64,000 nucleotides of DNA, taken from Candidatus Fonsibacter ubiquis. GTDB taxonomy: Bacteria; Pseudomonadota; Alphaproteobacteria; Pelagibacterales; Pelagibacteraceae. A model generated the notes under the pieces. That model saw nothing but the letters and a program-made list of their open reading frames with translations. It did no database searches and had not been told where the DNA came from. Below, one piece after another: positions 1-64,000 of this stretch; the stretch's first letter is position 1, and every line of letters starts with the position of its first letter. The DNA lies in contig NZ_CP024034.1 in the NCBI RefSeq assembly GCF_002688585.1, forward strand, positions 425,501 to 489,500, written 5' to 3'. Position numbers and translations under genes: made by a program.

Positions 1-199
1 AGTTTTATCTAAGAGATATGAAAATAGAAAAGGTGGCTATTCTAGAATTGTTAGAACAAGAAATCGTTTTGGTGACAATTCAACAATGGCATATATCGAA
101 TTAGTAGATAAAGATTTTAATGCAAAAGGACAAGATTCAGGTCCAGTTCAAAAAAAACCTGAGCAACCAAAGGAAGAAGCTCAACAGTTAAGCAAGTAA
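1..199 (+). CDS. rplQ: 50S ribosomal protein bL17, C-terminal part
   Basis: The window opens inside this gene; 65 codons remain, reading in frame from base 2 to a TAA at 197-199. The visible part has the bL17 end: [16 protein letters not shown], then [13 protein letters not shown], followed by a Lys/Gln/Glu-rich tail that varies between species. bL17 sits on the large ribosomal subunit near the exit tunnel. In proteobacteria it closes the alpha operon after rpoA, so rpoA should lie just upstream of the window. The next gene starts 7 nt later. Confidence 0.93.
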
Positions 200-206
200 A
201 CAATTA

Positions 207-587
207 ATGAAGTCTTATTTATTAATTGCTTTATTTGGTGCCTTTGGAACTTTAGCAAGATATTCAGTTATACAAATTACTCCAAAAATTTTTCAAACTA
301 TCTTTCCAATTGGAACTCTCACAGTAAATTTATTAGGTTGTTTTTTAATTGGTTTAGTTTCCGGAATATTAGATACAAAGTTTTTAACAATTGATGAGAA
401 TTTTAAAAATTATATTACTATTGGATTTTTAGGAGGTTTCACAACATTTTCATCTTTTTCTCAAGACTTTTTTAATCTTATTAATAGTTCGAATTATTTA
501 TTTGCTTTTAGTTATATTTTTATTTCAGTTTTTTTTGGATTAATGATGTTTTATTTAGGAGATAAGTTTATTCATATCATTTCATAA
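207..587 (+). CDS. crcB: Fluoride ion channel FluC (CrcB)
   Basis: 126 aa, the usual length for this four-helix membrane protein, which forms an antiparallel dimer and exports toxic fluoride. Family motifs are in place: GAFGTLARY at residues 11-19, GTLTVN at 36-41 and the pore segment GFLGGFTTFSSF at 73-84 with its Thr and Phe residues. It lies 7 nt after rplQ, and its stop overlaps the next start by one base (TAATG). No fluoride riboswitch fits in the 7-nt gap, so it is probably co-transcribed with neighbours. Confidence 0.92.
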   Translation: MKSYLLIALFGAFGTLARYSVIQITPKIFQTIFPIGTLTVNLLGCFLIGLVSGILDTKFLTIDENFKNYITIGFLGGFTTFSSFSQDFFNLINSSNYLFAFSYIFISVFFGLMMFYLGDKFIHIIS

Positions 588-1516
588 TGGAGCCGAAGCA
601 TATTTTTAAAATTGAAGAAGATTTTGAGAATATTCGTTTCGATAAATGGTTTAAAAAAAAAGTAAAAGCCTTACCTCAGTCACTAATTGAAAGAACGTTA
701 AGAAAAGGCAAAATTCTAGTTAACGGTAAAAAAGTTAAAAGTTCATATAAAATACAAATAAATGATGAAATTAAAGTGTTTGCGGACATTGATAATGATG
801 AAAAGATAATAAAAAAAAAATTTTCATATTTACCTGCAAAGAAAGATTACGAATTAATTAAAAATAATATTTTATTTGAGAATGAGTACTATTTAGTTTT
901 AAACAAGCCTTATAACTTAGCTGTTCAATCGGGAACTAAAACAGGAAAAAATATTTTTGATATATTAAAGAATTATTCAGAGACGGAATATCCGACCCCT
1001 TATTTAGTTCATAGATTAGACGCTGAAACTACTGGAATTTTAATTATAAGCAAAACACATAAAAGTGCTAAATTTTTTTCTGATTTATTTAAAAATCAAA
1101 CTATAAAAAAAAGTTATTTAGCTGTAGTGGAGGGTGTTTTAAATGATAAAATTGGTACATTAAGAAATGAACTTAGTTATGTTGAAAATAATAAAGAAAA
1201 ATTATATTTATCAATTACTAATTATAAAGTTGTTTCGGAATCAAACGACTACTCATTGTTATTATTAAATCCTGATACAGGTAGAAAACACCAGTTGAGA
1301 AGACAGTTAAGCTTTATAAAACATCCTATTCTAGGAGAAAAAAAGTATACAAATAAGGGCTTAAATAAATCTAAAGAGCTTCATTTAATGCTTCATGCTT
1401 ATAAAGTTGAATTTTTAATAAATAGTAAAAAAATAATACATAATGCAGAGCTTCCATTATATTTTAAAAGTTTATGTAAGGAAAAAGGATTATCTCACGA
1501 TTTAAATAATTTATAA
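587..1516 (+). CDS. rluC: 23S rRNA pseudouridine synthase, RluC/RluD family
   Basis: 309 aa. An N-terminal S4-like RNA-binding segment (about residues 16-70, with KILVNGKKVK) precedes a RluA-type catalytic domain. The signature HRLDAETTG is at residues 142-150, with Asp145 the expected nucleophile. The downstream GRKHQLRRQL matches the family motif. Such enzymes make pseudouridines in 23S rRNA; RluC fits the position after crcB in alphaproteobacteria, but RluD cannot be excluded by reading alone. Its 3' end overlaps convergent lipB by 22 bp. Confidence 0.85.
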   Translation: MEPKHIFKIEEDFENIRFDKWFKKKVKALPQSLIERTLRKGKILVNGKKVKSSYKIQINDEIKVFADIDNDEKIIKKKFSYLPAKKDYELIKNNILFENEYYLVLNKPYNLAVQSGTKTGKNIFDILKNYSETEYPTPYLVHRLDAETTGILIISKTHKSAKFFSDLFKNQTIKKSYLAVVEGVLNDKIGTLRNELSYVENNKEKLYLSITNYKVVSESNDYSLLLLNPDTGRKHQLRRQLSFIKHPILGEKKYTNKGLNKSKELHLMLHAYKVEFLINSKKIIHNAELPLYFKSLCKEKGLSHDLNNL

Positions 1517-2115
1517 AAATTTTCTTTTATAGATTTATTAATTCTTTCATCATTTGGAACTTTGCATAAATCCGAAATATTAATAATTCCTTTATTGGAT
1601 ATTCCACAGGGTATTATTCCTCGATAGTCCGACTTGTTAACATTAATATTTATAGAGAAGCCATGATAGGCAATCCATTTCTTAACTTTGATACCGATCG
1701 CGGCAATTTTATTTTCTTCATTATTTTTTTTAACCCAAATGCCAATATTTTTGGGATCAGCATATGATGAGATATTAAAATCATTAAGAATTGCTATAAT
1801 CCATTTTTCTACATTACGTACAAATTTTTTAATTTCTTTCTCACGTTTATTAAGATTAATAACAAAATAAACAATTTTTTGTCCTGGTCCATGATATGTA
1901 AATTTTCCACCGCGATTTGTTTCGATTACCGGAAACAAGTCAGGGATTAACAAATCTTTATCAGTTGCACTTATACCTTTAGTATAAACGGAATCATGTT
2001 CTAGTATCCAGATAAGTTCATCATCTAAATTAGCATGAACTTTTTCTACTCTTTTTTCTAAAAAATCTAAGGCTTCTTTATAAGCAACAGACTTTTTTGA
2101 TATTTTAATTCGCAT
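1495..2115 (-). CDS. lipB: Octanoyl-[ACP]:protein N-octanoyltransferase LipB
   Basis: 206 aa. It transfers octanoyl from ACP to lipoyl domains, the first step of lipoate synthesis. The signature RGGKFTYHGPGQ lies at residues 68-79. The catalytic dyad is visible: Lys136 in NKIAAIG and Cys170 in PCGIS, separated by 34 residues as in characterised LipB (Lys142/Cys176 in M. tuberculosis). The start ATG overlaps the stop of upstream panC by one base, so the two are probably translationally coupled. The end overlaps convergent rluC. Confidence 0.94.
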   Translation of the reverse strand: MRIKISKKSVAYKEALDFLEKRVEKVHANLDDELIWILEHDSVYTKGISATDKDLLIPDLFPVIETNRGGKFTYHGPGQKIVYFVINLNKREKEIKKFVRNVEKWIIAILNDFNISSYADPKNIGIWVKKNNEENKIAAIGIKVKKWIAYHGFSININVNKSDYRGIIPCGISNKGIINISDLCKVPNDERINKSIKENFYKLFKS

Positions 2116-2924
2116 TAAAAATTATCAATTAATCTTACACCATTTAAATAATAAGCAATAAATACCCTCGTGTTTACTGTTGATTTATTAGTTTTTTTTA
2201 ATTTTTTTAAATCAAAGGCAGTTAAATAATCTATTTTTTTAACACCAAATTCTTTGATTTTTTTTAAGAATAATGAATTATCTTTGGATTTAATAATTTT
2301 ATTTTTATTGTTTTTTAGAAAATTAATTATTTTTCCGGCTGTATTCAATGATTTTTGATCTAAAAGTTTATTCCTAGAAGATAAAGCAATACCGTTCTTA
2401 GCTCTAATTGTATCACAAGGGACAACTATTATTTTAGAGTTAATACTTCTTAAATACTCTTTAATAATAATTAACTGTTGATAATCCTTCTTTCCAAGGA
2501 ATAGGTAGTTTGTTTTTATATGTTTAAGTAATCTTTTTACAACTTCTATAACCCCTTCAAAATGTCCTGGTCTAAATTTTCCTTCCATATATTTTTTGAA
2601 AAAATGAATTTTATTTTTAATAATAATTTTTTTTTCTGGATAAATTTCTTTTTTTTGAGGTAAATACACAAAGTCTACTTTATTTTTTTTGCAAATTTTT
2701 AAGTCAGTTGAGATAGTTTTTGGATATTTTATAAAGTCTTTTTTATTATTAAACTGAAGTGGATTTACAAATATACTTACTACAGTTAATAATTTTTTCT
2801 TTTTAGATTTTTTTATTAACGAAACGTGACCTTTGTGCAAGCATCCCATCGTTGGGATAAAGCCAATTTTTTTTTTATTTTGTAACTCGAAAGCTATTTT
2901 ATTTGCTGTTTTAATTATTTTCAT
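2115..2924 (-). CDS. panC: Pantothenate synthetase PanC
   Basis: 269 aa. It joins D-pantoate and beta-alanine with ATP to make pantothenate, the vitamin B5 step to coenzyme A. The nucleotide-binding segment IPTMGCLHKGH is at residues 23-33, with KKDYQQ near 145-150 and a C-terminal SSRN motif for ATP. It is slightly shorter than typical (about 280 aa) and very Lys-rich. No panB or panD is nearby. It is the first gene of the minus-strand panC-lipB pair and is divergent from galU, with only 24 nt between the two start codons. Confidence 0.93.
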   Translation of the reverse strand: MKIIKTANKIAFELQNKKKIGFIPTMGCLHKGHVSLIKKSKKKKLLTVVSIFVNPLQFNNKKDFIKYPKTISTDLKICKKNKVDFVYLPQKKEIYPEKKIIIKNKIHFFKKYMEGKFRPGHFEGVIEVVKRLLKHIKTNYLFLGKKDYQQLIIIKEYLRSINSKIIVVPCDTIRAKNGIALSSRNKLLDQKSLNTAGKIINFLKNNKNKIIKSKDNSLFLKKIKEFGVKKIDYLTAFDLKKLKKTNKSTVNTRVFIAYYLNGVRLIDNF

Positions 2925-2937
2925 TTAAGAAATTAGA

Positions 2938-2943
2938 TATAAT
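2938..2943 (+). promoter_or_regulatory. -10 box of galU promoter
   Basis: A perfect TATAAT ends 5 nt before the galU ATG at 2949. Transcription would then start at or within a base or two of the start codon. No good -35 is seen at 17-18 nt upstream (ATTATT/TTATTT only). It lies in the 24-nt divergent gap with panC. Confidence 0.45.
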
Positions 2944-2948
2944 ATTTA

Positions 2949-3758
2949 ATGATAAAAGAAGCGATAATACCATTAGCTGGTTTAGGCACAAGACTTCTAC
3001 CATTTAGCAAAATACTTCCAAAAGAACTGTTGCCCTTAGGAAATAAAACTATTTTAGAGCATATTTTAGATGAATGTTTAGATGCGGGTATTAAAAAAAT
3101 TTTTTTAGTTATTTCTAAAAAAAAAAAAATTATTAAAGACTATCTTTACCCCGACCCTTATTTAATTAATTATTTAAAAAAAAAGAAAGATAATAAATCA
3201 ATTCGTAAATTAAAAAATTTAGAACGTTATAAAAATAAAATTAAATTTATTTATCAAAACTCACCGAAAGGTCTAGGTGATGCAGTATTAGAAGCTAAGT
3301 CAGCAATTAAAGAAAAATTTTTTCTTTTAGTTTTGCCAGATGACATAATTATTAAAGAAAATTGTTCAAAAAAAATGATAAATATTCATAATAAATATCT
3401 ATCTTCTGTTATAGCTTCCAAAAAAGTAAAAAATTCTGAAATTTCAAGGTATGGTATTATTAAGTACACAAAAAAAATTAATAATAATTTAATAGTTAAA
3501 AGTCTAATTGAAAAACCTAGTTCGAAAAATTCTCCATCAAATTATGCAATTATAGGGAGATATATTTTACCAACTAAAATATTTTCTTCATTACAAAATA
3601 CTAAAAAAGGTTCCCTAGGAGAAGTTCAAATTACTGATGCAATGAACCATTTAATTTATAATGATAATAAATTCTTAGCACATATATTTTCTGGAACATA
3701 TTTAGACTGCGGAACTATTAACGGATATAATAATTCACTTAAAAAAATTCTAATATGA
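2949..3758 (+). CDS. galU: UTP-glucose-1-phosphate uridylyltransferase
   Basis: 269 aa, a little shorter than the usual 290. It makes UDP-glucose from UTP and glucose 1-phosphate. The nucleotidyltransferase signature is at the N-terminus: GLGTR at residues 11-15 and PKELLP at 24-29; DGAP-type acceptor region is replaced by the bacterial GalU pattern GEVQITDAM near residue 222. It overlaps ugd by 4 nt (ATGA), and together the two give UDP-glucuronate for surface sugars. A run of 13 A at 3117-3129 lies in the coding region without breaking the frame. Confidence 0.92.
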   Translation: MIKEAIIPLAGLGTRLLPFSKILPKELLPLGNKTILEHILDECLDAGIKKIFLVISKKKKIIKDYLYPDPYLINYLKKKKDNKSIRKLKNLERYKNKIKFIYQNSPKGLGDAVLEAKSAIKEKFFLLVLPDDIIIKENCSKKMINIHNKYLSSVIASKKVKNSEISRYGIIKYTKKINNNLIVKSLIEKPSSKNSPSNYAIIGRYILPTKIFSSLQNTKKGSLGEVQITDAMNHLIYNDNKFLAHIFSGTYLDCGTINGYNNSLKKILI

Positions 3759-5071
3759 AAATTTGCTTCATTGGCACCGGTTATGTTGGTTTGGTATCTG
3801 GGGTATGTTTCTCCGATCTTGGCAATAGCGTTATCTGCATTGATAAAGATAGAGAAAAATTAACCCAACTTGAAAATGGAGATATTCCAATATTTGAACC
3901 TGGTTTATCTGAGTTAGTACGAAAAAATTTAGATGCCGGTAGACTTAGTTTTTCTGACGATTTAATTGGCTCTATTAAAAAATCAGATATTGTTTTTATA
4001 GCTGTAGGCACACCAACAGCTAAAGATGGGGTTTCAGCAGATCTTTCGCAAGTATTCACTGTTGCTAAATTAATTTCAAAAAGAATAAAATCTCATAAAA
4101 TTATAGTTACAAAATCTACTGTACCTATTGGCACTGGTGATAAAATTGAAAAAATTTTAAATAAAAATAAAAAAAAAGGATTATTCACAATTATATCAAA
4201 CCCAGAGTTTCTAAGGGAAGGAGAGGCTATAAAAGATTTTAAGTATCCAGATCGTGTAGTCATTGGCACAAATGATAAAAGAGTTATTAAAATATTTAAT
4301 GAGTTATATCGACCAATAATTAATAAAGGAGCAGCCTTTGTTTCTTGCTCAAGAAGAGCTGCAGAACTTATAAAATATGCATCAAATGCTTTTTTAGCAA
4401 CAAAAATAAGCTTTATAAACGAAATTGCAAATTTATGTGAAAAAGTTCATGTCAATATTGATGATGTATCGGTTGGAATTGGACTTGATAAAAGAATTGG
4501 TTCGAGATTTTTAAGAGCTGGACCTGCCTATGGTGGATCTTGTTTTCCTAAAGACACTAAGGCTTTAGCAAAAGTAGGCAAGAATTACAATTCGCCATTA
4601 TCTATTGTTAATTCAGTAATTAATTTTAACGAAAAAAGAAAAAAAGATATTGAAAATAATATTTATAAAATTTTACATAATAAGATTAAAAATAAGATAA
4701 TTTGTTTTTTAGGAGTCACGTTTAAAGCTAACACTGATGATTTAAGAGATTCTTCAGCAATCAATTTGATATCAAAATTTGTTAAAAAGGGCGCAAAAAT
4801 TAACTATTACGAGCCAACAGGAAGTAAAGAAATTTTAGATAAGCATAAAAACGTAAAATATTTTGATGATTTGTATTTAGCTGTAAAAAAAGTTGATTTA
4901 ATCATTATTCACACAGAGTGGGATGAATTTAAAAATTTAAATTTTTCCAAGATTAAGAATAATGACAAAAAAGTTATTATATATGATTTAAGAAATTTAT
5001 ACGATAACAGGTCATTTATTAATAAAAACAATATTTCATATTATTCTATTGGTAGACCATTCAATGCCTAA
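3755..5071 (+). CDS. ugd: UDP-glucose 6-dehydrogenase
   Basis: 438 aa, full length. It oxidises UDP-glucose to UDP-glucuronate using two NAD+. The Rossmann motif GTGYVG is at residues 7-12, NPEFLREGEAI at 149-159, and the catalytic Cys263 lies in GGSCFPKD. The C-terminal UDP-binding domain follows, with FKANTDDLRDS. It overlaps galU by 4 nt upstream and clpS by 8 nt downstream, so the pair is an obvious metabolic unit joined to the Clp genes only by proximity. Confidence 0.95.
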   Translation: MKICFIGTGYVGLVSGVCFSDLGNSVICIDKDREKLTQLENGDIPIFEPGLSELVRKNLDAGRLSFSDDLIGSIKKSDIVFIAVGTPTAKDGVSADLSQVFTVAKLISKRIKSHKIIVTKSTVPIGTGDKIEKILNKNKKKGLFTIISNPEFLREGEAIKDFKYPDRVVIGTNDKRVIKIFNELYRPIINKGAAFVSCSRRAAELIKYASNAFLATKISFINEIANLCEKVHVNIDDVSVGIGLDKRIGSRFLRAGPAYGGSCFPKDTKALAKVGKNYNSPLSIVNSVINFNEKRKKDIENNIYKILHNKIKNKIICFLGVTFKANTDDLRDSSAINLISKFVKKGAKINYYEPTGSKEILDKHKNVKYFDDLYLAVKKVDLIIIHTEWDEFKNLNFSKIKNNDKKVIIYDLRNLYDNRSFINKNNISYYSIGRPFNA

Positions 5072-5372
5072 ATTACTTACAAAGATAAAAAAAAATAAGA
5101 CTCAGGTTAAAATAAAAAAACCTAATTTTTATGAAGTTATCCTTTTAAATGATGATTTTACAACCATGGAATTTGTTGTTAAAGTTTTACAATTATTTTT
5201 TAATATGACTAAGTTAACAGCAAATAAAATAATGCTTAAAATTCATAATGAAGGCAGTGCCGTTTGTGGTATTTATCCATATGAAGTTGCAGAGACTAAA
5301 GTTTTGCAAGTTATAAATTTTGCAAAACAAAATCAGTACCCTTTAAAATGTATTATGAAAAAATCTATTTAG
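5064..5372 (+). CDS. clpS: ATP-dependent Clp protease adaptor ClpS
   Basis: 102 aa from the ATG at 5064; a TTG five codons earlier (5049) is possible but less likely. ClpS delivers N-degron substrates to ClpA. The N-end binding pocket is recognisable: LLNDDFTTMEFVV, with the acidic Asp-Asp and Met of the pocket, and a C-terminal KHNEG-like turn (KIHNEGSAVCGIYPYEVAE) is seen. It overlaps the ugd stop by 8 nt, and its TAG is followed immediately by the clpA ATG, the classic clpS-clpA arrangement. Confidence 0.94.
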   Translation: MPKLLTKIKKNKTQVKIKKPNFYEVILLNDDFTTMEFVVKVLQLFFNMTKLTANKIMLKIHNEGSAVCGIYPYEVAETKVLQVINFAKQNQYPLKCIMKKSI

Positions 5373-7667
5373 ATGGCTACATTTACTAAATCTTTAGAAC
5401 AGGCAATTTCTCAAGCCTTCAAATTTGCAACTGAAAAAAAACATCAGTATGTAACTTTAGAGCATTTGCTACTTGCTTTAACTGACGAGACCGATGCTCG
5501 TAATGTTATGAAGGCGTGTAACGTAGATGTTGATTTACTAAATGAAAATTTAGAATTTTATATTGATAATGAGTTGGATAATATAGTTACTTCAGATACT
5601 AAGTTAGAGCCTCAGCCCACAGCAAGTTTTCAAAGAGTTATTCAAAGATCGATTGTTCATGTCCAGTCTTCAGGAAAAAATGAAGTTACAGGCGCTAATA
5701 TATTAGTTGCTTTATTTGCTGAAAGAGAAAGTCATGCTACATTCTTTTTACAAGAACAAGAAGTTACACGTTATGATGTAGTTAATTTTATTTCCCATGG
5801 AATTACAAAAGTTGATAATTTTGCATACGGAGGTTCTTTTGATAATTCATCATCTCAAAATAATAATAAAGCAGCAACTAATTCTCCATTAGAAACCTAC
5901 TGTATTAATTTAAATAAAAAAGCTGAACAAAATAAAATAGATCGTTTAATAGGACGGGGCGTTGAAGTAGATCGTTTAGCTCAAATTTTATGCAGAAGAA
6001 CTAAAAATAATCCTTTGTTAGTAGGTGATCCCGGCGTTGGAAAAACAGCAATCGTTGAAGGACTTGCGTTAAAAATCTTTAATAATGAAGTACCTGAAAT
6101 TTTAAAATCACATGTAATTTTTTCACTTGATATGGGAACATTAATTGCTGGCACAAGATACAGAGGAGATTTTGAGGAGCGTCTTAAATTAATTATTAAG
6201 GAAATAGAAAAAAATAAAAACTATATTTTATTTATTGATGAAATCCATACATTGGTTGGAGCTGGCTCAACTTCAGGAAGTTCCATGGATGCTTCTAATA
6301 TGCTTAAGCCTGCTTTACAGGCCGGAAATATAAGGTGTATTGGATCTACAACTTATAATGAGTACAGATTATTTTTTGAAAAAGACAGAGCACTGCAGAG
6401 AAGATTCCAAAAAATAGATGTACCAGAGCCTACAATAGATGAGGCTTACAAAATTATGTATGGAATTCGATCAAAGTATGAAAAATTCCATAATGTTAAA
6501 TTTACCGACGCTGCAATCAAAGCCTCCGTAGATTTATCGAGCAAATATATTGGTAATAAAAAGTTACCTGATAAATCAATTGATATTATTGATGAATTAG
6601 GTTCCTCAGAAGTTTTAAAATCTGAAACCCAAAGAAAAAAAATATTAGATATTGAAGATATCGAAAGAATAGTTTCTCAAATTACAAAAATTCCTGAAAA
6701 GAATATTTCTGTTAACGATAGGATGTATTTAAAAGATTTAGATAAAAATTTAAAAAGAGTTATTTTCGGACAAGACCTTGCAATTGATAGTCTAGTATCC
6801 TCAATCAAATTATCAAGATCTGGTCTACGAGATAGTAATCGTACTATTGGAAATTATATGTTTTCAGGGCAGACAGGAGTTGGAAAAACAGAACTTGCAA
6901 AACAACTTGCAAAAGTACTTGGTATTGAACTTATTCGATTTGATATGTCAGAATATATGGAAAGACATTCAGTCTCAAAATTAATCGGTGCCCCTCCAGG
7001 ATACGTTGGTTTTGATCAAGGGGGATTACTTTCTGAAAAAGTTGATAAAAATCCTTATGCAGTTCTTTTAATCGATGAAATAGAAAAGGCTCATCCAGAT
7101 GTTTATAATGTTTTGTTGCAAATTATGGATTATGGAAAATTAACAGACCAAAATGGAAAAAAAATAGATTTTAGAAATATCATATTAATTATGACAACTA
7201 ACGCCGGAGCAGAGGATTTGCAGAAATCTCAGATAGGATTTAACAAAAGCGTTAATAAAGATGGAGATTTAGAATCTATTAATAAAATATTTTCACCTGA
7301 ATTTAGAAATAGATTGGATTCTATTGTTCAATTTAACGTTTTAAACAAAGATACTGTTAAAAAAATTGTTGAAAAGTTTGTGATAGAACTTGAAATACAA
7401 CTGGGTGAGAGAGATGTGATTATAAATTTAACTGATAAAGCAAGTAATTTAATTTCCAAGTTAGGATTTGATGAAAAAATGGGAGCTAGACCACTAAATA
7501 GAGTTATCGATGAAAAAATTAAAAAACCCTTAGCTGATGAACTTATTCATGGAAAATTAATAAACGGCGGTCATGTTTTAGTTGATGCCAAAGATGATAT
7601 TCTTGTTTTTGAGATTAATAAAATTGAAAAAACATCAAAAAAAACAATTAGTAAAACAGTTCAGTAA
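5373..7667 (+). CDS. clpA: ATP-dependent Clp protease ATP-binding subunit ClpA
   Basis: 764 aa. It is the AAA+ unfoldase that partners ClpP. An N-domain (about residues 1-145, TLEHLLLAL at 28-36) is followed by AAA-1 with Walker A GDPGVGKT at 218-225 and Walker B LFIDEIHT, then AAA-2 with GQTGVGKTELAK near residue 500 and LLIDEIEKAHPDV. There is no long coiled-coil middle domain, which separates ClpA from ClpB. A short Lys-rich tail ends the protein. It starts directly after the clpS stop. Confidence 0.95.
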   Translation: MATFTKSLEQAISQAFKFATEKKHQYVTLEHLLLALTDETDARNVMKACNVDVDLLNENLEFYIDNELDNIVTSDTKLEPQPTASFQRVIQRSIVHVQSSGKNEVTGANILVALFAERESHATFFLQEQEVTRYDVVNFISHGITKVDNFAYGGSFDNSSSQNNNKAATNSPLETYCINLNKKAEQNKIDRLIGRGVEVDRLAQILCRRTKNNPLLVGDPGVGKTAIVEGLALKIFNNEVPEILKSHVIFSLDMGTLIAGTRYRGDFEERLKLIIKEIEKNKNYILFIDEIHTLVGAGSTSGSSMDASNMLKPALQAGNIRCIGSTTYNEYRLFFEKDRALQRRFQKIDVPEPTIDEAYKIMYGIRSKYEKFHNVKFTDAAIKASVDLSSKYIGNKKLPDKSIDIIDELGSSEVLKSETQRKKILDIEDIERIVSQITKIPEKNISVNDRMYLKDLDKNLKRVIFGQDLAIDSLVSSIKLSRSGLRDSNRTIGNYMFSGQTGVGKTELAKQLAKVLGIELIRFDMSEYMERHSVSKLIGAPPGYVGFDQGGLLSEKVDKNPYAVLLIDEIEKAHPDVYNVLLQIMDYGKLTDQNGKKIDFRNIILIMTTNAGAEDLQKSQIGFNKSVNKDGDLESINKIFSPEFRNRLDSIVQFNVLNKDTVKKIVEKFVIELEIQLGERDVIINLTDKASNLISKLGFDEKMGARPLNRVIDEKIKKPLADELIHGKLINGGHVLVDAKDDILVFEINKIEKTSKKTISKTVQ

Positions 7668-7669
7668 AT

Positions 7670-7993
7670 ATGTTTGGATTCTTTTCAAATAAGGTTAATA
7701 AAATAGAAGAAAAGTTATCAATACTTGCAACAGAAATAGCAAGTATTCAAAAGAATATTATTATTTATCCAAACGAAAATAATTATAAAAACTTGCACAT
7801 AACCAAAACTAAAGAACTAAATTCTCTCTATAATGAATTGGAAGAAAAAAAAGGAAAAGCCTATTTAGATGAATTTATTCGAAAATTATCCAATAAATAT
7901 AAGGAATCCGAGTACGTTTTGTCTAAAACAGAACAAAAAATTTTAGATAAAATTTTAATTGAATATAAAGTTAAAGTTAAAATAAAAGCTTAA
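7670..7993 (+). CDS. Hypothetical protein, small and helical, clpA-linked
   Basis: 107 aa, not recognised. It begins with a short hydrophobic MFGFF and continues as a charged, probably helical protein rich in Lys, Glu and Ile; heptad-like spacing around KIEEKLSILATEIASI and NSLYNELEEKKG suggests coiled coil. No Cys pairs, signal peptide or catalytic motif is seen. The start lies 2 nt after the clpA stop, so it is in the clpS-clpA transcript. The end overlaps convergent ridA by 4 bp. Tight operon spacing is the main reason to call it a gene. Confidence 0.6.
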   Translation: MFGFFSNKVNKIEEKLSILATEIASIQKNIIIYPNENNYKNLHITKTKELNSLYNELEEKKGKAYLDEFIRKLSNKYKESEYVLSKTEQKILDKILIEYKVKVKIKA

Positions 7994-8451
7994 TTAATCT
8001 CAAAGATACTTTCAATTTCAACGCAGGCATTTAAAGGTAAAGAATTGCAGCCTATTGCAATTCTAGAGTGAAGATTAAATGAAAATATTTTTGCAATTAG
8101 GTCAGATGCTCCATTAATAACTTTTGCATGATCTGAGAAATTTTCTAAACAATTTACATAACCACTTATTCGAATGCAGCTTTTAACTTTATTTAGATCA
8201 CCTTTGCATGCAATTTTTAACTGTCCGACAGCATTTAAAATTGAAATTTCAGCAGCTTTTTGTGCCTGTTCCAAAGAGACATCTTTTATGACTTTGCCAG
8301 TTATTATTTTTCCATCAGCTCCAATAGGTAACTGACCAGATATATAAATGAGTTTTTCGTATTTACTAAAGGCAGCATAATTACCAACTGGCTTAGGAGG
8401 CGATGGTATATCAATATTTAATTTTTTTAAAATTTCTTCAATTTTACTCAT
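7990..8451 (-). CDS. RidA family (YjgF/YER057c/UK114) protein
   Basis: 153 aa from the ATG at 8451. RidA-family proteins hydrolyse reactive enamine/imine intermediates; this one resembles the longer YjgF-like subgroup of about 150 aa, whose substrate is less certain. Seen: ISGQLPIGADGKIITGKV near residues 45-62, a central helix with ILNAVGQLK, and the C-terminal ACVEIESIFEI (the active RidA Arg in this region is replaced by the subgroup pattern). The first 8 nt overlap the end of topA, so it is co-translated with it. Confidence 0.82.
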   Translation of the reverse strand: MSKIEEILKKLNIDIPSPPKPVGNYAAFSKYEKLIYISGQLPIGADGKIITGKVIKDVSLEQAQKAAEISILNAVGQLKIACKGDLNKVKSCIRISGYVNCLENFSDHAKVINGASDLIAKIFSFNLHSRIAIGCNSLPLNACVEIESIFEIN

Positions 8452-11011
8452 CTTCACTTTTATTTTTTTTGCTTTTCTTTCTAGTTTTTTTACCACCCTT
8501 AGTCTCATCGTAAGCAATTCTTGCTGCAATCAGTACTAAAGCTTCCTCCATAGAAATATTTTCGGGATCTTTATCATCAGGAATTGTAGCATTTATAGTT
8601 TTATATTTAATATAAGGACCATATTGTCCTTTCATGATCTTAACAGGTTTTTTATCCTCAGGGTGTTCGCCTAGATTTTTGATCTCATTTGAAGTTCTTC
8701 TACCTGGTTTTGCTTCGGCAATTAAAGTAATTGCTCTATTTAATCCTAAAGAAAAAATATCCTCTGGGTTTTCCAATGAAGCAGATTTATTTTCGCATTT
8801 TACGTATGGCCCAAATCTTCCTACGTTTAAAGTAATATCCTGTGAATTTTCTGGATATTGACCTAGTACTTTCGGAAGTGATGCTAAAAATTTACATTTA
8901 TCTAAATCCAATGAGTCCAAAGAGATACCTTTAGGTATGGACACATTTCTAAGATTTTTTTCGTCATTTCCAATTTGTAGATAAGGGCCGAATCTTCCTT
9001 TTTTTAAAACGATTTTTTCTTTATTATCAGTTTCACCAAATACTTTTGGCTCAGCTAGAAAATCTTGTTCAGCTGCTTTCGCTCTTGATAAAGGTCTTGT
9101 AAATTTACATTCAGGATAGTTTGAACAGCCAATAAATGCTCCAAATCTCCCGTTTTTTAAACTAAGTTCACCATTATTACAGTTTTTACATTTTTTAGAG
9201 ATCTTTCCATCAGCGTCTTTATCAAAAATAATATCTCCTAAGCTTTCATTTAATAAATCGAGCACTGCTCTTGTTCTTAATTCTTTAACTTCATTAATAT
9301 TTTTGTAAAATTCTTTCCAAAAATTTTCTAAAACTTTAAGATATTCAATTTTACCTGTTGTAATTTCATCTAAGCTATCTTCAAGGGTTGCGGTAAAATT
9401 ATAATCAACATATTTAGTAAATAATTTATCTAAGAAAGCTGTTATAAGCTTGCCTCTATCTGTAGGAATAAAACGTTTTGTAATAAGCTCAACATAGTTT
9501 CTAGCTGATAATACTGAAATAATACTAGCATAAGTGGAAGGTCTTCCTATTCCCAATTCCTCTAATTTTTTAACCAAACTTGCCTCAGAAAATCTTGGTG
9601 GCGGCTCAGTAAAATGTTGCTCAGTATTAAATTTTGGATTTTCTAGTTTTTCATTTATTTTTACTTCTGGTAATATTTTTTGATCATTTTCTTCATCTTT
9701 ATCGACCTCATCTTCTTCCTTCACATCTTGGTATAATTTTAAAAAACCATCGAATACTTGAACAGATCCTGTTGCTCTAAAAGTTATAGATTTTGATGGA
9801 TTTAATATCTCCAATGTACATCTTTCATATTCAGCATTTTCCATTTGAGAGGCAAGTGTTCTATTCCAAATAAGCTCGTATAATCTTGCCTGATCTTTAT
9901 CTAAAATAGATCTCATTTTTTCAGGTGTTCTTAGAATATCGGTAGGTCTAATTGCTTCATGTGCCTCTTGGGCATTTTTTGCTTTTTTTCCTGAATAATT
10001 TCTAGCTTCGCTTGGTAAGTACTTCTTACCAATTACTTTATCTATGTAATTTCTACATTCTTTTACAGCATCTTGAGAAATATTAGTTCCATCAGTTCTC
10101 ATATAAGTAATTAAGCCAACGGTATCTCCTTCAAAATCGATTCCTTGATAAAGTCTTTGTGCAATTTGCATCGTTCTTGAAGCTGAAAATCCTAATTTTT
10201 TTGAAGCCTCTTGTTGCATAGTAGAGGTTGTAAAAGGAGCATATGGACTTCTTCGGTATGGCTTCTTATCAATACTTGCAATATTGAAACTTTCTTTTTT
10301 AATTTGCTCTAAGACATTTTTTATTTCCTGTTCATTTTTGAATGAAAATTTTTCAATTTTATTTCCTTTAAAAGAATAAAGTCTTGCGTTTAATTCTTTT
10401 TTTTGTTGAGTTAAAAAAGTACAAGCAAAAGTCCAATATTCTTGGGGCTTAAATAATTCAATATCATGCTCTCTATCAACAATAAGTCTAAGAGCAACAG
10501 ACTGAACTCTACCAGCTGATTTTGACCCTGGAAGTTTTGTCCATAGAATAGGGGAGATATTAAAACCAACTAAATAATCTAAAGCTCGTCTAGCCATATA
10601 GGCATTAACAAGCTCAGGATTAATATCTCTGGGATTGCTAATACCATTTTCTACTGCCTTCTTTGTGATCTCATTAAATACGACTCTTTCAAATTTTTTA
10701 TCTTTAATTTTTTTATTTTCTTCTAAAATACATTTTAAATGCCAAGCAATAGCTTCCCCTTCGCGATCTGGATCTGTTGCTAAAATAATTCTATCCGCAT
10801 CAATTGCATAATCGGTAATTTCTTTTAAATGTTTTTTTGATCCAGGATCAATTTCCCAAATCATCTTAAAATCATGCTCCGTGTCAACAGATCCATTTTT
10901 TGATGGAAGATCTCTAACGTGTCCGTAGCTTGCTAAGACTTTATAATCAGAACCTAAATATTTATTAATTGTTTTTGCTTTAGCAGGACTTTCAACGATA
11001 ACTAAATTCAT
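8444..11011 (-). CDS. topA: DNA topoisomerase I
   Basis: 855 aa from the ATG at 11011, giving the canonical MNLVIVESPAKAKTI start; an in-frame upstream extension lacks similarity. The type IA enzyme relaxes negative supercoils. The Toprim domain has DPDREGE at residues 80-86, and the active-site Tyr303 is in LITYMRTDGTN. One four-Cys zinc finger follows (CKNC ... CSNYPEC), then several TopA C-terminal repeats with GRFGPY or GQYGPY, and a Lys-rich tail. The 86-nt leader holds two direct TTTGACA copies, which may allow independent transcription. Confidence 0.96.
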   Translation of the reverse strand: MNLVIVESPAKAKTINKYLGSDYKVLASYGHVRDLPSKNGSVDTEHDFKMIWEIDPGSKKHLKEITDYAIDADRIILATDPDREGEAIAWHLKCILEENKKIKDKKFERVVFNEITKKAVENGISNPRDINPELVNAYMARRALDYLVGFNISPILWTKLPGSKSAGRVQSVALRLIVDREHDIELFKPQEYWTFACTFLTQQKKELNARLYSFKGNKIEKFSFKNEQEIKNVLEQIKKESFNIASIDKKPYRRSPYAPFTTSTMQQEASKKLGFSASRTMQIAQRLYQGIDFEGDTVGLITYMRTDGTNISQDAVKECRNYIDKVIGKKYLPSEARNYSGKKAKNAQEAHEAIRPTDILRTPEKMRSILDKDQARLYELIWNRTLASQMENAEYERCTLEILNPSKSITFRATGSVQVFDGFLKLYQDVKEEDEVDKDEENDQKILPEVKINEKLENPKFNTEQHFTEPPPRFSEASLVKKLEELGIGRPSTYASIISVLSARNYVELITKRFIPTDRGKLITAFLDKLFTKYVDYNFTATLEDSLDEITTGKIEYLKVLENFWKEFYKNINEVKELRTRAVLDLLNESLGDIIFDKDADGKISKKCKNCNNGELSLKNGRFGAFIGCSNYPECKFTRPLSRAKAAEQDFLAEPKVFGETDNKEKIVLKKGRFGPYLQIGNDEKNLRNVSIPKGISLDSLDLDKCKFLASLPKVLGQYPENSQDITLNVGRFGPYVKCENKSASLENPEDIFSLGLNRAITLIAEAKPGRRTSNEIKNLGEHPEDKKPVKIMKGQYGPYIKYKTINATIPDDKDPENISMEEALVLIAARIAYDETKGGKKTRKKSKKNKSEDE

Positions 11012-11034
11012 AAGTTTTAAGTAAAAGGAAGAAC

Positions 11035-11060
11035 TGTCAAAATTTTGTATCTTTGTCAAA
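11035..11060 (-). promoter_or_regulatory. Two direct TTTGACA repeats upstream of topA
   Basis: On the minus strand TTTGACA occurs twice, with starts 19 bp apart (plus-strand TGTCAAA at 11035-11041 and 11054-11060), 24-49 nt before the topA ATG. TTGACA is the -35 consensus, but no clean TATAAT lies 17 nt after either copy. A promoter or a repressor/activator site is possible; neither is proven. Confidence 0.25.
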
Positions 11061-11097
11061 TTTCGAAAAAAAATTGTATAAAAAAGTCTATAATTGC

Positions 11098-11658
11098 TTA
11101 GAATTTTTCTTTTATTAAGGAAGCAATGTTTTGTCTATGAGTGAAAATTGAAAATACAAAATAAAACAAAATTAATATAAAAATTTTTTGATCAAAGAAA
11201 ATAAAAGCTGTAAGTGTTACAACTAAATATCCTAATAATGCTGAAACAGCCGATATTCTAAAAATTGAAAGCATAATTAACCATGCACTAATAAAAATAA
11301 CCGACAAATAAAAATTAATTACTAATAAGCTACCGATAAATGTTGCAACTCCTTTTCCTCCTTTAAATTTTAGCCACACTGGAAAAATATGAGCAAGAAA
11401 AACAATTACTGCTGAGTAATAAGTTAGTTCATTGTAATACTCTGTTGTTATCAAAACTGATAAAGTACCTTTGAGTCCGTCAAGTAGAAGAGTTAGAGCA
11501 GCAATAAATTTATTACCTGTCCTTAATACATTTGTTGCTCCAATGTTTCCGGACCCAATTTTTCTAACATCACCTAAACCAGCAATTTTTGTGAGGATTA
11601 ATCCAAAAGGTATGGAGCCTAATATATAAGAGTAGAAAGTAACTATAAGTACGTCCAT
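11098..11658 (-). CDS. plsY: Acyl-phosphate:glycerol-3-phosphate acyltransferase PlsY
   Basis: 186 aa, an inner-membrane protein with about five hydrophobic helices. It acylates glycerol 3-phosphate using acyl-phosphate made by PlsX (also in this window, at 49.4 kb). The three family motifs are present: GSIPFG at residues 14-19, GSGNIGATN at 35-43 and KFKGGKGVATF near 97. The start overlaps the pyrC' stop by one base. Topology and motif order match PlsY of normal length. Confidence 0.94.
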   Translation of the reverse strand: MDVLIVTFYSYILGSIPFGLILTKIAGLGDVRKIGSGNIGATNVLRTGNKFIAALTLLLDGLKGTLSVLITTEYYNELTYYSAVIVFLAHIFPVWLKFKGGKGVATFIGSLLVINFYLSVIFISAWLIMLSIFRISAVSALLGYLVVTLTAFIFFDQKIFILILFYFVFSIFTHRQNIASLIKEKF

Positions 11659-12947
11659 TATCCCTCAAATACTAAATTTCCGTTTATAAATGTTTTTTCA
11701 ACCTTACCTTGCATTCTTCTTTTCTCAATGGCGGTATTTTTTGATTTTGATTTGATTTTTTCCTTTTCAACAACCCAAGGCTTATCAAGATTAACAACTG
11801 CTATATCAGCGTCACTACCAATTGATAAATTTCCTGCGTTGATATTTAATATTTTTGCAGGATTACAAGTTAAAGTTTTTATAAGTGTTTTGAGATCACA
11901 AGATTGATTGTGATAAAGCTCCAAAGTTAGAGATAATAAAGTTTCAATTCCAGAAGCTCCAGTTGCTGCTTGTTGAAATGGTAAACGTTTTGATTCTTCA
12001 TCTTCAGGTTTATGATCTGAAACGATAACATCGATTATCCCTTTTTTAATAGCATCAATTAAAGCTAGGCGATCATTTTCAGTTCTAAGAGGAGGGGATA
12101 ATTTTAAGAAAGTTCTAAAATCTCCAATATCATTTTCATTTAATGATAAATTATTTATTGAAACACCAGTTGTAAATTCTAACCCTTTATTTTTATAAGT
12201 TTCGATTACTGGAAGAGATGCTTTTGAGGATATAGTGGATATATGGTATCTGTTTTTATAAAGTTCTAATAAGCTTAAATCTCTTTCTATAATAATTTTT
12301 TCTGCTATATCTGGAATCCCTTTTAGTCCTAATCTTGTAGATACCTCGCCCTCATTAACTGAACCGTTGGTTGATAGTTCGTTGTCTTGAGGAAATTGAA
12401 TAATTAAACTATTTAGATTTTTTGAATAATTAAATATTTTATCCATTACTCTGTTGTTTTGAACGCACTTAATTCCATCCGTAAAACCTATAGCGCCAAT
12501 AATTCCAAGCAAACCAAACTCCGACATTTCATTGCCCTCAAGATTTTTTGTAAGAGTTGCAAGGGGATAAATTTTAATTTGCGACTTATCTTTTGCTCTT
12601 CTTTTTGTGAAATCTAATATAGAGCCATTGTCAATAACTGGCATAGTATTTGGCATTGTTACAACAGAAGTAACTCCGCCTGATAGAGCTGCTTCACTTA
12701 AAGTTCTGAAATTTTCTTTATATTCAAAGCCTGGCTCTCCAACAAAAACTCTCATATCAACAATTCCTGGAATTGAGATATTGCCTTTACAATCTATAAT
12801 TTCACAATCTTTTGGAACATTATTTTTAGTTACATTTTTTCCAATTGCTTTTATTTTTCCATTATCATCGATTAAAATTCCACCTACTTCATCAATATTA
12901 TTTTGTGGATCTATTATTCTTGTATTAATTAATAGCTTCGTTTTCAT
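11658..12947 (-). CDS. pyrC: Dihydroorotase-like protein, probably inactive PyrC' (PyrX)
   Basis: 429 aa, amidohydrolase fold of the class I dihydroorotase family. The metal ligands are largely gone: the usual HxH after the first strand is R66-V-F68 in [11 protein letters not shown]; the usual HxED His is replaced in IIQFPQD near 183; the second His of HiaHvS is T238 in YHISTIS. Asp311 in SDHKPED remains. Such non-catalytic dihydroorotases are known to assemble with aspartate carbamoyltransferase. The ATG overlaps pyrB by 4 nt, supporting a structural partnership; an active PyrC would then be encoded elsewhere. Many databases would label this simply dihydroorotase. Confidence 0.85.
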
Positions 12948-13891
12948 TTGTTATTACCGCATATAATTTTTAAACAAGCCATTCTAACCGCAACTCCCAT
13001 CTCAACTTGCTCTTTGATAATACTTCGGTTGATGTCGTCAGCTAAAGTTGTGTCAATTTCAACCCCTCTATTCATTGGACCTGGATGCATTATCAATGCG
13101 TTTGGATGAGCTTTGGTAATTTTTTTATAATCTAGACCGTAAAATTCATAATATTCCCTGGTTGAAGGAACGTAGGATCCTTGCATACGTTCGGTTTGAA
13201 GTCGTAGCATCATTACGATGTCAGATCCTTCAAGGCCCTTGTTCATATCTGTGAATGCTTTAACTCCAAGACTTTCAATATTTTTTGGCATTAAGGTAGG
13301 AGGGGCAATCACTCTTACTTCAGCCCCCAACATATTAAGTAAGTAGATATTTGATCGTGCAACTCTAGAGTGCATTATGTCGCCACAAATTGAAATTCTC
13401 AAACCTTCAATTTTTGCTTTTTTAATTTTAATTGTGAGAGCATCAAGTAATGCTTGTGTTGGATGTTCTCTCCAACCATCGCCTGCATTAATGACTGAAC
13501 AATTTACTTTTTGCGCTAAAAGATTTGCAGCTCCTGAATCTTGATGTCTTATAATCAAAACATCAGGATGCATTGCATTCAAGGTCATTGCTGTATCAAT
13601 TAAGGTTTCACCTTTTTTGATTGCGGAGTTTGATACATTCATATTCATCACATCAGCGCCTAATCTTTTTCCTGCAAGTTCAAATGAACTTAAAGTTCTA
13701 GTAGAAGACTCAAAAAATAAATTAATTTGAGTTTTGCCGGTTAAGATATTTAATTTTTTTTGTTCCCTTTTGTTAAAGTCAACAAATTGCATTGACTCAT
13801 CAAGAATGTAATTTATTTCGGGAATAGATAGAGATTGAATGCCTAAGAGGTGTTTGTGTCTGAATTTAACAGCTTCTTTTTGTATAGCCAT
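12944..13891 (-). CDS. pyrB: Aspartate carbamoyltransferase catalytic chain
   Basis: 315 aa from the ATG at 13891; a TTG three codons upstream is less likely. It condenses carbamoyl phosphate and aspartate, the committed step of pyrimidine synthesis. The carbamoyl-phosphate loop FFESSTRT is at residues 59-66, [10 protein letters not shown] at 143-152 and [11 protein letters not shown] near the C-terminus. No pyrI regulatory chain is seen. It heads the minus-strand run pyrB-pyrC'-plsY-topA-ridA, with a good promoter at 13902-13930. Confidence 0.95.
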
Positions 13892-13901
13892 TAAAATCAA
13901 C

Positions 13902-13930
13902 TCTATACTTGCAAACTATAAAGCTTGCAA
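13902..13930 (-). promoter_or_regulatory. pyrB promoter
   Basis: Reading the minus strand: TTGCAA (13930-13925), a 17-nt spacer and TATAGA (13907-13902), 10 nt before the pyrB ATG. CTTGCAA occurs twice on the plus strand (13909-13915 and 13924-13930), 15 nt apart, overlapping both promoter elements; the second copy extends to the palindrome CTTGCAAG. This could be an operator, but the sequence alone does not show it. Confidence 0.55.
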
Positions 13931-13948
13931 GCATTAAATTTAAATCAC

Positions 13949-14428
13949 TTATTTTATTAGATTTTTATAATAATCAATAAAGCCTTGCAAAATAAAGGCG
14001 GCAGAATTTTCATCTAGTTTTTTCTGCTTCTTTGTTACGTTAATTGATAATTTTGACATACCTTTGTAAGCACCCTCACTAGAGAGTCTTTCATCCCAAA
14101 GAGTTACTGGAATAGAAAGTTGTTCAGTTAAACTTTTAGAAAAGTCTCTTGCAGACTGCGCTCTTGGACCAAGTGAACCATCCATATTAATAGGGTTGCC
14201 AACTACAATGCCCTCTACATTATTTTCTTTAATTATATTTCTTAATTCAATTATGAAAAATTTAAGTTGTGTAAACTCAATTGTAGTTAAAGGAGTTGCA
14301 ATATTATGATTTTCATCACAAATGGAGATGCCTATATTTTTTTTTCCATGATCAATTCCAATTAATCTGGATTGTTTATTTATTATTTCTGCAAATTTAT
14401 CGTTCTCTAATAGGTTGTAAGTTTTCAT
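13949..14428 (-). CDS. ruvX: Putative pre-16S rRNA nuclease / Holliday-junction resolvase-like YqgF
   Basis: 159 aa, RNase H-fold YqgF family, implicated in 16S rRNA 5'-end maturation. The first acidic residue is Asp26 in GIDHGKKNIG; VVGNPINMDGS and the later LWDERLSS give the second and third conserved elements, and the C-terminal DENSAAFILQGFID helix carries the final Asp. It is divergent from gatC across 37 nt. In alphaproteobacteria yqgF commonly sits between pyrB and gatC, as here. Confidence 0.92.
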   Translation of the reverse strand: MKTYNLLENDKFAEIINKQSRLIGIDHGKKNIGISICDENHNIATPLTTIEFTQLKFFIIELRNIIKENNVEGIVVGNPINMDGSLGPRAQSARDFSKSLTEQLSIPVTLWDERLSSEGAYKGMSKLSINVTKKQKKLDENSAAFILQGFIDYYKNLIK

Positions 14429-14465
14429 TAAAATGTTAATTTAACTGGATTTACCATTAAGTCTA

Positions 14466-14753
14466 ATGTCAATTAACAAAGATACTATTAAGAAAATATC
14501 AAAGCTAGCTAGGATATCAGTAACCAACGAAGAGACTGATAGACTTGAGAAAGATTTAAATTCCATTTTAAAATTTGTTGAACAATTAAAAGAGCTTAAT
14601 ACTGATAAAATTGCACCGATCGCCTCGGTATCTGATCAACCTCTTACAATGAGCGAGGATGAGGTTAAAAAAATTAATGAAAAAAAAGAAATTTTACAAA
14701 ATGCCCCTGATAAAAATACTAATTATTATATTGTTCCAAAGGTTATCGAATAA
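14466..14753 (+). CDS. gatC: Asp/Glu-tRNA(Asn/Gln) amidotransferase subunit C
   Basis: 95 aa, normal length. GatC is the small subunit that holds GatA and GatB together. The N-terminal [14 protein letters not shown] helix and the PIASVSD segment, which wraps GatA, match the family, as does the C-terminal NAP-type [17 protein letters not shown]. It is followed 2 nt later by gatA. Presence of GatCAB indicates that Gln-tRNA and/or Asn-tRNA are made by transamidation. Confidence 0.94.
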
Positions 14754-14755
14754 AC

Positions 14756-16222
14756 ATGACCGATCTTGCAAAATTAACTTTAGTTGAAAGCATTAAGTAT
14801 GTTAAAGAAAAAAAATGCAGCGCCTCAGAACTAGTTGGCGCATATATTAAAAGAATAGAAAAATCAGATAAATTAAACTGTTTTAATACTAAGGATTTAG
14901 AAAATGCTCATAGTAAAGCAAAGAAAATAGATACTAATCGGAAATTAGATAAAGCTTTAGTTGGAGCTCCCATTGCTGTTAAAGACTTATTTTGCACCAA
15001 AGGTGTTAAAACAACTGCTTCTAGTAAAATTTTATCAAATTTTATTCCAACTTATGAGTCTACCGTTACAGAAAAACTTTGGAATGAAGATGCTATTTTA
15101 ATTGGAAAATTAAACTCAGATGAATTTGCAATGGGTTCATCAAATGAGACTAGTAATTTTGGTAATGTTTTAAATCCATATCGTTTAAATAATCAAAATC
15201 TTGTTCCTGGAGGATCTTCAGGAGGTTGCGCAAGTGCAGTTGCTGCTGACTTAACGAGTGCTACTATTGGAACAGATACTGGTGGAAGTATTCGTCAACC
15301 AGCTGCATTTACGGGCATTGTCGGTTTAAAGCCTACTTATGGTCGTTGTTCTAGATGGGGAATAGTTGCTTTTGCATCTTCTCTAGATCAAGCAGGCCCC
15401 ATGACCAAAGATGTCAAAGATGCTGCCTTAATGCTTGATGTTATTTCAGGTTATGATGAAAAAGATTCAACATCTGCAAAAAAACCAAAGAGTTCATTTC
15501 TAAGCTCAATTAAAAATAATGTTAAAGGTTTAAGGGTTGGAGTTCCAAAAGAATACCGCGTTGATAATATGCCAAAGGAAGTAGATGATTTATGGAAAGA
15601 AGGAATAAAAATTTTAAAAGATAATGGGGCTATTATTAAAGATATTTCATTACCGCATACAAAATATGCTCTTCCTACTTATTATATTATAGCGCCTGCT
15701 GAAGCTTCATCAAATTTGGCAAGATACGATGGAGTTAGATATGGATTTAGAGCGGAAGGAAAAGATTTAACCGAAATGTATGAAAATACTAGATCCGAAG
15801 GTTTCGGGGCTGAAGTTAAAAGAAGAATTATGATTGGCACTTACGTTTTATCCTCAGGTTATTATGATGCTTATTATTTAAAAGCCCAGAAGGTTAGAAA
15901 TTTAATCAAAATAGATTTTGATAATGCTTATAAAGATGTTGATGTAATTTTAACACCAACAACACCGACACCAGCTTTTAAATTTGGAGAAAATGCAGAC
16001 GATCCAATTGCTATGTATTTAAATGATATATTTACAGTTACTGCAAACTTAGCAGGCCTTCCTGCGATATCATTACCAATAAAACATAATAAAGACGGAC
16101 TACCTTTGGCTTTACAATTATTTGGAAAGTCTTTTGATGAACAAACATTATTAAACACTGCCTATTTTATAGAACAACAAGTTAATTTTAAATCACAAGT
16201 AAAAGATTGGTGGATGTTATGA
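14756..16222 (+). CDS. gatA: Asp/Glu-tRNA(Asn/Gln) amidotransferase subunit A
   Basis: 488 aa, amidase-signature family. It releases ammonia from glutamine for transfer through the complex to GatB. The Ser-cisSer-Lys triad is intact: Lys76 in AVKDLF, Ser154 in PGGSSGG and nucleophile Ser178 in [11 protein letters not shown]. The length and residue numbers match characterised GatA closely. The last codons overlap the gatB start by 4 nt (ATGA), so the two are translationally coupled. Confidence 0.96.
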
Positions 16223-17685
16223 GCGATAAAGAATTTAATTATTATATTTCTGGTGAAACTGGAAAATGGGAAGTTGTAATAGGTCTTGAAGTTCATGCAC
16301 AAGTAAGTTCAAATGCTAAATTATTTTCATCCTCTTCAACTAAATTTGGATCAGAGCCAAATTCACAGGTAAGTTTAATTGATGCTGCAATGCCTGGAAT
16401 GTTACCGGTGATTAATAAATTTTGTGTTGAACAAGCTGTTAGAACAGGACTTGGGTTGAAAGCTAAAATTAATTTACTTTCTATTTTTGATAGAAAAAAC
16501 TACTTTTACGCAGACTTACCCCAAGGTTATCAAATTTCTCAATTTAAACATCCAATTGTTGGAGAAGGGGAAGTGATCCTTGATATGCCTTATGGAACTA
16601 AAAAAATTGGAATTGAAAGACTTCATCTTGAGCAAGATGCAGGTAAAAGTTTGCACGATCAAGATCCAACAAAAACCTTTATTGATTTAAATAGATCAGG
16701 TGTTGCCTTAATGGAAATTGTAAGCAAACCAGATTTAAGATCACCCGAGGAAGTTGCAGAATATATCAAAAAATTGAGATCTATTATGCGTTATTTAGGT
16801 ACTTGCGATGGAAATATGGAGGAAGGTTCCCTTAGGGCAGATGTGAATGTATCTGTTAGAAAAATTGGAAGCAAAGAATTTGGGACACGTTGTGAGATTA
16901 AGAACGTAAACTCCATCAAGTTTATGCAACAAGCCATTCAATATGAAGCAAAAAGACAGGTAGAACTTCTAGAGGATGGAAAAAAAATTGATCAGGAAAC
17001 AAGATTGTTTGATACTAAAAAAAATGAAACGCGACAGATGCGTAGCAAAGAAGATGCTCATGATTATAGATATTTTCCAGATCCAGATCTTCCACCATTA
17101 AAATTTGAGCAAACTTTTGTAGATCAAATAAAGAAAAACTTACCTGAGTTACCAGATGATAAAAAAGAACGTTTAATTAAAGTTTATAAACTTTCAAATT
17201 ATGAGGCCGGAGTTTTAATATCAGATAAGGATACTTCTGATTATTTTGAAGATGTTGCAAAAAATTCAGATGTAAAACTTGCAATTAACTGGGTAATTGG
17301 TGACCTGTTTGCAGCTTTAAATAAGATTGGAAAATCTATTAAAGAGTCTCCTATTTCATCTAAAAATTTATCAAAGTTAATCCAATTGATAAAAAACAAT
17401 ACAATTTCTGGAAGAATTGCCAAAGAAGTTTTTGAATTAATGATTAATGATAATAGAGATCCAAAAGTTATCGTTGAAGAAAAGGGACTTGTTCAAGAAA
17501 GTAATGTTGATGAATTAGAAAAAATTATTGAAAAAGTATTAAAAGATAACTCTGAAAAAGTTGCAGAATATAAGTCTGGCAAAGATAAATTATTTGGATT
17601 TTTCGTAGGTTCTGTAATTAAAGAGTCTAAAGGTAAAGCTAATCCTGCTTTAGTTAATGATATTTTAAAGAAAAAACTTTCATAA
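16219..17685 (+). CDS. gatB: Asp/Glu-tRNA(Asn/Gln) amidotransferase subunit B
   Basis: 488 aa from the ATG at 16219; TTG/GTG codons slightly upstream (from 16207) are alternatives, but the ATGA overlap with gatA favours 16219. GatB phosphorylates and amidates Glu- or Asp-tRNA. Seen: VIGLEVHAQ near residue 21, [18 protein letters not shown], the Arg/His-rich [15 protein letters not shown], and a C-terminal YqeY-like tail domain that binds tRNA and ends [16 protein letters not shown]. Confidence 0.96.
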
Positions 17686-17686
17686 A

Positions 17687-18346
17687 GTGTTTAAGTCGAT
17701 TGAAAATTCAGCTGAACTACAGAAGTATATTTTTACTTATGGTGTTAATGAACATCCTTTGCAGAAAGAAATTAGAGAATATACAGAAAAAAATCTTGGT
17801 AATTCCGCAATAATGCAAATCAGTCCAGACCAAGGAGCCTTGCTACAATTTATTATCAAAAGTTCAAATATTCAAAACTGCTTAGAGATTGGAACTTTTA
17901 CAGGTTACAGCGCTTTAACCATGGCGTTGGCTCTTCCTGAAAACGGATCAATTGTTAGTTTAGATATCGATAAAGTAAACACCGATATTGCAAAAAAATA
18001 TTGGAGCAAACATAGTGTTGGAAAAAAAATTGATTTCATTTTAGCTCCAGCGCTAGAGACGATGGAGGAATTTATTAATCAAGATAAAATGTTTGATTTA
18101 ATTTTTATTGATGCAGATAAAAAAAATTACAAAAACTATTTTTTAAAATCTCTTGAGCTTTTGGAAAAAGATGGAATTATTATTATTGATAATACACTTT
18201 GGAAAGGAAAAGTGTTTGATTTAAATATCACGGACGATCAGACAAATTCTATTAGAGAATTTAATAGTTTCGTAAGAGATTTTAAGGGCACTGATAGTAT
18301 GATATTACCTATCGCAGATGGTATGACTATTTGTAGAAAATTATAA
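17687..18346 (+). CDS. SAM-dependent O-methyltransferase (family 3)
   Basis: 219 aa, starting at a GTG one base after the gatB stop. It is a class I methyltransferase of the caffeoyl-CoA/catechol O-methyltransferase family. The SAM site LEIGTFTGYSALTMA is at residues 66-80, and metal-binding acidic residues are in FIDADKKNY and IIIDNTLW. Small-molecule catechols or hydroxylated compounds are family substrates; the actual substrate is unknown. It appears co-transcribed with gatCAB and trhO, which gives no metabolic clue. Confidence 0.85.
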   Translation: MFKSIENSAELQKYIFTYGVNEHPLQKEIREYTEKNLGNSAIMQISPDQGALLQFIIKSSNIQNCLEIGTFTGYSALTMALALPENGSIVSLDIDKVNTDIAKKYWSKHSVGKKIDFILAPALETMEEFINQDKMFDLIFIDADKKNYKNYFLKSLELLEKDGIIIIDNTLWKGKVFDLNITDDQTNSIREFNSFVRDFKGTDSMILPIADGMTICRKL

Positions 18347-18347
18347 A

Positions 18348-19256
18348 ATGTTAAAGTTAATTAGTTTTTATAAATTTGTTAAAATTTTAAATCCTATAGA
18401 TAATAAATTAATTTTTAAAAAATTTCTTATCGATAATAAATTAAAAGGTAGTATTATTTTTTCTTTTGAAGGAATTAATGGCAGTATTGCGGGTAAACAA
18501 TCAAATATTGAAATATTAAGTAATTTTTTAAAAAAGAAATTTTTATTTGATGAGTTCGATAATATAAATGAATGTGATGTTGATTTTATCCCATTTAAAA
18601 AAGCAAAAATTAAAATAAAAAAAGAAGTAGTCCCATTAAATGAATTATTTAACGATAATAAATATAAATTTCAGAATAGGGTTGAACCAGAAGATTGGAA
18701 CAAATTAATATTGTCAAATGATGTAACGGTTGTTGATGTAAGAAAATCCTTTGAAAGTGAAATAGGTACTTTTGAAAAAGCAATCAATCCAAAAATTAAT
18801 GATTTTAGAAAATTCCCTGAATATTTTGAAAAACTTTCAAGTGATAAAGATAAAAAAATTGCAATGTTTTGCACAGGTGGAATTCGTTGTGAAAAAGCAG
18901 CAAGTTATTTATTTAAAAGAGGGTTTAAAAATGTTTACCAACTTAAAGGTGGAATTTTAAATTATCTAAATAAAATTCCTTCAAAAAAATCTTTATGGAA
19001 TGGGGAATGCTTCGTTTTTGATGAAAGAATTACTGTAGTTAATAATTCAAAGATAGGAAATTATCTTATGTGCGCTGGTTGTAGAACGCCAATAAGCAAA
19101 AAAGATATTCAATCACCCAAATATGAAAAAGATGTAAGCTGCCCAAAGTGTTTTGATAAATTAACAGAAAAGCAAAAGTATAGATTTAGAATGAGAGCTT
19201 CACAAAAGTTAAATGGTAAATTAAAAACAAATTTATTGCATAGAGCATCAGTATGA
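18348..19256 (+). CDS. trhO: tRNA uridine(34) hydroxylase TrhO (rhodanese family)
   Basis: 302 aa. TrhO uses O2 to make 5-hydroxyuridine at tRNA position 34. An N-terminal acylphosphatase-like domain with FEGINGSIAG (residues 40-49) precedes a rhodanese domain with VVDVRKSFE and the catalytic Cys175 in FCTGGIRCEKA (second Cys181). A C-terminal Cys-rich segment (CAGCRTP, CPKC) is present as in family members. The stop overlaps the next gene by 4 nt. Confidence 0.92.
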   Translation: MLKLISFYKFVKILNPIDNKLIFKKFLIDNKLKGSIIFSFEGINGSIAGKQSNIEILSNFLKKKFLFDEFDNINECDVDFIPFKKAKIKIKKEVVPLNELFNDNKYKFQNRVEPEDWNKLILSNDVTVVDVRKSFESEIGTFEKAINPKINDFRKFPEYFEKLSSDKDKKIAMFCTGGIRCEKAASYLFKRGFKNVYQLKGGILNYLNKIPSKKSLWNGECFVFDERITVVNNSKIGNYLMCAGCRTPISKKDIQSPKYEKDVSCPKCFDKLTEKQKYRFRMRASQKLNGKLKTNLLHRASV

Positions 19257-19732
19257 TTAAACAAGTACCAAACGTTAAATTTGTAATTCGACCTGAAAAA
19301 GAGTTTCTTACAATAACTTCAGATGATGTTTTTAAAGGTAAGAATATTGTCCTATTCGCTCTTCCTGGGGCTTTCACACCAACTTGCAATGATTATCATC
19401 TACCAGGTTATGAATTAAATTATGATGAACTAAAAAAATTAGGTGTAGATGAAATTTATTGTTTAAGTGCTAATGATCCATTTGTAATGAAAGCCTGGGC
19501 AAAAAATTTAGATCTTAAAAAAGTTAAAATGTTACCAGATGCTAATTTAGAATTTACCAAAGCCATGGGAATGCTTACAGATCGATCAGCATCTGGTATG
19601 GGGCAGCGTTCTAAAAGATATTCAATTTATATTAAAAATAAAGTCATTGAAAAAATGTTTGTCGATGAGGATGGTAAATTTGATGTAAGTGATTCAAATA
19701 CTATGATTAGTTTTTTAAAATCCCTTAAATAA
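19253..19732 (+). CDS. Peroxiredoxin, Prx5/AhpE-like (redoxin family)
   Basis: 159 aa. It reduces peroxides through a peroxidatic Cys45 in PGAFTPTC, the Prx5 signature, with a conserved Arg near RSKRYSIYIKN. No glutaredoxin domain is fused; the donor may be glutathione or glutaredoxin, as for other alphaproteobacterial Prx5 proteins. It overlaps trhO by 4 nt and is followed immediately by the next ATG, so it belongs to the same transcript. The cytosolic location follows from lack of a signal peptide. Confidence 0.9.
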   Translation: MIKQVPNVKFVIRPEKEFLTITSDDVFKGKNIVLFALPGAFTPTCNDYHLPGYELNYDELKKLGVDEIYCLSANDPFVMKAWAKNLDLKKVKMLPDANLEFTKAMGMLTDRSASGMGQRSKRYSIYIKNKVIEKMFVDEDGKFDVSDSNTMISFLKSLK

Positions 19733-20029
19733 ATGAAAAAAGGTCTTCGACCTATCACACGATCTGCAAATCCTGAACCAGAAGATAAAAATTCAATTTC
19801 TTGGATTATTTGGGCTGCTTGGGCTGATCGAATTACCTTTGAAGATATAAAAGAAACAACTGGCCGCTCTGAATCAGAAGTTATTAAAATAATGAGAAGA
19901 AATTTGAGTGAGAGTTCATTTAGATTGTGGAGAAAGAGGACACATAATCAAAGTATTAAACATAGAAAAAAATTTGAGAACTCCAGAAAACAACTAAAAC
20001 AAAGAATTTACTTTTCTGATGATGATTAA
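19733..20029 (+). CDS. TIGR03643/DUF2805 family protein
   Basis: 98 aa, of unknown function. It resembles the small conserved bacterial family recognised by SWIIWAAWADRITFEDI, then TGRSESEVIKIMRRNL and SSFRLWRKR. The central part looks like a helix-turn-helix, with a basic C-terminal tail (HRKKFENSRKQLKQR) that could bind nucleic acid. The ATG follows the peroxiredoxin stop with no gap. A link to the redox gene is only positional. Confidence 0.75.
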   Translation: MKKGLRPITRSANPEPEDKNSISWIIWAAWADRITFEDIKETTGRSESEVIKIMRRNLSESSFRLWRKRTHNQSIKHRKKFENSRKQLKQRIYFSDDD

Positions 20030-20083
20030 AATCTCGACATTTTAGTTGAATAAATACAATTCTAGTTTAGATAGTCACTCTTC

Positions 20084-21904
20084 ATGGCGACAGATATAAA
20101 AAAAATCCGCAACATCGCAATTATTGCGCACGTCGATCACGGCAAAACAACTCTTTTAGATAAATTATTAAGAGACTCAGGAACCTTGAAAGCTTCTGAA
20201 ATGTCACAAGAGCGCGTGATGGATTCTAATGAAATTGAAAAAGAAAGAGGTATTACAATTCTTGCAAAAAATACGTCCTTAACTTGGAATGGTTATCAAA
20301 TAAATATCATTGATACGCCTGGTCACGCTGATTTTGGTGGTGAAGTAGAACGGGGCCTTTCTATGGTGGATTCAGTTTTGTTACTTGTTGATGCGGTGGA
20401 TGGACCGATGCCACAAACCAGATTTGTAACATCTAAAGCTCTAAAACTTGGACTACGTCCTATTGTAGTAATTAATAAAGTAGACAGGGATGGAGCAAGA
20501 CCCGATTGGGCATTAGATCAAACTTTTGATTTATTTGATAAATTAGGAGCTAGCTCAGAGCAATTAGATTTTCCAATTGTTTATACATCAGCAATTCAAG
20601 GTTGGGCAGCAAAAGAGCCAAAAAAGGCTGATCACAATATGAGCGTTTTATTTCAATGTATTGTTGATAACGTTCCACATCCAAAAGTTGATCTTGATGG
20701 ACCTTTTAGAATGCAAGTAAGTGCTTTAGATTATTCAAGTTATGTAGGTGTTATTGGAGTTGGTAGAATTCAAAGAGGAACTGTTAAATTGAATGACAAT
20801 GTTTCAATTATTAATAAAGAGGGAAAAATAAAAAATGGAAAAATTTTACAAATTTTGGGATTTCTAGGTTTAGCAAGGGTTGAAAAACAAGAAGCATCTG
20901 CTGGAGAAATAATAATGTTCTCTGGTATTGATGGGGTTAAAATTTCAGATACAGTTTGCGATCCAAAACAAGTTGAGGCGTTGCCACCACTTGTTGTTGA
21001 TGAGCCAACAATTAGCATGACTTTCCAAGTCAATACATCTCCCTTTGCAGGCAAAGAAGGTAAGTATGTAACCACAAGAAATATTAAAGATAGACTAGAT
21101 AAAGAACTTATTCACAATGTTGCGCTACGAGTTTCAGAAACTGAAAGTCCGGATAAATATAGAGTGTCTGGAAGAGGGGAACTTCATTTATCAATTTTAA
21201 TAGAGAATATGAGAAGAGAGGGCTATGAACTTGCAATTTCTAGACCCGAGGTGATTATTAAAAAAGTTGATGGGCAAGATCAGGAACCTTTTGAAGCTTT
21301 AACTATTGATATTGAAGAGCAGCATCAAGGTAAGATCATGGAAAAACTTGGTGAAAGAAAAGGAGATTTAAAAAATATGGTCTCTGATAGTAGGGGTAGA
21401 GTTAGACTAGATTATATTATTCCAACAAGAGGTTTGATTGGTTTTCGTTCTGACTTTTTATCAACTACTTCAGGAACAGGTCTAATGTACCACTCCTTCG
21501 ATCATTATGGTCCAAAAATTAATCAGGCATTAGGTGAGAGAAATAATGGAGTTCTGATTTCAAAAGATCAAGGCAAAGCTGTAACTTATGCAATATTTCA
21601 TCTTCAAGATCGTGGCCGTTTTTTTATATCCCATGGCGATGAAGTTTATGGAGGTCAGGTTATTGGAATACATAATAGAGACAATGACTTAGTAGTTAAT
21701 CCATTAATTGGAAAAAAAGTATCAAATGTAAGATCTGTTACTGCTGATGAAGCATTAGTTATTATACCTCCTATTAAAACAACTTTAGAATATTCTCTGC
21801 AGTTTATTAATGATGATGAACTTGTTGAAGTAACACCAAAATCAATTCGAATAAGAAAAAAATTCTTACTTGAACACGAACGAAAAAGAGCTCAAAAATC
21901 ATAA
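20084..21904 (+). CDS. typA: Translational GTPase TypA/BipA
   Basis: 606 aa, full length. The ribosome-associated GTPase assists 50S assembly and stress growth. G1 AHVDHGKT is at residues 15-22, G2 with KERGITI, G3 DTPGHADF, and G4 NKVD; EF-G-like domains III and V and the BipA-specific C-terminal domain follow ([11 protein letters not shown], then IRIRKKFL near the end). The 54-nt upstream gap contains TCGACA ... TACAAT with a short 15-nt spacer, a weak promoter candidate. It lies 6 nt before the pirin gene. Confidence 0.96.
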
Positions 21905-21910
21905 AAAATA

Positions 21911-22612
21911 ATGATTAATATTGTTAAGTACAAGGATCTAGGCGGAGCTGACCATGGATGGTTAAAGGCAAAACATCATTTTAGTTTTGCATCATATTAT
22001 AACCCTAAACGAATGAGTTTTGGCTCAATTCGAGTAATTAATGACGATATTATTAAGGCCAAAAAAGGTTTTGATCCTCACCAACATAACGATATGGAAA
22101 TTATTACTTATGTTAGATCTGGCGCAATAACTCATACAGATAATCAAGGTAATAAAGGCAGAACAGTAGCTGGCGATATTCAAGTTATGAGCGCAGGCAC
22201 AGGCGTTATTCATTCAGAATATAATTTAGAGGATCAAGAAACAAATATTTATCAAATTTGGATTATTCCAAATAAAACTAGCGTTAAACCAAGATGGGAA
22301 GCAAAAGAATTTCCAAAAGATCCTGTTAAAAATAATCTTAATCTTCTTATTTCTGGATTTGGAAAAAATTATAAAGATGGAACATTAGGAATTTATCAAG
22401 ACGCTTATATTTCTGGTGGGAAAATAAATAAAGGTACCGAAGTTAATTATAATATTAAACATCAGGTATATTTATTATGTTCGTATGGAAAAATTTTTAT
22501 AAATGATAAAATTTTGGAAAAGGGGGATGCTGCTGAAATTACAAATATTAAAGAATTTAAAATAAAAGCAAATGATAATTCTGAAGTATTAGTAATTGAT
22601 GCTCCAAAATAA
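21911..22612 (+). CDS. Pirin family bicupin
   Basis: 233 aa, two cupin barrels, close to the YhhW type that can act as a quercetin dioxygenase. The metal site is intact: His57 and His59 in FDPHQHNDMEI, His101 and Glu103 in TGVIHSEYN. The biological substrate is unknown, and some pirins regulate other proteins. It is 6 nt after typA and convergent with the small multidrug-resistance gene. Confidence 0.88.
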   Translation: MINIVKYKDLGGADHGWLKAKHHFSFASYYNPKRMSFGSIRVINDDIIKAKKGFDPHQHNDMEIITYVRSGAITHTDNQGNKGRTVAGDIQVMSAGTGVIHSEYNLEDQETNIYQIWIIPNKTSVKPRWEAKEFPKDPVKNNLNLLISGFGKNYKDGTLGIYQDAYISGGKINKGTEVNYNIKHQVYLLCSYGKIFINDKILEKGDAAEITNIKEFKIKANDNSEVLVIDAPK

Positions 22613-22616
22613 AAAA

Positions 22617-22940
22617 TTAAGCAACTTTAAGAAATATAACGCCAAGAATTATTAAAGATACTCCAATCCATCTTAAGAGAATTGATGGATCATTAAAAAA
22701 TAAAACGCCAATAATAAAAGTTCCAGTAGCTCCAATACCAGTCCAAACTGCGTATGCAGTGCCAATAGATATTCCCTTAAGAGAAAGCCATAATAAAATA
22801 CCGCTAATTGCCATTGAAATAACAGCAATAATTGGTCCTAGTATTTTATAGGAAGGTATCGCTGAAAGCTTTAATCCAAGCGGCCATCCAATTTCAAAAA
22901 GTCCAGCAGCAATTAGATAAAACCAGTGAGTTGTAGTCAT
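22617..22940 (-). CDS. Small multidrug resistance transporter, SugE/Gdx-like
   Basis: 107 aa, four transmembrane helices, SMR family. The essential proton-coupling Glu16 lies in AAGLFEIGWPLGLK; the Gly-Trp-Pro after it resembles the SugE/Gdx (guanidinium exporter) branch more than EmrE. The later segments GTAYAVWTGIGA and GVILFLK-type end (LIILGVIFLKVA) fit. Just 45 nt separate the start from the tRNA-Ser fragment, and no guanidine riboswitch fold is evident there. Substrate is inferred only. Confidence 0.88.
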   Translation of the reverse strand: MTTTHWFYLIAAGLFEIGWPLGLKLSAIPSYKILGPIIAVISMAISGILLWLSLKGISIGTAYAVWTGIGATGTFIIGVLFFNDPSILLRWIGVSLIILGVIFLKVA

Positions 22941-22985
22941 ATATCAAAGCAGATATATCCTTATTTATAAAAATTATCAAAATTA

Positions 22986-23010
22986 GGAGAGGTGGCCGAG
23001 ATGGCTGAAG
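22986..23010 (+). pseudogene. 5' fragment of tRNA-Ser
   Basis: These 25 nt match the first 25 nt of the intact tRNA-Ser at 24203-24227 exactly (acceptor strand plus most of the D arm), then diverge at once into AT-rich DNA. No anticodon or T arm follows, so this cannot make a tRNA. It is in the same orientation as the intact gene 1,217 nt away and is the left edge of an inserted or duplicated segment. Confidence 0.9.
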
Positions 23011-23089
23011 TAATTTTCTTTTGATAATTATTTATTTGATTATTTTATTGTATAATAATGTAATTCACTGAAAGTAAAAATAAATATAA

Positions 23090-24052
23090 TTAATTTAAAA
23101 CCCAATTCTCAAAAGAGGTATATTTATTTTTAAGAAACTTGTTAGTATATAATGATTTGAAATTATAATCATTACTAATTAATAGATTAAGTTGCCATAA
23201 CTTATTAAATATAAAGTGAGGTATAATTTTTTTGAAAAAAAAAATTTTTTTTAAAAAAATTTCTATAATTAAAAAATAAAATTTGTTTTCGAGTATATAC
23301 TTACTCTTATTTTTATACTTAATTTTAAAAGTATCTAATAATTCATAAAAAGTTCTAGTATGTGTTGAACAAATAATTGTCGTAATTTTTTTTATTTTTT
23401 TTTTATTTGTTAATAAATAAATTATTTTAGCCAAATCTTTTACATAGATAAGAGATATTTTTCCTGGAAATTTTATCTTTGAAAAAAAATTATTTTTTTT
23501 AACATTTATTTTAAATACTGAAAAAAGACCCTTTTTTATTGTGTTTTTGCCAAATACCGCACTTATTCTTAAAATAACTAATTTTATATTTGATTTATTA
23601 AACTTTTTTTTAAGATAACATTCAGTTTCTAATTTTTTTTGACCATAAATGTGATTTGGTTCTAGAGTAATGTCATTTTCTGTACTATAAGATTTATAAC
23701 TAAATTTTTTTTTACATAAATTATCCATTGTTGCAATAGAACTTGCGTAGATAAATTTTTTAATTTTTTTGAGATTTAAACATTCAATTAAGTTTTTAGT
23801 ACCAATAGTATTTATATCATGATTTTTGAGTGAAGTATCAACATTTGATGCTAAATGAATGACAGTATGAATTTTCTTTTTTTTTAATTTTCTTAATGTT
23901 TTTTCTCTCATTAAGTTTCCAATAACAATATGATACTTTTTTAGATTAATCTTTTTATTTTTTTTTTTAAGTAATAAAATAATTTTTTTTGTCTTAAGAA
24001 TATCTAATAATTCTTTTCCAATGAAACCATCTCCACCTGTAATTAAGATCAT
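23090..24052 (-). CDS. NAD(P)-dependent epimerase/dehydratase (extended SDR)
   Basis: 320 aa. The nucleotide-binding motif GGDGFIG is at residues 6-12 and the catalytic YxxxK is Tyr136/Lys140 in HIYGQKK, with IYASS before it. It is an extended SDR of the nucleotide-sugar epimerase/dehydratase type; substrate unknown. Base composition is extreme: 23221-23280 has 3 G/C in 60, and the protein is crowded with Lys, Ile, Phe and Asn, more so than its neighbours. Position inside the tRNA-Ser repeat suggests it arrived by transfer, perhaps for surface polysaccharide. Confidence 0.8.
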   Translation of the reverse strand: MILITGGDGFIGKELLDILKTKKIILLLKKKNKKINLKKYHIVIGNLMREKTLRKLKKKKIHTVIHLASNVDTSLKNHDINTIGTKNLIECLNLKKIKKFIYASSIATMDNLCKKKFSYKSYSTENDITLEPNHIYGQKKLETECYLKKKFNKSNIKLVILRISAVFGKNTIKKGLFSVFKINVKKNNFFSKIKFPGKISLIYVKDLAKIIYLLTNKKKIKKITTIICSTHTRTFYELLDTFKIKYKNKSKYILENKFYFLIIEIFLKKIFFFKKIIPHFIFNKLWQLNLLISNDYNFKSLYTNKFLKNKYTSFENWVLN

Positions 24053-24137
24053 TATAAACTATTTTTTAAATTATAATAAATTCGATTTTTTAATTTAATA
24101 TAAAATTAAAGAAAATATAGTAAATGTAAATTTAATG

Positions 24138-24166
24138 TTGACATATGATCATTTTCTTTAAATTAT
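24138..24166 (+). promoter_or_regulatory. Possible promoter for tRNA-Ser
   Basis: A perfect TTGACA at 24138-24143, 17 nt, then AATTAT at 24161-24166. Transcription would begin about 30 nt before the tRNA. TATTAT at 24185-24190 is an alternative -10 closer to the gene. It lies inside the inserted segment. Confidence 0.35.
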
Positions 24167-24202
24167 CTTTTATGTACCATTATATATTATTAAATTTAGA
24201 TT

Positions 24203-24297
24203 GGAGAGGTGGCCGAGATGGCTGAAGGCGGCGGTTTGCTAAACCGTTATACGATTGAAAAGTCGTATCGAGGGTTCGAATCCCTCTCTCTCCGCCA
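24203..24297 (+). tRNA. tRNA-Ser (anticodon GCT)
   Basis: 95 nt with encoded CCA. The acceptor stem GGAGAGG pairs with TCTCTCC (one G-U), discriminator G. The anticodon loop TTGCTAA gives GCT, decoding AGC/AGU. A long variable arm (TTATACGATTGAAAAGTCGTAT) is typical of class II tRNAs, and the T arm has GGTTCGAATCC. The membrane-protein gene begins 5 nt after the CCA. Confidence 0.97.
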
Positions 24298-24302
24298 AAA
24301 AT

Positions 24303-25046
24303 ATGAATGATAATCTTAGTATAAATGAAATAATTACAAAATCATTCTCTTACACGTTCAGCGATATAAAAAAAAAATTTAGTGAAAGTTTTTTTACAGT
24401 ATTACTACTTACAATAATTTTTAATGGGCTGTATTTTTTAGTATTAAAAAATATTGCAACGAAATTTACGTTTCTTATTTTTTTTTCATTAATGGGCCTT
24501 GTTATAAGTACAATTGCTTATAAAACACATAGAGAAATCTTGGTAAATCAAACTATATATAATCCATTATTAAAAATATTTGATTATACGAATTTAAGAT
24601 ATTTTTTTTATAGTGCTTTAATTTTTTCTTTTGCACTAAGTCCTGTTTTTCTAAAATATTACTTAGACGTAAATAATATCAGTCAATTTTTTGGTATTGA
24701 TAGTAGATTTGTAGTGTTATTACTAATTCCAACAATTTACTTAACATTTAAAATAATTCTCGTTCTGCCTAAAATATCGTTAAATCAAACGACTAATATT
24801 TTTAACGGAAAAGAATTTAATAATTATTCAGGAAAATTATTTTTAATATTTTTAATTATCACTGCAGCTTTTATTTTGCCAACCTATTTAGTTTTTGCAA
24901 TACAAATTTATTTTGTAGAGAACTCCCAGGAATTTTATAAATTTATAAAGCCTTTTTTTGATTTTATATCTTTTTTTATTTCGTATTTGAATTACACAGT
25001 AGTCTTTGCAGCTATATCTTATTCTTATAAAAAAAATAATAATTAA
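24303..25046 (+). CDS. Hypothetical integral membrane protein
   Basis: 247 aa from the ATG at 24303; reading further upstream would run into the tRNA. Not recognised. About six hydrophobic segments are seen (for example FTVLLLTIIFNGLYFLVL and FLIFLIITAAFILPTYLVF), preceded by a cytosolic-looking N-terminus with IITKSFSYTFSDIKKKF. That opening resembles small DUF-type membrane proteins whose start reads as a short amphipathic helix; no catalytic motif is evident. It is convergent with slt (adjacent stops). Confidence 0.75.
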   Translation: MNDNLSINEIITKSFSYTFSDIKKKFSESFFTVLLLTIIFNGLYFLVLKNIATKFTFLIFFSLMGLVISTIAYKTHREILVNQTIYNPLLKIFDYTNLRYFFYSALIFSFALSPVFLKYYLDVNNISQFFGIDSRFVVLLLIPTIYLTFKIILVLPKISLNQTTNIFNGKEFNNYSGKLFLIFLIITAAFILPTYLVFAIQIYFVENSQEFYKFIKPFFDFISFFISYLNYTVVFAAISYSYKKNNN

Positions 25047-27365
25047 TTATCGGTATAAAATTTTTTCAATTTTATTTGTTGCGTTGTTAGGATCTTTTAA
25101 ATATTCATAGACATTTATATTTTCACTTACTCTTTGTACATAATTTCTTGTCTCGTGAAATGGTATAAGTTCAATAAAATCAATGGCATCAATTTGTTTT
25201 CTTCTGGGATCTCCAAATGTTTTAATCCATTTTTCCACACGGTTAGGACCTGCGTTATAGGCTGCAAAAGCTAGATAGTGTGAGCCAAAAAGATCATCTA
25301 AATCTGAAATATAATAAGAACCTAACGCTAAATTATAATCTTTATCTCTAGTTAATTTTTCCCTCGAAAAATCAATATTTGTTACTTTACTTAGTAATCT
25401 TGCGGTTGCTGGCATTATTTGCATTAAACCCTTTGCACCAACTCTTGAGGTTGCGGAGGTGTCAAACTCACTTTCTTGTCTTATTAAAGCTAAAATTACA
25501 GAGCTATCTAGTATTTTTTGATCTTTAATTTGTTGAGGAACTTCAATTCTTGGATAGCTAATTTCTAAAAAATTTAAATTTTTGTATGAAGCGTTTTTTG
25601 CAATTTGAATTGCAAAATCATATCTTTCAATCTCTTGAGCCAAAACTCCAGCCATTGAGATTTCCTCAGCAGTTTTGTTCTGATCAACATCGCCGAGATG
25701 TCTTAATATATCCTTTGTATATTTAGTTCTATTAAGTTCCTTTAATACAACGACGGATTTAGCAAGCGGATTATTTTTTTTAAATTCTTCATACTTTTCT
25801 TCGCTGAATTTGAAACTATTATTTATTAAGAATTTCTTTTCATCTATTTCTTTATGGGACAATTGACCGTAAAAAGTTGTTCCGTATTGTGAGCCGGTTT
25901 TAAACCAAGTATTTGCTTGGTTTGTTTGTCCTAATTTTTTGTAAGTTTTTCCAATCCAAAATGCTGCTCGCGCTTTAGAGATCGGATAAGAAACTGCTGC
26001 ATTCATTCTTAAAAAATGGCCTAAGGCTAAATCTGGTTGATTCATAAAGCTTAAGGCTAACCAACCAAGATGCCATTCAATTTCAGCATAATCAGACCCA
26101 TCTTTTAATCTATGGTCTTTAAGAATTTCATATGCTGTTTTAAATTCTTTATCTTGAATTTTATCTCTAGCAATCGATAGTCTTTCTTTTGCTAGGTATT
26201 GATTTCTTTCCAATGAGTCTGAAGCACTTAGATTTATTAGTGTTAACGCCTCATCAAATCTTGATTTTTTCCTTCGCCATTTAATTCTATCGTAAATTAA
26301 ACCTGGATCTTCTTTTAAATATTGAGGTACTTGCGCAATTAAATTATCAGCTGATCTTTTAGTAAATAATGCAGCTCTTGCATTATATAGTTTTTGATAG
26401 TCAGCATTTAAGTATTCAATTGTATCTCTTAAATCTTGATATTTTGCTTCATATGCAAAATAATCCGCTCTTAATACATAATCTTGCTGTGTTAAAAATT
26501 TTTTAAAAATTTTTGAAAAATATCTTAGGTCATTTTTACTTAATTCAGCATCTTTGAAGCCATCTTTTACTAAGTTTTTAGCTTTTTCAGATTGATTATT
26601 TTCTAAAAATGCCTCCGCTAATCGCAATCTTCCAAAGCCGCTTAAAGGGGGGTTATTGTTAAAATATTCAATAATTGAAGAGGGTGAATTATTATCAAAA
26701 TTAATTTTATGCTCGGCTAAATATTTTATACGATTAATTCTTGGCCAATCTTTATTATTTTTTATGAATATAAAATACTCATTAAAACTAGCTCCGCTCT
26801 GTGGATCTATCAAGTACATCCAATTTACAAGGTTATAAATTGTTTTGTCTTGCATCTTTTGGGCATCTGATAAGGCCAGTTTCCATTGCTTACGGTCTAC
26901 GTAATCAAAGACAACTTTTGAAATTTCAAAATCTCTATTATTAAGTGTTTTTGTTTCTAAAGGACCTTTGTGTTCAGGAGAAAAACTCTTAAAATCTTGT
27001 GGCTTTATTTTTGGAACAATTTCTTTTGCCTCATCATTTTTTTTAATTTCTTTTGTCTCTTTTGATTTTACAATTTCTTTTTCTGCAGTTTTTTTTTGTT
27101 TAGGCTCTTTAATATCTTTTTTAATTTCTTTTTTTTGATTTAATTCCTCTTCTTTAGGAAGATCATTTTTAGGTGTTATAGCTACTTGATCTTTTTTTTT
27201 ATTCTTTGTTATATTATCAAACATCTTCGATGTTTTTGATGAAGAAACTGATTTATCTATAAATTTTTCTGGTTTTAATTTTGGAGGAATATTTTTTGCA
27301 TAAGCTGGAAAAGTTAAACCTATCAGCAAAAATAAATTAATAATTATAACAAATCTAAAGTTCAT
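25047..27365 (-). CDS. slt: Soluble lytic murein transglycosylase
   Basis: 772 aa, periplasmic. A signal peptide (residues 1-23, ending in AYA) is followed by a Lys/Glu-rich low-complexity stretch to about residue 135, then a long alpha-helical superhelix of TPR-like repeats, then a GH23 SLT domain. Catalytic Glu631 is in RQESEFDTSA, with GAKGLMQIMPATA and AAYNAGPNRV. It cleaves peptidoglycan glycan strands to anhydromuropeptides. The Lys/Glu-rich insert is longer than in E. coli Slt70 and resembles a wall-spanning linker. Divergent from dapA. Confidence 0.93.
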   Translation of the reverse strand: MNFRFVIIINLFLLIGLTFPAYAKNIPPKLKPEKFIDKSVSSSKTSKMFDNITKNKKKDQVAITPKNDLPKEEELNQKKEIKKDIKEPKQKKTAEKEIVKSKETKEIKKNDEAKEIVPKIKPQDFKSFSPEHKGPLETKTLNNRDFEISKVVFDYVDRKQWKLALSDAQKMQDKTIYNLVNWMYLIDPQSGASFNEYFIFIKNNKDWPRINRIKYLAEHKINFDNNSPSSIIEYFNNNPPLSGFGRLRLAEAFLENNQSEKAKNLVKDGFKDAELSKNDLRYFSKIFKKFLTQQDYVLRADYFAYEAKYQDLRDTIEYLNADYQKLYNARAALFTKRSADNLIAQVPQYLKEDPGLIYDRIKWRRKKSRFDEALTLINLSASDSLERNQYLAKERLSIARDKIQDKEFKTAYEILKDHRLKDGSDYAEIEWHLGWLALSFMNQPDLALGHFLRMNAAVSYPISKARAAFWIGKTYKKLGQTNQANTWFKTGSQYGTTFYGQLSHKEIDEKKFLINNSFKFSEEKYEEFKKNNPLAKSVVVLKELNRTKYTKDILRHLGDVDQNKTAEEISMAGVLAQEIERYDFAIQIAKNASYKNLNFLEISYPRIEVPQQIKDQKILDSSVILALIRQESEFDTSATSRVGAKGLMQIMPATARLLSKVTNIDFSREKLTRDKDYNLALGSYYISDLDDLFGSHYLAFAAYNAGPNRVEKWIKTFGDPRRKQIDAIDFIELIPFHETRNYVQRVSENINVYEYLKDPNNATNKIEKILYR

Positions 27366-27392
27366 TTAATTTTATTATTTTAAAAATAGTGT

Positions 27393-27398
27393 ATTATA
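27393..27398 (-). promoter_or_regulatory. -10 box of slt promoter
   Basis: The minus strand reads TATAAT here, 27 nt before the slt ATG; the -35 region is not clear. The leader has no Shine-Dalgarno-like AGGAG. This is in the 61-nt divergent gap shared with dapA. Confidence 0.4.
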
Positions 27399-27426
27399 AA
27401 AACGAATTTTTATAGATATTTATATA

Positions 27427-28311
27427 ATGTTTAAAGGATCATTTACTGCATTAATAACACCATTTAAAAACAATCGATTGGATAAGAATGCTTTTATTAA
27501 ATTAATTCATCATCAAATTGATAATGGCACTAATGGATTAGTGCCTGGTGGAACTACCGGAGAATCTCCAACATTAAGTCATGCCGAACATAGGGAGATT
27601 ATTAAAATTTGTGTTCGTGAGTCAAAAGATAGAATTCCAATTATGGCTGGAACGGGATCTAATTCTACTGAAGAGGCTATTGATCTAACAAGATTTGCAG
27701 AGAAAGCGGGAGCAAGTGCAGCATTAATTGTAACACCTTATTATAATAAACCAACGCAGGAAGGTTTGTACCAACATTATAAGGCAATTAATAATCGATG
27801 CGGTATACCCATTTTTATTTATAACATTCCAGGTCGATCAGTAATTGATATGAGCGTCGATACAATGGCTCGTTTATTTGAATTAAAAAATATTGCTGGA
27901 GTAAAGGATGCGACTGGAGATCTCAATAGGGTCGTTCAACAACGAAAAAAATTAGGAAAAGATTTTATTCAATTCACTGGAGAAGATTCCAATGCATTTG
28001 AATTTAAATTAAGAGGGGGAGTAGGCTGTATATCTGTCACTGCTAATGTTGCTCCTAAACTTTGTTCTGAAATGCAAATTTTGTTAGATTATAAAACTGA
28101 CAAATTAATTTTTCAAAGAGCTAAAGAAATCAATAAAATGTTAAAACCATTACACGATTTGATGTTTGTGGAAACAAATCCTGCCCCAGTAAAGTTTGCT
28201 GTTAGTTTATTAAAGTTATGTTCAAAAGATTTACGTTTACCAATGGTAACTATTGCTAAAAAAAATCAAATCAGAATTAAGAATTTATTAAAAAAACTTT
28301 CATTAATTTAA
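27427..28311 (+). CDS. dapA: 4-hydroxy-tetrahydrodipicolinate synthase
   Basis: 294 aa. It condenses pyruvate with aspartate semialdehyde, opening the diaminopimelate/lysine branch. The Schiff-base Lys160 is in GVKDATGD; GGTTGES at residues 41-47 and Tyr132 in IYNIPGR complete the site. Length and residue spacing are canonical. It heads a plus-strand run; smpB follows after 3 nt. Confidence 0.95.
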   Translation: MFKGSFTALITPFKNNRLDKNAFIKLIHHQIDNGTNGLVPGGTTGESPTLSHAEHREIIKICVRESKDRIPIMAGTGSNSTEEAIDLTRFAEKAGASAALIVTPYYNKPTQEGLYQHYKAINNRCGIPIFIYNIPGRSVIDMSVDTMARLFELKNIAGVKDATGDLNRVVQQRKKLGKDFIQFTGEDSNAFEFKLRGGVGCISVTANVAPKLCSEMQILLDYKTDKLIFQRAKEINKMLKPLHDLMFVETNPAPVKFAVSLLKLCSKDLRLPMVTIAKKNQIRIKNLLKKLSLI

Positions 28312-28314
28312 TTA

Positions 28315-28782
28315 ATGAAAAAAGATGAGGGCAATTATCAGGTAGTTGCAAACAATAGAAAAGCTAGTTTTAATTATTTTCTTTTAGAATTAATTGAAGC
28401 TGGAATAGCTTTGTTAGGATCTGAAGTTAAATCTTTACGATTAGGTAAGGGCAATATCGCAGAATCTTATGCTGTTGATATTAGCGGAGAACTTTTTTTA
28501 CAAAATTCTTATATTCCTGAATATAATCAATCCTCATATAATAATCATGATCCAAGAAGGCTTAGAAAATTATTATTAAGCAAAAAACAAATTAATAAAA
28601 TAATTGGAAAGATTAATCAAGAAGGCTTAACGGTTGTTCCAGTCAGAATGTATTTTAATCACAAAGGAATTGCCAAAGTACAAATTGCTATTGCTAAAGG
28701 AAAAAAACAACACGATAAGCGACATACAAAAAAAACTAGAGATTGGGAAAGAGAAAAATCGAGAGTTTTTAGAAAAAACTAA
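28315..28782 (+). CDS. smpB: SsrA-binding protein SmpB
   Basis: 155 aa. It binds tmRNA and loads it on stalled ribosomes. Seen: [10 protein letters not shown] at the N-terminus, [19 protein letters not shown], the central [13 protein letters not shown]-like segment ([19 protein letters not shown]) and the basic C-terminal tail [21 protein letters not shown]-type motif, which enters the decoding centre. No tmRNA gene is seen in the window. Two nt separate it from folK. Confidence 0.96.
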
Positions 28783-28784
28783 CT

Positions 28785-29288
28785 ATGATACTTCTCTCAC
28801 TCGGATCAAATCTGCCATCTAAATTTGGTGACAGTAAACAAACTTTGCTAAAATGTTATGAATTTTTTAATAATGATGAGGTTAAAATATTAAAAAAATC
28901 CAGTTTTTATGAAAGTGTTGCTGTACCAAATAAATTAGATCCTAAATTTATTAATAGTGTAATTTCCATTGAGACAAAATTTTCAGCAGAGGAGCTGATA
29001 CAATACATTTTTAAAGTAGAGAAAGAATTTCATCGAAAACGAGATCTAATTAACGCTCCACGAACATGTGATATTGATATTATAGATTTTAATGGGCAAA
29101 TAATAAATATTTCTAATAAGAATATTTCATTAAAAATTCCACATCCACGTTTAGAACAAAGAAGTTTTGTTTTATTTCCAATTAGAGAAATTGACAAAAA
29201 TTGGAAAAGCCCTTTGTCTGGAAAAAAAATTGATCAATTGATTGAAAATTTAGACATAGAATCCAAGAAGAACATTACAATTATATAA
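28785..29288 (+). CDS. folK: 2-amino-4-hydroxy-6-hydroxymethyldihydropteridine pyrophosphokinase
   Basis: 167 aa. It transfers pyrophosphate from ATP to the pterin in folate synthesis. SLGSNL is at residues 5-10, and the metal site Asp96/Asp98 lies in PRTCDIDIIDF, followed by IPHPRLEQRSFVLFP. No folB or folP lies beside it. In many alphaproteobacteria rpoZ follows at this point, but here rsh comes next after a 21-nt gap that contains the rsh promoter candidate. Confidence 0.93.
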   Translation: MILLSLGSNLPSKFGDSKQTLLKCYEFFNNDEVKILKKSSFYESVAVPNKLDPKFINSVISIETKFSAEELIQYIFKVEKEFHRKRDLINAPRTCDIDIIDFNGQIINISNKNISLKIPHPRLEQRSFVLFPIREIDKNWKSPLSGKKIDQLIENLDIESKKNITII

Positions 29289-29302
29289 AACTTTGATATA
29301 TT
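29274..29302 (+). promoter_or_regulatory. rsh promoter
   Basis: ATTACA (29274-29279), a 17-nt spacer and TATATT (29297-29302). The start codon at 29310 is 7 nt after the -10, so the RNA would begin at or next to the ATG. The -35 lies inside the end of folK. Confidence 0.45.
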
Positions 29303-29309
29303 TTTGTTC

Positions 29310-31028
29310 ATGCTTAATCAGCAAGAACTTCTAGATAAAGTTAAGATTTATAACAATTATATTGACGAAAATGTTGTTAAAAAAGCTTATAACTTTGCAT
29401 TTAATGTTCATAGAAATCAAAAGAGACTATCAGGCGATCCTTACATAACTCATCCCATTGCAGTTGCTGCTATTTTGTGTGACTTAAAAGTAGACACAGC
29501 CACTATTACTACAGCCTTACTACATGACACGATTGAAGATACAGAGGCAACATACCTTGAAGTTAATAAATTATTCGGCAAAGAAATTGCCGATCTTGTT
29601 GAGGGTGTTACAAAAATTTCAAGATTAGAAGATAAGTCTAAAGAATACTCTGTTGCTGAAAATTTTAGAAAACTAATATTAGCAACCTCAAAAGATATTA
29701 GAGTTTTATTAGTCAAATTAGCAGACAGACTTCATAACATGCGAACAATTAATAATATTGTTGATCCAGAAAAAAAATTAAGAATAGCAAAAGAGACCAT
29801 GGAAATTTATTCTCCATTAGCAGAGAGAATGGGAATGCATAATTTTCGTGATGAGCTTGAAGATTTAGCATTTAATGTTTTAAATCCTGAGGCAAGAAAA
29901 TTAATTACAGATCGCTTAATTCTTAACAAAGAAAGTTTAGGAGTAACCTTTTCTGAAATTTCAAAAAAAATATTAAAATTATTAGAAGAAAAAGGTATTA
30001 AAGCTAAAGTTACCGGCAGAGAAAAAACTCCTTTTTCCATTTGGAGAAAAATACAAAATAAGAGAATTTCCTTAGAACAAATTACGGATATTGTAGGTTT
30101 TAGAGTTATTTTGGATAATGTTGATTTGTGTTATCAAACTCTTGGCGTCTTTCATACTGAATGGTCAATGGTTCCAGGAAGATTTAAAGATTATATTTCA
30201 GTTCCAAAATCTAATAGTTATAAATCAATTCACACATCTGTAATTGGACCTAAACGACAAAAAATTGAAATTCAGATTAGAACTCATGAAATGCATGAGT
30301 TCGCAGAAAGAGGAGTAGCTGCTCATTGGAATTACAAAACTAACGAAAAGGTAAGTGATAAAACTCTAAAAGATTATAATTGGTTAAAAGATTTAGTTGA
30401 GATGTTAGAAAGTGGAGAAAATCCAGAACATTTTTTTGAGTATACAAAACTTCAACTGTTTCAAGATCAAGTATTTTGTTTTACTCCTAAAGGAGCACTT
30501 ATTCGCTTACCAGCAAATGCTACCCCGATAGATTTTGCTTACGCAGTTCATACTGAAATTGGCGACAAATGTATTGGTTGTAAAATTAACGGTAAAGAGT
30601 CACCTTTGCAAAGTATCCTAAATAATGGTGATGAAGTTCAAATTATCACTTCTTCTAAACCATCACCTTCAATGTACTGGTCATCCATAGCTAAAACAGG
30701 AAAAGCTAGGGCTGCAGTAAGAAGATATTGGAGTTTGAGAAAAACTAATAATTCAGAGGAAAAAGCTTACGATACTAGTTTATGGGTTCTTTTAAGTCAT
30801 AAGGCAGGAACTTTAGGAGAGGTTTGTACCATGATTGGAAAACACAAATGTAATATCTCAAATGTTGAGCTTGTTGATAAAAAAGATGATTTTATAAGTT
30901 TTATTTTTGACCTAGAGATTAAAAATTTAAAAGATTTTACGAACTTAATTTCTGAAATCAAACAACAAGGAATAAATTTTAAAATTATTAGAAATAGAAA
31001 AGTAGATGCTAACAGAAAAACAAACTAA
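29310..31028 (+). CDS. rsh: Bifunctional (p)ppGpp synthetase/hydrolase (RSH)
   Basis: 572 aa from the ATG at 29310 (a TTG two codons earlier is possible). It makes and degrades (p)ppGpp. The HD hydrolase motif is His72-Asp73 in ALLHDTIEDT; the synthetase domain carries RFKD at 291-294, the RXKD form typical of bifunctional enzymes (RelA has EXDD). A TGS domain (VFCFTPKG) follows, then a linker and an ACT domain (AGTLGEVCTMIGKH). The zinc-finger/conserved-Cys domain of longer RSHs is missing. It overlaps pyrE by 23 nt. Confidence 0.94.
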   Translation: MLNQQELLDKVKIYNNYIDENVVKKAYNFAFNVHRNQKRLSGDPYITHPIAVAAILCDLKVDTATITTALLHDTIEDTEATYLEVNKLFGKEIADLVEGVTKISRLEDKSKEYSVAENFRKLILATSKDIRVLLVKLADRLHNMRTINNIVDPEKKLRIAKETMEIYSPLAERMGMHNFRDELEDLAFNVLNPEARKLITDRLILNKESLGVTFSEISKKILKLLEEKGIKAKVTGREKTPFSIWRKIQNKRISLEQITDIVGFRVILDNVDLCYQTLGVFHTEWSMVPGRFKDYISVPKSNSYKSIHTSVIGPKRQKIEIQIRTHEMHEFAERGVAAHWNYKTNEKVSDKTLKDYNWLKDLVEMLESGENPEHFFEYTKLQLFQDQVFCFTPKGALIRLPANATPIDFAYAVHTEIGDKCIGCKINGKESPLQSILNNGDEVQIITSSKPSPSMYWSSIAKTGKARAAVRRYWSLRKTNNSEEKAYDTSLWVLLSHKAGTLGEVCTMIGKHKCNISNVELVDKKDDFISFIFDLEIKNLKDFTNLISEIKQQGINFKIIRNRKVDANRKTN

Positions 31029-31590
31029 GAAAATTTTTTTAGATACGAAAGCCTTATTACAAGGTCACTTTATTTTATCCTCAGGATTACACAGTGAATA
31101 TTATTTACAATGCGCTAAATTATTAATGCATCCAAAATATTCTGAGTCAGTATGTAAATCCTTATCAAAAAAAATAAGAAAAGTTTTTAAAAAAATAGAT
31201 TTAATTGTTGCGCCCGCTATGGGAGGAATTATTGTCGGATATGAGGTTGCAAGACATTTAAAATTGCCTTCAGTTTTTACTGAACGCGTCTCTGGAGAAT
31301 TTCAATTAAGACGTGGCTTTGAAATTAAGCCAGGTGCAAAAGTGTTGATTGTTGAGGATGTTATTACAACAGGTAAATCAAGTATGGAGTGTGCCCAGGT
31401 TGTAAAAAAATTAAAAGGAAATGTTATAGGATTTGCATGTATTGTAGACCGCTCAAATAAACAAAGTTCTATTAATTTAGAAATTGTTTCACAAATCACG
31501 TTTGATATTCCCGTTTTTAAGGCAAACGAAATTCCTTCTAAATTAAAATCAATTCCAGCAATTAAGCCTGGAAGTAGGAATTTAATTTAA
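31006..31590 (+). CDS. pyrE: Orotate phosphoribosyltransferase
   Basis: 194 aa. It joins orotate and PRPP to give OMP. The PRPP motif VLIVEDVITTGKS is at residues 113-125; FILSSGLHSEYY at 22-33 is the orotate/PRPP loop. The 23-nt overlap with rsh is unusually long for this window but both frames are intact. The stop is followed directly by pdxJ. Placement of pyrE inside the rsh-pdxJ run links pyrimidine synthesis to stringent-response expression only by location. Confidence 0.93.
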   Translation: MLTEKQTKKIFLDTKALLQGHFILSSGLHSEYYLQCAKLLMHPKYSESVCKSLSKKIRKVFKKIDLIVAPAMGGIIVGYEVARHLKLPSVFTERVSGEFQLRRGFEIKPGAKVLIVEDVITTGKSSMECAQVVKKLKGNVIGFACIVDRSNKQSSINLEIVSQITFDIPVFKANEIPSKLKSIPAIKPGSRNLI

Positions 31591-32325
31591 ATGAGAAAAA
31601 GAATTAGATTAGGTTTTAACATTGATCATGTGGCTACAGTAAGAAATGCAAGAGGTGATGATTATCCATCGCCATCTAGGGCCGCGCTAATAGCTCAAAA
31701 TCATGGAGCTGACTCTATCACAGTTCATTTAAGAGAAGATCGAAGACATATTCAGGATCAAGACTTAATAGAATTAAAAAAAAAAATTAAAATTCCAATA
31801 AATTTAGAAATGGCTTTAACGCCTGAAATGCTTAAAATTGCATTAAAATTAAAACCTAAGTTTGTATGTATTGTTCCTGAAAGAAGAGAAGAAGTCACCA
31901 CTGAAGGCGGGTTAAATTTAAATTATAAAACCAATTATTTGAAAAAAGTTATACGCTTATTAAAAAATAAAAATATTCAAGTTTCCTTATTTATAGAACC
32001 AAGCCTAAAAAGTGTTGTTATGGCAAAAAAAATGGGCTCAGATAATATTGAATTACATACTGGAAAATATTGTAGATTTTTTAGACAGGGTAATAATCTA
32101 AATACTAGAAAAGAGTTTTTGAGAATAAAAGAAGCTGCAAAACTTGGTAATAAATTAAACTTAGGAGTTCATGCGGGTCATGGCTTAAATTTTATAACTG
32201 CAAAAAAAATTTCACAAATAACTGAAATTTCAGAGTTGAATATCGGACATTTTTTTATATCAGAGTCGATATTTTTTGGTATAGCTAATGTCCTAAAAAA
32301 GTTTAATAAAATTTTAAATCGATGA
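31591..32325 (+). CDS. pdxJ: Pyridoxine 5'-phosphate synthase
   Basis: 244 aa, full length. It closes the pyridoxine ring from 1-deoxyxylulose 5-phosphate and 3-amino-2-oxopropyl phosphate. The family opening FNIDHVATVRNARG is at residues 9-22, and SITVHLREDRRHIQ and INLEMALTPEM follow, with the late LGVHAGHGLN. It starts immediately after pyrE and overlaps acpS by 4 nt, the usual pdxJ-acpS order. Confidence 0.96.
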   Translation: MRKRIRLGFNIDHVATVRNARGDDYPSPSRAALIAQNHGADSITVHLREDRRHIQDQDLIELKKKIKIPINLEMALTPEMLKIALKLKPKFVCIVPERREEVTTEGGLNLNYKTNYLKKVIRLLKNKNIQVSLFIEPSLKSVVMAKKMGSDNIELHTGKYCRFFRQGNNLNTRKEFLRIKEAAKLGNKLNLGVHAGHGLNFITAKKISQITEISELNIGHFFISESIFFGIANVLKKFNKILNR

Positions 32326-32714
32326 ATGTAATTGGCTTGGGGACGGATATTGTAAATATTAATAGAATAAAAAAAATTTATTCTAAATATGGTAACCAGT
32401 TTTTAAATAAAATTTTGACCGAGTCTGAAAAAAAATCTGAAAAAAAACTATCTAGATTTAAGAATGTTTCAACAATTGCTAAAAGATTTGCTGCTAAAGA
32501 AGCTATCTCAAAAGCAATTGGATATGGTTTTTCAAATGGCATCCATTTTAAGGATATAGAAATATACAATGATGAGAGCGGCAAGCCTTATGCTAATTTA
32601 AATGGCAAAGCCAAGACCATAGTTAATAAAATATCTAAGAAATATAATATTTTTTTAACTCTATCCGATGATAAACCGTGGGCTGTTGCAACGGCTCTAA
32701 TTACTTCTGAATGA
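32322..32714 (+). CDS. acpS: Holo-[acyl-carrier-protein] synthase
   Basis: 130 aa. It adds 4'-phosphopantetheine to ACP. GLGTDIVNI at residues 5-13 carries the metal-binding Asp, and KRFAAKEAISKAIG is the second signature with Glu. The end LSDDKPWAVATALI fits the family. It overlaps pdxJ and lepB by 4 nt each, so translation is coupled. Confidence 0.95.
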   Translation: MNVIGLGTDIVNINRIKKIYSKYGNQFLNKILTESEKKSEKKLSRFKNVSTIAKRFAAKEAISKAIGYGFSNGIHFKDIEIYNDESGKPYANLNGKAKTIVNKISKKYNIFLTLSDDKPWAVATALITSE

Positions 32715-33436
32715 AAAAAATTATCATTGATAATGCAAAAACACTCATTTTTGCTTTTCTAATTGCATTATTTATAAGAACTTTTTTTTTCCAGCCCTTT
32801 TATATTCCATCATCATCTATGGAGGAAAGTTTACTTGTAGGAGATAGGCTGTTTGTTACTAAATTTACTTACGGTTATAGTAAACATTCTTTACCTTTTA
32901 GCCCAAATATTTCCGACAAAAGAATTTTATTCTCTTCTCCTGAAAGAGGGGATGTAATTGTTTTTAAAACTCCAGAGGATAACGATACAGATTATATTAA
33001 GCGTTTAATAGGATTGCCCGGTGATAAAATTCAAATGCTCAATGGTGTGCTAAATATTAACAATAAACCGATAAAGAGAGAATTTATTAAAAATGACTTC
33101 GTACTATGTGGTGGGACTAAAATTAAGTCAAATTTTTACCAAGAAACATTACCAAATGGAAAAACTTATTTAGCCGCTTACTCTGAAAAAAATTCATCAA
33201 AAGACACTGATGTTTATTTAATACCTCAAAATAAATTTTTTTTTATGGGTGATAACAGAGATTGTTCGCAAGATAGCAGATATCTTTCTAGCGTTGGATA
33301 TGTAGATAAAATTAATTTGGTAGGTAAGGCGCAAATTTTATTTTTTTCAAATAACGAAGAAATAGGAAATTTATTTACTTTTTGGAAATGGCATAAATCC
33401 ATAAGATTTAATAGAATCTTAAAATTTATTAAATGA
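32711..33436 (+). CDS. lepB: Signal peptidase I
   Basis: 241 aa, a membrane-anchored serine protease cleaving Sec/Tat signal peptides on the periplasmic side. One N-terminal helix (residues 9-27) precedes the catalytic Ser36 in IPSSSMEESLLVGD and Lys97 in YIKRLIGLPGD; GDNRDCSQDSR is box E. It lies in the conserved acpS-lepB-rnc-era order, overlapping neighbours by 4 nt. Confidence 0.95.
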   Translation: MKKIIIDNAKTLIFAFLIALFIRTFFFQPFYIPSSSMEESLLVGDRLFVTKFTYGYSKHSLPFSPNISDKRILFSSPERGDVIVFKTPEDNDTDYIKRLIGLPGDKIQMLNGVLNINNKPIKREFIKNDFVLCGGTKIKSNFYQETLPNGKTYLAAYSEKNSSKDTDVYLIPQNKFFFMGDNRDCSQDSRYLSSVGYVDKINLVGKAQILFFSNNEEIGNLFTFWKWHKSIRFNRILKFIK

Positions 33437-34113
33437 TTTCTGATAATAAGATCAGTGATGTAGAAAAAATTATTGGTGTAAAATTTTCAAACAAAAAATT
33501 CTTATCACAAGCTTTAGTTCATAAAAGTTTTTCCAATGACAATTCCTCTAATAATGAAATTTTAGAATTTTTAGGTGATAGAGTTTTAGGATTGGTACTT
33601 GCTAAAAAATTAATCAATTTGTACCCCAACGATAAAGAAGGACAGCTTGATAAAAAATTAGCCTCACTAATTAATAAAAAAGTTTGTGCAAAAGTAATAG
33701 AAAAATATGATTTATTAAAATTCATATCAATAAGCAAAGGGCAAAAGAAAATTAAAACAGGAAACCTAAAAATTTTAGGAGATTTGTGTGAGTCTCTTAT
33801 AGGAGCAATATATATTGATAGAGGATTTGAAGTTGTCGAAAAATTTATTTTTGATTTATGGAAAGATCAACTAAAGCAATCAAGTGAAATTAAAATTGAT
33901 GCAAAAACAAAGCTGCAAGAATTATCTTTAAAACTTTATAAAGAGCTTCCAAAATACAAAGACTTATCAACCTCTGGACCTGCGCATAAGCCGATTTTTA
34001 AAGTTTCAGTTAATATTAAAAAGTCCAAATCGTTTATTGGCGAAGGTTCCTCAAAAAGAAATGCTGAACAAAAAGCAGCTCAATCATTATTAGATAGTTT
34101 AGATAATGAATAA
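33433..34113 (+). CDS. rnc: Ribonuclease III
   Basis: 226 aa. It cuts double-stranded RNA in rRNA and mRNA processing. The signature NEILEFLGDRVLGL is at residues 41-54, with the metal-binding Glu and Asp; LGDLCESLIGAIYID carries the second acidic pair. A C-terminal double-stranded RNA-binding domain (from about 155, with SSKRNAEQKAAQSLL) closes the protein. It overlaps lepB by 4 and era by 8 nt. Confidence 0.95.
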   Translation: MISDNKISDVEKIIGVKFSNKKFLSQALVHKSFSNDNSSNNEILEFLGDRVLGLVLAKKLINLYPNDKEGQLDKKLASLINKKVCAKVIEKYDLLKFISISKGQKKIKTGNLKILGDLCESLIGAIYIDRGFEVVEKFIFDLWKDQLKQSSEIKIDAKTKLQELSLKLYKELPKYKDLSTSGPAHKPIFKVSVNIKKSKSFIGEGSSKRNAEQKAAQSLLDSLDNE

Positions 34114-34939
34114 AAAAAGAATAGGATATGCCTGTTTAATCGGACCAACAAATGCAGGCAAATCAACTTTACTAAACACAATTTTTAAAAAAAAAATCTC
34201 AATTGTTTCTCATAAAGTTCAAACAACAAATTTTGCAATAGAGGTTGTTAAATATCACAAGGATAACAAGATTATTTTTGTAGATACTCCTGGTCTTTAT
34301 AATAAAAAAAATAATACTAACTTTTTAAATGACGTAAATATTGAAGTTAAAAGATCAGATGTAATCGTTATAATTTTAGATATTTCTATTCATTTATTTT
34401 ATGAAGAAATTCTTGAAAAAATTATTAAAAATATAAAAAAACCAAAAATATTAGTATTTAATAAAATTGATAAAGTTTCACAGGAATTTGCAATCGAGCA
34501 GGTTAATAAATCTAATTTTGTTAAAAATTTTGATGAAATTTATTACGTTTCAGCTCTAAAAAACAAAAATATTAATAATCTTTTAGATGGGATTGTTTCA
34601 AAACTTCCTGAGGGTGATTTTGAAAATTCTATTAATTTTGAAACAAATATATCTAAAGATGTTTTTTTTTCTGAACTTACACGCGAGGCAGTATTTAAAT
34701 ATTTAAACCAAGAGTTGCCATACCAGATTTATGTAAAAACTTATAAATTTGAAAAAGAAAATAGGAATTATAAAATTTACCAATATATTTATGTAAAAAA
34801 TAATAATCATAAAAAAATTATTTTAGGAAAAAATGGGAGTGTTATTAAAAAAATTGGTATAGCAGCTAGAAAAGAAATTGAAAAATTATTTAAACACAAA
34901 GTTAGTTTATTTTTAGACGTACAAACATCTAAGCAATGA
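34106..34939 (+). CDS. era: GTPase Era
   Basis: 277 aa. The 16S rRNA-binding GTPase works in 30S maturation. G1 GPTNAGKST is at residues 13-21, G3 VDTPGLY, G4 NKID; the C-terminal KH domain has IILGKNGSVIKKIG and ARKEIEKLF. It is slightly short and Lys-rich. It starts within the end of rnc and overlaps recO by 4 nt, the standard rnc-era-recO block. Confidence 0.95.
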   Translation: MNKKRIGYACLIGPTNAGKSTLLNTIFKKKISIVSHKVQTTNFAIEVVKYHKDNKIIFVDTPGLYNKKNNTNFLNDVNIEVKRSDVIVIILDISIHLFYEEILEKIIKNIKKPKILVFNKIDKVSQEFAIEQVNKSNFVKNFDEIYYVSALKNKNINNLLDGIVSKLPEGDFENSINFETNISKDVFFSELTREAVFKYLNQELPYQIYVKTYKFEKENRNYKIYQYIYVKNNNHKKIILGKNGSVIKKIGIAARKEIEKLFKHKVSLFLDVQTSKQ

Positions 34940-35586
34940 CTTGGAGTGATGAGGGATACATACTTGGAGTTAATATTTACGGTGAAAATTCCTCTATTAT
35001 AAGCATTCTTTCAAAGGATCATGGTCATCATAAAGGAATAATTTATGGAGGAACTTCTTCTAAATTAAAAAAATTAATTCACATTGGTAATAAAATTAAA
35101 GTTACTTGGAAGTCAAAATCAGAGGATGCAATCGGTTACTATAATTTTGAATTGATGGATGCAATAGCTCCAAAATATTTTGATAATGATAAAAAATTAA
35201 CAGCTATATTATCAGCCACAAGTATCTGTCTAAAAATATTGCCTGAAAGAAATGTATATTTAACTGTTTACAACTCTTTTGAGGATTTATTTAAATCATT
35301 AAATTCTAATGATTTTTTTAAAAAATACGTTTTATGGGAGAGATTTTTGTTATCGGAGCTCGGCTACAATCTTCATTTAGAAAGTAAAGAAACTTTAAAA
35401 TTATTTAATAAAAATTTAAGTTATCCACAATATTTTAATGATAATTCAGCATCCTTTACTGATAAAGACATTTACAACGGGTTGTTAATTAACAAGCACC
35501 AATTATTAAATTATATTTTTGAACCAAATAAAGTTAAATTTCCTTTTTATAGAATAAAATTAGAAAATTTCTTCAATGAAAAATAA
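34936..35586 (+). CDS. recO: DNA repair protein RecO
   Basis: 216 aa. It assists RecR in loading RecA at gaps. The N-terminal OB-fold shows [33 protein letters not shown], split here into its recognisable parts ([18 protein letters not shown]). The C-terminal part is divergent, and no full Cys zinc site is seen. Identification rests on the OB fold and the era-recO-parC order. It overlaps parC by 11 nt. Confidence 0.88.
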
Positions 35587-37828
35587 AGATAATATTTTAA
35601 ATGCATCCTTAGCAACTGAGTTTAGCCAAAAGTATTTAGCCTATGCATTATCAACGATTACGCATAGAGCACTACCTGATGTTAGAGATGGTTTAAAACC
35701 AGTTCACCGCCGACTGCTTTACGCCATGTATCTTTTAAATTTAGGATCAAAATTACAACCTAAGAAATCTGCAAGAGTAGTTGGGGATGTTATCGGTAAA
35801 TTTCATCCTCATGGAGACCAGTCTGTTTACGATGCATTAGTGAGATTAGCTCAAGATTTTTCAATTCGTTACCCATTAGTAAACGGTCAGGGTAATTTTG
35901 GAAATATTGACGGCGATAATGCTGCTGCCATGAGATACACGGAGGCAAAACTCACTGAAATTTCCGAACTTTTGCTAGAAAATATAGATGAAGAAACGGT
36001 GGATTTTAAAAGTACTTATGATGGTGATTTACAAGAGCCTTTAGTATTTCCTGCCAAATTTCCAAATTTATTAGCAAATGGAGCATCTGGAATTGCTGTT
36101 GGAATGGCAACAAGCATACCACCACATAATATTGTCGAAATTTGCGAAGGTTTAAAAATTGTCAATCATGACAAAAATGTTTCTATAAAAGAATTATTAA
36201 AAGTTCTTCCAGGTCCTGATTTTCCAACGGGTGGTATTTTAAATAATAATAAGTCAGAAATATTAAAAGCCTACACAAGTGGAAGAGGTTTTTTTGAACT
36301 AAGGTCTTCTTATAAAATTGAGGATTTAGGCAGAGGTCAATATCAAATATCAATACATGAAATTCCCTATCAAGTAAGTAAATCGACTTTAATAGAAAAG
36401 ATTGCAGATCTAATTATAAGTAAAAAAAATAAATTAATTGATAATGTTATAGATGAGTCAGATCAATTAGTTCGCATCATTATCCGTCCAAAAAACAGAA
36501 ATGTTAAACCTGAAGTATTGATGGAAAGTTTGTTCAGACAAACCGATTTACAGGTAAGAATTCCATTAAACATGAACGTTTTAAATTCAAAGTTACAGCC
36601 AAAAGTAATGTCGATAAAAGAAGTTTTAGTAAATTTTTTATCCCATCGTTATGAAGTTTTAATAAGAAAATCAGAATTTAGATTAAAGAATATCAAAAAC
36701 AGAATAGAAATTTTAATTGGATTTATTAAAGTTTATCACAATTTAGATAAAATTATTAAAATTATAAGAAATGCAGATGATCCAAAACTACAACTGGTAA
36801 AAAAATTTAAGTTCACACAAAATCAAGTAAATGCAATTTTGGATATGCGTTTAAGAAATCTTAGAAAATTAGAAGAAAAAGAAATTAAGCAAGAATATAA
36901 AGATTTATTATCTGAAAAAAACTTTTTAACAAAATTATTATCTTCTAAATCTTTACAAAAAAAAGAAATAGATAGTGAAATAGATTTTTTGATTAAAAAA
37001 TTTAAAGATAATCCATTATTAGGCAAAAGAAGAACTCAATTAGATAAATTTGGAAGTGTTAATGAAGAAGACTTTGATAATGAGATTAAATCTGATCATC
37101 CTCTTACAATTACCATTCTTAAAAATGGTTTTATTAAATCACAAAAATCTTTTGTTAAAAATTTGGAAGAACAAATTGGAAATGAAAGTAGCTCTTTATT
37201 AATTCATGCTCGCTCCAACGATAAAGTTATATTAGCTTCAAATTTTGGTAAATTTTATACAATTGAGGCTGATAACATCTTAACTGGATCATCAACAGGA
37301 AGGCCAATTTCTTCATACTTATCCCTTACTGACAATGAAAAAATTATTGATGGCTTTAAATTTGATAATGAAGGTGAAATTTTTATCTACACTAGAGAAG
37401 GATATGGTTTTGTTGCTTTAGAAAAAAACCTTGAAACTAATAAAAAAACCGGAAAAAAAGTGATGAATGTTAAGGGTGATGATAGGGTTATTGGAGTTTC
37501 TAGAGTAATTAAAGATTATGATGCCGTTGCAGTCATTTGTGAGGCTGACAAGAAAAATAAGATGCTTGCTTTTAACATTAACGAACTTCCAAAATTAGAT
37601 AAGGGCAGAGGTGTTATTTTAGTTAAAGGAAAATCGCTAAAGGTTATTAATGCTACAGTATTTAATTCAAAGTCGGTTATAAAAGATCAAATGGATAAAA
37701 CTCTGTTTGATAAATCTGCAATAGAGGACAATTTTGCAAAGAGAGCTCAATCTGGAAAGATTATTAAGAATTATAAAAATCAGATTATGAATAGAAATTT
37801 TGAAAATAACATTAGATGTCATTTATAA
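35576..37828 (+). CDS. parC: DNA topoisomerase IV subunit A
   Basis: 750 aa. It is the DNA-cutting subunit that, with ParE, decatenates chromosomes. The catalytic Tyr121 lies in [27 protein letters not shown] and [17 protein letters not shown] are canonical, and a C-terminal beta-pinwheel region has the GTGRP-like repeats. The order after recO and the divergent C-terminus favour ParC over GyrA, which would carry a GyrA box QRRGGKG; no such box is seen. parE is not in the window. Confidence 0.9.
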
Positions 37829-37832
37829 TACG

Positions 37833-38288
37833 ATGAATATTTCCAGATATAAGAAAATTTTGTCAAAATATGCAACTGGAATAACAGTTATAACAAAAAA
37901 AAGTAAAAATAGTTTAATTACAGGAATTACTGTTAATTCCTTTGTCTCAATATCTTTAAAGCCCGCATATATTTCATGGAGCTTAGACAAAACAACTTCA
38001 AGTTATAAAAAATTTTATAATTTAAAATTTTTAAATATTTATATTTTATCTGAAAAACAAACTAATGTTTCAAATTATTTTTCCTCTAGAAATGAAATAC
38101 AAAAAAACTCAATTATTGTGAAAAATTTATTAAAAAATAATCTGGCAGAACTTTATTGTAAAACAGTAAAAAAAATTAATATTGGTGATCATTTATTTTT
38201 TGTTGCAAAAGTTTTGCAATTTAAATTAAAAAAAGAAAAAAAACCCCTTATCTATTTTTCAAGTAAATATAAAAAATTATTTGGATAG
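37833..38288 (+). CDS. Flavin reductase-like domain protein
   Basis: 151 aa from the ATG at 37833, 4 nt after parC. It belongs to the FMN-binding split-barrel flavin reductase family (HpaC-like), with YATGITVITKK near residue 11 and GITVNSFVSISLKPAYISWSL split around the flavin loop (TVNSF, SLKP). It would reduce FMN/FAD with NAD(P)H, often for a monooxygenase, but no partner oxygenase is adjacent. It converges on hemB with a 12-bp overlap. Confidence 0.85.
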   Translation: MNISRYKKILSKYATGITVITKKSKNSLITGITVNSFVSISLKPAYISWSLDKTTSSYKKFYNLKFLNIYILSEKQTNVSNYFSSRNEIQKNSIIVKNLLKNNLAELYCKTVKKINIGDHLFFVAKVLQFKLKKEKKPLIYFSSKYKKLFG

Positions 38289-39260
38289 GTATTTTTCTAT
38301 TACTTCGTTAGCAAAGTAAGAAACAATTGCATTAGCGCCAGCTCTTTTAAAACTATAAATTACTTCAAGAATAATATCTTCTTTTGCTAATGATGATTTA
38401 ATTCCATTTTTAATTAAGCTGTATTCACCTGAAACGTTGTAAGCAAAAACAGGTACGTTAAATTTTTGTTTAATTTTATAAATAATATCAAGATAAGCTA
38501 AAGCTGGTTTAACCATTACAAAATCTGCTCCTTCATCCAGATCTAATTTAACCTCAAGTAGCGCTTCATCTGAATTCTTATAATCCATTTGGTAAGTTTT
38601 TTTGTCAGATTTAAGAGTTGAGGATGTGCCAACAGCATCTCTAAAAGGAGAGTAGAAGTTAGAGGCATACTTAACTGCATAGGACAATATTTGAATATTA
38701 AAAAATTTATTTTTTTCCAAAGCATTTCTTATTAAGCCAATTCTTCCATCCATCATGTCTGATGGGGCAATGATATCGCATCCAGCTTGTGCTTGGACTA
38801 AGGCTTGTTTAATTAAGATTTTATTTGTTTCATCATTATGAATTTCATTATTTATAATAAGACCGTCATGACCATGAGACGTGTAAGGATCAAGAGCTAC
38901 ATCACACATAACCCCAATATTCTTATTTAATTTTTTAACCTGCGATATTGCATTACAAACTACATTATTTTTATTAATAGCTTCGGTTCCCTTATTATTT
39001 TTTTTTGAATTTTCAATTAATGGAAAAATAGCAACAGCAGGTATTTTATTTTTTGATGCTCTAGAAATAATTTCATCCAATCTATCTATGGAATATCTAA
39101 AAATTCCTGGCATAGATTTAATTTCTTGTTTCTTGTTCTTACCCTCACAAACAAAAACAGGTAATATAAAATCAGATTTATCAAGATAAGTGTCATTTAT
39201 TAGTCTTCTAGACCATTCTGACTTTCTATTTCTTCTTAATCTAGTGCTAGGGAATTTCAT
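38277..39260 (-). CDS. hemB: Delta-aminolevulinic acid dehydratase (porphobilinogen synthase)
   Basis: 327 aa. It condenses two ALA to porphobilinogen. Schiff-base lysines are Lys197 (SYAVKYAS) and Lys251 in FVMVKPALAYLD. The metal segment reads CDVALDPYTSHGHDG, the Asp-type that uses Mg rather than the Cys-rich zinc site. It is divergent from hemA across 78 nt, so the first two tetrapyrrole genes are paired. The 3' end overlaps the flavin reductase gene. Confidence 0.95.
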   Translation of the reverse strand: MKFPSTRLRRNRKSEWSRRLINDTYLDKSDFILPVFVCEGKNKKQEIKSMPGIFRYSIDRLDEIISRASKNKIPAVAIFPLIENSKKNNKGTEAINKNNVVCNAISQVKKLNKNIGVMCDVALDPYTSHGHDGLIINNEIHNDETNKILIKQALVQAQAGCDIIAPSDMMDGRIGLIRNALEKNKFFNIQILSYAVKYASNFYSPFRDAVGTSSTLKSDKKTYQMDYKNSDEALLEVKLDLDEGADFVMVKPALAYLDIIYKIKQKFNVPVFAYNVSGEYSLIKNGIKSSLAKEDIILEVIYSFKRAGANAIVSYFANEVIEKYLSK

Positions 39261-39303
39261 TAGAATTTTATATTTAATGCGACAATACAGTAAAAGTATA
39301 TAT

Positions 39304-39333
39304 TTGAAAAAAGTATTTTCTATAGGGTAATAT
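39304..39333 (+). promoter_or_regulatory. hemA promoter
   Basis: TTGAAA (39304-39309), an 18-nt spacer and TAATAT (39328-39333). The start codon at 39339 comes 5 nt after the -10, again predicting a leaderless or one-base-leader transcript. Confidence 0.5.
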
Positions 39334-39338
39334 TAGCT

Positions 39339-40559
39339 ATGAGCATAGATTACGATCTTATTTTTAACAGTGCATTAAAAGATCTAAGACAAGAAGGTCG
39401 TTATAGAATTTTTAATAATATTACTCGAAAAAAAGGTGAGTTTCCAAAAGCAGTTTATAATAATCAATACGGAATTAAATCTGACGTAACTATTTGGTGT
39501 AGTAATGATTATTTAGGAATGGGGCAGAATCCTCTTGTTGTCGATGCATTCGTAAATGCAGTAAATTTAGTAGGCGCTGGTGCTGGCGGAACAAGAAATA
39601 TTTCAGGTACATCAAATTACCATGTTGAGTTAGAAAATGAGTTGGCAAAATTTCATAATAAAGATGGAGCTTTAATTTTTACCTCTGGCTACATTGCAAA
39701 TGAATGCGCTTTAAGTACGTTAGCTAAATTTTTACCAAATTGTATTATTTTTTCTGATGAAAATAATCATGCGTCAATGATTGAGGGTATCAGAAAAGGT
39801 AATTCTGACAAATTTATCTGGAAACATAATGATGTTGATCATCTTGAGTATCTTTTAAAAAATTCTAATAAAGATCATCCAAAAATTGTAGCCTTTGAAT
39901 CTGTTTATTCAATGGATGGTGATTTCGCTCCGATTAAAAAAATTATTGAAGTCTCAAAAAAATATAATGCACTTACTTATTTAGATGAGGTTCATGGAGT
40001 TGGACTTTATGGAAAAAATGGTGGGGGTTTATCTGAACAACTTGGGCTAACTTCGGAGATAGACATTATAGAAGGAACATTAGCTAAAGGCTTTGGTTTG
40101 ATGGGCGGCTACATTACAGCTAAATATAATATTATTGATGTTATTAGATCGTTTGCTCCAGGATTTATTTTTACAACTTCCTTACCTCCTAGTTTAGCAG
40201 CAGCAGCAGTTGCTAGCATTCGATATGTTAAAAACAATTATAGTTTAAGGGAAGCTCTTTACGAGAGGGCAGAAAAATTAAAAAAATTAATGCTTGCTAA
40301 GAACTTACCAATTATAAAAAATAATAGCCACATAGTACCACTGTTAGTTAAAGATCCGGTGAGATGTAAAGAAATTTCAGATATTTTATTAAATGAATAC
40401 TCAATATATGTGCAGCCTATTAACTATCCGACGGTTCCAAGAGGTTTAGAAAGACTTAGATTTACTCCAACTCCTTTACACGATGATTCTAAGTTAGAGT
40501 TCCTTGTAAATGCTCTTGATAAAATTTGGAGAGAATTAAAACTTTCAAGAGCGGCCTAA
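39339..40559 (+). CDS. hemA: 5-aminolevulinate synthase
   Basis: 406 aa, PLP-dependent alpha-oxoamine synthase that makes ALA from glycine and succinyl-CoA (C4 or Shemin pathway, typical of alphaproteobacteria). The PLP Lys250 is in GTLAKGFGLMGG; FSDENNHASMIEG, DEVHGVGLYG and the GTRNISGT glycine-binding segment are present. The divergent hemB gives the next step. Start chosen at the ATG just after the promoter. Confidence 0.95.
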   Translation: MSIDYDLIFNSALKDLRQEGRYRIFNNITRKKGEFPKAVYNNQYGIKSDVTIWCSNDYLGMGQNPLVVDAFVNAVNLVGAGAGGTRNISGTSNYHVELENELAKFHNKDGALIFTSGYIANECALSTLAKFLPNCIIFSDENNHASMIEGIRKGNSDKFIWKHNDVDHLEYLLKNSNKDHPKIVAFESVYSMDGDFAPIKKIIEVSKKYNALTYLDEVHGVGLYGKNGGGLSEQLGLTSEIDIIEGTLAKGFGLMGGYITAKYNIIDVIRSFAPGFIFTTSLPPSLAAAAVASIRYVKNNYSLREALYERAEKLKKLMLAKNLPIIKNNSHIVPLLVKDPVRCKEISDILLNEYSIYVQPINYPTVPRGLERLRFTPTPLHDDSKLEFLVNALDKIWRELKLSRAA

Positions 40560-40623
40560 TATATAAAATTATTAATTAGTTTTTTTAATATACAAGGGAT
40601 TTTGAAGTTGGTAATTAACAGCT

Positions 40624-41067
40624 GTGTCTAAATCACTAACAAAATCAATTATTATTGGCTCTGATCATGCCGGTTTCTTAGTTAAGGAGAAAATTAAAAT
40701 TTTTTTAAAGAAAGCTAATATTAAATTATTAGATATTGGAACTTTCTCAGAAGAAAGAGTTGATTATCCAGATTATGGGAAAAAATTAGCATTAGCTGTA
40801 AAAAATAAAACTGTATTTGGGATATTGATTTGTGGCTCTGGCATTGGGGTTTCTATTGCGGCAAATAGGATTAAAAAAATAAGAGCAGCTGTTTGCTACA
40901 ACAAAAAATCAGCCTCTTTAGCTAGAAAACATAATAATGCAAATGTATTGTGTCTTGGCGCTAGATTAATTGATTTTAAAAACATTAAAACAATTGTAAA
41001 TACTTTCATTAGTACAAAATTTGAAAAAGGCAGGCATTTAACTAGAGTTAAAAAATTAGATAAATAA
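40624..41067 (+). CDS. rpiB: Ribose-5-phosphate isomerase B
   Basis: 147 aa, starting at a GTG (40624). It interconverts ribose 5-phosphate and ribulose 5-phosphate. GSDHAGF is at residues 12-18, and catalytic Cys70 lies in [13 protein letters not shown]. The 64-nt gap before it holds a T-run (TTAGTTTTTTTAAT) that could end the hemA transcript. It precedes glyA by 2 nt, the usual rpiB-glyA-nrdR-rib order. Confidence 0.94.
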
Positions 41068-41069
41068 AT

Positions 41070-42368
41070 ATGAGTACAGCCAGTAATGTTGATAAGAAAA
41101 ATATAGAAGATTTTTTTAATCATAGTTTAAAGACTTCAGATCCAGATATTTATGAATCAATTCAAAAAGAATTTTCCCGTCAACAAAATCATATTGAGTT
41201 AATTGCATCAGAGAATATTGTTTCAAGAGCAGTATTAGAAACTCAAGGATCAGTTTTAACGAATAAATATGCCGAAGGTTACAGTGGCAAAAGATATTAT
41301 GGTGGTTGCGAATTTGTTGATATTGCAGAAGACTTGGCAATTGAAAGAGCAAAGAAATTATTTAAGTGTAATTTTGCAAATGTTCAGCCCCACTCAGGTG
41401 CACAAGCAAATGGAGCAGTATTTTTAGCTCTATTAAAACCTGGTGATACAATTTTAGGAATGGGAATTGATCAGGGAGGTCATCTCACCCATGGAGCGCC
41501 TCCGGCAATGTCTGGTAAGTGGTTTAATGCAATTGCTTATGGAGTTAGAAAAGATAATGGATTAATTGATTATGACTCAGTTAAAGATTTAGCAATTAAA
41601 CACAAACCAAAACTAATCATTGCAGGTGGTAGTGCTTATTCAAGAATAATTGATTTTAAAATTTTTAAAGATATCGCAAAACAAGTTGGTGCCTATTTGT
41701 TAGTTGATATGGCCCATTTCTCTGGTTTAGTTGCTGGAGGAGTATATCCAAATCCCATTGAATATGCAGATGTAGTTACATCCACTACTCACAAAGTGTT
41801 AAGAGGACCAAGAGGCGGAATAATTTTGACTAATAATGAAGAGTTAGCAAAAAAATTTAATTCAGCTGTTTTTCCTGGCTTGCAAGGAGGACCATTGATG
41901 CATGTGATTGCTGCTAAAGCTGTTTGTTTTAAAGAGGCTTTGTCAGAGGATTTTAAATCTTACACAAAATCAGTAGTAGCCAATGCAAAGGTACTTTCAG
42001 AAACATTAAAGAATTTAGGCTATACGATTTTTTCAGGAGGAACTGACACTCATTTAATTCTTATAGATTTAAGACCTTTTAAACTAACAGGAAAAGATGC
42101 TTCAGACTCATTAGGAAGGGCAAATATAACGTGTAATAAAAACGGTATTCCTTACGATGATCAAAAACCTTGGATTACATCTGGAATTAGACTTGGAACA
42201 CCAGCGTGCACGACTAGGGGATTTTCTTTAAACGAATTTAAAACAGTTGGAATTTTAATTGATCAAGTTTTAAAAGGGTTAATTAATAAAAATAGTGATA
42301 AAGTTGAAAAAGAAGTTCAAGAAAAAGTAAAAAATTTGTGCGGAGCTTTCCCAATTTATAATTTTTAA
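41070..42368 (+). CDS. glyA: Serine hydroxymethyltransferase
   Basis: 432 aa, full length. It interconverts serine and glycine with tetrahydrofolate. The PLP Lys242 is in [29 protein letters not shown] and [13 protein letters not shown] are conserved. It provides glycine for the hemA product as well as one-carbon units. No glycine riboswitch can fit because rpiB ends 2 nt upstream. Confidence 0.97.
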
Positions 42369-42373
42369 TTTTT

Positions 42374-42832
42374 GTGATTTGTCCATTTTGTAAAGAAAAA
42401 GAAACTTCAGTAATTGATTCAAGGCCCACCGAAGATGGAACTGTTATCAGACGTAGAAGAGAATGTAGTTGCAAGCAAAGATTCACCACTTTTGAAAGAG
42501 TTCAGCTTAGAGAGTTAATTGTTGTTAAAAAAAATGGAAGAAAATCTACTTTTGATAGAGAAAAATTAGCTAAATCAATTAATATTGCACTTAGAAAAAG
42601 ACCTGTAGATAGCGATACAATAGAAAAATTTATCTCGAAAATTTACAGAAATTTAGAAGACTTAGGCCAGGCCGAAATATTATCTAGTACAATTGGAAAA
42701 TATGTAATGGAAGGTTTAAAAGATCTTGATCCAGTTGCCTATGTTCGTTTTGCTTCAGTATATACCAATTTTAAAGAGGCAAAAGATTTTGAGCAATTTG
42801 TAGACCAACTTAATGTTCCTTCAAAAAAATAA
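42374..42832 (+). CDS. nrdR: Transcriptional repressor NrdR
   Basis: 152 aa, GTG start. NrdR represses ribonucleotide reductase genes through an ATP-cone. The N-terminal zinc ribbon is odd: the first knuckle is CPFC (Cys3, Cys6), but the second is C31-S-C33 in [15 protein letters not shown], one residue shorter than the usual CxxC. The ATP-cone (from about residue 49, with [16 protein letters not shown]) is normal. It sits in the conserved glyA-nrdR-ribD order, overlapping ribD by 20 nt. Confidence 0.93.
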
Positions 42833-43916
42833 TACTAAATTTATTAATTCTTATTTTATGAAGCTGGCTTTTAATTTAGCCAACCTTCATCGTAATATGA
42901 CCGGAATTAATCCTTCTGTAGGTTGTCTAGTTTGCAAAAAAAATAGAATATTATCCTATGGAGTAACAGGTATTGGCGGCGGTCCACATGCTGAATATTC
43001 CGCTTTAACTAATTTAAAAAAAACAAATAATTTAAATTGTTTTGTTTCCTTAGAACCTTGCCACCATCAAGGAAAAAATCCACCGTGCACAAAGTCTATA
43101 ATTAATAAAAAAATTACAAATCTTTATTATTCAGAAACCGATGATGATCCTAGAGTTCAGGGCAAAGGACTTGAATTTTTACAAAATAATAGAGTAAGGA
43201 TTAGTAAAATTAATAATACTTATAAAGATAATTTTTATAAATTTTATAATGATTTTAATAAAAATTTTATACCAAAAGTTTATGCAAAAATAGCAACCAC
43301 AAAAAATTATTACTCTTTTGTTAAAGATAGACCGCAAATTACAAATATTTATTCTAAAAAACTAACCCATATTTTACGTTCAGAAATTAATGCAATTTTA
43401 ATAGGAGTTAATACGCATAATAAAGACAATCCATTACTAAATTGTCGTATAAATGGTTTGGAACGATTGTGTCCCGCTCGTTTTATAATTGATCCAAATC
43501 TTAGAATTAAAAAAAATTCAAAATTAATTTTATCTGCAAAAAAAATAAAAACTTATATTTTTTATTCATCTAAAAATAAAAATAAAATCGAATATCTCAA
43601 GAAGAAAAATATTTTCTTAATTTATTTACCTTTTGTTAAAAAAAACGAGGTAGATTGCAAACAAATCCTAGTTACTATCGGTTTGTTGGGTTACAAGAAT
43701 GTATTAATAGAAGGGGGTTATAGTACTATTGAAAAATTTATTGATCATAATTTGATAGATTTTTTTTATTTTTTTAAAAACAATGAATTTATAAATAAAA
43801 AGATGTCCCATTCATTTAAGAGGATTTATATGACTTTACAAAAAAACTTTAAATACCAAAAAAAATTACAACAGGTTTATTTGAAAAATAACACCTTAAC
43901 TGTATTTAAGAAATAA
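42813..43916 (+). CDS. ribD: Riboflavin biosynthesis deaminase/reductase RibD
   Basis: 367 aa. It deaminates and reduces the pyrimidine from GTP ring opening. The deaminase half has zinc ligands His59-Ala-Glu61 in [11 protein letters not shown] and Cys83/Cys92 in [13 protein letters not shown]. The reductase half (from about 153) is Lys/Asn-rich and diverged but keeps [17 protein letters not shown] and [12 protein letters not shown] 42813 keeps the helix that precedes [14 protein letters not shown] 42858 is a less likely start. Confidence 0.9.
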
Positions 43917-43924
43917 TTAATTAG

Positions 43925-44518
43925 ATGTTCACTGGAATAATAAAAAATATTGGAATTGTTAAACAATTTAAAAAAAAAACTAATGGTTATTACCTAACTG
44001 TTATTTCAAAATTACAATTTACCAAAAAAGATATTGGAACCTCCATTTCATGCTCTGGAGTTTGCTTAACCCTAACAAAAATTAAAAAATATAAGAGTAA
44101 AAATGAATTATTCTTTTATTTGTCAAAACACACAGTTTTAACCTCGGCATTTAAGTATTTAAGCTCTGGAGACATTATAAATTTAGAAAAATCCATGAAA
44201 TATGGTGATGAGTTTGCAGGTCATTTTGTGCAAGGACATGTAGACACCACAATTAAAGTTTTAAGTGTCGATTCTAGTAATAAAAAAAGTTGGATTATAT
44301 TTTTTAATATACCTAAAAAGTTTAAAAAGTTTTTAATTGAGAAAGGGTCCATAGCAATCAATGGAATATCTTTAACTATTGCAAAAATTTTAAATAATAA
44401 ATTTAAAGTTGTGATTATTCCTCATACATTGCAAAATACAAATCTATTAAAACTGCAGAAAAATAATTACGTTAACGTTGAGATTGATTTGATAGCTAAA
44501 ACTTTATTAAAAAAATAA
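43925..44518 (+). CDS. ribE: Riboflavin synthase, alpha chain
   Basis: 197 aa, two internally repeated barrels. It dismutates 6,7-dimethyl-8-ribityllumazine to riboflavin. MFTGIIKNIG is the family start; the first barrel has SCSGVCLTL and the second has AINGISLTI, and the hinge GDEFAGHFVQGHVD is between them. It follows ribD by 8 nt and precedes ribBX by 2 nt. Confidence 0.95.
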   Translation: MFTGIIKNIGIVKQFKKKTNGYYLTVISKLQFTKKDIGTSISCSGVCLTLTKIKKYKSKNELFFYLSKHTVLTSAFKYLSSGDIINLEKSMKYGDEFAGHFVQGHVDTTIKVLSVDSSNKKSWIIFFNIPKKFKKFLIEKGSIAINGISLTIAKILNNKFKVVIIPHTLQNTNLLKLQKNNYVNVEIDLIAKTLLKK

Positions 44519-44520
44519 TC

Positions 44521-45576
44521 ATGTTTTCTTCAGTAAAAAAAATTATTCAAGATGCAAAGAGAGGAAAAATTTTTATTTTAGTCGATGATAAAAATAGAGA
44601 AAATGAGGGAGATCTTGTCATTCCCGCTTCAAAGATTGATCATAAAAAAATTAACTTTATGGCAACTCATGGTAGGGGTTTAATTTGTTTAGCTATTGAT
44701 AAAAATAAAGCTAAAGCTTTAAATCTATCTTTAATGCCGAGCAGGAACTCTTCGCGATTACAAACTGCATTCACTATTTCAATTGAAGCAAGAAAGGGAG
44801 TTACAACTGGAATTTCTGCAAAAGATAGAGCTCATACTATTAAAACGGCAATTAAAAAAAATGTTACAGCAAAAGATATATCAACGCCTGGTCATATTTT
44901 TCCATTAATTGCAAAGGATGGGGGCGTACTAGAAAGAGCTGGTCACACAGAGGCATCGGTTGACATAGCCAAACTTGCTGGATGTGGTCCAAGCGGTGTC
45001 ATCTGTGAAATAATGAATACAGATGGTTCAATGGCAAAGGGAAGACACCTTATAAATTATGCTAAAAAATTCAATTTAAACATCGCACGAATTGAAGATT
45101 TAATTTCTTACCGATTAAAAAAAGAAAGTTTAATAAAGCTTAAAAGAATTGAGCAAGTAAAGATTGGCAAGGATGATGTGTATCAAGTTAAAATTTATGA
45201 GAATAAATTAGATGGAAAAGAGCATATCGCGTTAATCAAAACTCAGGATAAAAAGATTACTCCAAGAGTTAGAGTTATATCATCAAATATTGTAACAAGC
45301 TTTTTATCAAAAAATAAAGAAAACCTATCTATTAATAAAACACTTAATTATTACAAAAAATTTAAGAATTGTATTTTAATTATAATCAGAGATGAATTGG
45401 TTAAAACTAATCTAGATAATAAAAAAGAAAGCAGTTTGCGAAATTATGGTATTGGTGCTCAGATTTTGCGAAGTTTGAATGTAAGAAAAATGATTTTAAT
45501 ATCTAAATCTAAGAAAAATATTATAGGTCTTGATGGTTTTGGTATAAAAATTGCAAAACAAGAGTTTATTAAATGA
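44521..45576 (+). CDS. ribB: 3,4-dihydroxy-2-butanone 4-phosphate synthase with degenerate GTP cyclohydrolase II domain (RibBX type)
   Basis: 351 aa. Residues 1-205 are a full DHBP synthase: DDKNRENEGDLVI with acidic metal ligands, MATHGRGLICLAI, RAGHTEASVD. The C-terminal half has the GTP cyclohydrolase II shape but lacks its zinc cysteines; where RVHSECLTGD...RCDCG is expected it has RVRVISSNIVTSF, yet keeps LRNYGIGAQILR. This matches the RibBX variant known in Proteobacteria. GTP cyclohydrolase II would need another gene. It overlaps ribH by 4 nt. Confidence 0.9.
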   Translation: MFSSVKKIIQDAKRGKIFILVDDKNRENEGDLVIPASKIDHKKINFMATHGRGLICLAIDKNKAKALNLSLMPSRNSSRLQTAFTISIEARKGVTTGISAKDRAHTIKTAIKKNVTAKDISTPGHIFPLIAKDGGVLERAGHTEASVDIAKLAGCGPSGVICEIMNTDGSMAKGRHLINYAKKFNLNIARIEDLISYRLKKESLIKLKRIEQVKIGKDDVYQVKIYENKLDGKEHIALIKTQDKKITPRVRVISSNIVTSFLSKNKENLSINKTLNYYKKFKNCILIIIRDELVKTNLDNKKESSLRNYGIGAQILRSLNVRKMILISKSKKNIIGLDGFGIKIAKQEFIK

Positions 45577-45995
45577 AAAAAAAAATATTAATAGTTAGTT
45601 CTTCTTTTTATAAAAATTTAGAAAAAAAACTTCTATCGGGCGCTTTTAACGAAATAAATAAAAAATTATTTTCAGTTAATCATTTTTCTGTTTCAGGAGC
45701 ATATGAGATTCCTCAATTGCTAAATATTTTATTAAAGAAAAATAAATATGCTTTTTGCATAGCATTGGGCTGTATTATTAAAGGAGAAACACCACATTTT
45801 GATATCATTAGTCAGTCCGTATCTGATAAATTATTAGAAATTTCAATAAAACATAATGTTCCAGTTTCTAATGGCGTGCTGAATTGTAATAATACAAAAC
45901 AAGCTGAAGTCAGATGTGATCCTAAATTAAAGAACAAAGGTGGAGAAGCTGTACGCGCTGCATTAAGTGTTTATAATTCTATTTATAAACTTTAA
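45573..45995 (+). CDS. ribH: 6,7-dimethyl-8-ribityllumazine synthase
   Basis: 140 aa. It condenses DHBP with the RibD product to give lumazine. SVSGAYEIPQLL and CIIKGETPHFDII with the catalytic His are present, then NGVLNCNNTKQAEVR. It overlaps ribBX by 4 and nusB by 1 nt, the conserved ribH-nusB pair. Confidence 0.94.
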   Translation: MKKKILIVSSSFYKNLEKKLLSGAFNEINKKLFSVNHFSVSGAYEIPQLLNILLKKNKYAFCIALGCIIKGETPHFDIISQSVSDKLLEISIKHNVPVSNGVLNCNNTKQAEVRCDPKLKNKGGEAVRAALSVYNSIYKL

Positions 45996-46375
45996 TGACA
46001 ATTGTTAAAAATAATTCAAGATTAATAATAGTTCAGCTTTTATATAGTTATTATTTAAATCAAGAAAAATTATTATTTGATTTTAAAAATCCTTATAAAA
46101 GATTTATTAAAAAGATTTGTAACGGTGTTATTGAAAACAATTCTTTATTAGAAGAAAAGTTAATAAACTTTTTAGATAAAAAATTTGATCTTAAAAATTT
46201 TGAAATAATATTTTCTATTATATTAAAGTCTGCAATTTATGAGATTTTTTTTTATAAAAAAACGCCTTTTAAGGTAGTCATCGATGAATATCTAAAAGTT
46301 ACAAAAATGTTTCTAAACGATAAGCAGAAAAATATTATTAACGCTGTGCTAGATAAAATTGCAAAAAGTATCTAG
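45995..46375 (+). CDS. nusB: Transcription antitermination protein NusB
   Basis: 126 aa, slightly short. NusB with NusE (S10) binds boxA in rRNA leaders. The sequence is divergent and Lys/Ile-rich, but RLIIVQLLYSYY near the start, FKVVIDEYLKVTKMF and the final FIN-type INAVLDKIAK match the all-helical family. Position after ribH supports the call. A 115-nt gap follows before hppA. Confidence 0.85.
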   Translation: MTIVKNNSRLIIVQLLYSYYLNQEKLLFDFKNPYKRFIKKICNGVIENNSLLEEKLINFLDKKFDLKNFEIIFSIILKSAIYEIFFYKKTPFKVVIDEYLKVTKMFLNDKQKNIINAVLDKIAKSI

Positions 46376-46490
46376 TTTTTTGCAGTTTTTCATTTGTTTT
46401 AAATGTCATTTGATTAAAAAGGTTGATTTTATAAAGGTAATTTGGCATTTACGTAGTCCTTGTTAACCAAACAACCAAAATATCCATATT
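46376..46490 (+). other. hppA leader region, 115 nt
   Basis: This is one of the longest gene-free spots in the window. It contains TTGATT (46410) and TATAAA (46430-46435) with a short 14-nt spacer, and a small hairpin TTGTT-AACCA-AACAA at 46460-46474, 16 nt before the ATG. No known riboswitch is recognised. The leader would be about 50 nt, unlike the leaderless heads elsewhere. Confidence 0.3.
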
Positions 46491-48593
46491 ATGCTTAATC
46501 CAAGTTTAGTTTTAAATTTAGTAATTCTTTGCGGAATTTTATCAATTATTTTTGCTTATATTTCCGGCGTTCAAATTTTATCAGCAAGTTCTGGCAATGC
46601 TAGAATGAAAGAAATTGCAGGAGCAATTCAAATAGGAGCAAGAGCATATTTAAATCGTCAATATAAAACCATTTCAATAGTTGGAGTAGTTGTTCTTATT
46701 GCTGTAATTTTTTTATTTAATATTTGGGTTGGACTTGGTTATTTCATTGGTGCCTTTTTATCAGGTATTGCGGGTTATGCTGGAATGTTAATTTCTGTGC
46801 AAGCGAATGTAAGGACTGCTGAAGCATCGAGAAAAAGTTTAGCAGAAGGATTAAAAATTTCTTTTAAATCAGGTGCTTTAACAGGAATGTTAGTTGCTGG
46901 TTTAGCATTACTTGCCATTGCTGTTTATTATTGGGTACTTTTAGAATTAAAAATTGAAGAAAGAGAAATTTCTAATGCTTTAGTTGCGCTAGGATTTGGT
47001 GCTTCTTTAATTTCAATTTTTGCAAGATTAGGTGGAGGAATTTTTACTAAAGGTGCGGATGTTGGAGCTGACTTAGTTGGAAAAGTTGAAGCTGGAATTC
47101 CGGAAGATGATCCAAGAAACCCTGCTGTTATCGCTGATAACGTAGGAGATAACGTAGGAGATTGCGCTGGAATGGCTGCAGATTTATTTGAAACTTATGC
47201 AGTTACAATTGTTGCTACTATGGTTTTAGCTTCCATATTTTTCTCTGGAAATTTAAACATGTTAATTTATCCATTAGCAATCGCTGGCAGTTGTTTGATT
47301 ACATCTATTATTGGAACATACTTTGTAAGATTAGGCGCTAGTAAAAGTATTATGGGCGCTTTGTATAAAGGCTTTATAGTTTCTGCAGTTTTATCTTTAA
47401 TCGTTCTATACCCAGTCACTGAATATGTAGTTGGATTTACTAAAGTATATAAAGTTGGAGCACTTAGCTTTACAGGACTTAAATTATATTATTGCGGAGT
47501 AACAGGTCTTGTAATTACTGGATTATTAATTTGGGTTACAGAATACTACACAAGCACAGCTTATAATCCTGTCAAATCCATCGCTAAATCTTCAACAACT
47601 GGACATGGAACAAATGTTATTCAAGGTTTAGCTATTTCCATGGAAGCAACTGCATTGCCAGCGTTAATTATTGTAGCTGGAATTTTATCAACTTATTTAA
47701 TTGCAGGATTATACGGAATTGCAATTGCAGTTACTACAATGTTGGCATTAACAGGAATGGTTGTTGCTTTAGATGCTTATGGACCAGTGACTGATAATGC
47801 TGGTGGAATAGCGCAAATGAGCAATTTACCTGCAAGTGTCAGAAAAGTTACTGATGCTCTTGATGCAGTTGGAAATACTACAAAGGCTATTACAAAAGGA
47901 TATGCAATTGGTTCTGCAGGTCTTGGAGCTTTAGTTTTATTTGCTGCATACACAGAAGATATTAAACATTTTTCAAAAACTTCAGGTTCAGCATTAAAAG
48001 GAATTGTAGTAAATTTTGATTTATCAAATCCATATGTTGTTATTGGTTTATTAATTGGAGGTTTGCTTCCTTATCTGTTTGCTTCTATGGGAATGCAAGC
48101 AGTTGGTAGAGCAGGCGGAGCTGTAGTTATTGAAGTTAGAAGACAGTTTAAAAAATGGCCTGGTATTATGAAGAACAAACAAAAACCAGACTATAGAAAT
48201 GCTGTAGATATTTTAACTAAAGCTGCAATCAAAGAAATGATCATTCCTTCTTTATTGCCAGTTTTATCTCCAATAGTTCTTTACGTTATAATTTATTACA
48301 TAGCCGGAACATCTTCAGCCTTATCTGCTTTAGGAGCGATGTTGTTAGGTGTTATTGTTACTGGATTTTTCTTAGCAGTATCAATGACAGCTGGTGGCGG
48401 AGCATGGGATAACGCAAAAAAATATATTGAAGATGGTCATTATGGTGGAAAAGGATCAGACGCTCATAAAGCTGCTGTAACAGGAGATACGGTCGGAGAT
48501 CCTTATAAAGACACTGCAGGACCTGCTGTTAACCCAATGATTAAGATTACAAATATTGTAGCTTTGTTATTGCTAGCAATTATTGCTCGTTAG
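46491..48593 (+). CDS. hppA: K+-independent H+-translocating membrane pyrophosphatase
   Basis: 700 aa, about 16 membrane helices. It pumps protons using pyrophosphate. The pyrophosphate site is seen in [19 protein letters not shown]-type sequence and in [19 protein letters not shown] (split motifs DNVGD, MAADLFE), and GGAWDNAKK lies near the C-terminus. Lys465 in [10 protein letters not shown] with Thr468 is the signature of the K+-independent class. The pump would recover energy from biosynthetic PPi, common in energy-limited marine bacteria. It overlaps convergent bamE by 4 bp. Confidence 0.96.
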
Positions 48594-49036
48594 TCGTTAG
48601 TCTTACCAAAGTTTTTAGCTCGTTGTCTCATACTAGCTAAGAAACTCGATAGAAAGCTGGAGTCTTTACCTAGACTAATGGTATTTGCTTCGTCAAAAGG
48701 GTTTTTGCTTAAAGCCTTTTTGTCTAAAAAATTAATTTTTTTTAGAATTCCTAGATCATCAAATTCTAACCTTAAAGTATTATTGTCAGTAATTACTTTC
48801 GTTCCATACTTATTTCTTGTTTGATGAACCTCATGGTAAAACCAAATGTTATTATTATTTATTCCGATATTTTGAGGTGGACCAATAAGATTTAAGACAT
48901 CATTGGTGTTTGTATTGTTGACCTGTAAGGACTCAGATTTAATTTTTAAATTATCGATTCCGTGTAATTCATCGATTGTGGTGCAACTAACTATAAAAAA
49001 AAATACTAGAATATATTTATAGAAACTAAATCTCAT
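48590..49036 (-). CDS. bamE: Outer-membrane assembly lipoprotein BamE (SmpA/OmlA)
   Basis: 148 aa. A short signal with a lipobox-like FFIVSC (Cys18) marks a lipoprotein. The SmpA/BamE fold follows: [27 protein letters not shown], in pieces LIGPPQ and IWFYHEV, then [17 protein letters not shown]. It is a BAM-complex subunit in the outer membrane. The tail after residue 110 is species-specific. It is divergent from rpmF and has a TATAAT on the minus strand at 49064-49059. Confidence 0.85.
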
Positions 49037-49058
49037 TTGATAAAATCACTATCATATA

Positions 49059-49064
49059 ATTATA
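49059..49064 (-). promoter_or_regulatory. -10 box of bamE promoter
   Basis: The minus strand reads TATAAT 22 nt before the bamE ATG, in the 124-nt divergent gap. A TTGATT lies 14 nt upstream, a short spacer, so the -35 assignment is weak. Confidence 0.4.
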
Positions 49065-49123
49065 AAATTTTGCTATCTAATCAACGATTATTAACTAGGT
49101 TGATTTATTAGCGTTAAATGATA

Positions 49124-49154
49124 TTGAGTGTGCTTATTTTTAAACTTTTATAAT
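49124..49154 (+). promoter_or_regulatory. rpmF promoter
   Basis: TTGAGT (49124-49129) and TATAAT (49149-49154) with a long 19-nt spacer. The ATG of rpmF at 49161 is 6 nt after the -10, so the transcript would start at the codon itself. Confidence 0.5.
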
Positions 49155-49160
49155 ATTCAA

Positions 49161-49340
49161 ATGGCAGTACCTAAGCGTAAAACATCGAAAGCAAGAAGAA
49201 ATTTAAGAAGATCACATCATGCTGTTTCATTTGCTAATGTTATAGAAGATAAAAAAAGTGGTGAATACAGACTTCCGCATCATGTAGATGAAAAGACCGG
49301 AATGTATAATGGAAAACAAATTTTTAAGCCTAAAGCTTAA
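49161..49340 (+). CDS. rpmF: 50S ribosomal protein bL32
   Basis: 59 aa from the ATG at 49161, which gives the canonical [20 protein letters not shown]; a GTG 11 codons upstream would add a non-homologous extension that overlaps the promoter. No Cys pairs are present, so this is the zinc-free form. The order rpmF-plsX is standard in alphaproteobacteria, with plsX 25 nt later. Confidence 0.95.
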
Positions 49341-49365
49341 TTTAATTAATTATCAATCAAATTAA

Positions 49366-50364
49366 ATGAAATTTACAGTTGCAGTTGATGCAATGGGTGG
49401 TGATGAATCTCCGTTAAAAGTTATTAAAGGTTTAGATCTTTTTTTACAAAATAATCAGGACTTAAAATTTTTAATTTTTGGTAACAGAGATTTAATAAAT
49501 CCTATTATAGAAAAATATCCATTAGTTGGAACCTCAAGTACAATTGTTCATACTAATGAAAAGGTATCAGACAATGAGTCTCCATTAGAAGCAGTTAAGA
49601 ATGGAAAAAATTCTAGCATGTGGCTTGCACTCACAGCCTTAAAAAATAAGAATGCTGATATAGCAATATCTGCAGGAAACACGGCAGCTTTACTTGTTAT
49701 GTCTAGATTAATTTTAGAGACAATAAGTGGAATTGATAAGCCAGCTTTAGCCTCGATGTGGCCATCCCATAAAGGATTAAGTGTGGTTTTAGATTTGGGT
49801 GCAAATATTGATTGTAGTATAAAAAATTTAGTAGATTTTTCTAAATTAGGTGCAGCTTTATACAGAGCTGTATTTAAAAAAGAAAAACCAACCGTTGCAT
49901 TATTAAATATCGGAAGTGAAGATAGTAAAGGCAGTGATTTATTAAAGAAAAGTTTGCAAGAATTGAGAAAGATTAATACTGTTAGCTTTTCATTCAATGG
50001 TTTTATAGAAGGCAATCACATTAAAGATGGAAATATAGACGTTATAGTAACAGACGGTTTTTCAGGAAATATAGCTTTAAAAACAGCAGAAGGGACTGCA
50101 AAATATATTGCAGCACTTGTTAAGGAAAAGTTTTTACGCTCTTGGTACTCTAAATTTATTTATCTTTTGTCATTTAAAATTTTTAACAGTATTAAAAACG
50201 ATTTAGATCCAAGAAAATATAATGGTGGAATATTTTTGGGACTTACATCACCGGTTGTAAAAAGTCATGGAGGCACAGATTACATTGGTTTTTATCACTC
50301 TATTAAATTGTGCTATGATATTTTAAATGGTAATTTGCAAGAACAAATACAAAAAAATTTATAA
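49366..50364 (+). CDS. plsX: Phosphate acyltransferase PlsX
   Basis: 332 aa. It converts acyl-ACP to acyl-phosphate for PlsY (11.1 kb). The start AVDAMGGDESP is at residues 5-15; ISAGNTAAL, VLDLGANIDC and VTDGFSGNIALK are conserved. fabH usually follows plsX in this lineage; here a 10-nt gap leads straight to ihfA. Confidence 0.95.
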   Translation: MKFTVAVDAMGGDESPLKVIKGLDLFLQNNQDLKFLIFGNRDLINPIIEKYPLVGTSSTIVHTNEKVSDNESPLEAVKNGKNSSMWLALTALKNKNADIAISAGNTAALLVMSRLILETISGIDKPALASMWPSHKGLSVVLDLGANIDCSIKNLVDFSKLGAALYRAVFKKEKPTVALLNIGSEDSKGSDLLKKSLQELRKINTVSFSFNGFIEGNHIKDGNIDVIVTDGFSGNIALKTAEGTAKYIAALVKEKFLRSWYSKFIYLLSFKIFNSIKNDLDPRKYNGGIFLGLTSPVVKSHGGTDYIGFYHSIKLCYDILNGNLQEQIQKNL

Positions 50365-50374
50365 ATAATTAATT

Positions 50375-50686
50375 GTGACAGAAACAATCACAAGACAATA
50401 TTTGTCAGATTTAGTTTACAAAGAATTAGGAATTTCAAAAGTTGAAGCTTCAAAGTTTATAGATGATATTTTTGAATTTATTACACTCCAACTTGAAAAA
50501 AAGAATAAAGTAAAAATTGCAAATTTCGGCTCTTTCAATATTCGCCATAAAAATGAAAGAATTGGCAGAAACCCAAGAACAAAAGAACAAAAGGTTATTT
50601 CTAGTAGAACTGTTGTGACTTTTAAGCCTTCTAAAATTTTAAAAAATAAAATTAATAAAAATTTAGATGCCAGTGAAGACAGCTGA
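50375..50686 (+). CDS. ihfA: Integration host factor subunit alpha
   Basis: 103 aa with a GTG start (50375). The HU/IHF fold bends DNA. The alpha-subunit pattern KVKIANFGSFNIRHK and the arm RIGRNPRTKE with its intercalating Pro are seen. It overlaps the MerR-family gene by 20 nt, and ihfA-merR after plsX is typical for alphaproteobacteria. Confidence 0.93.
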   Translation: MTETITRQYLSDLVYKELGISKVEASKFIDDIFEFITLQLEKKNKVKIANFGSFNIRHKNERIGRNPRTKEQKVISSRTVVTFKPSKILKNKINKNLDASEDS

Positions 50687-51053
50687 GGCTCTTAAAACCA
50701 TAGGCGAGGTAGCTAAAGATTTAAATCTTATCGATTTAGAAACAGGAAAAGTAAAAACTTATATCTTAAGGTTTTGGGAAAAAGAGTTTCCCCAACTAAG
50801 ACCAAAATTAAGAGCAAAAGGAAGAAGATATTATACACCTGAAAATGTTAAACTTTTAAAAAAAATTCAATATCTTTTAAAGGACAAGGGTCTAACAATA
50901 AAAGGAGCAAAAAAAATAATTGAAAATAATTTTAATGATATTGAAGTTGACGATTTTACAAGAAAAGATATAAGCACTAACGATTTATTAGATAAAAAAG
51001 AAAAGCTAATTAGAATTAAAAAAATTATAACTGAAATAAAAAATCTTTCATAA
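50667..51053 (+). CDS. MerR family transcriptional regulator
   Basis: 128 aa. A winged helix-turn-helix covers residues 10-85: TIGEVAKDLNL, then YILRFWEKEFPQL and RRYYTPENVKLLKKI. No effector-binding Cys are found in the short C-terminal helix, so a metal-sensing role is unlikely. This conserved ihfA-linked MerR regulator has no well-fixed target. The start ATG at 50667 lies in ihfA; a GTG two codons later is possible. Confidence 0.88.
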   Translation: MPVKTAEALKTIGEVAKDLNLIDLETGKVKTYILRFWEKEFPQLRPKLRAKGRRYYTPENVKLLKKIQYLLKDKGLTIKGAKKIIENNFNDIEVDDFTRKDISTNDLLDKKEKLIRIKKIITEIKNLS

Positions 51054-51054
51054 A

Positions 51055-51246
51055 ATGGCTAAAAAAACATCGGTTAAAGTAAGATTAGTTCCTGAATTAA
51101 AACCTGACAGTGCTTTTAATTATTATGTTAAAAAACCATCTGCAGGTGAAAAAGCTAAAGTAAAGTTGAGAGTAAAAAAATATAATCCATCAACGCGTAA
51201 ACATGAATGGTTTGTGGAAAAAAAACTTCCTCCACATAGCAAGTAG
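51055..51246 (+). CDS. rpmG: 50S ribosomal protein bL33
   Basis: 63 aa. The pattern AKKTSVKVRLV, YYVKKPS, then KYNPSTRKHEWFVEKKL fits bL33 (compare KYDP..RKHVEF). It lacks the two CxxC pairs of zinc-binding L33 paralogues and carries an insert around residues 13-32, which makes it a few residues longer than the common 55. It begins one base after the merR stop. Confidence 0.88.
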   Translation: MAKKTSVKVRLVPELKPDSAFNYYVKKPSAGEKAKVKLRVKKYNPSTRKHEWFVEKKLPPHSK

Positions 51247-51249
51247 TAG

Positions 51250-51522
51250 TTATTTAACTATTTTTCTTTCAAGTTTTATAGAATACTGAATAAGTTTATT
51301 CCAAAAATTCTTAACTAAAACGTAATCAATTTTATTTCTTTTTGCCTCAGATTTTATTCTTTTCATTATTTGATTAATTCGTTTTTTATCAACAATCGTT
51401 TTTTTATTTTTATATTTTGCAATTTTTAAAACTTGTTTTTTTCTTAGACCAAGAAGTTCAATTATTTTTTTATCTATTGTGTCGATGCTGGAGCGTATTC
51501 TTTGAATGTTTCTTTGCGACAT
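51250..51522 (-). CDS. Chorismate mutase (AroQ type)
   Basis: 90 aa, all-helical domain. It converts chorismate to prephenate for Phe/Tyr synthesis. The pattern RIRSSIDTIDKKIIELLGLRKK with its paired Arg, then IAKYK and VDKKRINQIMKRI, follows E. coli chorismate mutase; Arg11-, Arg28- and Lys39-like residues can be placed, though the Glu after the DxxR Arg is Ile. It is a stand-alone gene facing ctaA. Confidence 0.85.
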   Translation of the reverse strand: MSQRNIQRIRSSIDTIDKKIIELLGLRKKQVLKIAKYKNKKTIVDKKRINQIMKRIKSEAKRNKIDYVLVKNFWNKLIQYSIKLERKIVK

Positions 51523-51565
51523 TAAAACGTTTTTAAAATATAGATAAGTTAATTATGAATTTATA

Positions 51566-52591
51566 ATGGCAAACACAATTAATCTAAATAGAAAAAATAC
51601 TTATATTACTATTTGGTTGTATTTATCTTTATTTCTAGTTTTTTTATTAATTTTTATTGGTGGTCTCACTCGTTTAACAGAATCTGGTCTTTCTATTACT
51701 AGTTGGGAATTATTTAGTGGAATTTTACCACCGCTCAATGAGAAACAATGGCAAAACTATTTTTCACTTTATAAACAGATACCACAATACAAAGAAATTA
51801 ATTTAGGAATGTCTATGGCTGAATTTAAATATATTTTTTGGTGGGAATATATTCATCGATTATTAGCAAGGTTAGCTGCTTTAGCATTTGTTTTGCCGTT
51901 TATATATTTCCTTGTAAAAAAATTTTTTAGTTTTAAGCAAATAGTTCTTTATTCAATAATTTCTTTGTTATTTTTTTTTCAAGGGTTTTTAGGATGGTAT
52001 ATGGTGAAAAGCGGATTAGTTACAAATACCGATGTTAGCCATTTTAGATTATCGACTCATTTGTTGGGGGGTCAAATCATATTGGCATTAATATTTTACT
52101 CAATTTTATTTAGGAATGTTAATAAGATTTATTTGAATTTTTATTCTTATTTAGTTTTATCTTTTTTAATAATTGTTTTTTTTCAGATTGTAATTGGAGC
52201 TTTTGTTTCAGGTCTAGATGCTGCAAAATTATATCAAACCTGGCCCTTAATGAATGGATACTTTGTTCCTGAAGATGTTTTTATTAAAGAATTTTTAAAT
52301 TCAGAATCTTATTCTAGCGCTTCTCATGTACAATTTTTGCACAGGGTTGTTGCATATTTTACAGCTTTTATTTTTGTTTTTATTTTTTATCTATTACTTA
52401 AAAATAAAATTGTTAATTCTAAATATTTATTGATCGTATTATTTGCTATAACTTTTCAAATACTTCTTGGTATTTTTGTTTTGATAAGCGGTTATAAAAT
52501 TTATTTAGCAAGTCTTCATCAGTTGGGTTCGATTTTTTTAGTTTTTTCGATAATTTATCTGTTTTACCAAGTATCAATCTCTCAAAAATAA
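51566..52591 (+). CDS. ctaA: Heme A synthase (COX15/CtaA)
   Basis: 341 aa with eight membrane helices. It oxidises heme O to heme A for aa3 cytochrome oxidase. Heme-ligand and conserved His residues are in WWEYIHRLLAR, THLLGGQ, QFLHRVVAY and SLHQLGS. The family opening GGLTRLTESGLSIT is near residues 32-45. Divergent from the chorismate mutase gene. Confidence 0.95.
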   Translation: MANTINLNRKNTYITIWLYLSLFLVFLLIFIGGLTRLTESGLSITSWELFSGILPPLNEKQWQNYFSLYKQIPQYKEINLGMSMAEFKYIFWWEYIHRLLARLAALAFVLPFIYFLVKKFFSFKQIVLYSIISLLFFFQGFLGWYMVKSGLVTNTDVSHFRLSTHLLGGQIILALIFYSILFRNVNKIYLNFYSYLVLSFLIIVFFQIVIGAFVSGLDAAKLYQTWPLMNGYFVPEDVFIKEFLNSESYSSASHVQFLHRVVAYFTAFIFVFIFYLLLKNKIVNSKYLLIVLFAITFQILLGIFVLISGYKIYLASLHQLGSIFLVFSIIYLFYQVSISQK

Positions 52592-52610
52592 TAAATTTAC
52601 CTTAATCCAT

Positions 52611-52639
52611 TTGACATAATTAAAGGCAAAATATATTTA
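52611..52639 (+). promoter_or_regulatory. rplM-rpsI promoter
   Basis: Perfect TTGACA (52611-52616) and TATTTA (52634-52639) with a 17-nt spacer; TATATT at 52632-52637 gives 15 nt. The rplM ATG is 12 nt downstream, leaving a leader of about 6 nt. Confidence 0.55.
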
Positions 52640-52651
52640 TTCCGTTCCTTT

Positions 52652-53107
52652 ATGACTGAATTTATTAAAAAGAAAGAAGTTAAAAAAAATTGGTATAAGA
52701 TTGATGCAACAAATTTAATTGTTGGCAGATTAGCTTCTGAAATTACAAAGATTTTAAGAGGAAAGAAAAAAACTAGCTTCACTCCAAATATGGATGATGG
52801 AGATTTTGTCATAGTTACAAATGCTAGAAAAATAAAATTTACTGGAAAAAAGTTTTCTAAAAAGATTTATTACAAACATACTGGATTTCCAGGTGGAATT
52901 AAGGAAACAACGCCAAATAAAATTCTTGAAAAAGACCCGTCTAGAATTATTAAATTAGCAGTTAAGAGAATGTTACCGAGAGGTCCGCTTGGTAGAAAAC
53001 AACTTGGAAATTTAAAAGTTTATAATGATGATAAACATCCTCATGAAACTCAAAAAGCTGTAGATTTTGATTTTAAATCTATCAACAAAAAAAATTCATT
53101 AAATTAA
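52652..53107 (+). CDS. rplM: 50S ribosomal protein uL13
   Basis: 151 aa. WYKIDATNLIVGRLASEITKILRGK at the start and GPLGRKQLGNLKVYNDDKHPHE at the end, seen in the sub-motifs GRLASEI and KVYNDDKHPH, identify uL13. Its promoter is just upstream and rpsI follows 3 nt later, the universal L13-S9 pair. Confidence 0.96.
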   Translation: MTEFIKKKEVKKNWYKIDATNLIVGRLASEITKILRGKKKTSFTPNMDDGDFVIVTNARKIKFTGKKFSKKIYYKHTGFPGGIKETTPNKILEKDPSRIIKLAVKRMLPRGPLGRKQLGNLKVYNDDKHPHETQKAVDFDFKSINKKNSLN

Positions 53108-53110
53108 AAT

Positions 53111-53521
53111 ATGGTTCAAAGTTTAGCTGTTTCAGACAATAGATTTTACGCAACTGGAAAAAGAAAAAGTTCGATAGCTAGAGTTTGGCTTAAGGTTGGA
53201 TCTGGAAATATTTTAGTAAATGGAAAAAAATACAATGAATATTTTAAACGCCCTGTTCTACAACTTAGCATTGAGAAGCCATTTAATGTTGTAAATAAAA
53301 ATAATAGTTATGATGTTATGTGCACTGTTAAAGGCGGTGGTTTAACCGGACAAGCGGGCGCTGTGTCTTTAGGGATATCCAAAGCTTTATTTGTATTAGA
53401 CGGAACATTAAGAAAAACATTAAAAAAAGAAAAATTATTAACGAGAGATTCAAGAAAAGTTGAAAGAAAAAAATACGGACAGAAAAAAGCTAGAAGAAGA
53501 TTTCAGTTTTCTAAACGATAA
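53111..53521 (+). CDS. rpsI: 30S ribosomal protein uS9
   Basis: 136 aa. The pattern [15 protein letters not shown] and the C-terminal [16 protein letters not shown], whose Lys-Arg tail touches the P-site tRNA, are typical. [10 protein letters not shown] with downstream [15 protein letters not shown] matches. A weak hairpin follows and may end the transcript. Confidence 0.96.
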
Positions 53522-53528
53522 TCTACTT

Positions 53529-53544
53529 AGACTAATTTTAGTCT
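53529..53544 (+). terminator. Weak hairpin after rpsI
   Basis: AGACTA pairs with TAGTCT around a 4-nt loop, 7 nt after the rpsI stop, with TTTAAG following. The stem is only 6 bp and the U-tract is short, so it is at best a modest intrinsic terminator before argC. Confidence 0.35.
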
Positions 53545-53564
53545 TTAAGTCATTTACAACTTCT

Positions 53565-53570
53565 TATAAA
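53565..53570 (+). promoter_or_regulatory. -10 box of argC promoter
   Basis: TATAAA ends 8 nt before the argC ATG at 53579. The expected -35 falls in the rpsI hairpin (CTTTAA) and is poor. Confidence 0.35.
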
Positions 53571-53578
53571 TACAGAGC

Positions 53579-54610
53579 ATGTCTGACAAATATAACGTTT
53601 TAATTAATGGAGCTTCGGGTTTTGTTGGTTTGGAACTTATTAAATTATTAAGTAATCACAAATTTATAAATCTCAAATATTTATGCTCAAGAGGATCCAT
53701 TGGAAAATCTATTAATTCGTTTTTAAAAAATAAAATTAAAAAAAAATTACCGCTCATATCTGATATTAACAAAGCGGATTTTAATGATGTTGATATAATT
53801 TTCTCAGCTTTGCCCCATGGTGAAGCACAATTACTATCCAATAATATTTCTCCACATCATATTTTAATAGATCTATCAGCTGATTTTAGATTTTCAGACA
53901 CTAAAGTTTACGAAAAATGGTACGGACTGAAACATTATGCGGTCAGTAATCAAAAATTCGCAGTTTATGGACTTTCTGAGTTTGCAAAAAGAGACATTGA
54001 AAAAAGTAATATAATCTCTTGTCCTGGATGTTATCCAACATCAGTTCAGTTACCGCTTATTCCTTTACTGTTAAATAAAATAATTAAAACTTCAAAAATC
54101 ATTATTGATTCTAAGTCAGGTTATTCGGGTGCTGGAAAAAAAACTGCTGATAAAAAACTTTACCCAAACATTAATAAAAATATTGCTGTTTACGGAGTTG
54201 GCAATCATAGACATATGCCTGAAATTGACCAGGGGTTAAAATTGTTTGCTAAAGTAAAAGGAAATTTAAAGATTGAATTTACTCCTCATTTAATTCCAAC
54301 TTTTAGAGGAATATTAACTACAATATATGCTGATCTTAACAAGAATATGAGTGTAAAAAAAATTCATCAATATTTAAGTAAATTTTATAAAAATAATAAT
54401 TTTGTAAAAATTTTACCTTATGGAAAGTTTGTAAATACGAATAATGTTAATAATACTAATAATTGTAATATAAATATTTTTTCAGGAAGATATAAAAATC
54501 AATTAATTATTGTAAGCTCCATTGATAATCTGATTAAGGGTGCAGCAGGGCAGGCAGTTCAAAATATGAATATAAGATTAGGTTTAAAAGAAACTTTAGG
54601 TTTAGAATAA
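53579..54610 (+). CDS. argC: N-acetyl-gamma-glutamyl-phosphate reductase
   Basis: 343 aa. NADPH-dependent third step of arginine synthesis. GASGFVG is at residues 11-17, and the catalytic Cys151 lies in SCPGCYPTS; HRHMPEIDQGL and FTPHLIPTFRGI follow. The gene order rpsI-argC is common in alphaproteobacteria. It overlaps hom by one base. Confidence 0.95.
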   Translation: MSDKYNVLINGASGFVGLELIKLLSNHKFINLKYLCSRGSIGKSINSFLKNKIKKKLPLISDINKADFNDVDIIFSALPHGEAQLLSNNISPHHILIDLSADFRFSDTKVYEKWYGLKHYAVSNQKFAVYGLSEFAKRDIEKSNIISCPGCYPTSVQLPLIPLLLNKIIKTSKIIIDSKSGYSGAGKKTADKKLYPNINKNIAVYGVGNHRHMPEIDQGLKLFAKVKGNLKIEFTPHLIPTFRGILTTIYADLNKNMSVKKIHQYLSKFYKNNNFVKILPYGKFVNTNNVNNTNNCNINIFSGRYKNQLIIVSSIDNLIKGAAGQAVQNMNIRLGLKETLGLE

Positions 54611-55917
54611 TGAATTTAAGAGATAATTATAATATTGCAATTGTTGGACTCGGAAATGTTGGTTCTGAAGTTTACAAGCATTTAGTTAAGAACAAACGCT
54701 CTATTGAAATCAATACAAATTCTACTTTTCAAATAAAATATATATCCGCTAAAACGATTGGTAAAAAAAGAAGTTTTAGCATTCCAAAGAAAATGTGGGT
54801 TAAGAACCCCTTAGCTTTAGTTAAAAAAGATGATGTTGATATAATTATTGAATTAATAGGTGGTTCAGAGGGAGTTGCAAAAAAGTTAGTATTTGCGGCT
54901 TTAAAAAATAACAAACACGTAATTACAGCAAACAAAGCTTTAATATTTAAGCATGGTAATGAACTTGCAAAAATTGCCGAAAAAAATTCTGTCAATCTTC
55001 TATTTGAAGCTTCCGTTGGTGGGGGAATACCTATTATCAAATCAATAAAAGAGAGTTTAGTTGGAAATAAATTATTCCATATTTATGGAATATTAAATGG
55101 GACAACAAATTTTATTTTAACTGAAATAGAAAGAACTAAAAAAAGTTTTAAAGAAATTTTATCGACTGCTCAAAAACTTGGATATGCAGAAACTAATCCA
55201 AAACTCGATCTTAATGGGGACGATGCTAAATCAAAAATAGCAATATTAAGTGCGCTTTGTTTTAAAAATAAAATAATTAATAAAAGCTTTTTAACTGAAG
55301 GAATTGAACGAATTGATCTCGAAGATGTCGAGTATGCACATCAGTTTAAATATAAGATTAAGCTACTTGGTATTTCTGAGATAATTGATAATAAAATCAA
55401 ACAAAGAGTTCATCCTTGTTTAATTTCAAAAGATTCTGATCTTGCTAAGATTAATGGAGCAAATAATGCAATTATGGTTGAAGGAAATCCAGTTGGAAAA
55501 ATAGTCTATCAAGGACTTGGTGCTGGAAAAGGTCCAACAACTTCATCAATTATTTCAGATTTAAATTCAATTCTAAAAGGGAATGTAACTTTGCCTTTTG
55601 GATTTAATTACTCTGATGCAAAAGAATTTAAAATGTTCGACTTTGATAATCATGTTTGTAAATTTTATTTAAGATTAGTCGTTAAGGATAAGCCAGGAGT
55701 ATTATCTAAAATTACATCTATCTTATCTAAACATAAGATTTCAATTCAAAGTGTTTTACAAGAACCTTTAGATAATCCTAAAAATGCCAATTTAGTTATT
55801 ATAACTCATAGTGCCAGAGAAAAAGATATGAGATTTACTTTAAATAAAATTTCTAAAGAAAAATTTATGGCTAAAAAAATTACAATGATCAGAATAAGAA
55901 ATGAAAAAAAATTATGA
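54610..55917 (+). CDS. hom: Homoserine dehydrogenase
   Basis: 435 aa. It reduces aspartate semialdehyde to homoserine for Met/Thr. The Rossmann GLGNVG is at residues 13-18; ITANKALI, GGGIPIIKSIKES and NGTTNFILT are conserved, and a C-terminal ACT domain (from about 355, PGVLSKITSILSKHKISIQ) could feel threonine. It overlaps glpX by 4 nt. Confidence 0.95.
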   Translation: MNLRDNYNIAIVGLGNVGSEVYKHLVKNKRSIEINTNSTFQIKYISAKTIGKKRSFSIPKKMWVKNPLALVKKDDVDIIIELIGGSEGVAKKLVFAALKNNKHVITANKALIFKHGNELAKIAEKNSVNLLFEASVGGGIPIIKSIKESLVGNKLFHIYGILNGTTNFILTEIERTKKSFKEILSTAQKLGYAETNPKLDLNGDDAKSKIAILSALCFKNKIINKSFLTEGIERIDLEDVEYAHQFKYKIKLLGISEIIDNKIKQRVHPCLISKDSDLAKINGANNAIMVEGNPVGKIVYQGLGAGKGPTTSSIISDLNSILKGNVTLPFGFNYSDAKEFKMFDFDNHVCKFYLRLVVKDKPGVLSKITSILSKHKISIQSVLQEPLDNPKNANLVIITHSAREKDMRFTLNKISKEKFMAKKITMIRIRNEKKL

Positions 55918-56861
55918 TCATCAACAATGGATTTGTAGATTTATTTGTAAAAACTACTAGCGAAGCTGCTTACGCATCATCATTATTAAAAGGTAAAGGA
56001 GATAAAATTGCAGCCGATCAGGCGGCCGTGGATAAGATGAGATTATTTCTCAATAATATTCCCATGAAAGGAAAGATTGTCATAGGCGAAGGTGAGATGG
56101 ATGAGGCGCCCATGCTTTACATAAATGAAATGGTAGGAACGGGTGTCGGAGAAGAATTAGATATAGCCGTTGATCCGTTAGAAGGAACAAATTTAACTGC
56201 AAAAAACTTACCAAATGCAATGTCAGTTCTTGCAGTATCTAAAAAAGATAATCTATTGCATGCTCCAGATACTTATATGGAGAAAATTGCTGTTGGAAAA
56301 AATATTAAAGAGGGTGTTATCGATCTTGATTTTGGAATAGTAAAGAATTTGAAAAATTTAGCTGATTTTAAAAATACAACGCCCGATAAATTAACAATAT
56401 GTCTTTTAGAAAGAGAAAGACATGATCACATAGTCAAAGATGCTATACAACTTGGCACTAAAATAAAATTTATTTCAGATGGTGATGTAGCGGGTGCTAT
56501 TTATGCAGGCATTGAAGATTTTAATGTGGATATATATTTAGGAATCGGTGGAGCTCCTGAAGGTGTACTTGCTGCAGCAGCAATTAAATGTTTGGGAGGT
56601 CAATTTCAGGCAAGATTAGTTTTAAGTAATGATCATGAAGTCGATAAAGCAAAAAAAATGGGAATTAAAGATTTAAAAAAGAAATATTTTATTAACGACA
56701 TTGTAAAAGATGATGTTTTGTTTTGTGCTACGGGCGTAACAGGTGGAGATTTACTTCAAGGAATTAAAATTTTAGATAATGGTTTTTATCAATCAGAAAC
56801 CTTTGTTTTGCACCATGGATCTAAGCTTAATAAAAAAATTATTAATAAATTTAAAATATGA
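55914..56861 (+). CDS. glpX: Fructose-1,6-bisphosphatase, class II
   Basis: 315 aa. A gluconeogenic phosphatase, metal-dependent. GEGEMDEAP is at residues 58-66 and DPLEGT at 87-92, both signature sites; GGAPEGVLAAAA follows. No class I FBP is seen here. The order hom-glpX-recJ with 4-nt overlaps is conserved in alphaproteobacteria. Confidence 0.95.
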   Translation: MIINNGFVDLFVKTTSEAAYASSLLKGKGDKIAADQAAVDKMRLFLNNIPMKGKIVIGEGEMDEAPMLYINEMVGTGVGEELDIAVDPLEGTNLTAKNLPNAMSVLAVSKKDNLLHAPDTYMEKIAVGKNIKEGVIDLDFGIVKNLKNLADFKNTTPDKLTICLLERERHDHIVKDAIQLGTKIKFISDGDVAGAIYAGIEDFNVDIYLGIGGAPEGVLAAAAIKCLGGQFQARLVLSNDHEVDKAKKMGIKDLKKKYFINDIVKDDVLFCATGVTGGDLLQGIKILDNGFYQSETFVLHHGSKLNKKIINKFKI

Positions 56862-58609
56862 AATACCAGTCGGTAACTGGTAAAGAATGGATTTTATCCA
56901 ATTACAACGAAAACTTAGCTCTAGAAATCTCTCAAAAGTTAGGAATCGATTATTTTTTATCTAAGCTTTTATCTATAAGAAAAATTACAGCTGATAACTG
57001 CAATTCGTATTTAAATCCAAAGATCAAAGAATTTATGCCAAATCCAAGTGTCCTAAAGGACATGGATCTTGCAGTAGATACATTAATTAAAGCTATCAAA
57101 GACAATAAAAGAATTTGTATTTTAGGAGACTACGATGTGGATGGTGCATCTTCAACAGCAATTATTGTAAATTTTTTAAAAAATATATACTCAAATTTTT
57201 TTATTTATATTCCCGATCGACAAATTGATGGCTACGGTCCATCCGTTAGTTCATTAAAGAATATCATTGAAAAAAAGGGTGAATTTTTAATAACTGTTGA
57301 TTGCGGTACTACATCCTTTGAAGCTTTAGATTATGCTAATCAAAATAATATTGATGTTTTAGTTATTGATCATCATCAAGCAGAAATTAAACTTCCAAAA
57401 TGTAAAGCGTTAGTAAACCCAAATCAAATAGATGATAAATCTAATCTTGGTTATTTATGTGCAGCTGGAGTTTCCTTTTTATTTATTGTCGCTTTAAATC
57501 GCTCTCTTAGAGAGGGTAAATTTTATAATGATAAAAACATTAACGAACCAGATTTATATGATTATTTAGATTTAGTTGCCTTGGGTACAATTTGTGATGT
57601 TGTACCACTGATAGATTTAAACCGAGCCTTTGTTTATCAAGGAATACAAATATTAAAGAAGAGAAAAAATATTGGGATTAAAACTTTAATTGACGTGGCT
57701 GACATTAAAGAAAGTCCAGATACTTATCATATCGGTTTTTTATTGGGACCAAGGATAAATGCAGGTGGCAGGATTGGGCAATCTGATCTTGGCGCAAACT
57801 TGCTTACCACTCAAGATCCAAAGAAAAGCTACGAAATAGCAACAACCTTAGATTCATTAAATAAAAAAAGAAAATTAATTGAAGAAGATATTTTAAATGA
57901 AGCTTATTTATTAGCAGAAAAAGAAAAAAGTAATGAAATAATACTAGTTGCAAATAAATTTTGGCATGAAGGAATAATAGGCATTATTGCGAGCAGAATT
58001 AAGGAAAGATTTTCAAAACCAACAATTGTCATTTCTTCTACTAAAAATATTGCAAAAGGCTCTTGCAGATCTATTTTTGGTTTTGATATTGGTCTTGCTA
58101 TTTTAGCAGCTAAACAAAATGGAATTGTTGTAAAGGGGGGTGGCCATAAAATGGCAGCAGGCTTTAGTATTGAAGAAAATAAAATCGATGATTTAAAAAA
58201 TTTCTTAATATCTAAATTTAAATCAGCAAAGCCAAATTTTACTCAAAATAACTTTATAGAAATCGATGGTATTCTGTCAGCCAATGCAGTTAATGAAAAA
58301 ACCTATGAGGAGATAAGTAAATTGGGTCCTTTTGGATCAGGAAATTCTGAGCCTAAATTTATTGTTGAGAATTTATCATTAATTAAAATAAATTTTGAAA
58401 ATGATTTTTTAATAAAAGTATTATTTAAAAATAGCAGCGGTTTATATCTTCATGGAATTTGTTTTAAAAATAATAAAGAAAAAGTAGTTGATTATATTAA
58501 AAATTTTAAAAATCATAAATTTCATATAGCTGGAAAATTAAGTTGTAACGATTGGAATAAACAAAGAGTAATTGAATTTATTATTGAAGATATTTCTTTA
58601 ACTCACTAG
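56858..58609 (+). CDS. recJ: Single-stranded-DNA-specific exonuclease RecJ
   Basis: 583 aa. The 5'-3' exonuclease acts in recombination and mismatch repair. DHH-family motif I is DYDVDG at residues 91-96 and motif III is DHH at 171-173; DHHA1 with GGGHKMAAGFSI closes the core, and an OB domain follows. The 78-nt space to tRNA-Glu holds only AT-rich sequence. Confidence 0.95.
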   Translation: MKYQSVTGKEWILSNYNENLALEISQKLGIDYFLSKLLSIRKITADNCNSYLNPKIKEFMPNPSVLKDMDLAVDTLIKAIKDNKRICILGDYDVDGASSTAIIVNFLKNIYSNFFIYIPDRQIDGYGPSVSSLKNIIEKKGEFLITVDCGTTSFEALDYANQNNIDVLVIDHHQAEIKLPKCKALVNPNQIDDKSNLGYLCAAGVSFLFIVALNRSLREGKFYNDKNINEPDLYDYLDLVALGTICDVVPLIDLNRAFVYQGIQILKKRKNIGIKTLIDVADIKESPDTYHIGFLLGPRINAGGRIGQSDLGANLLTTQDPKKSYEIATTLDSLNKKRKLIEEDILNEAYLLAEKEKSNEIILVANKFWHEGIIGIIASRIKERFSKPTIVISSTKNIAKGSCRSIFGFDIGLAILAAKQNGIVVKGGGHKMAAGFSIEENKIDDLKNFLISKFKSAKPNFTQNNFIEIDGILSANAVNEKTYEEISKLGPFGSGNSEPKFIVENLSLIKINFENDFLIKVLFKNSSGLYLHGICFKNNKEKVVDYIKNFKNHKFHIAGKLSCNDWNKQRVIEFIIEDISLTH

Positions 58610-58687
58610 CAATTACAGAGATTAATATAGTTAATTATATAATTGTTGATTATTATTATTAAACAATCTAAATAACTTTACTTTCAA

Positions 58688-58762
58688 GGTCCCTTCGTCT
58701 ATCGGTTAGGACACGTGGTTTTCATCCATGAAAGAGGGGTTCGATTCCCCTAGGGACCGCCA
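58688..58762 (+). tRNA. tRNA-Glu (anticodon TTC)
   Basis: 75 nt with encoded CCA. The acceptor GGTCCCT pairs with AGGGACC, discriminator G. The anticodon loop TTTTCAT gives TTC, for GAA/GAG. The T arm has GGGGTTCGATTCCCC. GatCAB in the same genome would make this tRNA's Gln sibling by transamidation. Confidence 0.97.
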
Positions 58763-58771
58763 AAAACTTTT

Positions 58772-59605
58772 ATGAAACTTTTAAGAGTTGGTAATTTAGG
58801 AGCTGAAAAGCCAGCAATACTTGATAACGGTATCATAAGAGATTTATCCTCAGTCATTAAAGATATCGATAGAACAACTATAGGGGATGACCTAATCAAC
58901 ACTATTAAGAAATTAGATATTTCTAAACTTCCGCAACTTAATAATAATTTCCGAATAGGAGCGAGCGTTTCTAATCCAAGTAATTTTCTTGGTATTGGCT
59001 TAAATTTTCTTGATCATGCATTGGAGCAAAATTTAGAACTTCCCAAAGAGCCTATTATATTCTCAAAAGCAACCTCATCGATATGTGGGCCTAATGATGA
59101 TTTAATTATTCCAAAAAATTCTGAAAAAACAGATTGGGAAGTAGAAATTGCTTTTGTTATTGGAAAAAAAGGAAAAAATATTTCATTAGCTGAGGCAGAA
59201 AGTTATATTTTTGGCTACTGCTTGGTTTGTGATTTTAGTGAAAGAGAATGGCAAAAAAAAAGAAGCGGTCAGTGGGTGAAAGGAAAATCATCAGAAACTT
59301 TTGGCCCAGTTGGTCCTTATATAGTCACTAAGGATGAGATTAAGGATGTATATAATTTAAATATGAGTTTAGATGTTAATGGCAAAAGAATGCAAACAGG
59401 TAATACCTCTAAAATGATTCATAAGATGAATTTTTTAACATCCTATGCAAGTGAATTTATGACATTATTGCCAGGGGACATCATTACAACAGGAACGCCT
59501 CCAGGGGTTGGCGATAGCATGAAGCCTCCAAAATATTTAAAAAAAGGTGAAGTTGTAACTCTAAGTATTGACCAATTAGGTAGTCAAAAGCATTCAGTTG
59601 TATAA
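58772..59605 (+). CDS. Fumarylacetoacetate hydrolase (FAH) family protein
   Basis: 277 aa, FAH fold. Family members cleave or isomerise beta-diketo acids using Mg2+. Seen: IGLNFLDHALE, then EIAFVIGKKGKN with metal-binding Glu, KSSETFGPVGPYIVT, and TTGTPPGVGDSMKPP. It resembles the fumarylpyruvate or ketodeoxyfuconate type; the substrate cannot be read from sequence. It starts 9 nt after tRNA-Glu and is convergent with the glutathione peroxidase gene. Confidence 0.85.
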   Translation: MKLLRVGNLGAEKPAILDNGIIRDLSSVIKDIDRTTIGDDLINTIKKLDISKLPQLNNNFRIGASVSNPSNFLGIGLNFLDHALEQNLELPKEPIIFSKATSSICGPNDDLIIPKNSEKTDWEVEIAFVIGKKGKNISLAEAESYIFGYCLVCDFSEREWQKKRSGQWVKGKSSETFGPVGPYIVTKDEIKDVYNLNMSLDVNGKRMQTGNTSKMIHKMNFLTSYASEFMTLLPGDIITTGTPPGVGDSMKPPKYLKKGEVVTLSIDQLGSQKHSVV

Positions 59606-59623
59606 ATTAATTACTAATTAATT
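59605..59623. repeat. 19-nt palindrome over two convergent stop codons
   Basis: AATTAATTA-C-TAATTAATT is a perfect odd palindrome covering the end of the FAH stop and the last codons of the glutathione peroxidase gene. It could form a hairpin for both transcripts; low complexity makes chance likely. Confidence 0.3.
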
Positions 59624-60161
59624 CTTCAATTTTCTTAACAACTTTTTCACTTTGCGGATTAGTTGTGGAGATAAAAGTGTCATTAATTTGTCCCTTTTTA
59701 TCAATCAATATCTTATGAAAATTCCATTTAGGCTCTGCTGCACTTCCATAACTTTCTTTAGCCCATAAATATACAGGGTGTGCATTTTTACCTTTAACAG
59801 ACACTTTTTCCATAATTGGAAAATTAATATTAAAATTAGTCTCACAGAAATTTTTTATTTCAGCATTTGAACCTGGTTCTTGATTACCAAAATCATTGGA
59901 TGGTACACCAATAACTACAAAATTTTTGCTTTTATATTTATCCCACAAAGTTTGTAGATCGGTGTATTGTTTAGTAAAGCCACATTGACTTGCAACATTG
60001 ACTAGTAAAACCACCTTATCCTTGTGTTGTGATAATAAATATTTTTTACCATCAACATCAGTAAAACTAAATTCATGCAATGTTCGTTTGTCATTGGCGT
60101 TGATATTTTTGCTAAAGAAAAACATGCTAATTATAATAAAATAAAAAATATTTTTTTTCAT
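59607..60161 (-). CDS. gpx: Glutathione peroxidase (Cys type), exported
   Basis: 184 aa. A hydrophobic N-terminus (residues 4-22, ending NINA) suggests export to the periplasm. The thioredoxin-fold peroxidase has Cys60 in NVASQCGFT, GVPSNDFGNQEPG with Gln, and EPKWNFHK with Trp, completing the catalytic site. Cys replaces selenocysteine. It reduces peroxides with glutathione or thioredoxin. The SufU-like gene lies 3 nt upstream on the same strand. Confidence 0.92.
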   Translation of the reverse strand: MKKNIFYFIIISMFFFSKNINANDKRTLHEFSFTDVDGKKYLLSQHKDKVVLLVNVASQCGFTKQYTDLQTLWDKYKSKNFVVIGVPSNDFGNQEPGSNAEIKNFCETNFNINFPIMEKVSVKGKNAHPVYLWAKESYGSAAEPKWNFHKILIDKKGQINDTFISTTNPQSEKVVKKIEELISN

Positions 60162-60164
60162 TAC

Positions 60165-60557
60165 TTATCTTATTTTTATTAAAGCATTAAAAGGCACTAA
60201 TATACAGCCTTTTCTTGCAAAATAATTTTTATTTAAAAGGAAACTAAATTTTTTCCATTTTCCTAATAAATTTATTTTTTTCTTAAAAATAGAATTAATA
60301 AATAATTTAGTAAAATTTTTAACCGCTATTAGATTTTTATTTTTTACACAATCAGAAAAAATACTGCATGAAGCTTGGCATATTAAACAAGATTCAGTTT
60401 TGTATGATATTTTCTTAATAATTTGCTTATTAATTTTAAGATATAATATTACTTTATCACCACACGTATGATTTTTATAAATACATTTGTGTGTAAAATT
60501 TTTAAGCATTCCATAATTTTTTAAATCTCCAGTATGTTTAAGTAGCAATGTATTCAT
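60165..60557 (-). CDS. SufU/IscU-like iron-sulfur scaffold protein
   Basis: 130 aa. The pattern of NifU/IscU-type scaffolds is retained: Cys32-Gly-Asp34, Cys57 in SCLICQAS and Cys118 in ARKGCILVPFNAL. Those are the SufU metal/cluster ligand positions. It is divergent otherwise, and no suf or isc genes lie in the window, so its role in Fe-S assembly is inferred. It is the first gene of a two-gene unit with the glutathione peroxidase. Confidence 0.75.
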   Translation of the reverse strand: MNTLLLKHTGDLKNYGMLKNFTHKCIYKNHTCGDKVILYLKINKQIIKKISYKTESCLICQASCSIFSDCVKNKNLIAVKNFTKLFINSIFKKKINLLGKWKKFSFLLNKNYFARKGCILVPFNALIKIR

Positions 60558-60669
60558 GACTATTAATTTAAAATTATTATTTGATTCACGTATTAAAAAA
60601 GTAAAGTATTACTAATGAATTTGAAAGTTTTATTAACTAGTATTCCTTTTAAATAAATTAATTAAGTTG

Positions 60670-60675
60670 TATAAC
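60670..60675 (+). promoter_or_regulatory. -10 box for tRNA-Pro
   Basis: TATAAC lies 10 nt before the tRNA-Pro start, with a poor -35 (TTTTAA) 17 nt upstream. It lies in the 128-nt divergent gap beside the SufU-like gene; nothing else is recognised there. Confidence 0.35.
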
Positions 60676-60685
60676 AGCTGAGTTT

Positions 60686-60762
<77 letters not shown>

Positions 60763-60769
60763 TTATAAA

Positions 60770-61264
60770 ATGAAAAGAATTGGTTTATATCCTGGCACAT
60801 TTGATCCAATAACCTTTGGACATATTGATATTATTAAGAGAGCAGCAAGTATTGTTGATTATCTTTATATTGGAACTCCATTAAGTAATAAGAAAAAAAC
60901 TATTTTTTCAACAGCTGAGAGAGTTTCTTTAATTAAAAAAGTTATCTCTTCATTTCCTGAAAATATTAAGAAGAAAATTAAAGTGGTTTCTTTTTCAGGA
61001 TTAACTACAAATTATTGTAAAAAAATTTCTGCTAATATTATTTTTAGAGGTTTGCGAGTTGCATCAGACTTCGAATATGAATTTCAATTGGCGGGTATGA
61101 ATCACAAATTAAATAAAAACTTCGAGACGGTCTTTTTAATGGCAGAGATAGAAAATCAAATTATTTCATCAAATTTCGTTAAAGAAATTGCCGCATTAAA
61201 AGGAGATTTGGTGCAATTTGTTCCAAACATTGTTATTAAAGCTCTGAAAACTAAATTTAAATAA
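60770..61264 (+). CDS. coaD: Phosphopantetheine adenylyltransferase
   Basis: 164 aa from the ATG at 60770; an upstream in-frame start would fall in the tRNA. It is the penultimate CoA step. The HxGH nucleotidyltransferase motif is in YPGTFDPITFGH at residues 7-18, then the FRGLRVASDFEYEFQLAGMN segment in parts (FRGLR, QLAGMN), and ISSNFVKEIA. It overlaps ppiB by one base. Confidence 0.95.
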   Translation: MKRIGLYPGTFDPITFGHIDIIKRAASIVDYLYIGTPLSNKKKTIFSTAERVSLIKKVISSFPENIKKKIKVVSFSGLTTNYCKKISANIIFRGLRVASDFEYEFQLAGMNHKLNKNFETVFLMAEIENQIISSNFVKEIAALKGDLVQFVPNIVIKALKTKFK

Positions 61265-61827
61265 TGTTTAAAAAATTAATTTTCGTTTTAACTTTATTTC
61301 TATTTTCCTTTTCAAGTAATATTCAATCTAAAGAAAGATCTACTATGATAATGAAATTAAAGTTTGGTGAAGTTAAAATTGAACTTTTTGATGATGTAGC
61401 TCCTAATCATGCAAAAAGAATTAAAACATTAGCTGATTCTGGAAAATATGATGGTGTTGCTTTTCATCGAGTCATCGATGGTTTTATGGCACAAACTGGA
61501 GATGTAAAATTTGGTAATACAAAATTAGATTTTAATGCACAAATGGTTGGTACAGGTGGTTCTGAGTTTCCAGATTTAAAAGCAGAATTTAATAATATTC
61601 CTCATCAACGAGGAGTTTTATCCATGGCAAGATCACAAAGTCCTGATAGCGCGAATAGTCAATTTTTTATCTGTTTTGACTCTCATCCGCATTTAGATCG
61701 AAACTATACTGCTTTTGGTAGAGTAGTCAGTGGGATGGAATTTGTTGATAAAATTAAAAAGGGCGCTCCAGGTTCGGGCGTTGTTGAAAATCCTGATATA
61801 ATTATAAGTCTAAGATCAGCAAAATAA
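61264..61827 (+). CDS. ppiB: Periplasmic peptidyl-prolyl cis-trans isomerase (cyclophilin)
   Basis: 187 aa. A signal peptide (residues 1-22, ending around SKE) leads into a cyclophilin domain: FHRVIDGFMAQTGD, then RGVLSMARS, NSQFFICF and GRVVSGMEFVDKI. It would speed proline isomerisation during folding in the periplasm. It sits between coaD and tgt, separated by 11 nt from tgt. Confidence 0.92.
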   Translation: MFKKLIFVLTLFLFSFSSNIQSKERSTMIMKLKFGEVKIELFDDVAPNHAKRIKTLADSGKYDGVAFHRVIDGFMAQTGDVKFGNTKLDFNAQMVGTGGSEFPDLKAEFNNIPHQRGVLSMARSQSPDSANSQFFICFDSHPHLDRNYTAFGRVVSGMEFVDKIKKGAPGSGVVENPDIIISLRSAK

Positions 61828-61838
61828 TAAAGTCAAAA

Positions 61839-62954
61839 ATGAAATCTATTTCATTTAATTTATTAAATGAAAGTCATGGTGCTCGACTAGGAAAAATTAC
61901 AACACCTAGAGGAGTAATTGATACACCAGCTTTTATGCCTGTTGGAACAGCAGGAACCGTTAAAGCGATGTATATTGATCAAGTTAAAAGCTGCGGTTCT
62001 CAAATTATTTTAGGAAACACCTATCATTTAATGTTAAGGCCTGGAGTTGAGCGAATAAAACAGGCAGGCGGTCTTCATAATTTCATGAATTGTCCAATGC
62101 CAATACTTACTGACTCTGGCGGTTTTCAAGTTATGTCTTTGTCAAAAATATCTAAAGTAAGCGAGGATGGAGTTGAGTTTAGTTCCCATATAGATGGTAA
62201 AAAATTTTTCTTAACGCCTGAAGAAAGCATTCAAGTTCAATTAGACTTAAACTCAGACATTGTAATGGTATTTGATGAATGTCCTAAATATTCATCTGAA
62301 AAAAATTTAATTAAAAAATCCATGGATTTATCCCTTAGATGGGCTGAACGATGTAAAAAAAAATTTGGCAAACAAGAGTCAAAATGGCTTTTTGGAATAA
62401 CCCAAGGTGGAATATTTCCAGATCTTAGAAAAGAATGTTTAAAAAAGTTAATAGATATTGGTTTTGATGGATATGCTTTAGGAGGACTTGCGGTTGGTGA
62501 AAATCAATCTGAAATGTTTGATGCTGTTGATGCGGTTAAAGATATTGTACCAAAAGACAAACCTCATTATTTAATGGGCGTTGGTATGCCTCAAGATATT
62601 TTAGGGGCAGTTAAAAGAGGTATAGATATGTTTGATTGTGTTTTACCGACACGTTCAGGTAGGACAGGGCTTGCTTTTACTTGGAATGGAAAAATAAATA
62701 TCAGAAATGCAAAATATGCTAAGGACGAGGATCCTTTGGATAAATCTATCGATTGTCCTGCATCAAACTTATATTCTAAAAATTATTTAAATCATTTAGT
62801 AAACTCCAACGAAATTCTAGGATCCATGCTTCTCACTTGGCATAATATCGCCTTTTACCAGGACCTAATGAAGAAGATTAGAAGTGCAATTAAAGAAAAT
62901 AAATTTGACGCATTCTATAAAAAACACTTTGAATTGTTTAATGAAGCTAATTAA
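61839..62954 (+). CDS. tgt: Queuine/preQ1 tRNA-ribosyltransferase Tgt
   Basis: 371 aa. It exchanges G34 for preQ1 in tRNA. The active Asp92 lies in TDSGGFQVMSL and Asp266 in FDCVLPTR; GGLAVGE lies between. The C-terminal zinc site is damaged: where CxCxxC is expected there are Ile304, Cys306 and Ser309, while His335 in LLTWHNI remains. The 26-residue spacing from position 309 to His335 matches the Cys-His spacing of known enzymes, so the alignment is firm. Confidence 0.93.
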   Translation: MKSISFNLLNESHGARLGKITTPRGVIDTPAFMPVGTAGTVKAMYIDQVKSCGSQIILGNTYHLMLRPGVERIKQAGGLHNFMNCPMPILTDSGGFQVMSLSKISKVSEDGVEFSSHIDGKKFFLTPEESIQVQLDLNSDIVMVFDECPKYSSEKNLIKKSMDLSLRWAERCKKKFGKQESKWLFGITQGGIFPDLRKECLKKLIDIGFDGYALGGLAVGENQSEMFDAVDAVKDIVPKDKPHYLMGVGMPQDILGAVKRGIDMFDCVLPTRSGRTGLAFTWNGKINIRNAKYAKDEDPLDKSIDCPASNLYSKNYLNHLVNSNEILGSMLLTWHNIAFYQDLMKKIRSAIKENKFDAFYKKHFELFNEAN

Positions 62955-62958
62955 AAAA

Positions 62959-62989
62959 TTGCTTTCAGGGGCGGTTTAAACTATATAAA
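62959..62989 (+). promoter_or_regulatory. tRNA-Lys promoter
   Basis: TTGCTT (62959-62964), a 17-nt spacer and TATATA (62982-62987); TATAAA at 62984-62989 gives 19 nt. The tRNA begins 13 to 15 nt later. Confidence 0.5.
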
Positions 62990-63002
62990 ACCTTGCATTA
63001 AT

Positions 63003-63078
<76 letters not shown>

Positions 63079-63079
63079 T

Positions 63080-63310
63080 TTATTGTATTACAAATACCAA
63101 AGACCAAATAAGTAAAAATATAATAAATATTAAAAGTAGTTTAACGTTGGAATTGTCGTTTTTATTATATTCCAAATACCTAACCAGTACATTTTTTTCA
63201 TTAATAAAATTGATCTTTTTTAAAATTGAAATCAAAATAGATAGAATAAAAATTGAAAAAATTGAAAAGTAAATAATCCATAATAAATAACTCATTATTA
63301 AATTTATCAT
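63080..63310 (-). CDS. Small membrane protein, hypothetical
   Basis: 76 aa. Two hydrophobic helices (about residues 2-33 and 57-76) flank a polar loop with NEKNVLVRYLEYNKNDNSN. Not recognised. The ATG is 3 nt after the stop of the M48 protease gene on the same strand, which is why it is listed; the competing plus-strand frame starts inside the tRNA-Lys and has no family features. It ends 1 nt from the tRNA-Lys 3' end. Confidence 0.45.
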   Translation of the reverse strand: MINLIMSYLLWIIYFSIFSIFILSILISILKKINFINEKNVLVRYLEYNKNDNSNVKLLLIFIIFLLIWSLVFVIQ

Positions 63311-63313
63311 AAA

Positions 63314-64000
63314 TTAAAGATTTTGAATTTTAGGATACTCGATTTTAACCTTCGGTATTAATAATCTTAAATCATTTATCCTGTTCCCAGAAGAAGGGTG
63401 GGTGCTTAAAAATTGTGGAGGCTCTTTTCCTTTCATTTTTTCCTGCATTCGCTCCCATAGTTGGATTGCTCCAGCAGGATCATAACCACTTAAATTTGCA
63501 AAAATTATGCCAAGATAATCAGCTTCTGACTCTTGATATCTGCTAAATGGATTAAAAATTCCAAGCTGGATAATATCCATTCCAGTTGTTTGACCAACAG
63601 TATTTCTCGTTCTAGAAATTGCACCACCTAAGGCAATATCTGCAGCCATGGTTCCAACATTTATAGCAAGTGCCGCACTAGCTCGCTCAAGAGAGTGCCT
63701 TGCAACGGCATGCGCAATTTCATGTCCCATGACAGCAGCTAATCCATTTTCATCTTTGGTTACTTCAAGGATACCCGTGTAAAAAGCAATTTTGCCACCA
63801 GGCATACACCAAGCATTTAAAGTTTTAGGATCATTAATTAAAATATATTCCCAATCATAATTTTCTGTAGGATCTTTTAAATTTTTACTCTTAAAATAAT
63901 ATTTAATTGCCTTTTCGATTCTCTTTCCAACAGTAATGATTGGTTCTAATTGATCTTTATCTTCAACTAACTTCGCCTTTTCTTTAACTTTTTTATAAGC
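63314..64000 (-). CDS. M48 family zinc metalloprotease, N-terminus outside the window
   Basis: 228 residues are visible; the gene continues past the window end in the same frame. HEIAHAVARH is the zinc motif and Glu-rich EADYLGIIFANLSGYDPAGA carries the third ligand; the lead-in NAWCMPGGKIAFYTGILEV and the end FLSTHPSSGNRINDL match the M48C/BepA-like peptidases, which act in the periplasm or at the membrane on misfolded proteins. Whether a signal peptide exists cannot be seen. Confidence 0.9.
   Translation of the reverse strand, partial: AYKKVKEKAKLVEDKDQLEPIITVGKRIEKAIKYYFKSKNLKDPTENYDWEYILINDPKTLNAWCMPGGKIAFYTGILEVTKDENGLAAVMGHEIAHAVARHSLERASAALAINVGTMAADIALGGAISRTRNTVGQTTGMDIIQLGIFNPFSRYQESEADYLGIIFANLSGYDPAGAIQLWERMQEKMKGKEPPQFLSTHPSSGNRINDLRLLIPKVKIEYPKIQNL

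Follow-up and report, generated by a model that had tools for sequence, protein, structure and literature searches.

The stretch of DNA analysed here (the window) covers 64,000 bp of the genome of Candidatus Fonsibacter ubiquis, a member of the SAR11 bacteria. It contains an intact tRNA-Ser(GCT) gene that is preceded, on the same strand, by an exact copy of its own first 25 nt, and the two enclose a segment filled by one open reading frame (ORF) on the opposite strand (Table 1). An earlier note on this DNA had described an exact 25-nt copy, an intact gene and one very AT-rich epimerase gene between them, and all three were confirmed. The GC content of the insert is well below that of the window as a whole (17.0% versus 28.8%), and within the 64 kb, 963-bp intervals with less than 20% GC were confined to the insert. 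A similar GC content was found in the ORFs sampled at G000:204500-212500, which is probably hypervariable region 2 of the same genome (G000).

Table 1. Features of the tRNA-Ser(GCT) locus in window coordinates; G004 and G011 are relatives of the window genome.
Feature	Position	Strand	Basis
Original upstream region (promoter side) of tRNA-Ser	22941-22985	+	Same sequence directly before the intact tRNA-Ser in the G004 and G011 empty sites
25-nt copy of the tRNA-Ser(GCT) 5' end, left repeat (attL-like)	22986-23010	+	Exact match to 24203-24227
Inserted segment, 1192 bp, 17.0% GC	23011-24202		Absent from G004 and the other relatives examined
NAD-dependent epimerase/dehydratase, extended SDR, 320 aa, sole cargo gene	23090-24052	-	PF01370
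Insert-derived region upstream of tRNA-Ser, TTGACA at 24138	24053-24202	+	Sequence, promoter-like match
Intact tRNA-Ser(GCT), first 25 nt form the right repeat (attR-like)	24203-24297	+	ARAGORN

The tRNA-Ser(GCT) gene is the only one of its kind among the 33 tRNA genes of the genome. Allowing up to two mismatches, the 25-mer was found at two sites in the 1,160,202-bp genome, namely the copies at 22986 and 24203. In 230 kb of DNA around the 33 tRNAs, the repeat was also the only tRNA match longer than 15 nt located outside a gene. A match of 15 nt at window position 48100 was set aside, as this is the length that chance gives. The repeat begins exactly at tRNA nucleotide 1 and ends at nucleotide 25, short of the anticodon loop. 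The locus shows the configuration of an island, consisting of a tRNA gene and an identical fragment of its end. The D-loop allele GAGATGG is present in both copies; at genus level it was seen only in the tRNA-Ser loci of G000, G004 and G006, so that the attachment sequence or tRNA end came from a close relative.

We compared the locus with relatives sampled at one genome per species. In the close relative G004, the sequence upstream of the stub at 22986 runs straight into a whole tRNA-Ser gene. When the flanks of the insert were joined at 22985/24203, they aligned with G004 over 7,111 bp at 97.7% identity with no gap at the junction, and the joined flanks also aligned with G011 (86.5%) and, partly, with G005. 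Divergence from G004 was uniform at about 2.3% and even on both sides of the site, which argues that no long tract was imported with the insert. Across the genus, most tRNA-Ser loci retain the gene order of SMR gene, tRNA-Ser and membrane protein gene, and neither the epimerase nor the tRNA fragment was present at this locus in any of the genus relatives examined. The empty site and the uninterrupted flank alignment show the insertion directly. The earlier note had proposed an insertion, possibly a small cargo island, and had stated that the presence of epimerase and fragment in all relatives would speak against it; the proposal is borne out, in the form of a one-gene islet. From the empty site in relatives and the lack of a close epimerase homologue among the genomes of the order searched (see below), we conclude that the insert is derived and foreign.

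Other variation was observed at the same locus. In other members of the genus (L006-L011, L018), a small ORF resembling a secreted protein occupies a gap of about 350 bp between the SMR gene and tRNA-Ser; this ORF is missing in G000, G004, G011 (contig 20) and G005. Two versions of the locus occur on different contigs of G011 (L016/L018 and L005), one with a broken membrane-protein gene, and this genome is probably a mixed assembly.

The old upstream region of tRNA-Ser now precedes only the 25-nt stub and is stranded 1.2 kb away, so transcription of the sole tRNA-Ser(GCT) has to start within the insert or reach the gene by read-through. Replacement of the upstream region follows from this anatomy. 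As a candidate promoter, the TTGACA at 24138 gives a sigma-70-like match of 10/12, the best among the upstream regions of the 33 tRNA genes; an equally good promoter-like score was reached by 17 of 345 AT-rich control 90-mers (about 5%). The earlier suggestion that the segment supplied a new promoter and 5' half stands for the upstream region and the 5' part, whereas the TTGACA, though present, is not rare in AT-rich DNA. We also considered an inverted repeat that surrounds the 25-nt fragment, with AATTATCAAAATTA in the host and TAATTTTCTTTTGATAATT in the insert, and has a fold z of -3.9 on the minus strand. Matches as good were found in 33 of 1500 shuffles and in 5 of 525 real AT-rich 60-mers; we rejected it as significant and treat it as chance or a weak terminator.

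The product of the insert ORF matched PF01370 at 2.9e-25, with a family score over the cut-off, and the cofactor motif TGGDGFIG and the YGQKK (YxxxK) motif are both intact. The best curated model was that of a heptose 6-epimerase, which scored below its cut-off, and no equivalog model passed. Judging from its family, the cargo probably acts as a nucleotide-sugar epimerase and modifies surface glycans. In 297 genomes of the order, no homologue was detected at 1e-20 outside its own genome, and the best matches elsewhere, among 61 relatives, were about 30-40% identical. A search of 101 relatives with the insert DNA returned only low-complexity AT matches, and the epimerase was not found in phage records or viral contigs. 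With its one ORF the insert contains no integrase, in agreement with the earlier reading. The nearest tyrosine recombinase gene, which is the only PF00589 gene of the genome, lies about 43 kb away (G000:C1:492764-493273) and is common to other species. Most of the complete SAR11 genomes searched have a single PF00589 recombinase of about 320 aa, with a second one in G020 and G041.

Integrases at tRNA genes usually duplicate the 3' part of the gene. We scanned the DNA around all tRNA genes in eight complete genomes of the family and detected 13 tRNA fragments in island arrangement, eight 5' (upstream) and five 3', with a reach of 4-10 kb around the tRNAs in most genomes, such that larger islands were missed. 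All 13 fragments were 100% identical to the nearest tRNA and shared its strand, and each lay on the side where integration would leave it. In addition to the 25-nt tRNA-Ser fragment of G000, the 5' fragments were from tRNA-Met and tRNA-Leu(TAA) in G015 (63 and 39 nt), from the same two tRNAs in G044 (40 and 39 nt), and from tRNA-Met, tRNA-Leu(TAA) and tRNA-Gly in G045 (40, 39 and 39 nt). The earlier note had regarded duplication of the 5' part as unusual, which holds in general and is incomplete for SAR11, where it is recurrent. In the Islander survey, the 5' type made up 159 of 3919 islands, a share that is not like for like with ours since only islands with an integrase and a length of at least 2 kb were counted there (PMC4383910).

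None of the eight 5' islands, which range from 1.0 to 11.2 kb, contains an integrase. Those of G015, G044 and G045 carry one to ten genes. Their products include two cytosine methyltransferases accompanied by an HNH nuclease, a ResIII helicase, a protein resembling a sensor, and unknown proteins. Direct repeats near both ends were matched by 0 of 60 shuffles in five of the eight islands, and by 3 of 60 in a sixth. By eye, these repeats are pairs of 7-9-nt units about 11-12 nt apart, an arrangement that would resemble arm-type integrase sites.

Individual islands showed further features. The tRNA-Met 5' islands of G044 (L164:7986-12198, 4.1 kb) and G045 (L124:3456-14808, 11.2 kb) have two cytosine methyltransferases and an HNH nuclease in common and differ in their remaining content; they are probable defence islands without an integrase. 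The tRNA-Met 5' island of G015 (L193:8658-12389, 3.7 kb) has as its only cargo a ResIII helicase of 1090 aa that is similar to type IIG/I restriction enzymes. At the tRNA-Leu islands of G015 (L190:12511-14259) and G044 (L167:4197-6101), the direct repeat continues upstream for about 60 nt, across the promoter region, with 55/60 and 57/60 positions identical, respectively. Islands of the 3' type without an integrase were also seen (L167:8238-11435 in G044 and L208:6750-10096 in G043, at tRNA-Thr, two in tandem, and tRNA-Met), and a number of the genes in them resemble type IV pilins.

A source of enzymes for insertion at tRNA 5' halves was apparent in viral sequences. Among viral contigs containing a 33-mer of tRNA-Leu(TAA), 21 of 23 hold only the 5' part of the gene, identical as far as nt 39-43. 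Many of these contigs also encode an integrase, adjoining the 5' half where checked, either of a 297-aa phage type that adjoins a T7-like RNA polymerase or of a 545-aa type. In agreement with this, a tRNA fragment lies between integrase and RNA polymerase in the phage isolates HTVC105P (nt 1-43 of tRNA-Leu(TAA)), HTVC121P (nt 1-41 of tRNA-Cys) and HTVC109P (nt 3-41 of tRNA-Leu), and 5' halves in viruses and satellites were found for Leu, Gly and Cys. The 7,799-bp viral contig L209 has overlapping ends and is apparently a circular element of about 7.7 kb. It encodes the 545-aa tyrosine integrase and a primase-helicase, and carries a tRNA-Leu(TAA) 5' half as putative attachment site. The 545-aa integrase had no match in 50,697 phage records, and the L209-type element looks like an undescribed SAR11 phage satellite. 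Five contigs (L224, L225, L227, L228 and L230) were grouped with L209 as similar elements. Relatives of the 545-aa integrase adjoin 39-40-nt 5' fragments of tRNA-Leu(TAA) in the SAR11 genomes G164 (L311) and G127 (L312), and the satellite-like L225 and L227, which encode this integrase, have island-type repeats on both sides of their site. The presence of 5' tRNA halves beside integrases in pelagiphages and in satellite-like elements of about 8 kb indicates that SAR11 viruses possess an enzyme suited to such insertions. In phage records and viral contigs we found no phage with the 5' end of tRNA-Ser(GCT); two looser matches to the 25-mer were rejected as phage sites, both being whole bacterial tRNA-Ser genes.

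The islet shares with the SAR11 5' islands its configuration, the absence of an integrase and a single cargo gene. Its core, however, ends at nt 25, whereas nearly all other 5' fragments and phage sites reach nt 39-43, and its ends show no arm-like direct repeats above chance (47 of 60 shuffles were as good). Given the short core, the missing arms and the lack of a phage with the tRNA-Ser end, we do not file the islet as a proven member of this group. The best reading, to which we lean with some reserve, is that it is a decayed or trans-mobilised insertion at a tRNA 5' half. On this reading, foreign DNA entered the sole tRNA-Ser(GCT) gene in its 5' part; it brought along a copy of tRNA nt 1-25 together with an upstream region of its own, and the tRNA has stayed whole. 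The enzyme may have been a tyrosine integrase like those with which SAR11 phages or satellites target 5' halves, either acting in trans or since lost, in which case the islet would be a decayed or non-autonomous member of the SAR11 5'-half tRNA island family. The end at nt 25 and the missing arms would both be explained by a later deletion in which the arms and the rest of the fragment were lost along with any integrase. An attachment site derived from the tRNA and carried by the insert would be expected to give a repeat that starts at tRNA nt 1.

The main rival is homology-facilitated illegitimate recombination, in which linear DNA from another SAR11 cell, with an epimerase upstream of tRNA-Ser, would have recombined on the right side through the shared tRNA and been joined by chance at nt 25 on the left, integrase never being involved. 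A repeat that stops outside the usual integrase crossover sites is consistent with such an event, as are the lack of arm repeats and of an integrase and the GAGATGG allele in both copies, which would place the origin of the tRNA end in a close relative. We nevertheless consider it rather unlikely: no genome was found with the epimerase upstream of tRNA-Ser, the even divergence of the flanks from G004 gives no sign of an imported tract, and 5'-half integrases are available among SAR11 viruses. A transposition that duplicated 25 bp of the target, the insert itself being free of tRNA sequence, formally fits an insertion flanked by an exact direct repeat. It is improbable, as a transposase is lacking, a target duplication of 25 bp would be a long one, inverted repeats of the insert ends do not exceed chance, and the start of the repeat at tRNA nt 1 would be a coincidence. 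That a partial and a whole tRNA in tandem are the remains of a tandem tRNA-Ser duplication, an idea raised in the earlier note, or an ancestral state lost elsewhere, is scarcely credible, because G004, the closest relative, as well as G011 and G005 as outgroups, each have a single tRNA-Ser without an insert, and a pair of tRNA-Ser genes occurs at this site in none of the relatives.

Building on insertion at the tRNA 5' half as the preferred reading, we tentatively propose a possible family of SAR11 cassettes to which the islet would belong as a worn member. Such cassettes would lack an integrase, sit at tRNA 5' halves, provide the tRNA with their own upstream region and keep only the arms of the attachment site (two short repeats about 11 nt apart per end), and they would be moved in trans by integrases of pelagiphages or of the satellites of about 8 kb.

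SAR11 genomes are streamlined and have few recognised mobile elements. At the tRNA-Ser islet, a one-gene acquisition in SAR11 can be read exactly, empty site included. The sequence comparisons suggest that tRNA 5' halves are a recurrent entry point into SAR11 genomes that is missed by island finders requiring an integrase and 2 kb. If the arm-bearing islands without an integrase were moved by phage or satellite enzymes, then defence genes (methyltransferases and the ResIII-type restriction helicase) and surface genes would spread likewise. The 5'-half pattern is of higher interest than the tRNA-Ser locus itself, which is of modest interest.

Several known systems resemble the islet in part. 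The SAR11 5' islands of G015, G044 and G045, at tRNA-Leu, Met and Gly, likewise have a 5' fragment and no integrase, but most of them bear arm-like repeats at each end, and their fragment extends to nt 39-63; the islet has neither feature. Integration is known for pelagiphages of the HTVC019P/HTVC105P group and for Fonsiphage-EPL, the latter in tRNA-Leu (PMC6811365). These phages share with the islet a SAR11 host and a tRNA target; the islet differs in having no phage gene, a tRNA-Ser(GCT) target and a core of 25 nt rather than 39-43. Tycheposons, as cited in PMC10872708, are marked by a tyrosine recombinase and span 4-200 kb. By that summary they also place cargo at tRNA genes of streamlined planktonic bacteria, and the islet differs in that their hallmark tyrosine recombinase is absent. 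Archaeal pTN3-like integrases have their attB in the 5' half of a tRNA gene, with the tRNA then read from a promoter of the element (PMC8371274); these systems differ from the islet in being archaeal and in having an integrase gene, which is split. Compared with the 5' tRNA islands of Islander (PMC4383910), the islet lacks an integrase, is smaller (1192 bp, below 2 kb) and has a repeat that ends before the anticodon loop, and the first two of these properties mean that the Islander filters would reject it. In its anatomy, however, it agrees with those islands: an upstream fragment, an intact gene downstream on the same strand, foreign cargo and an empty site.
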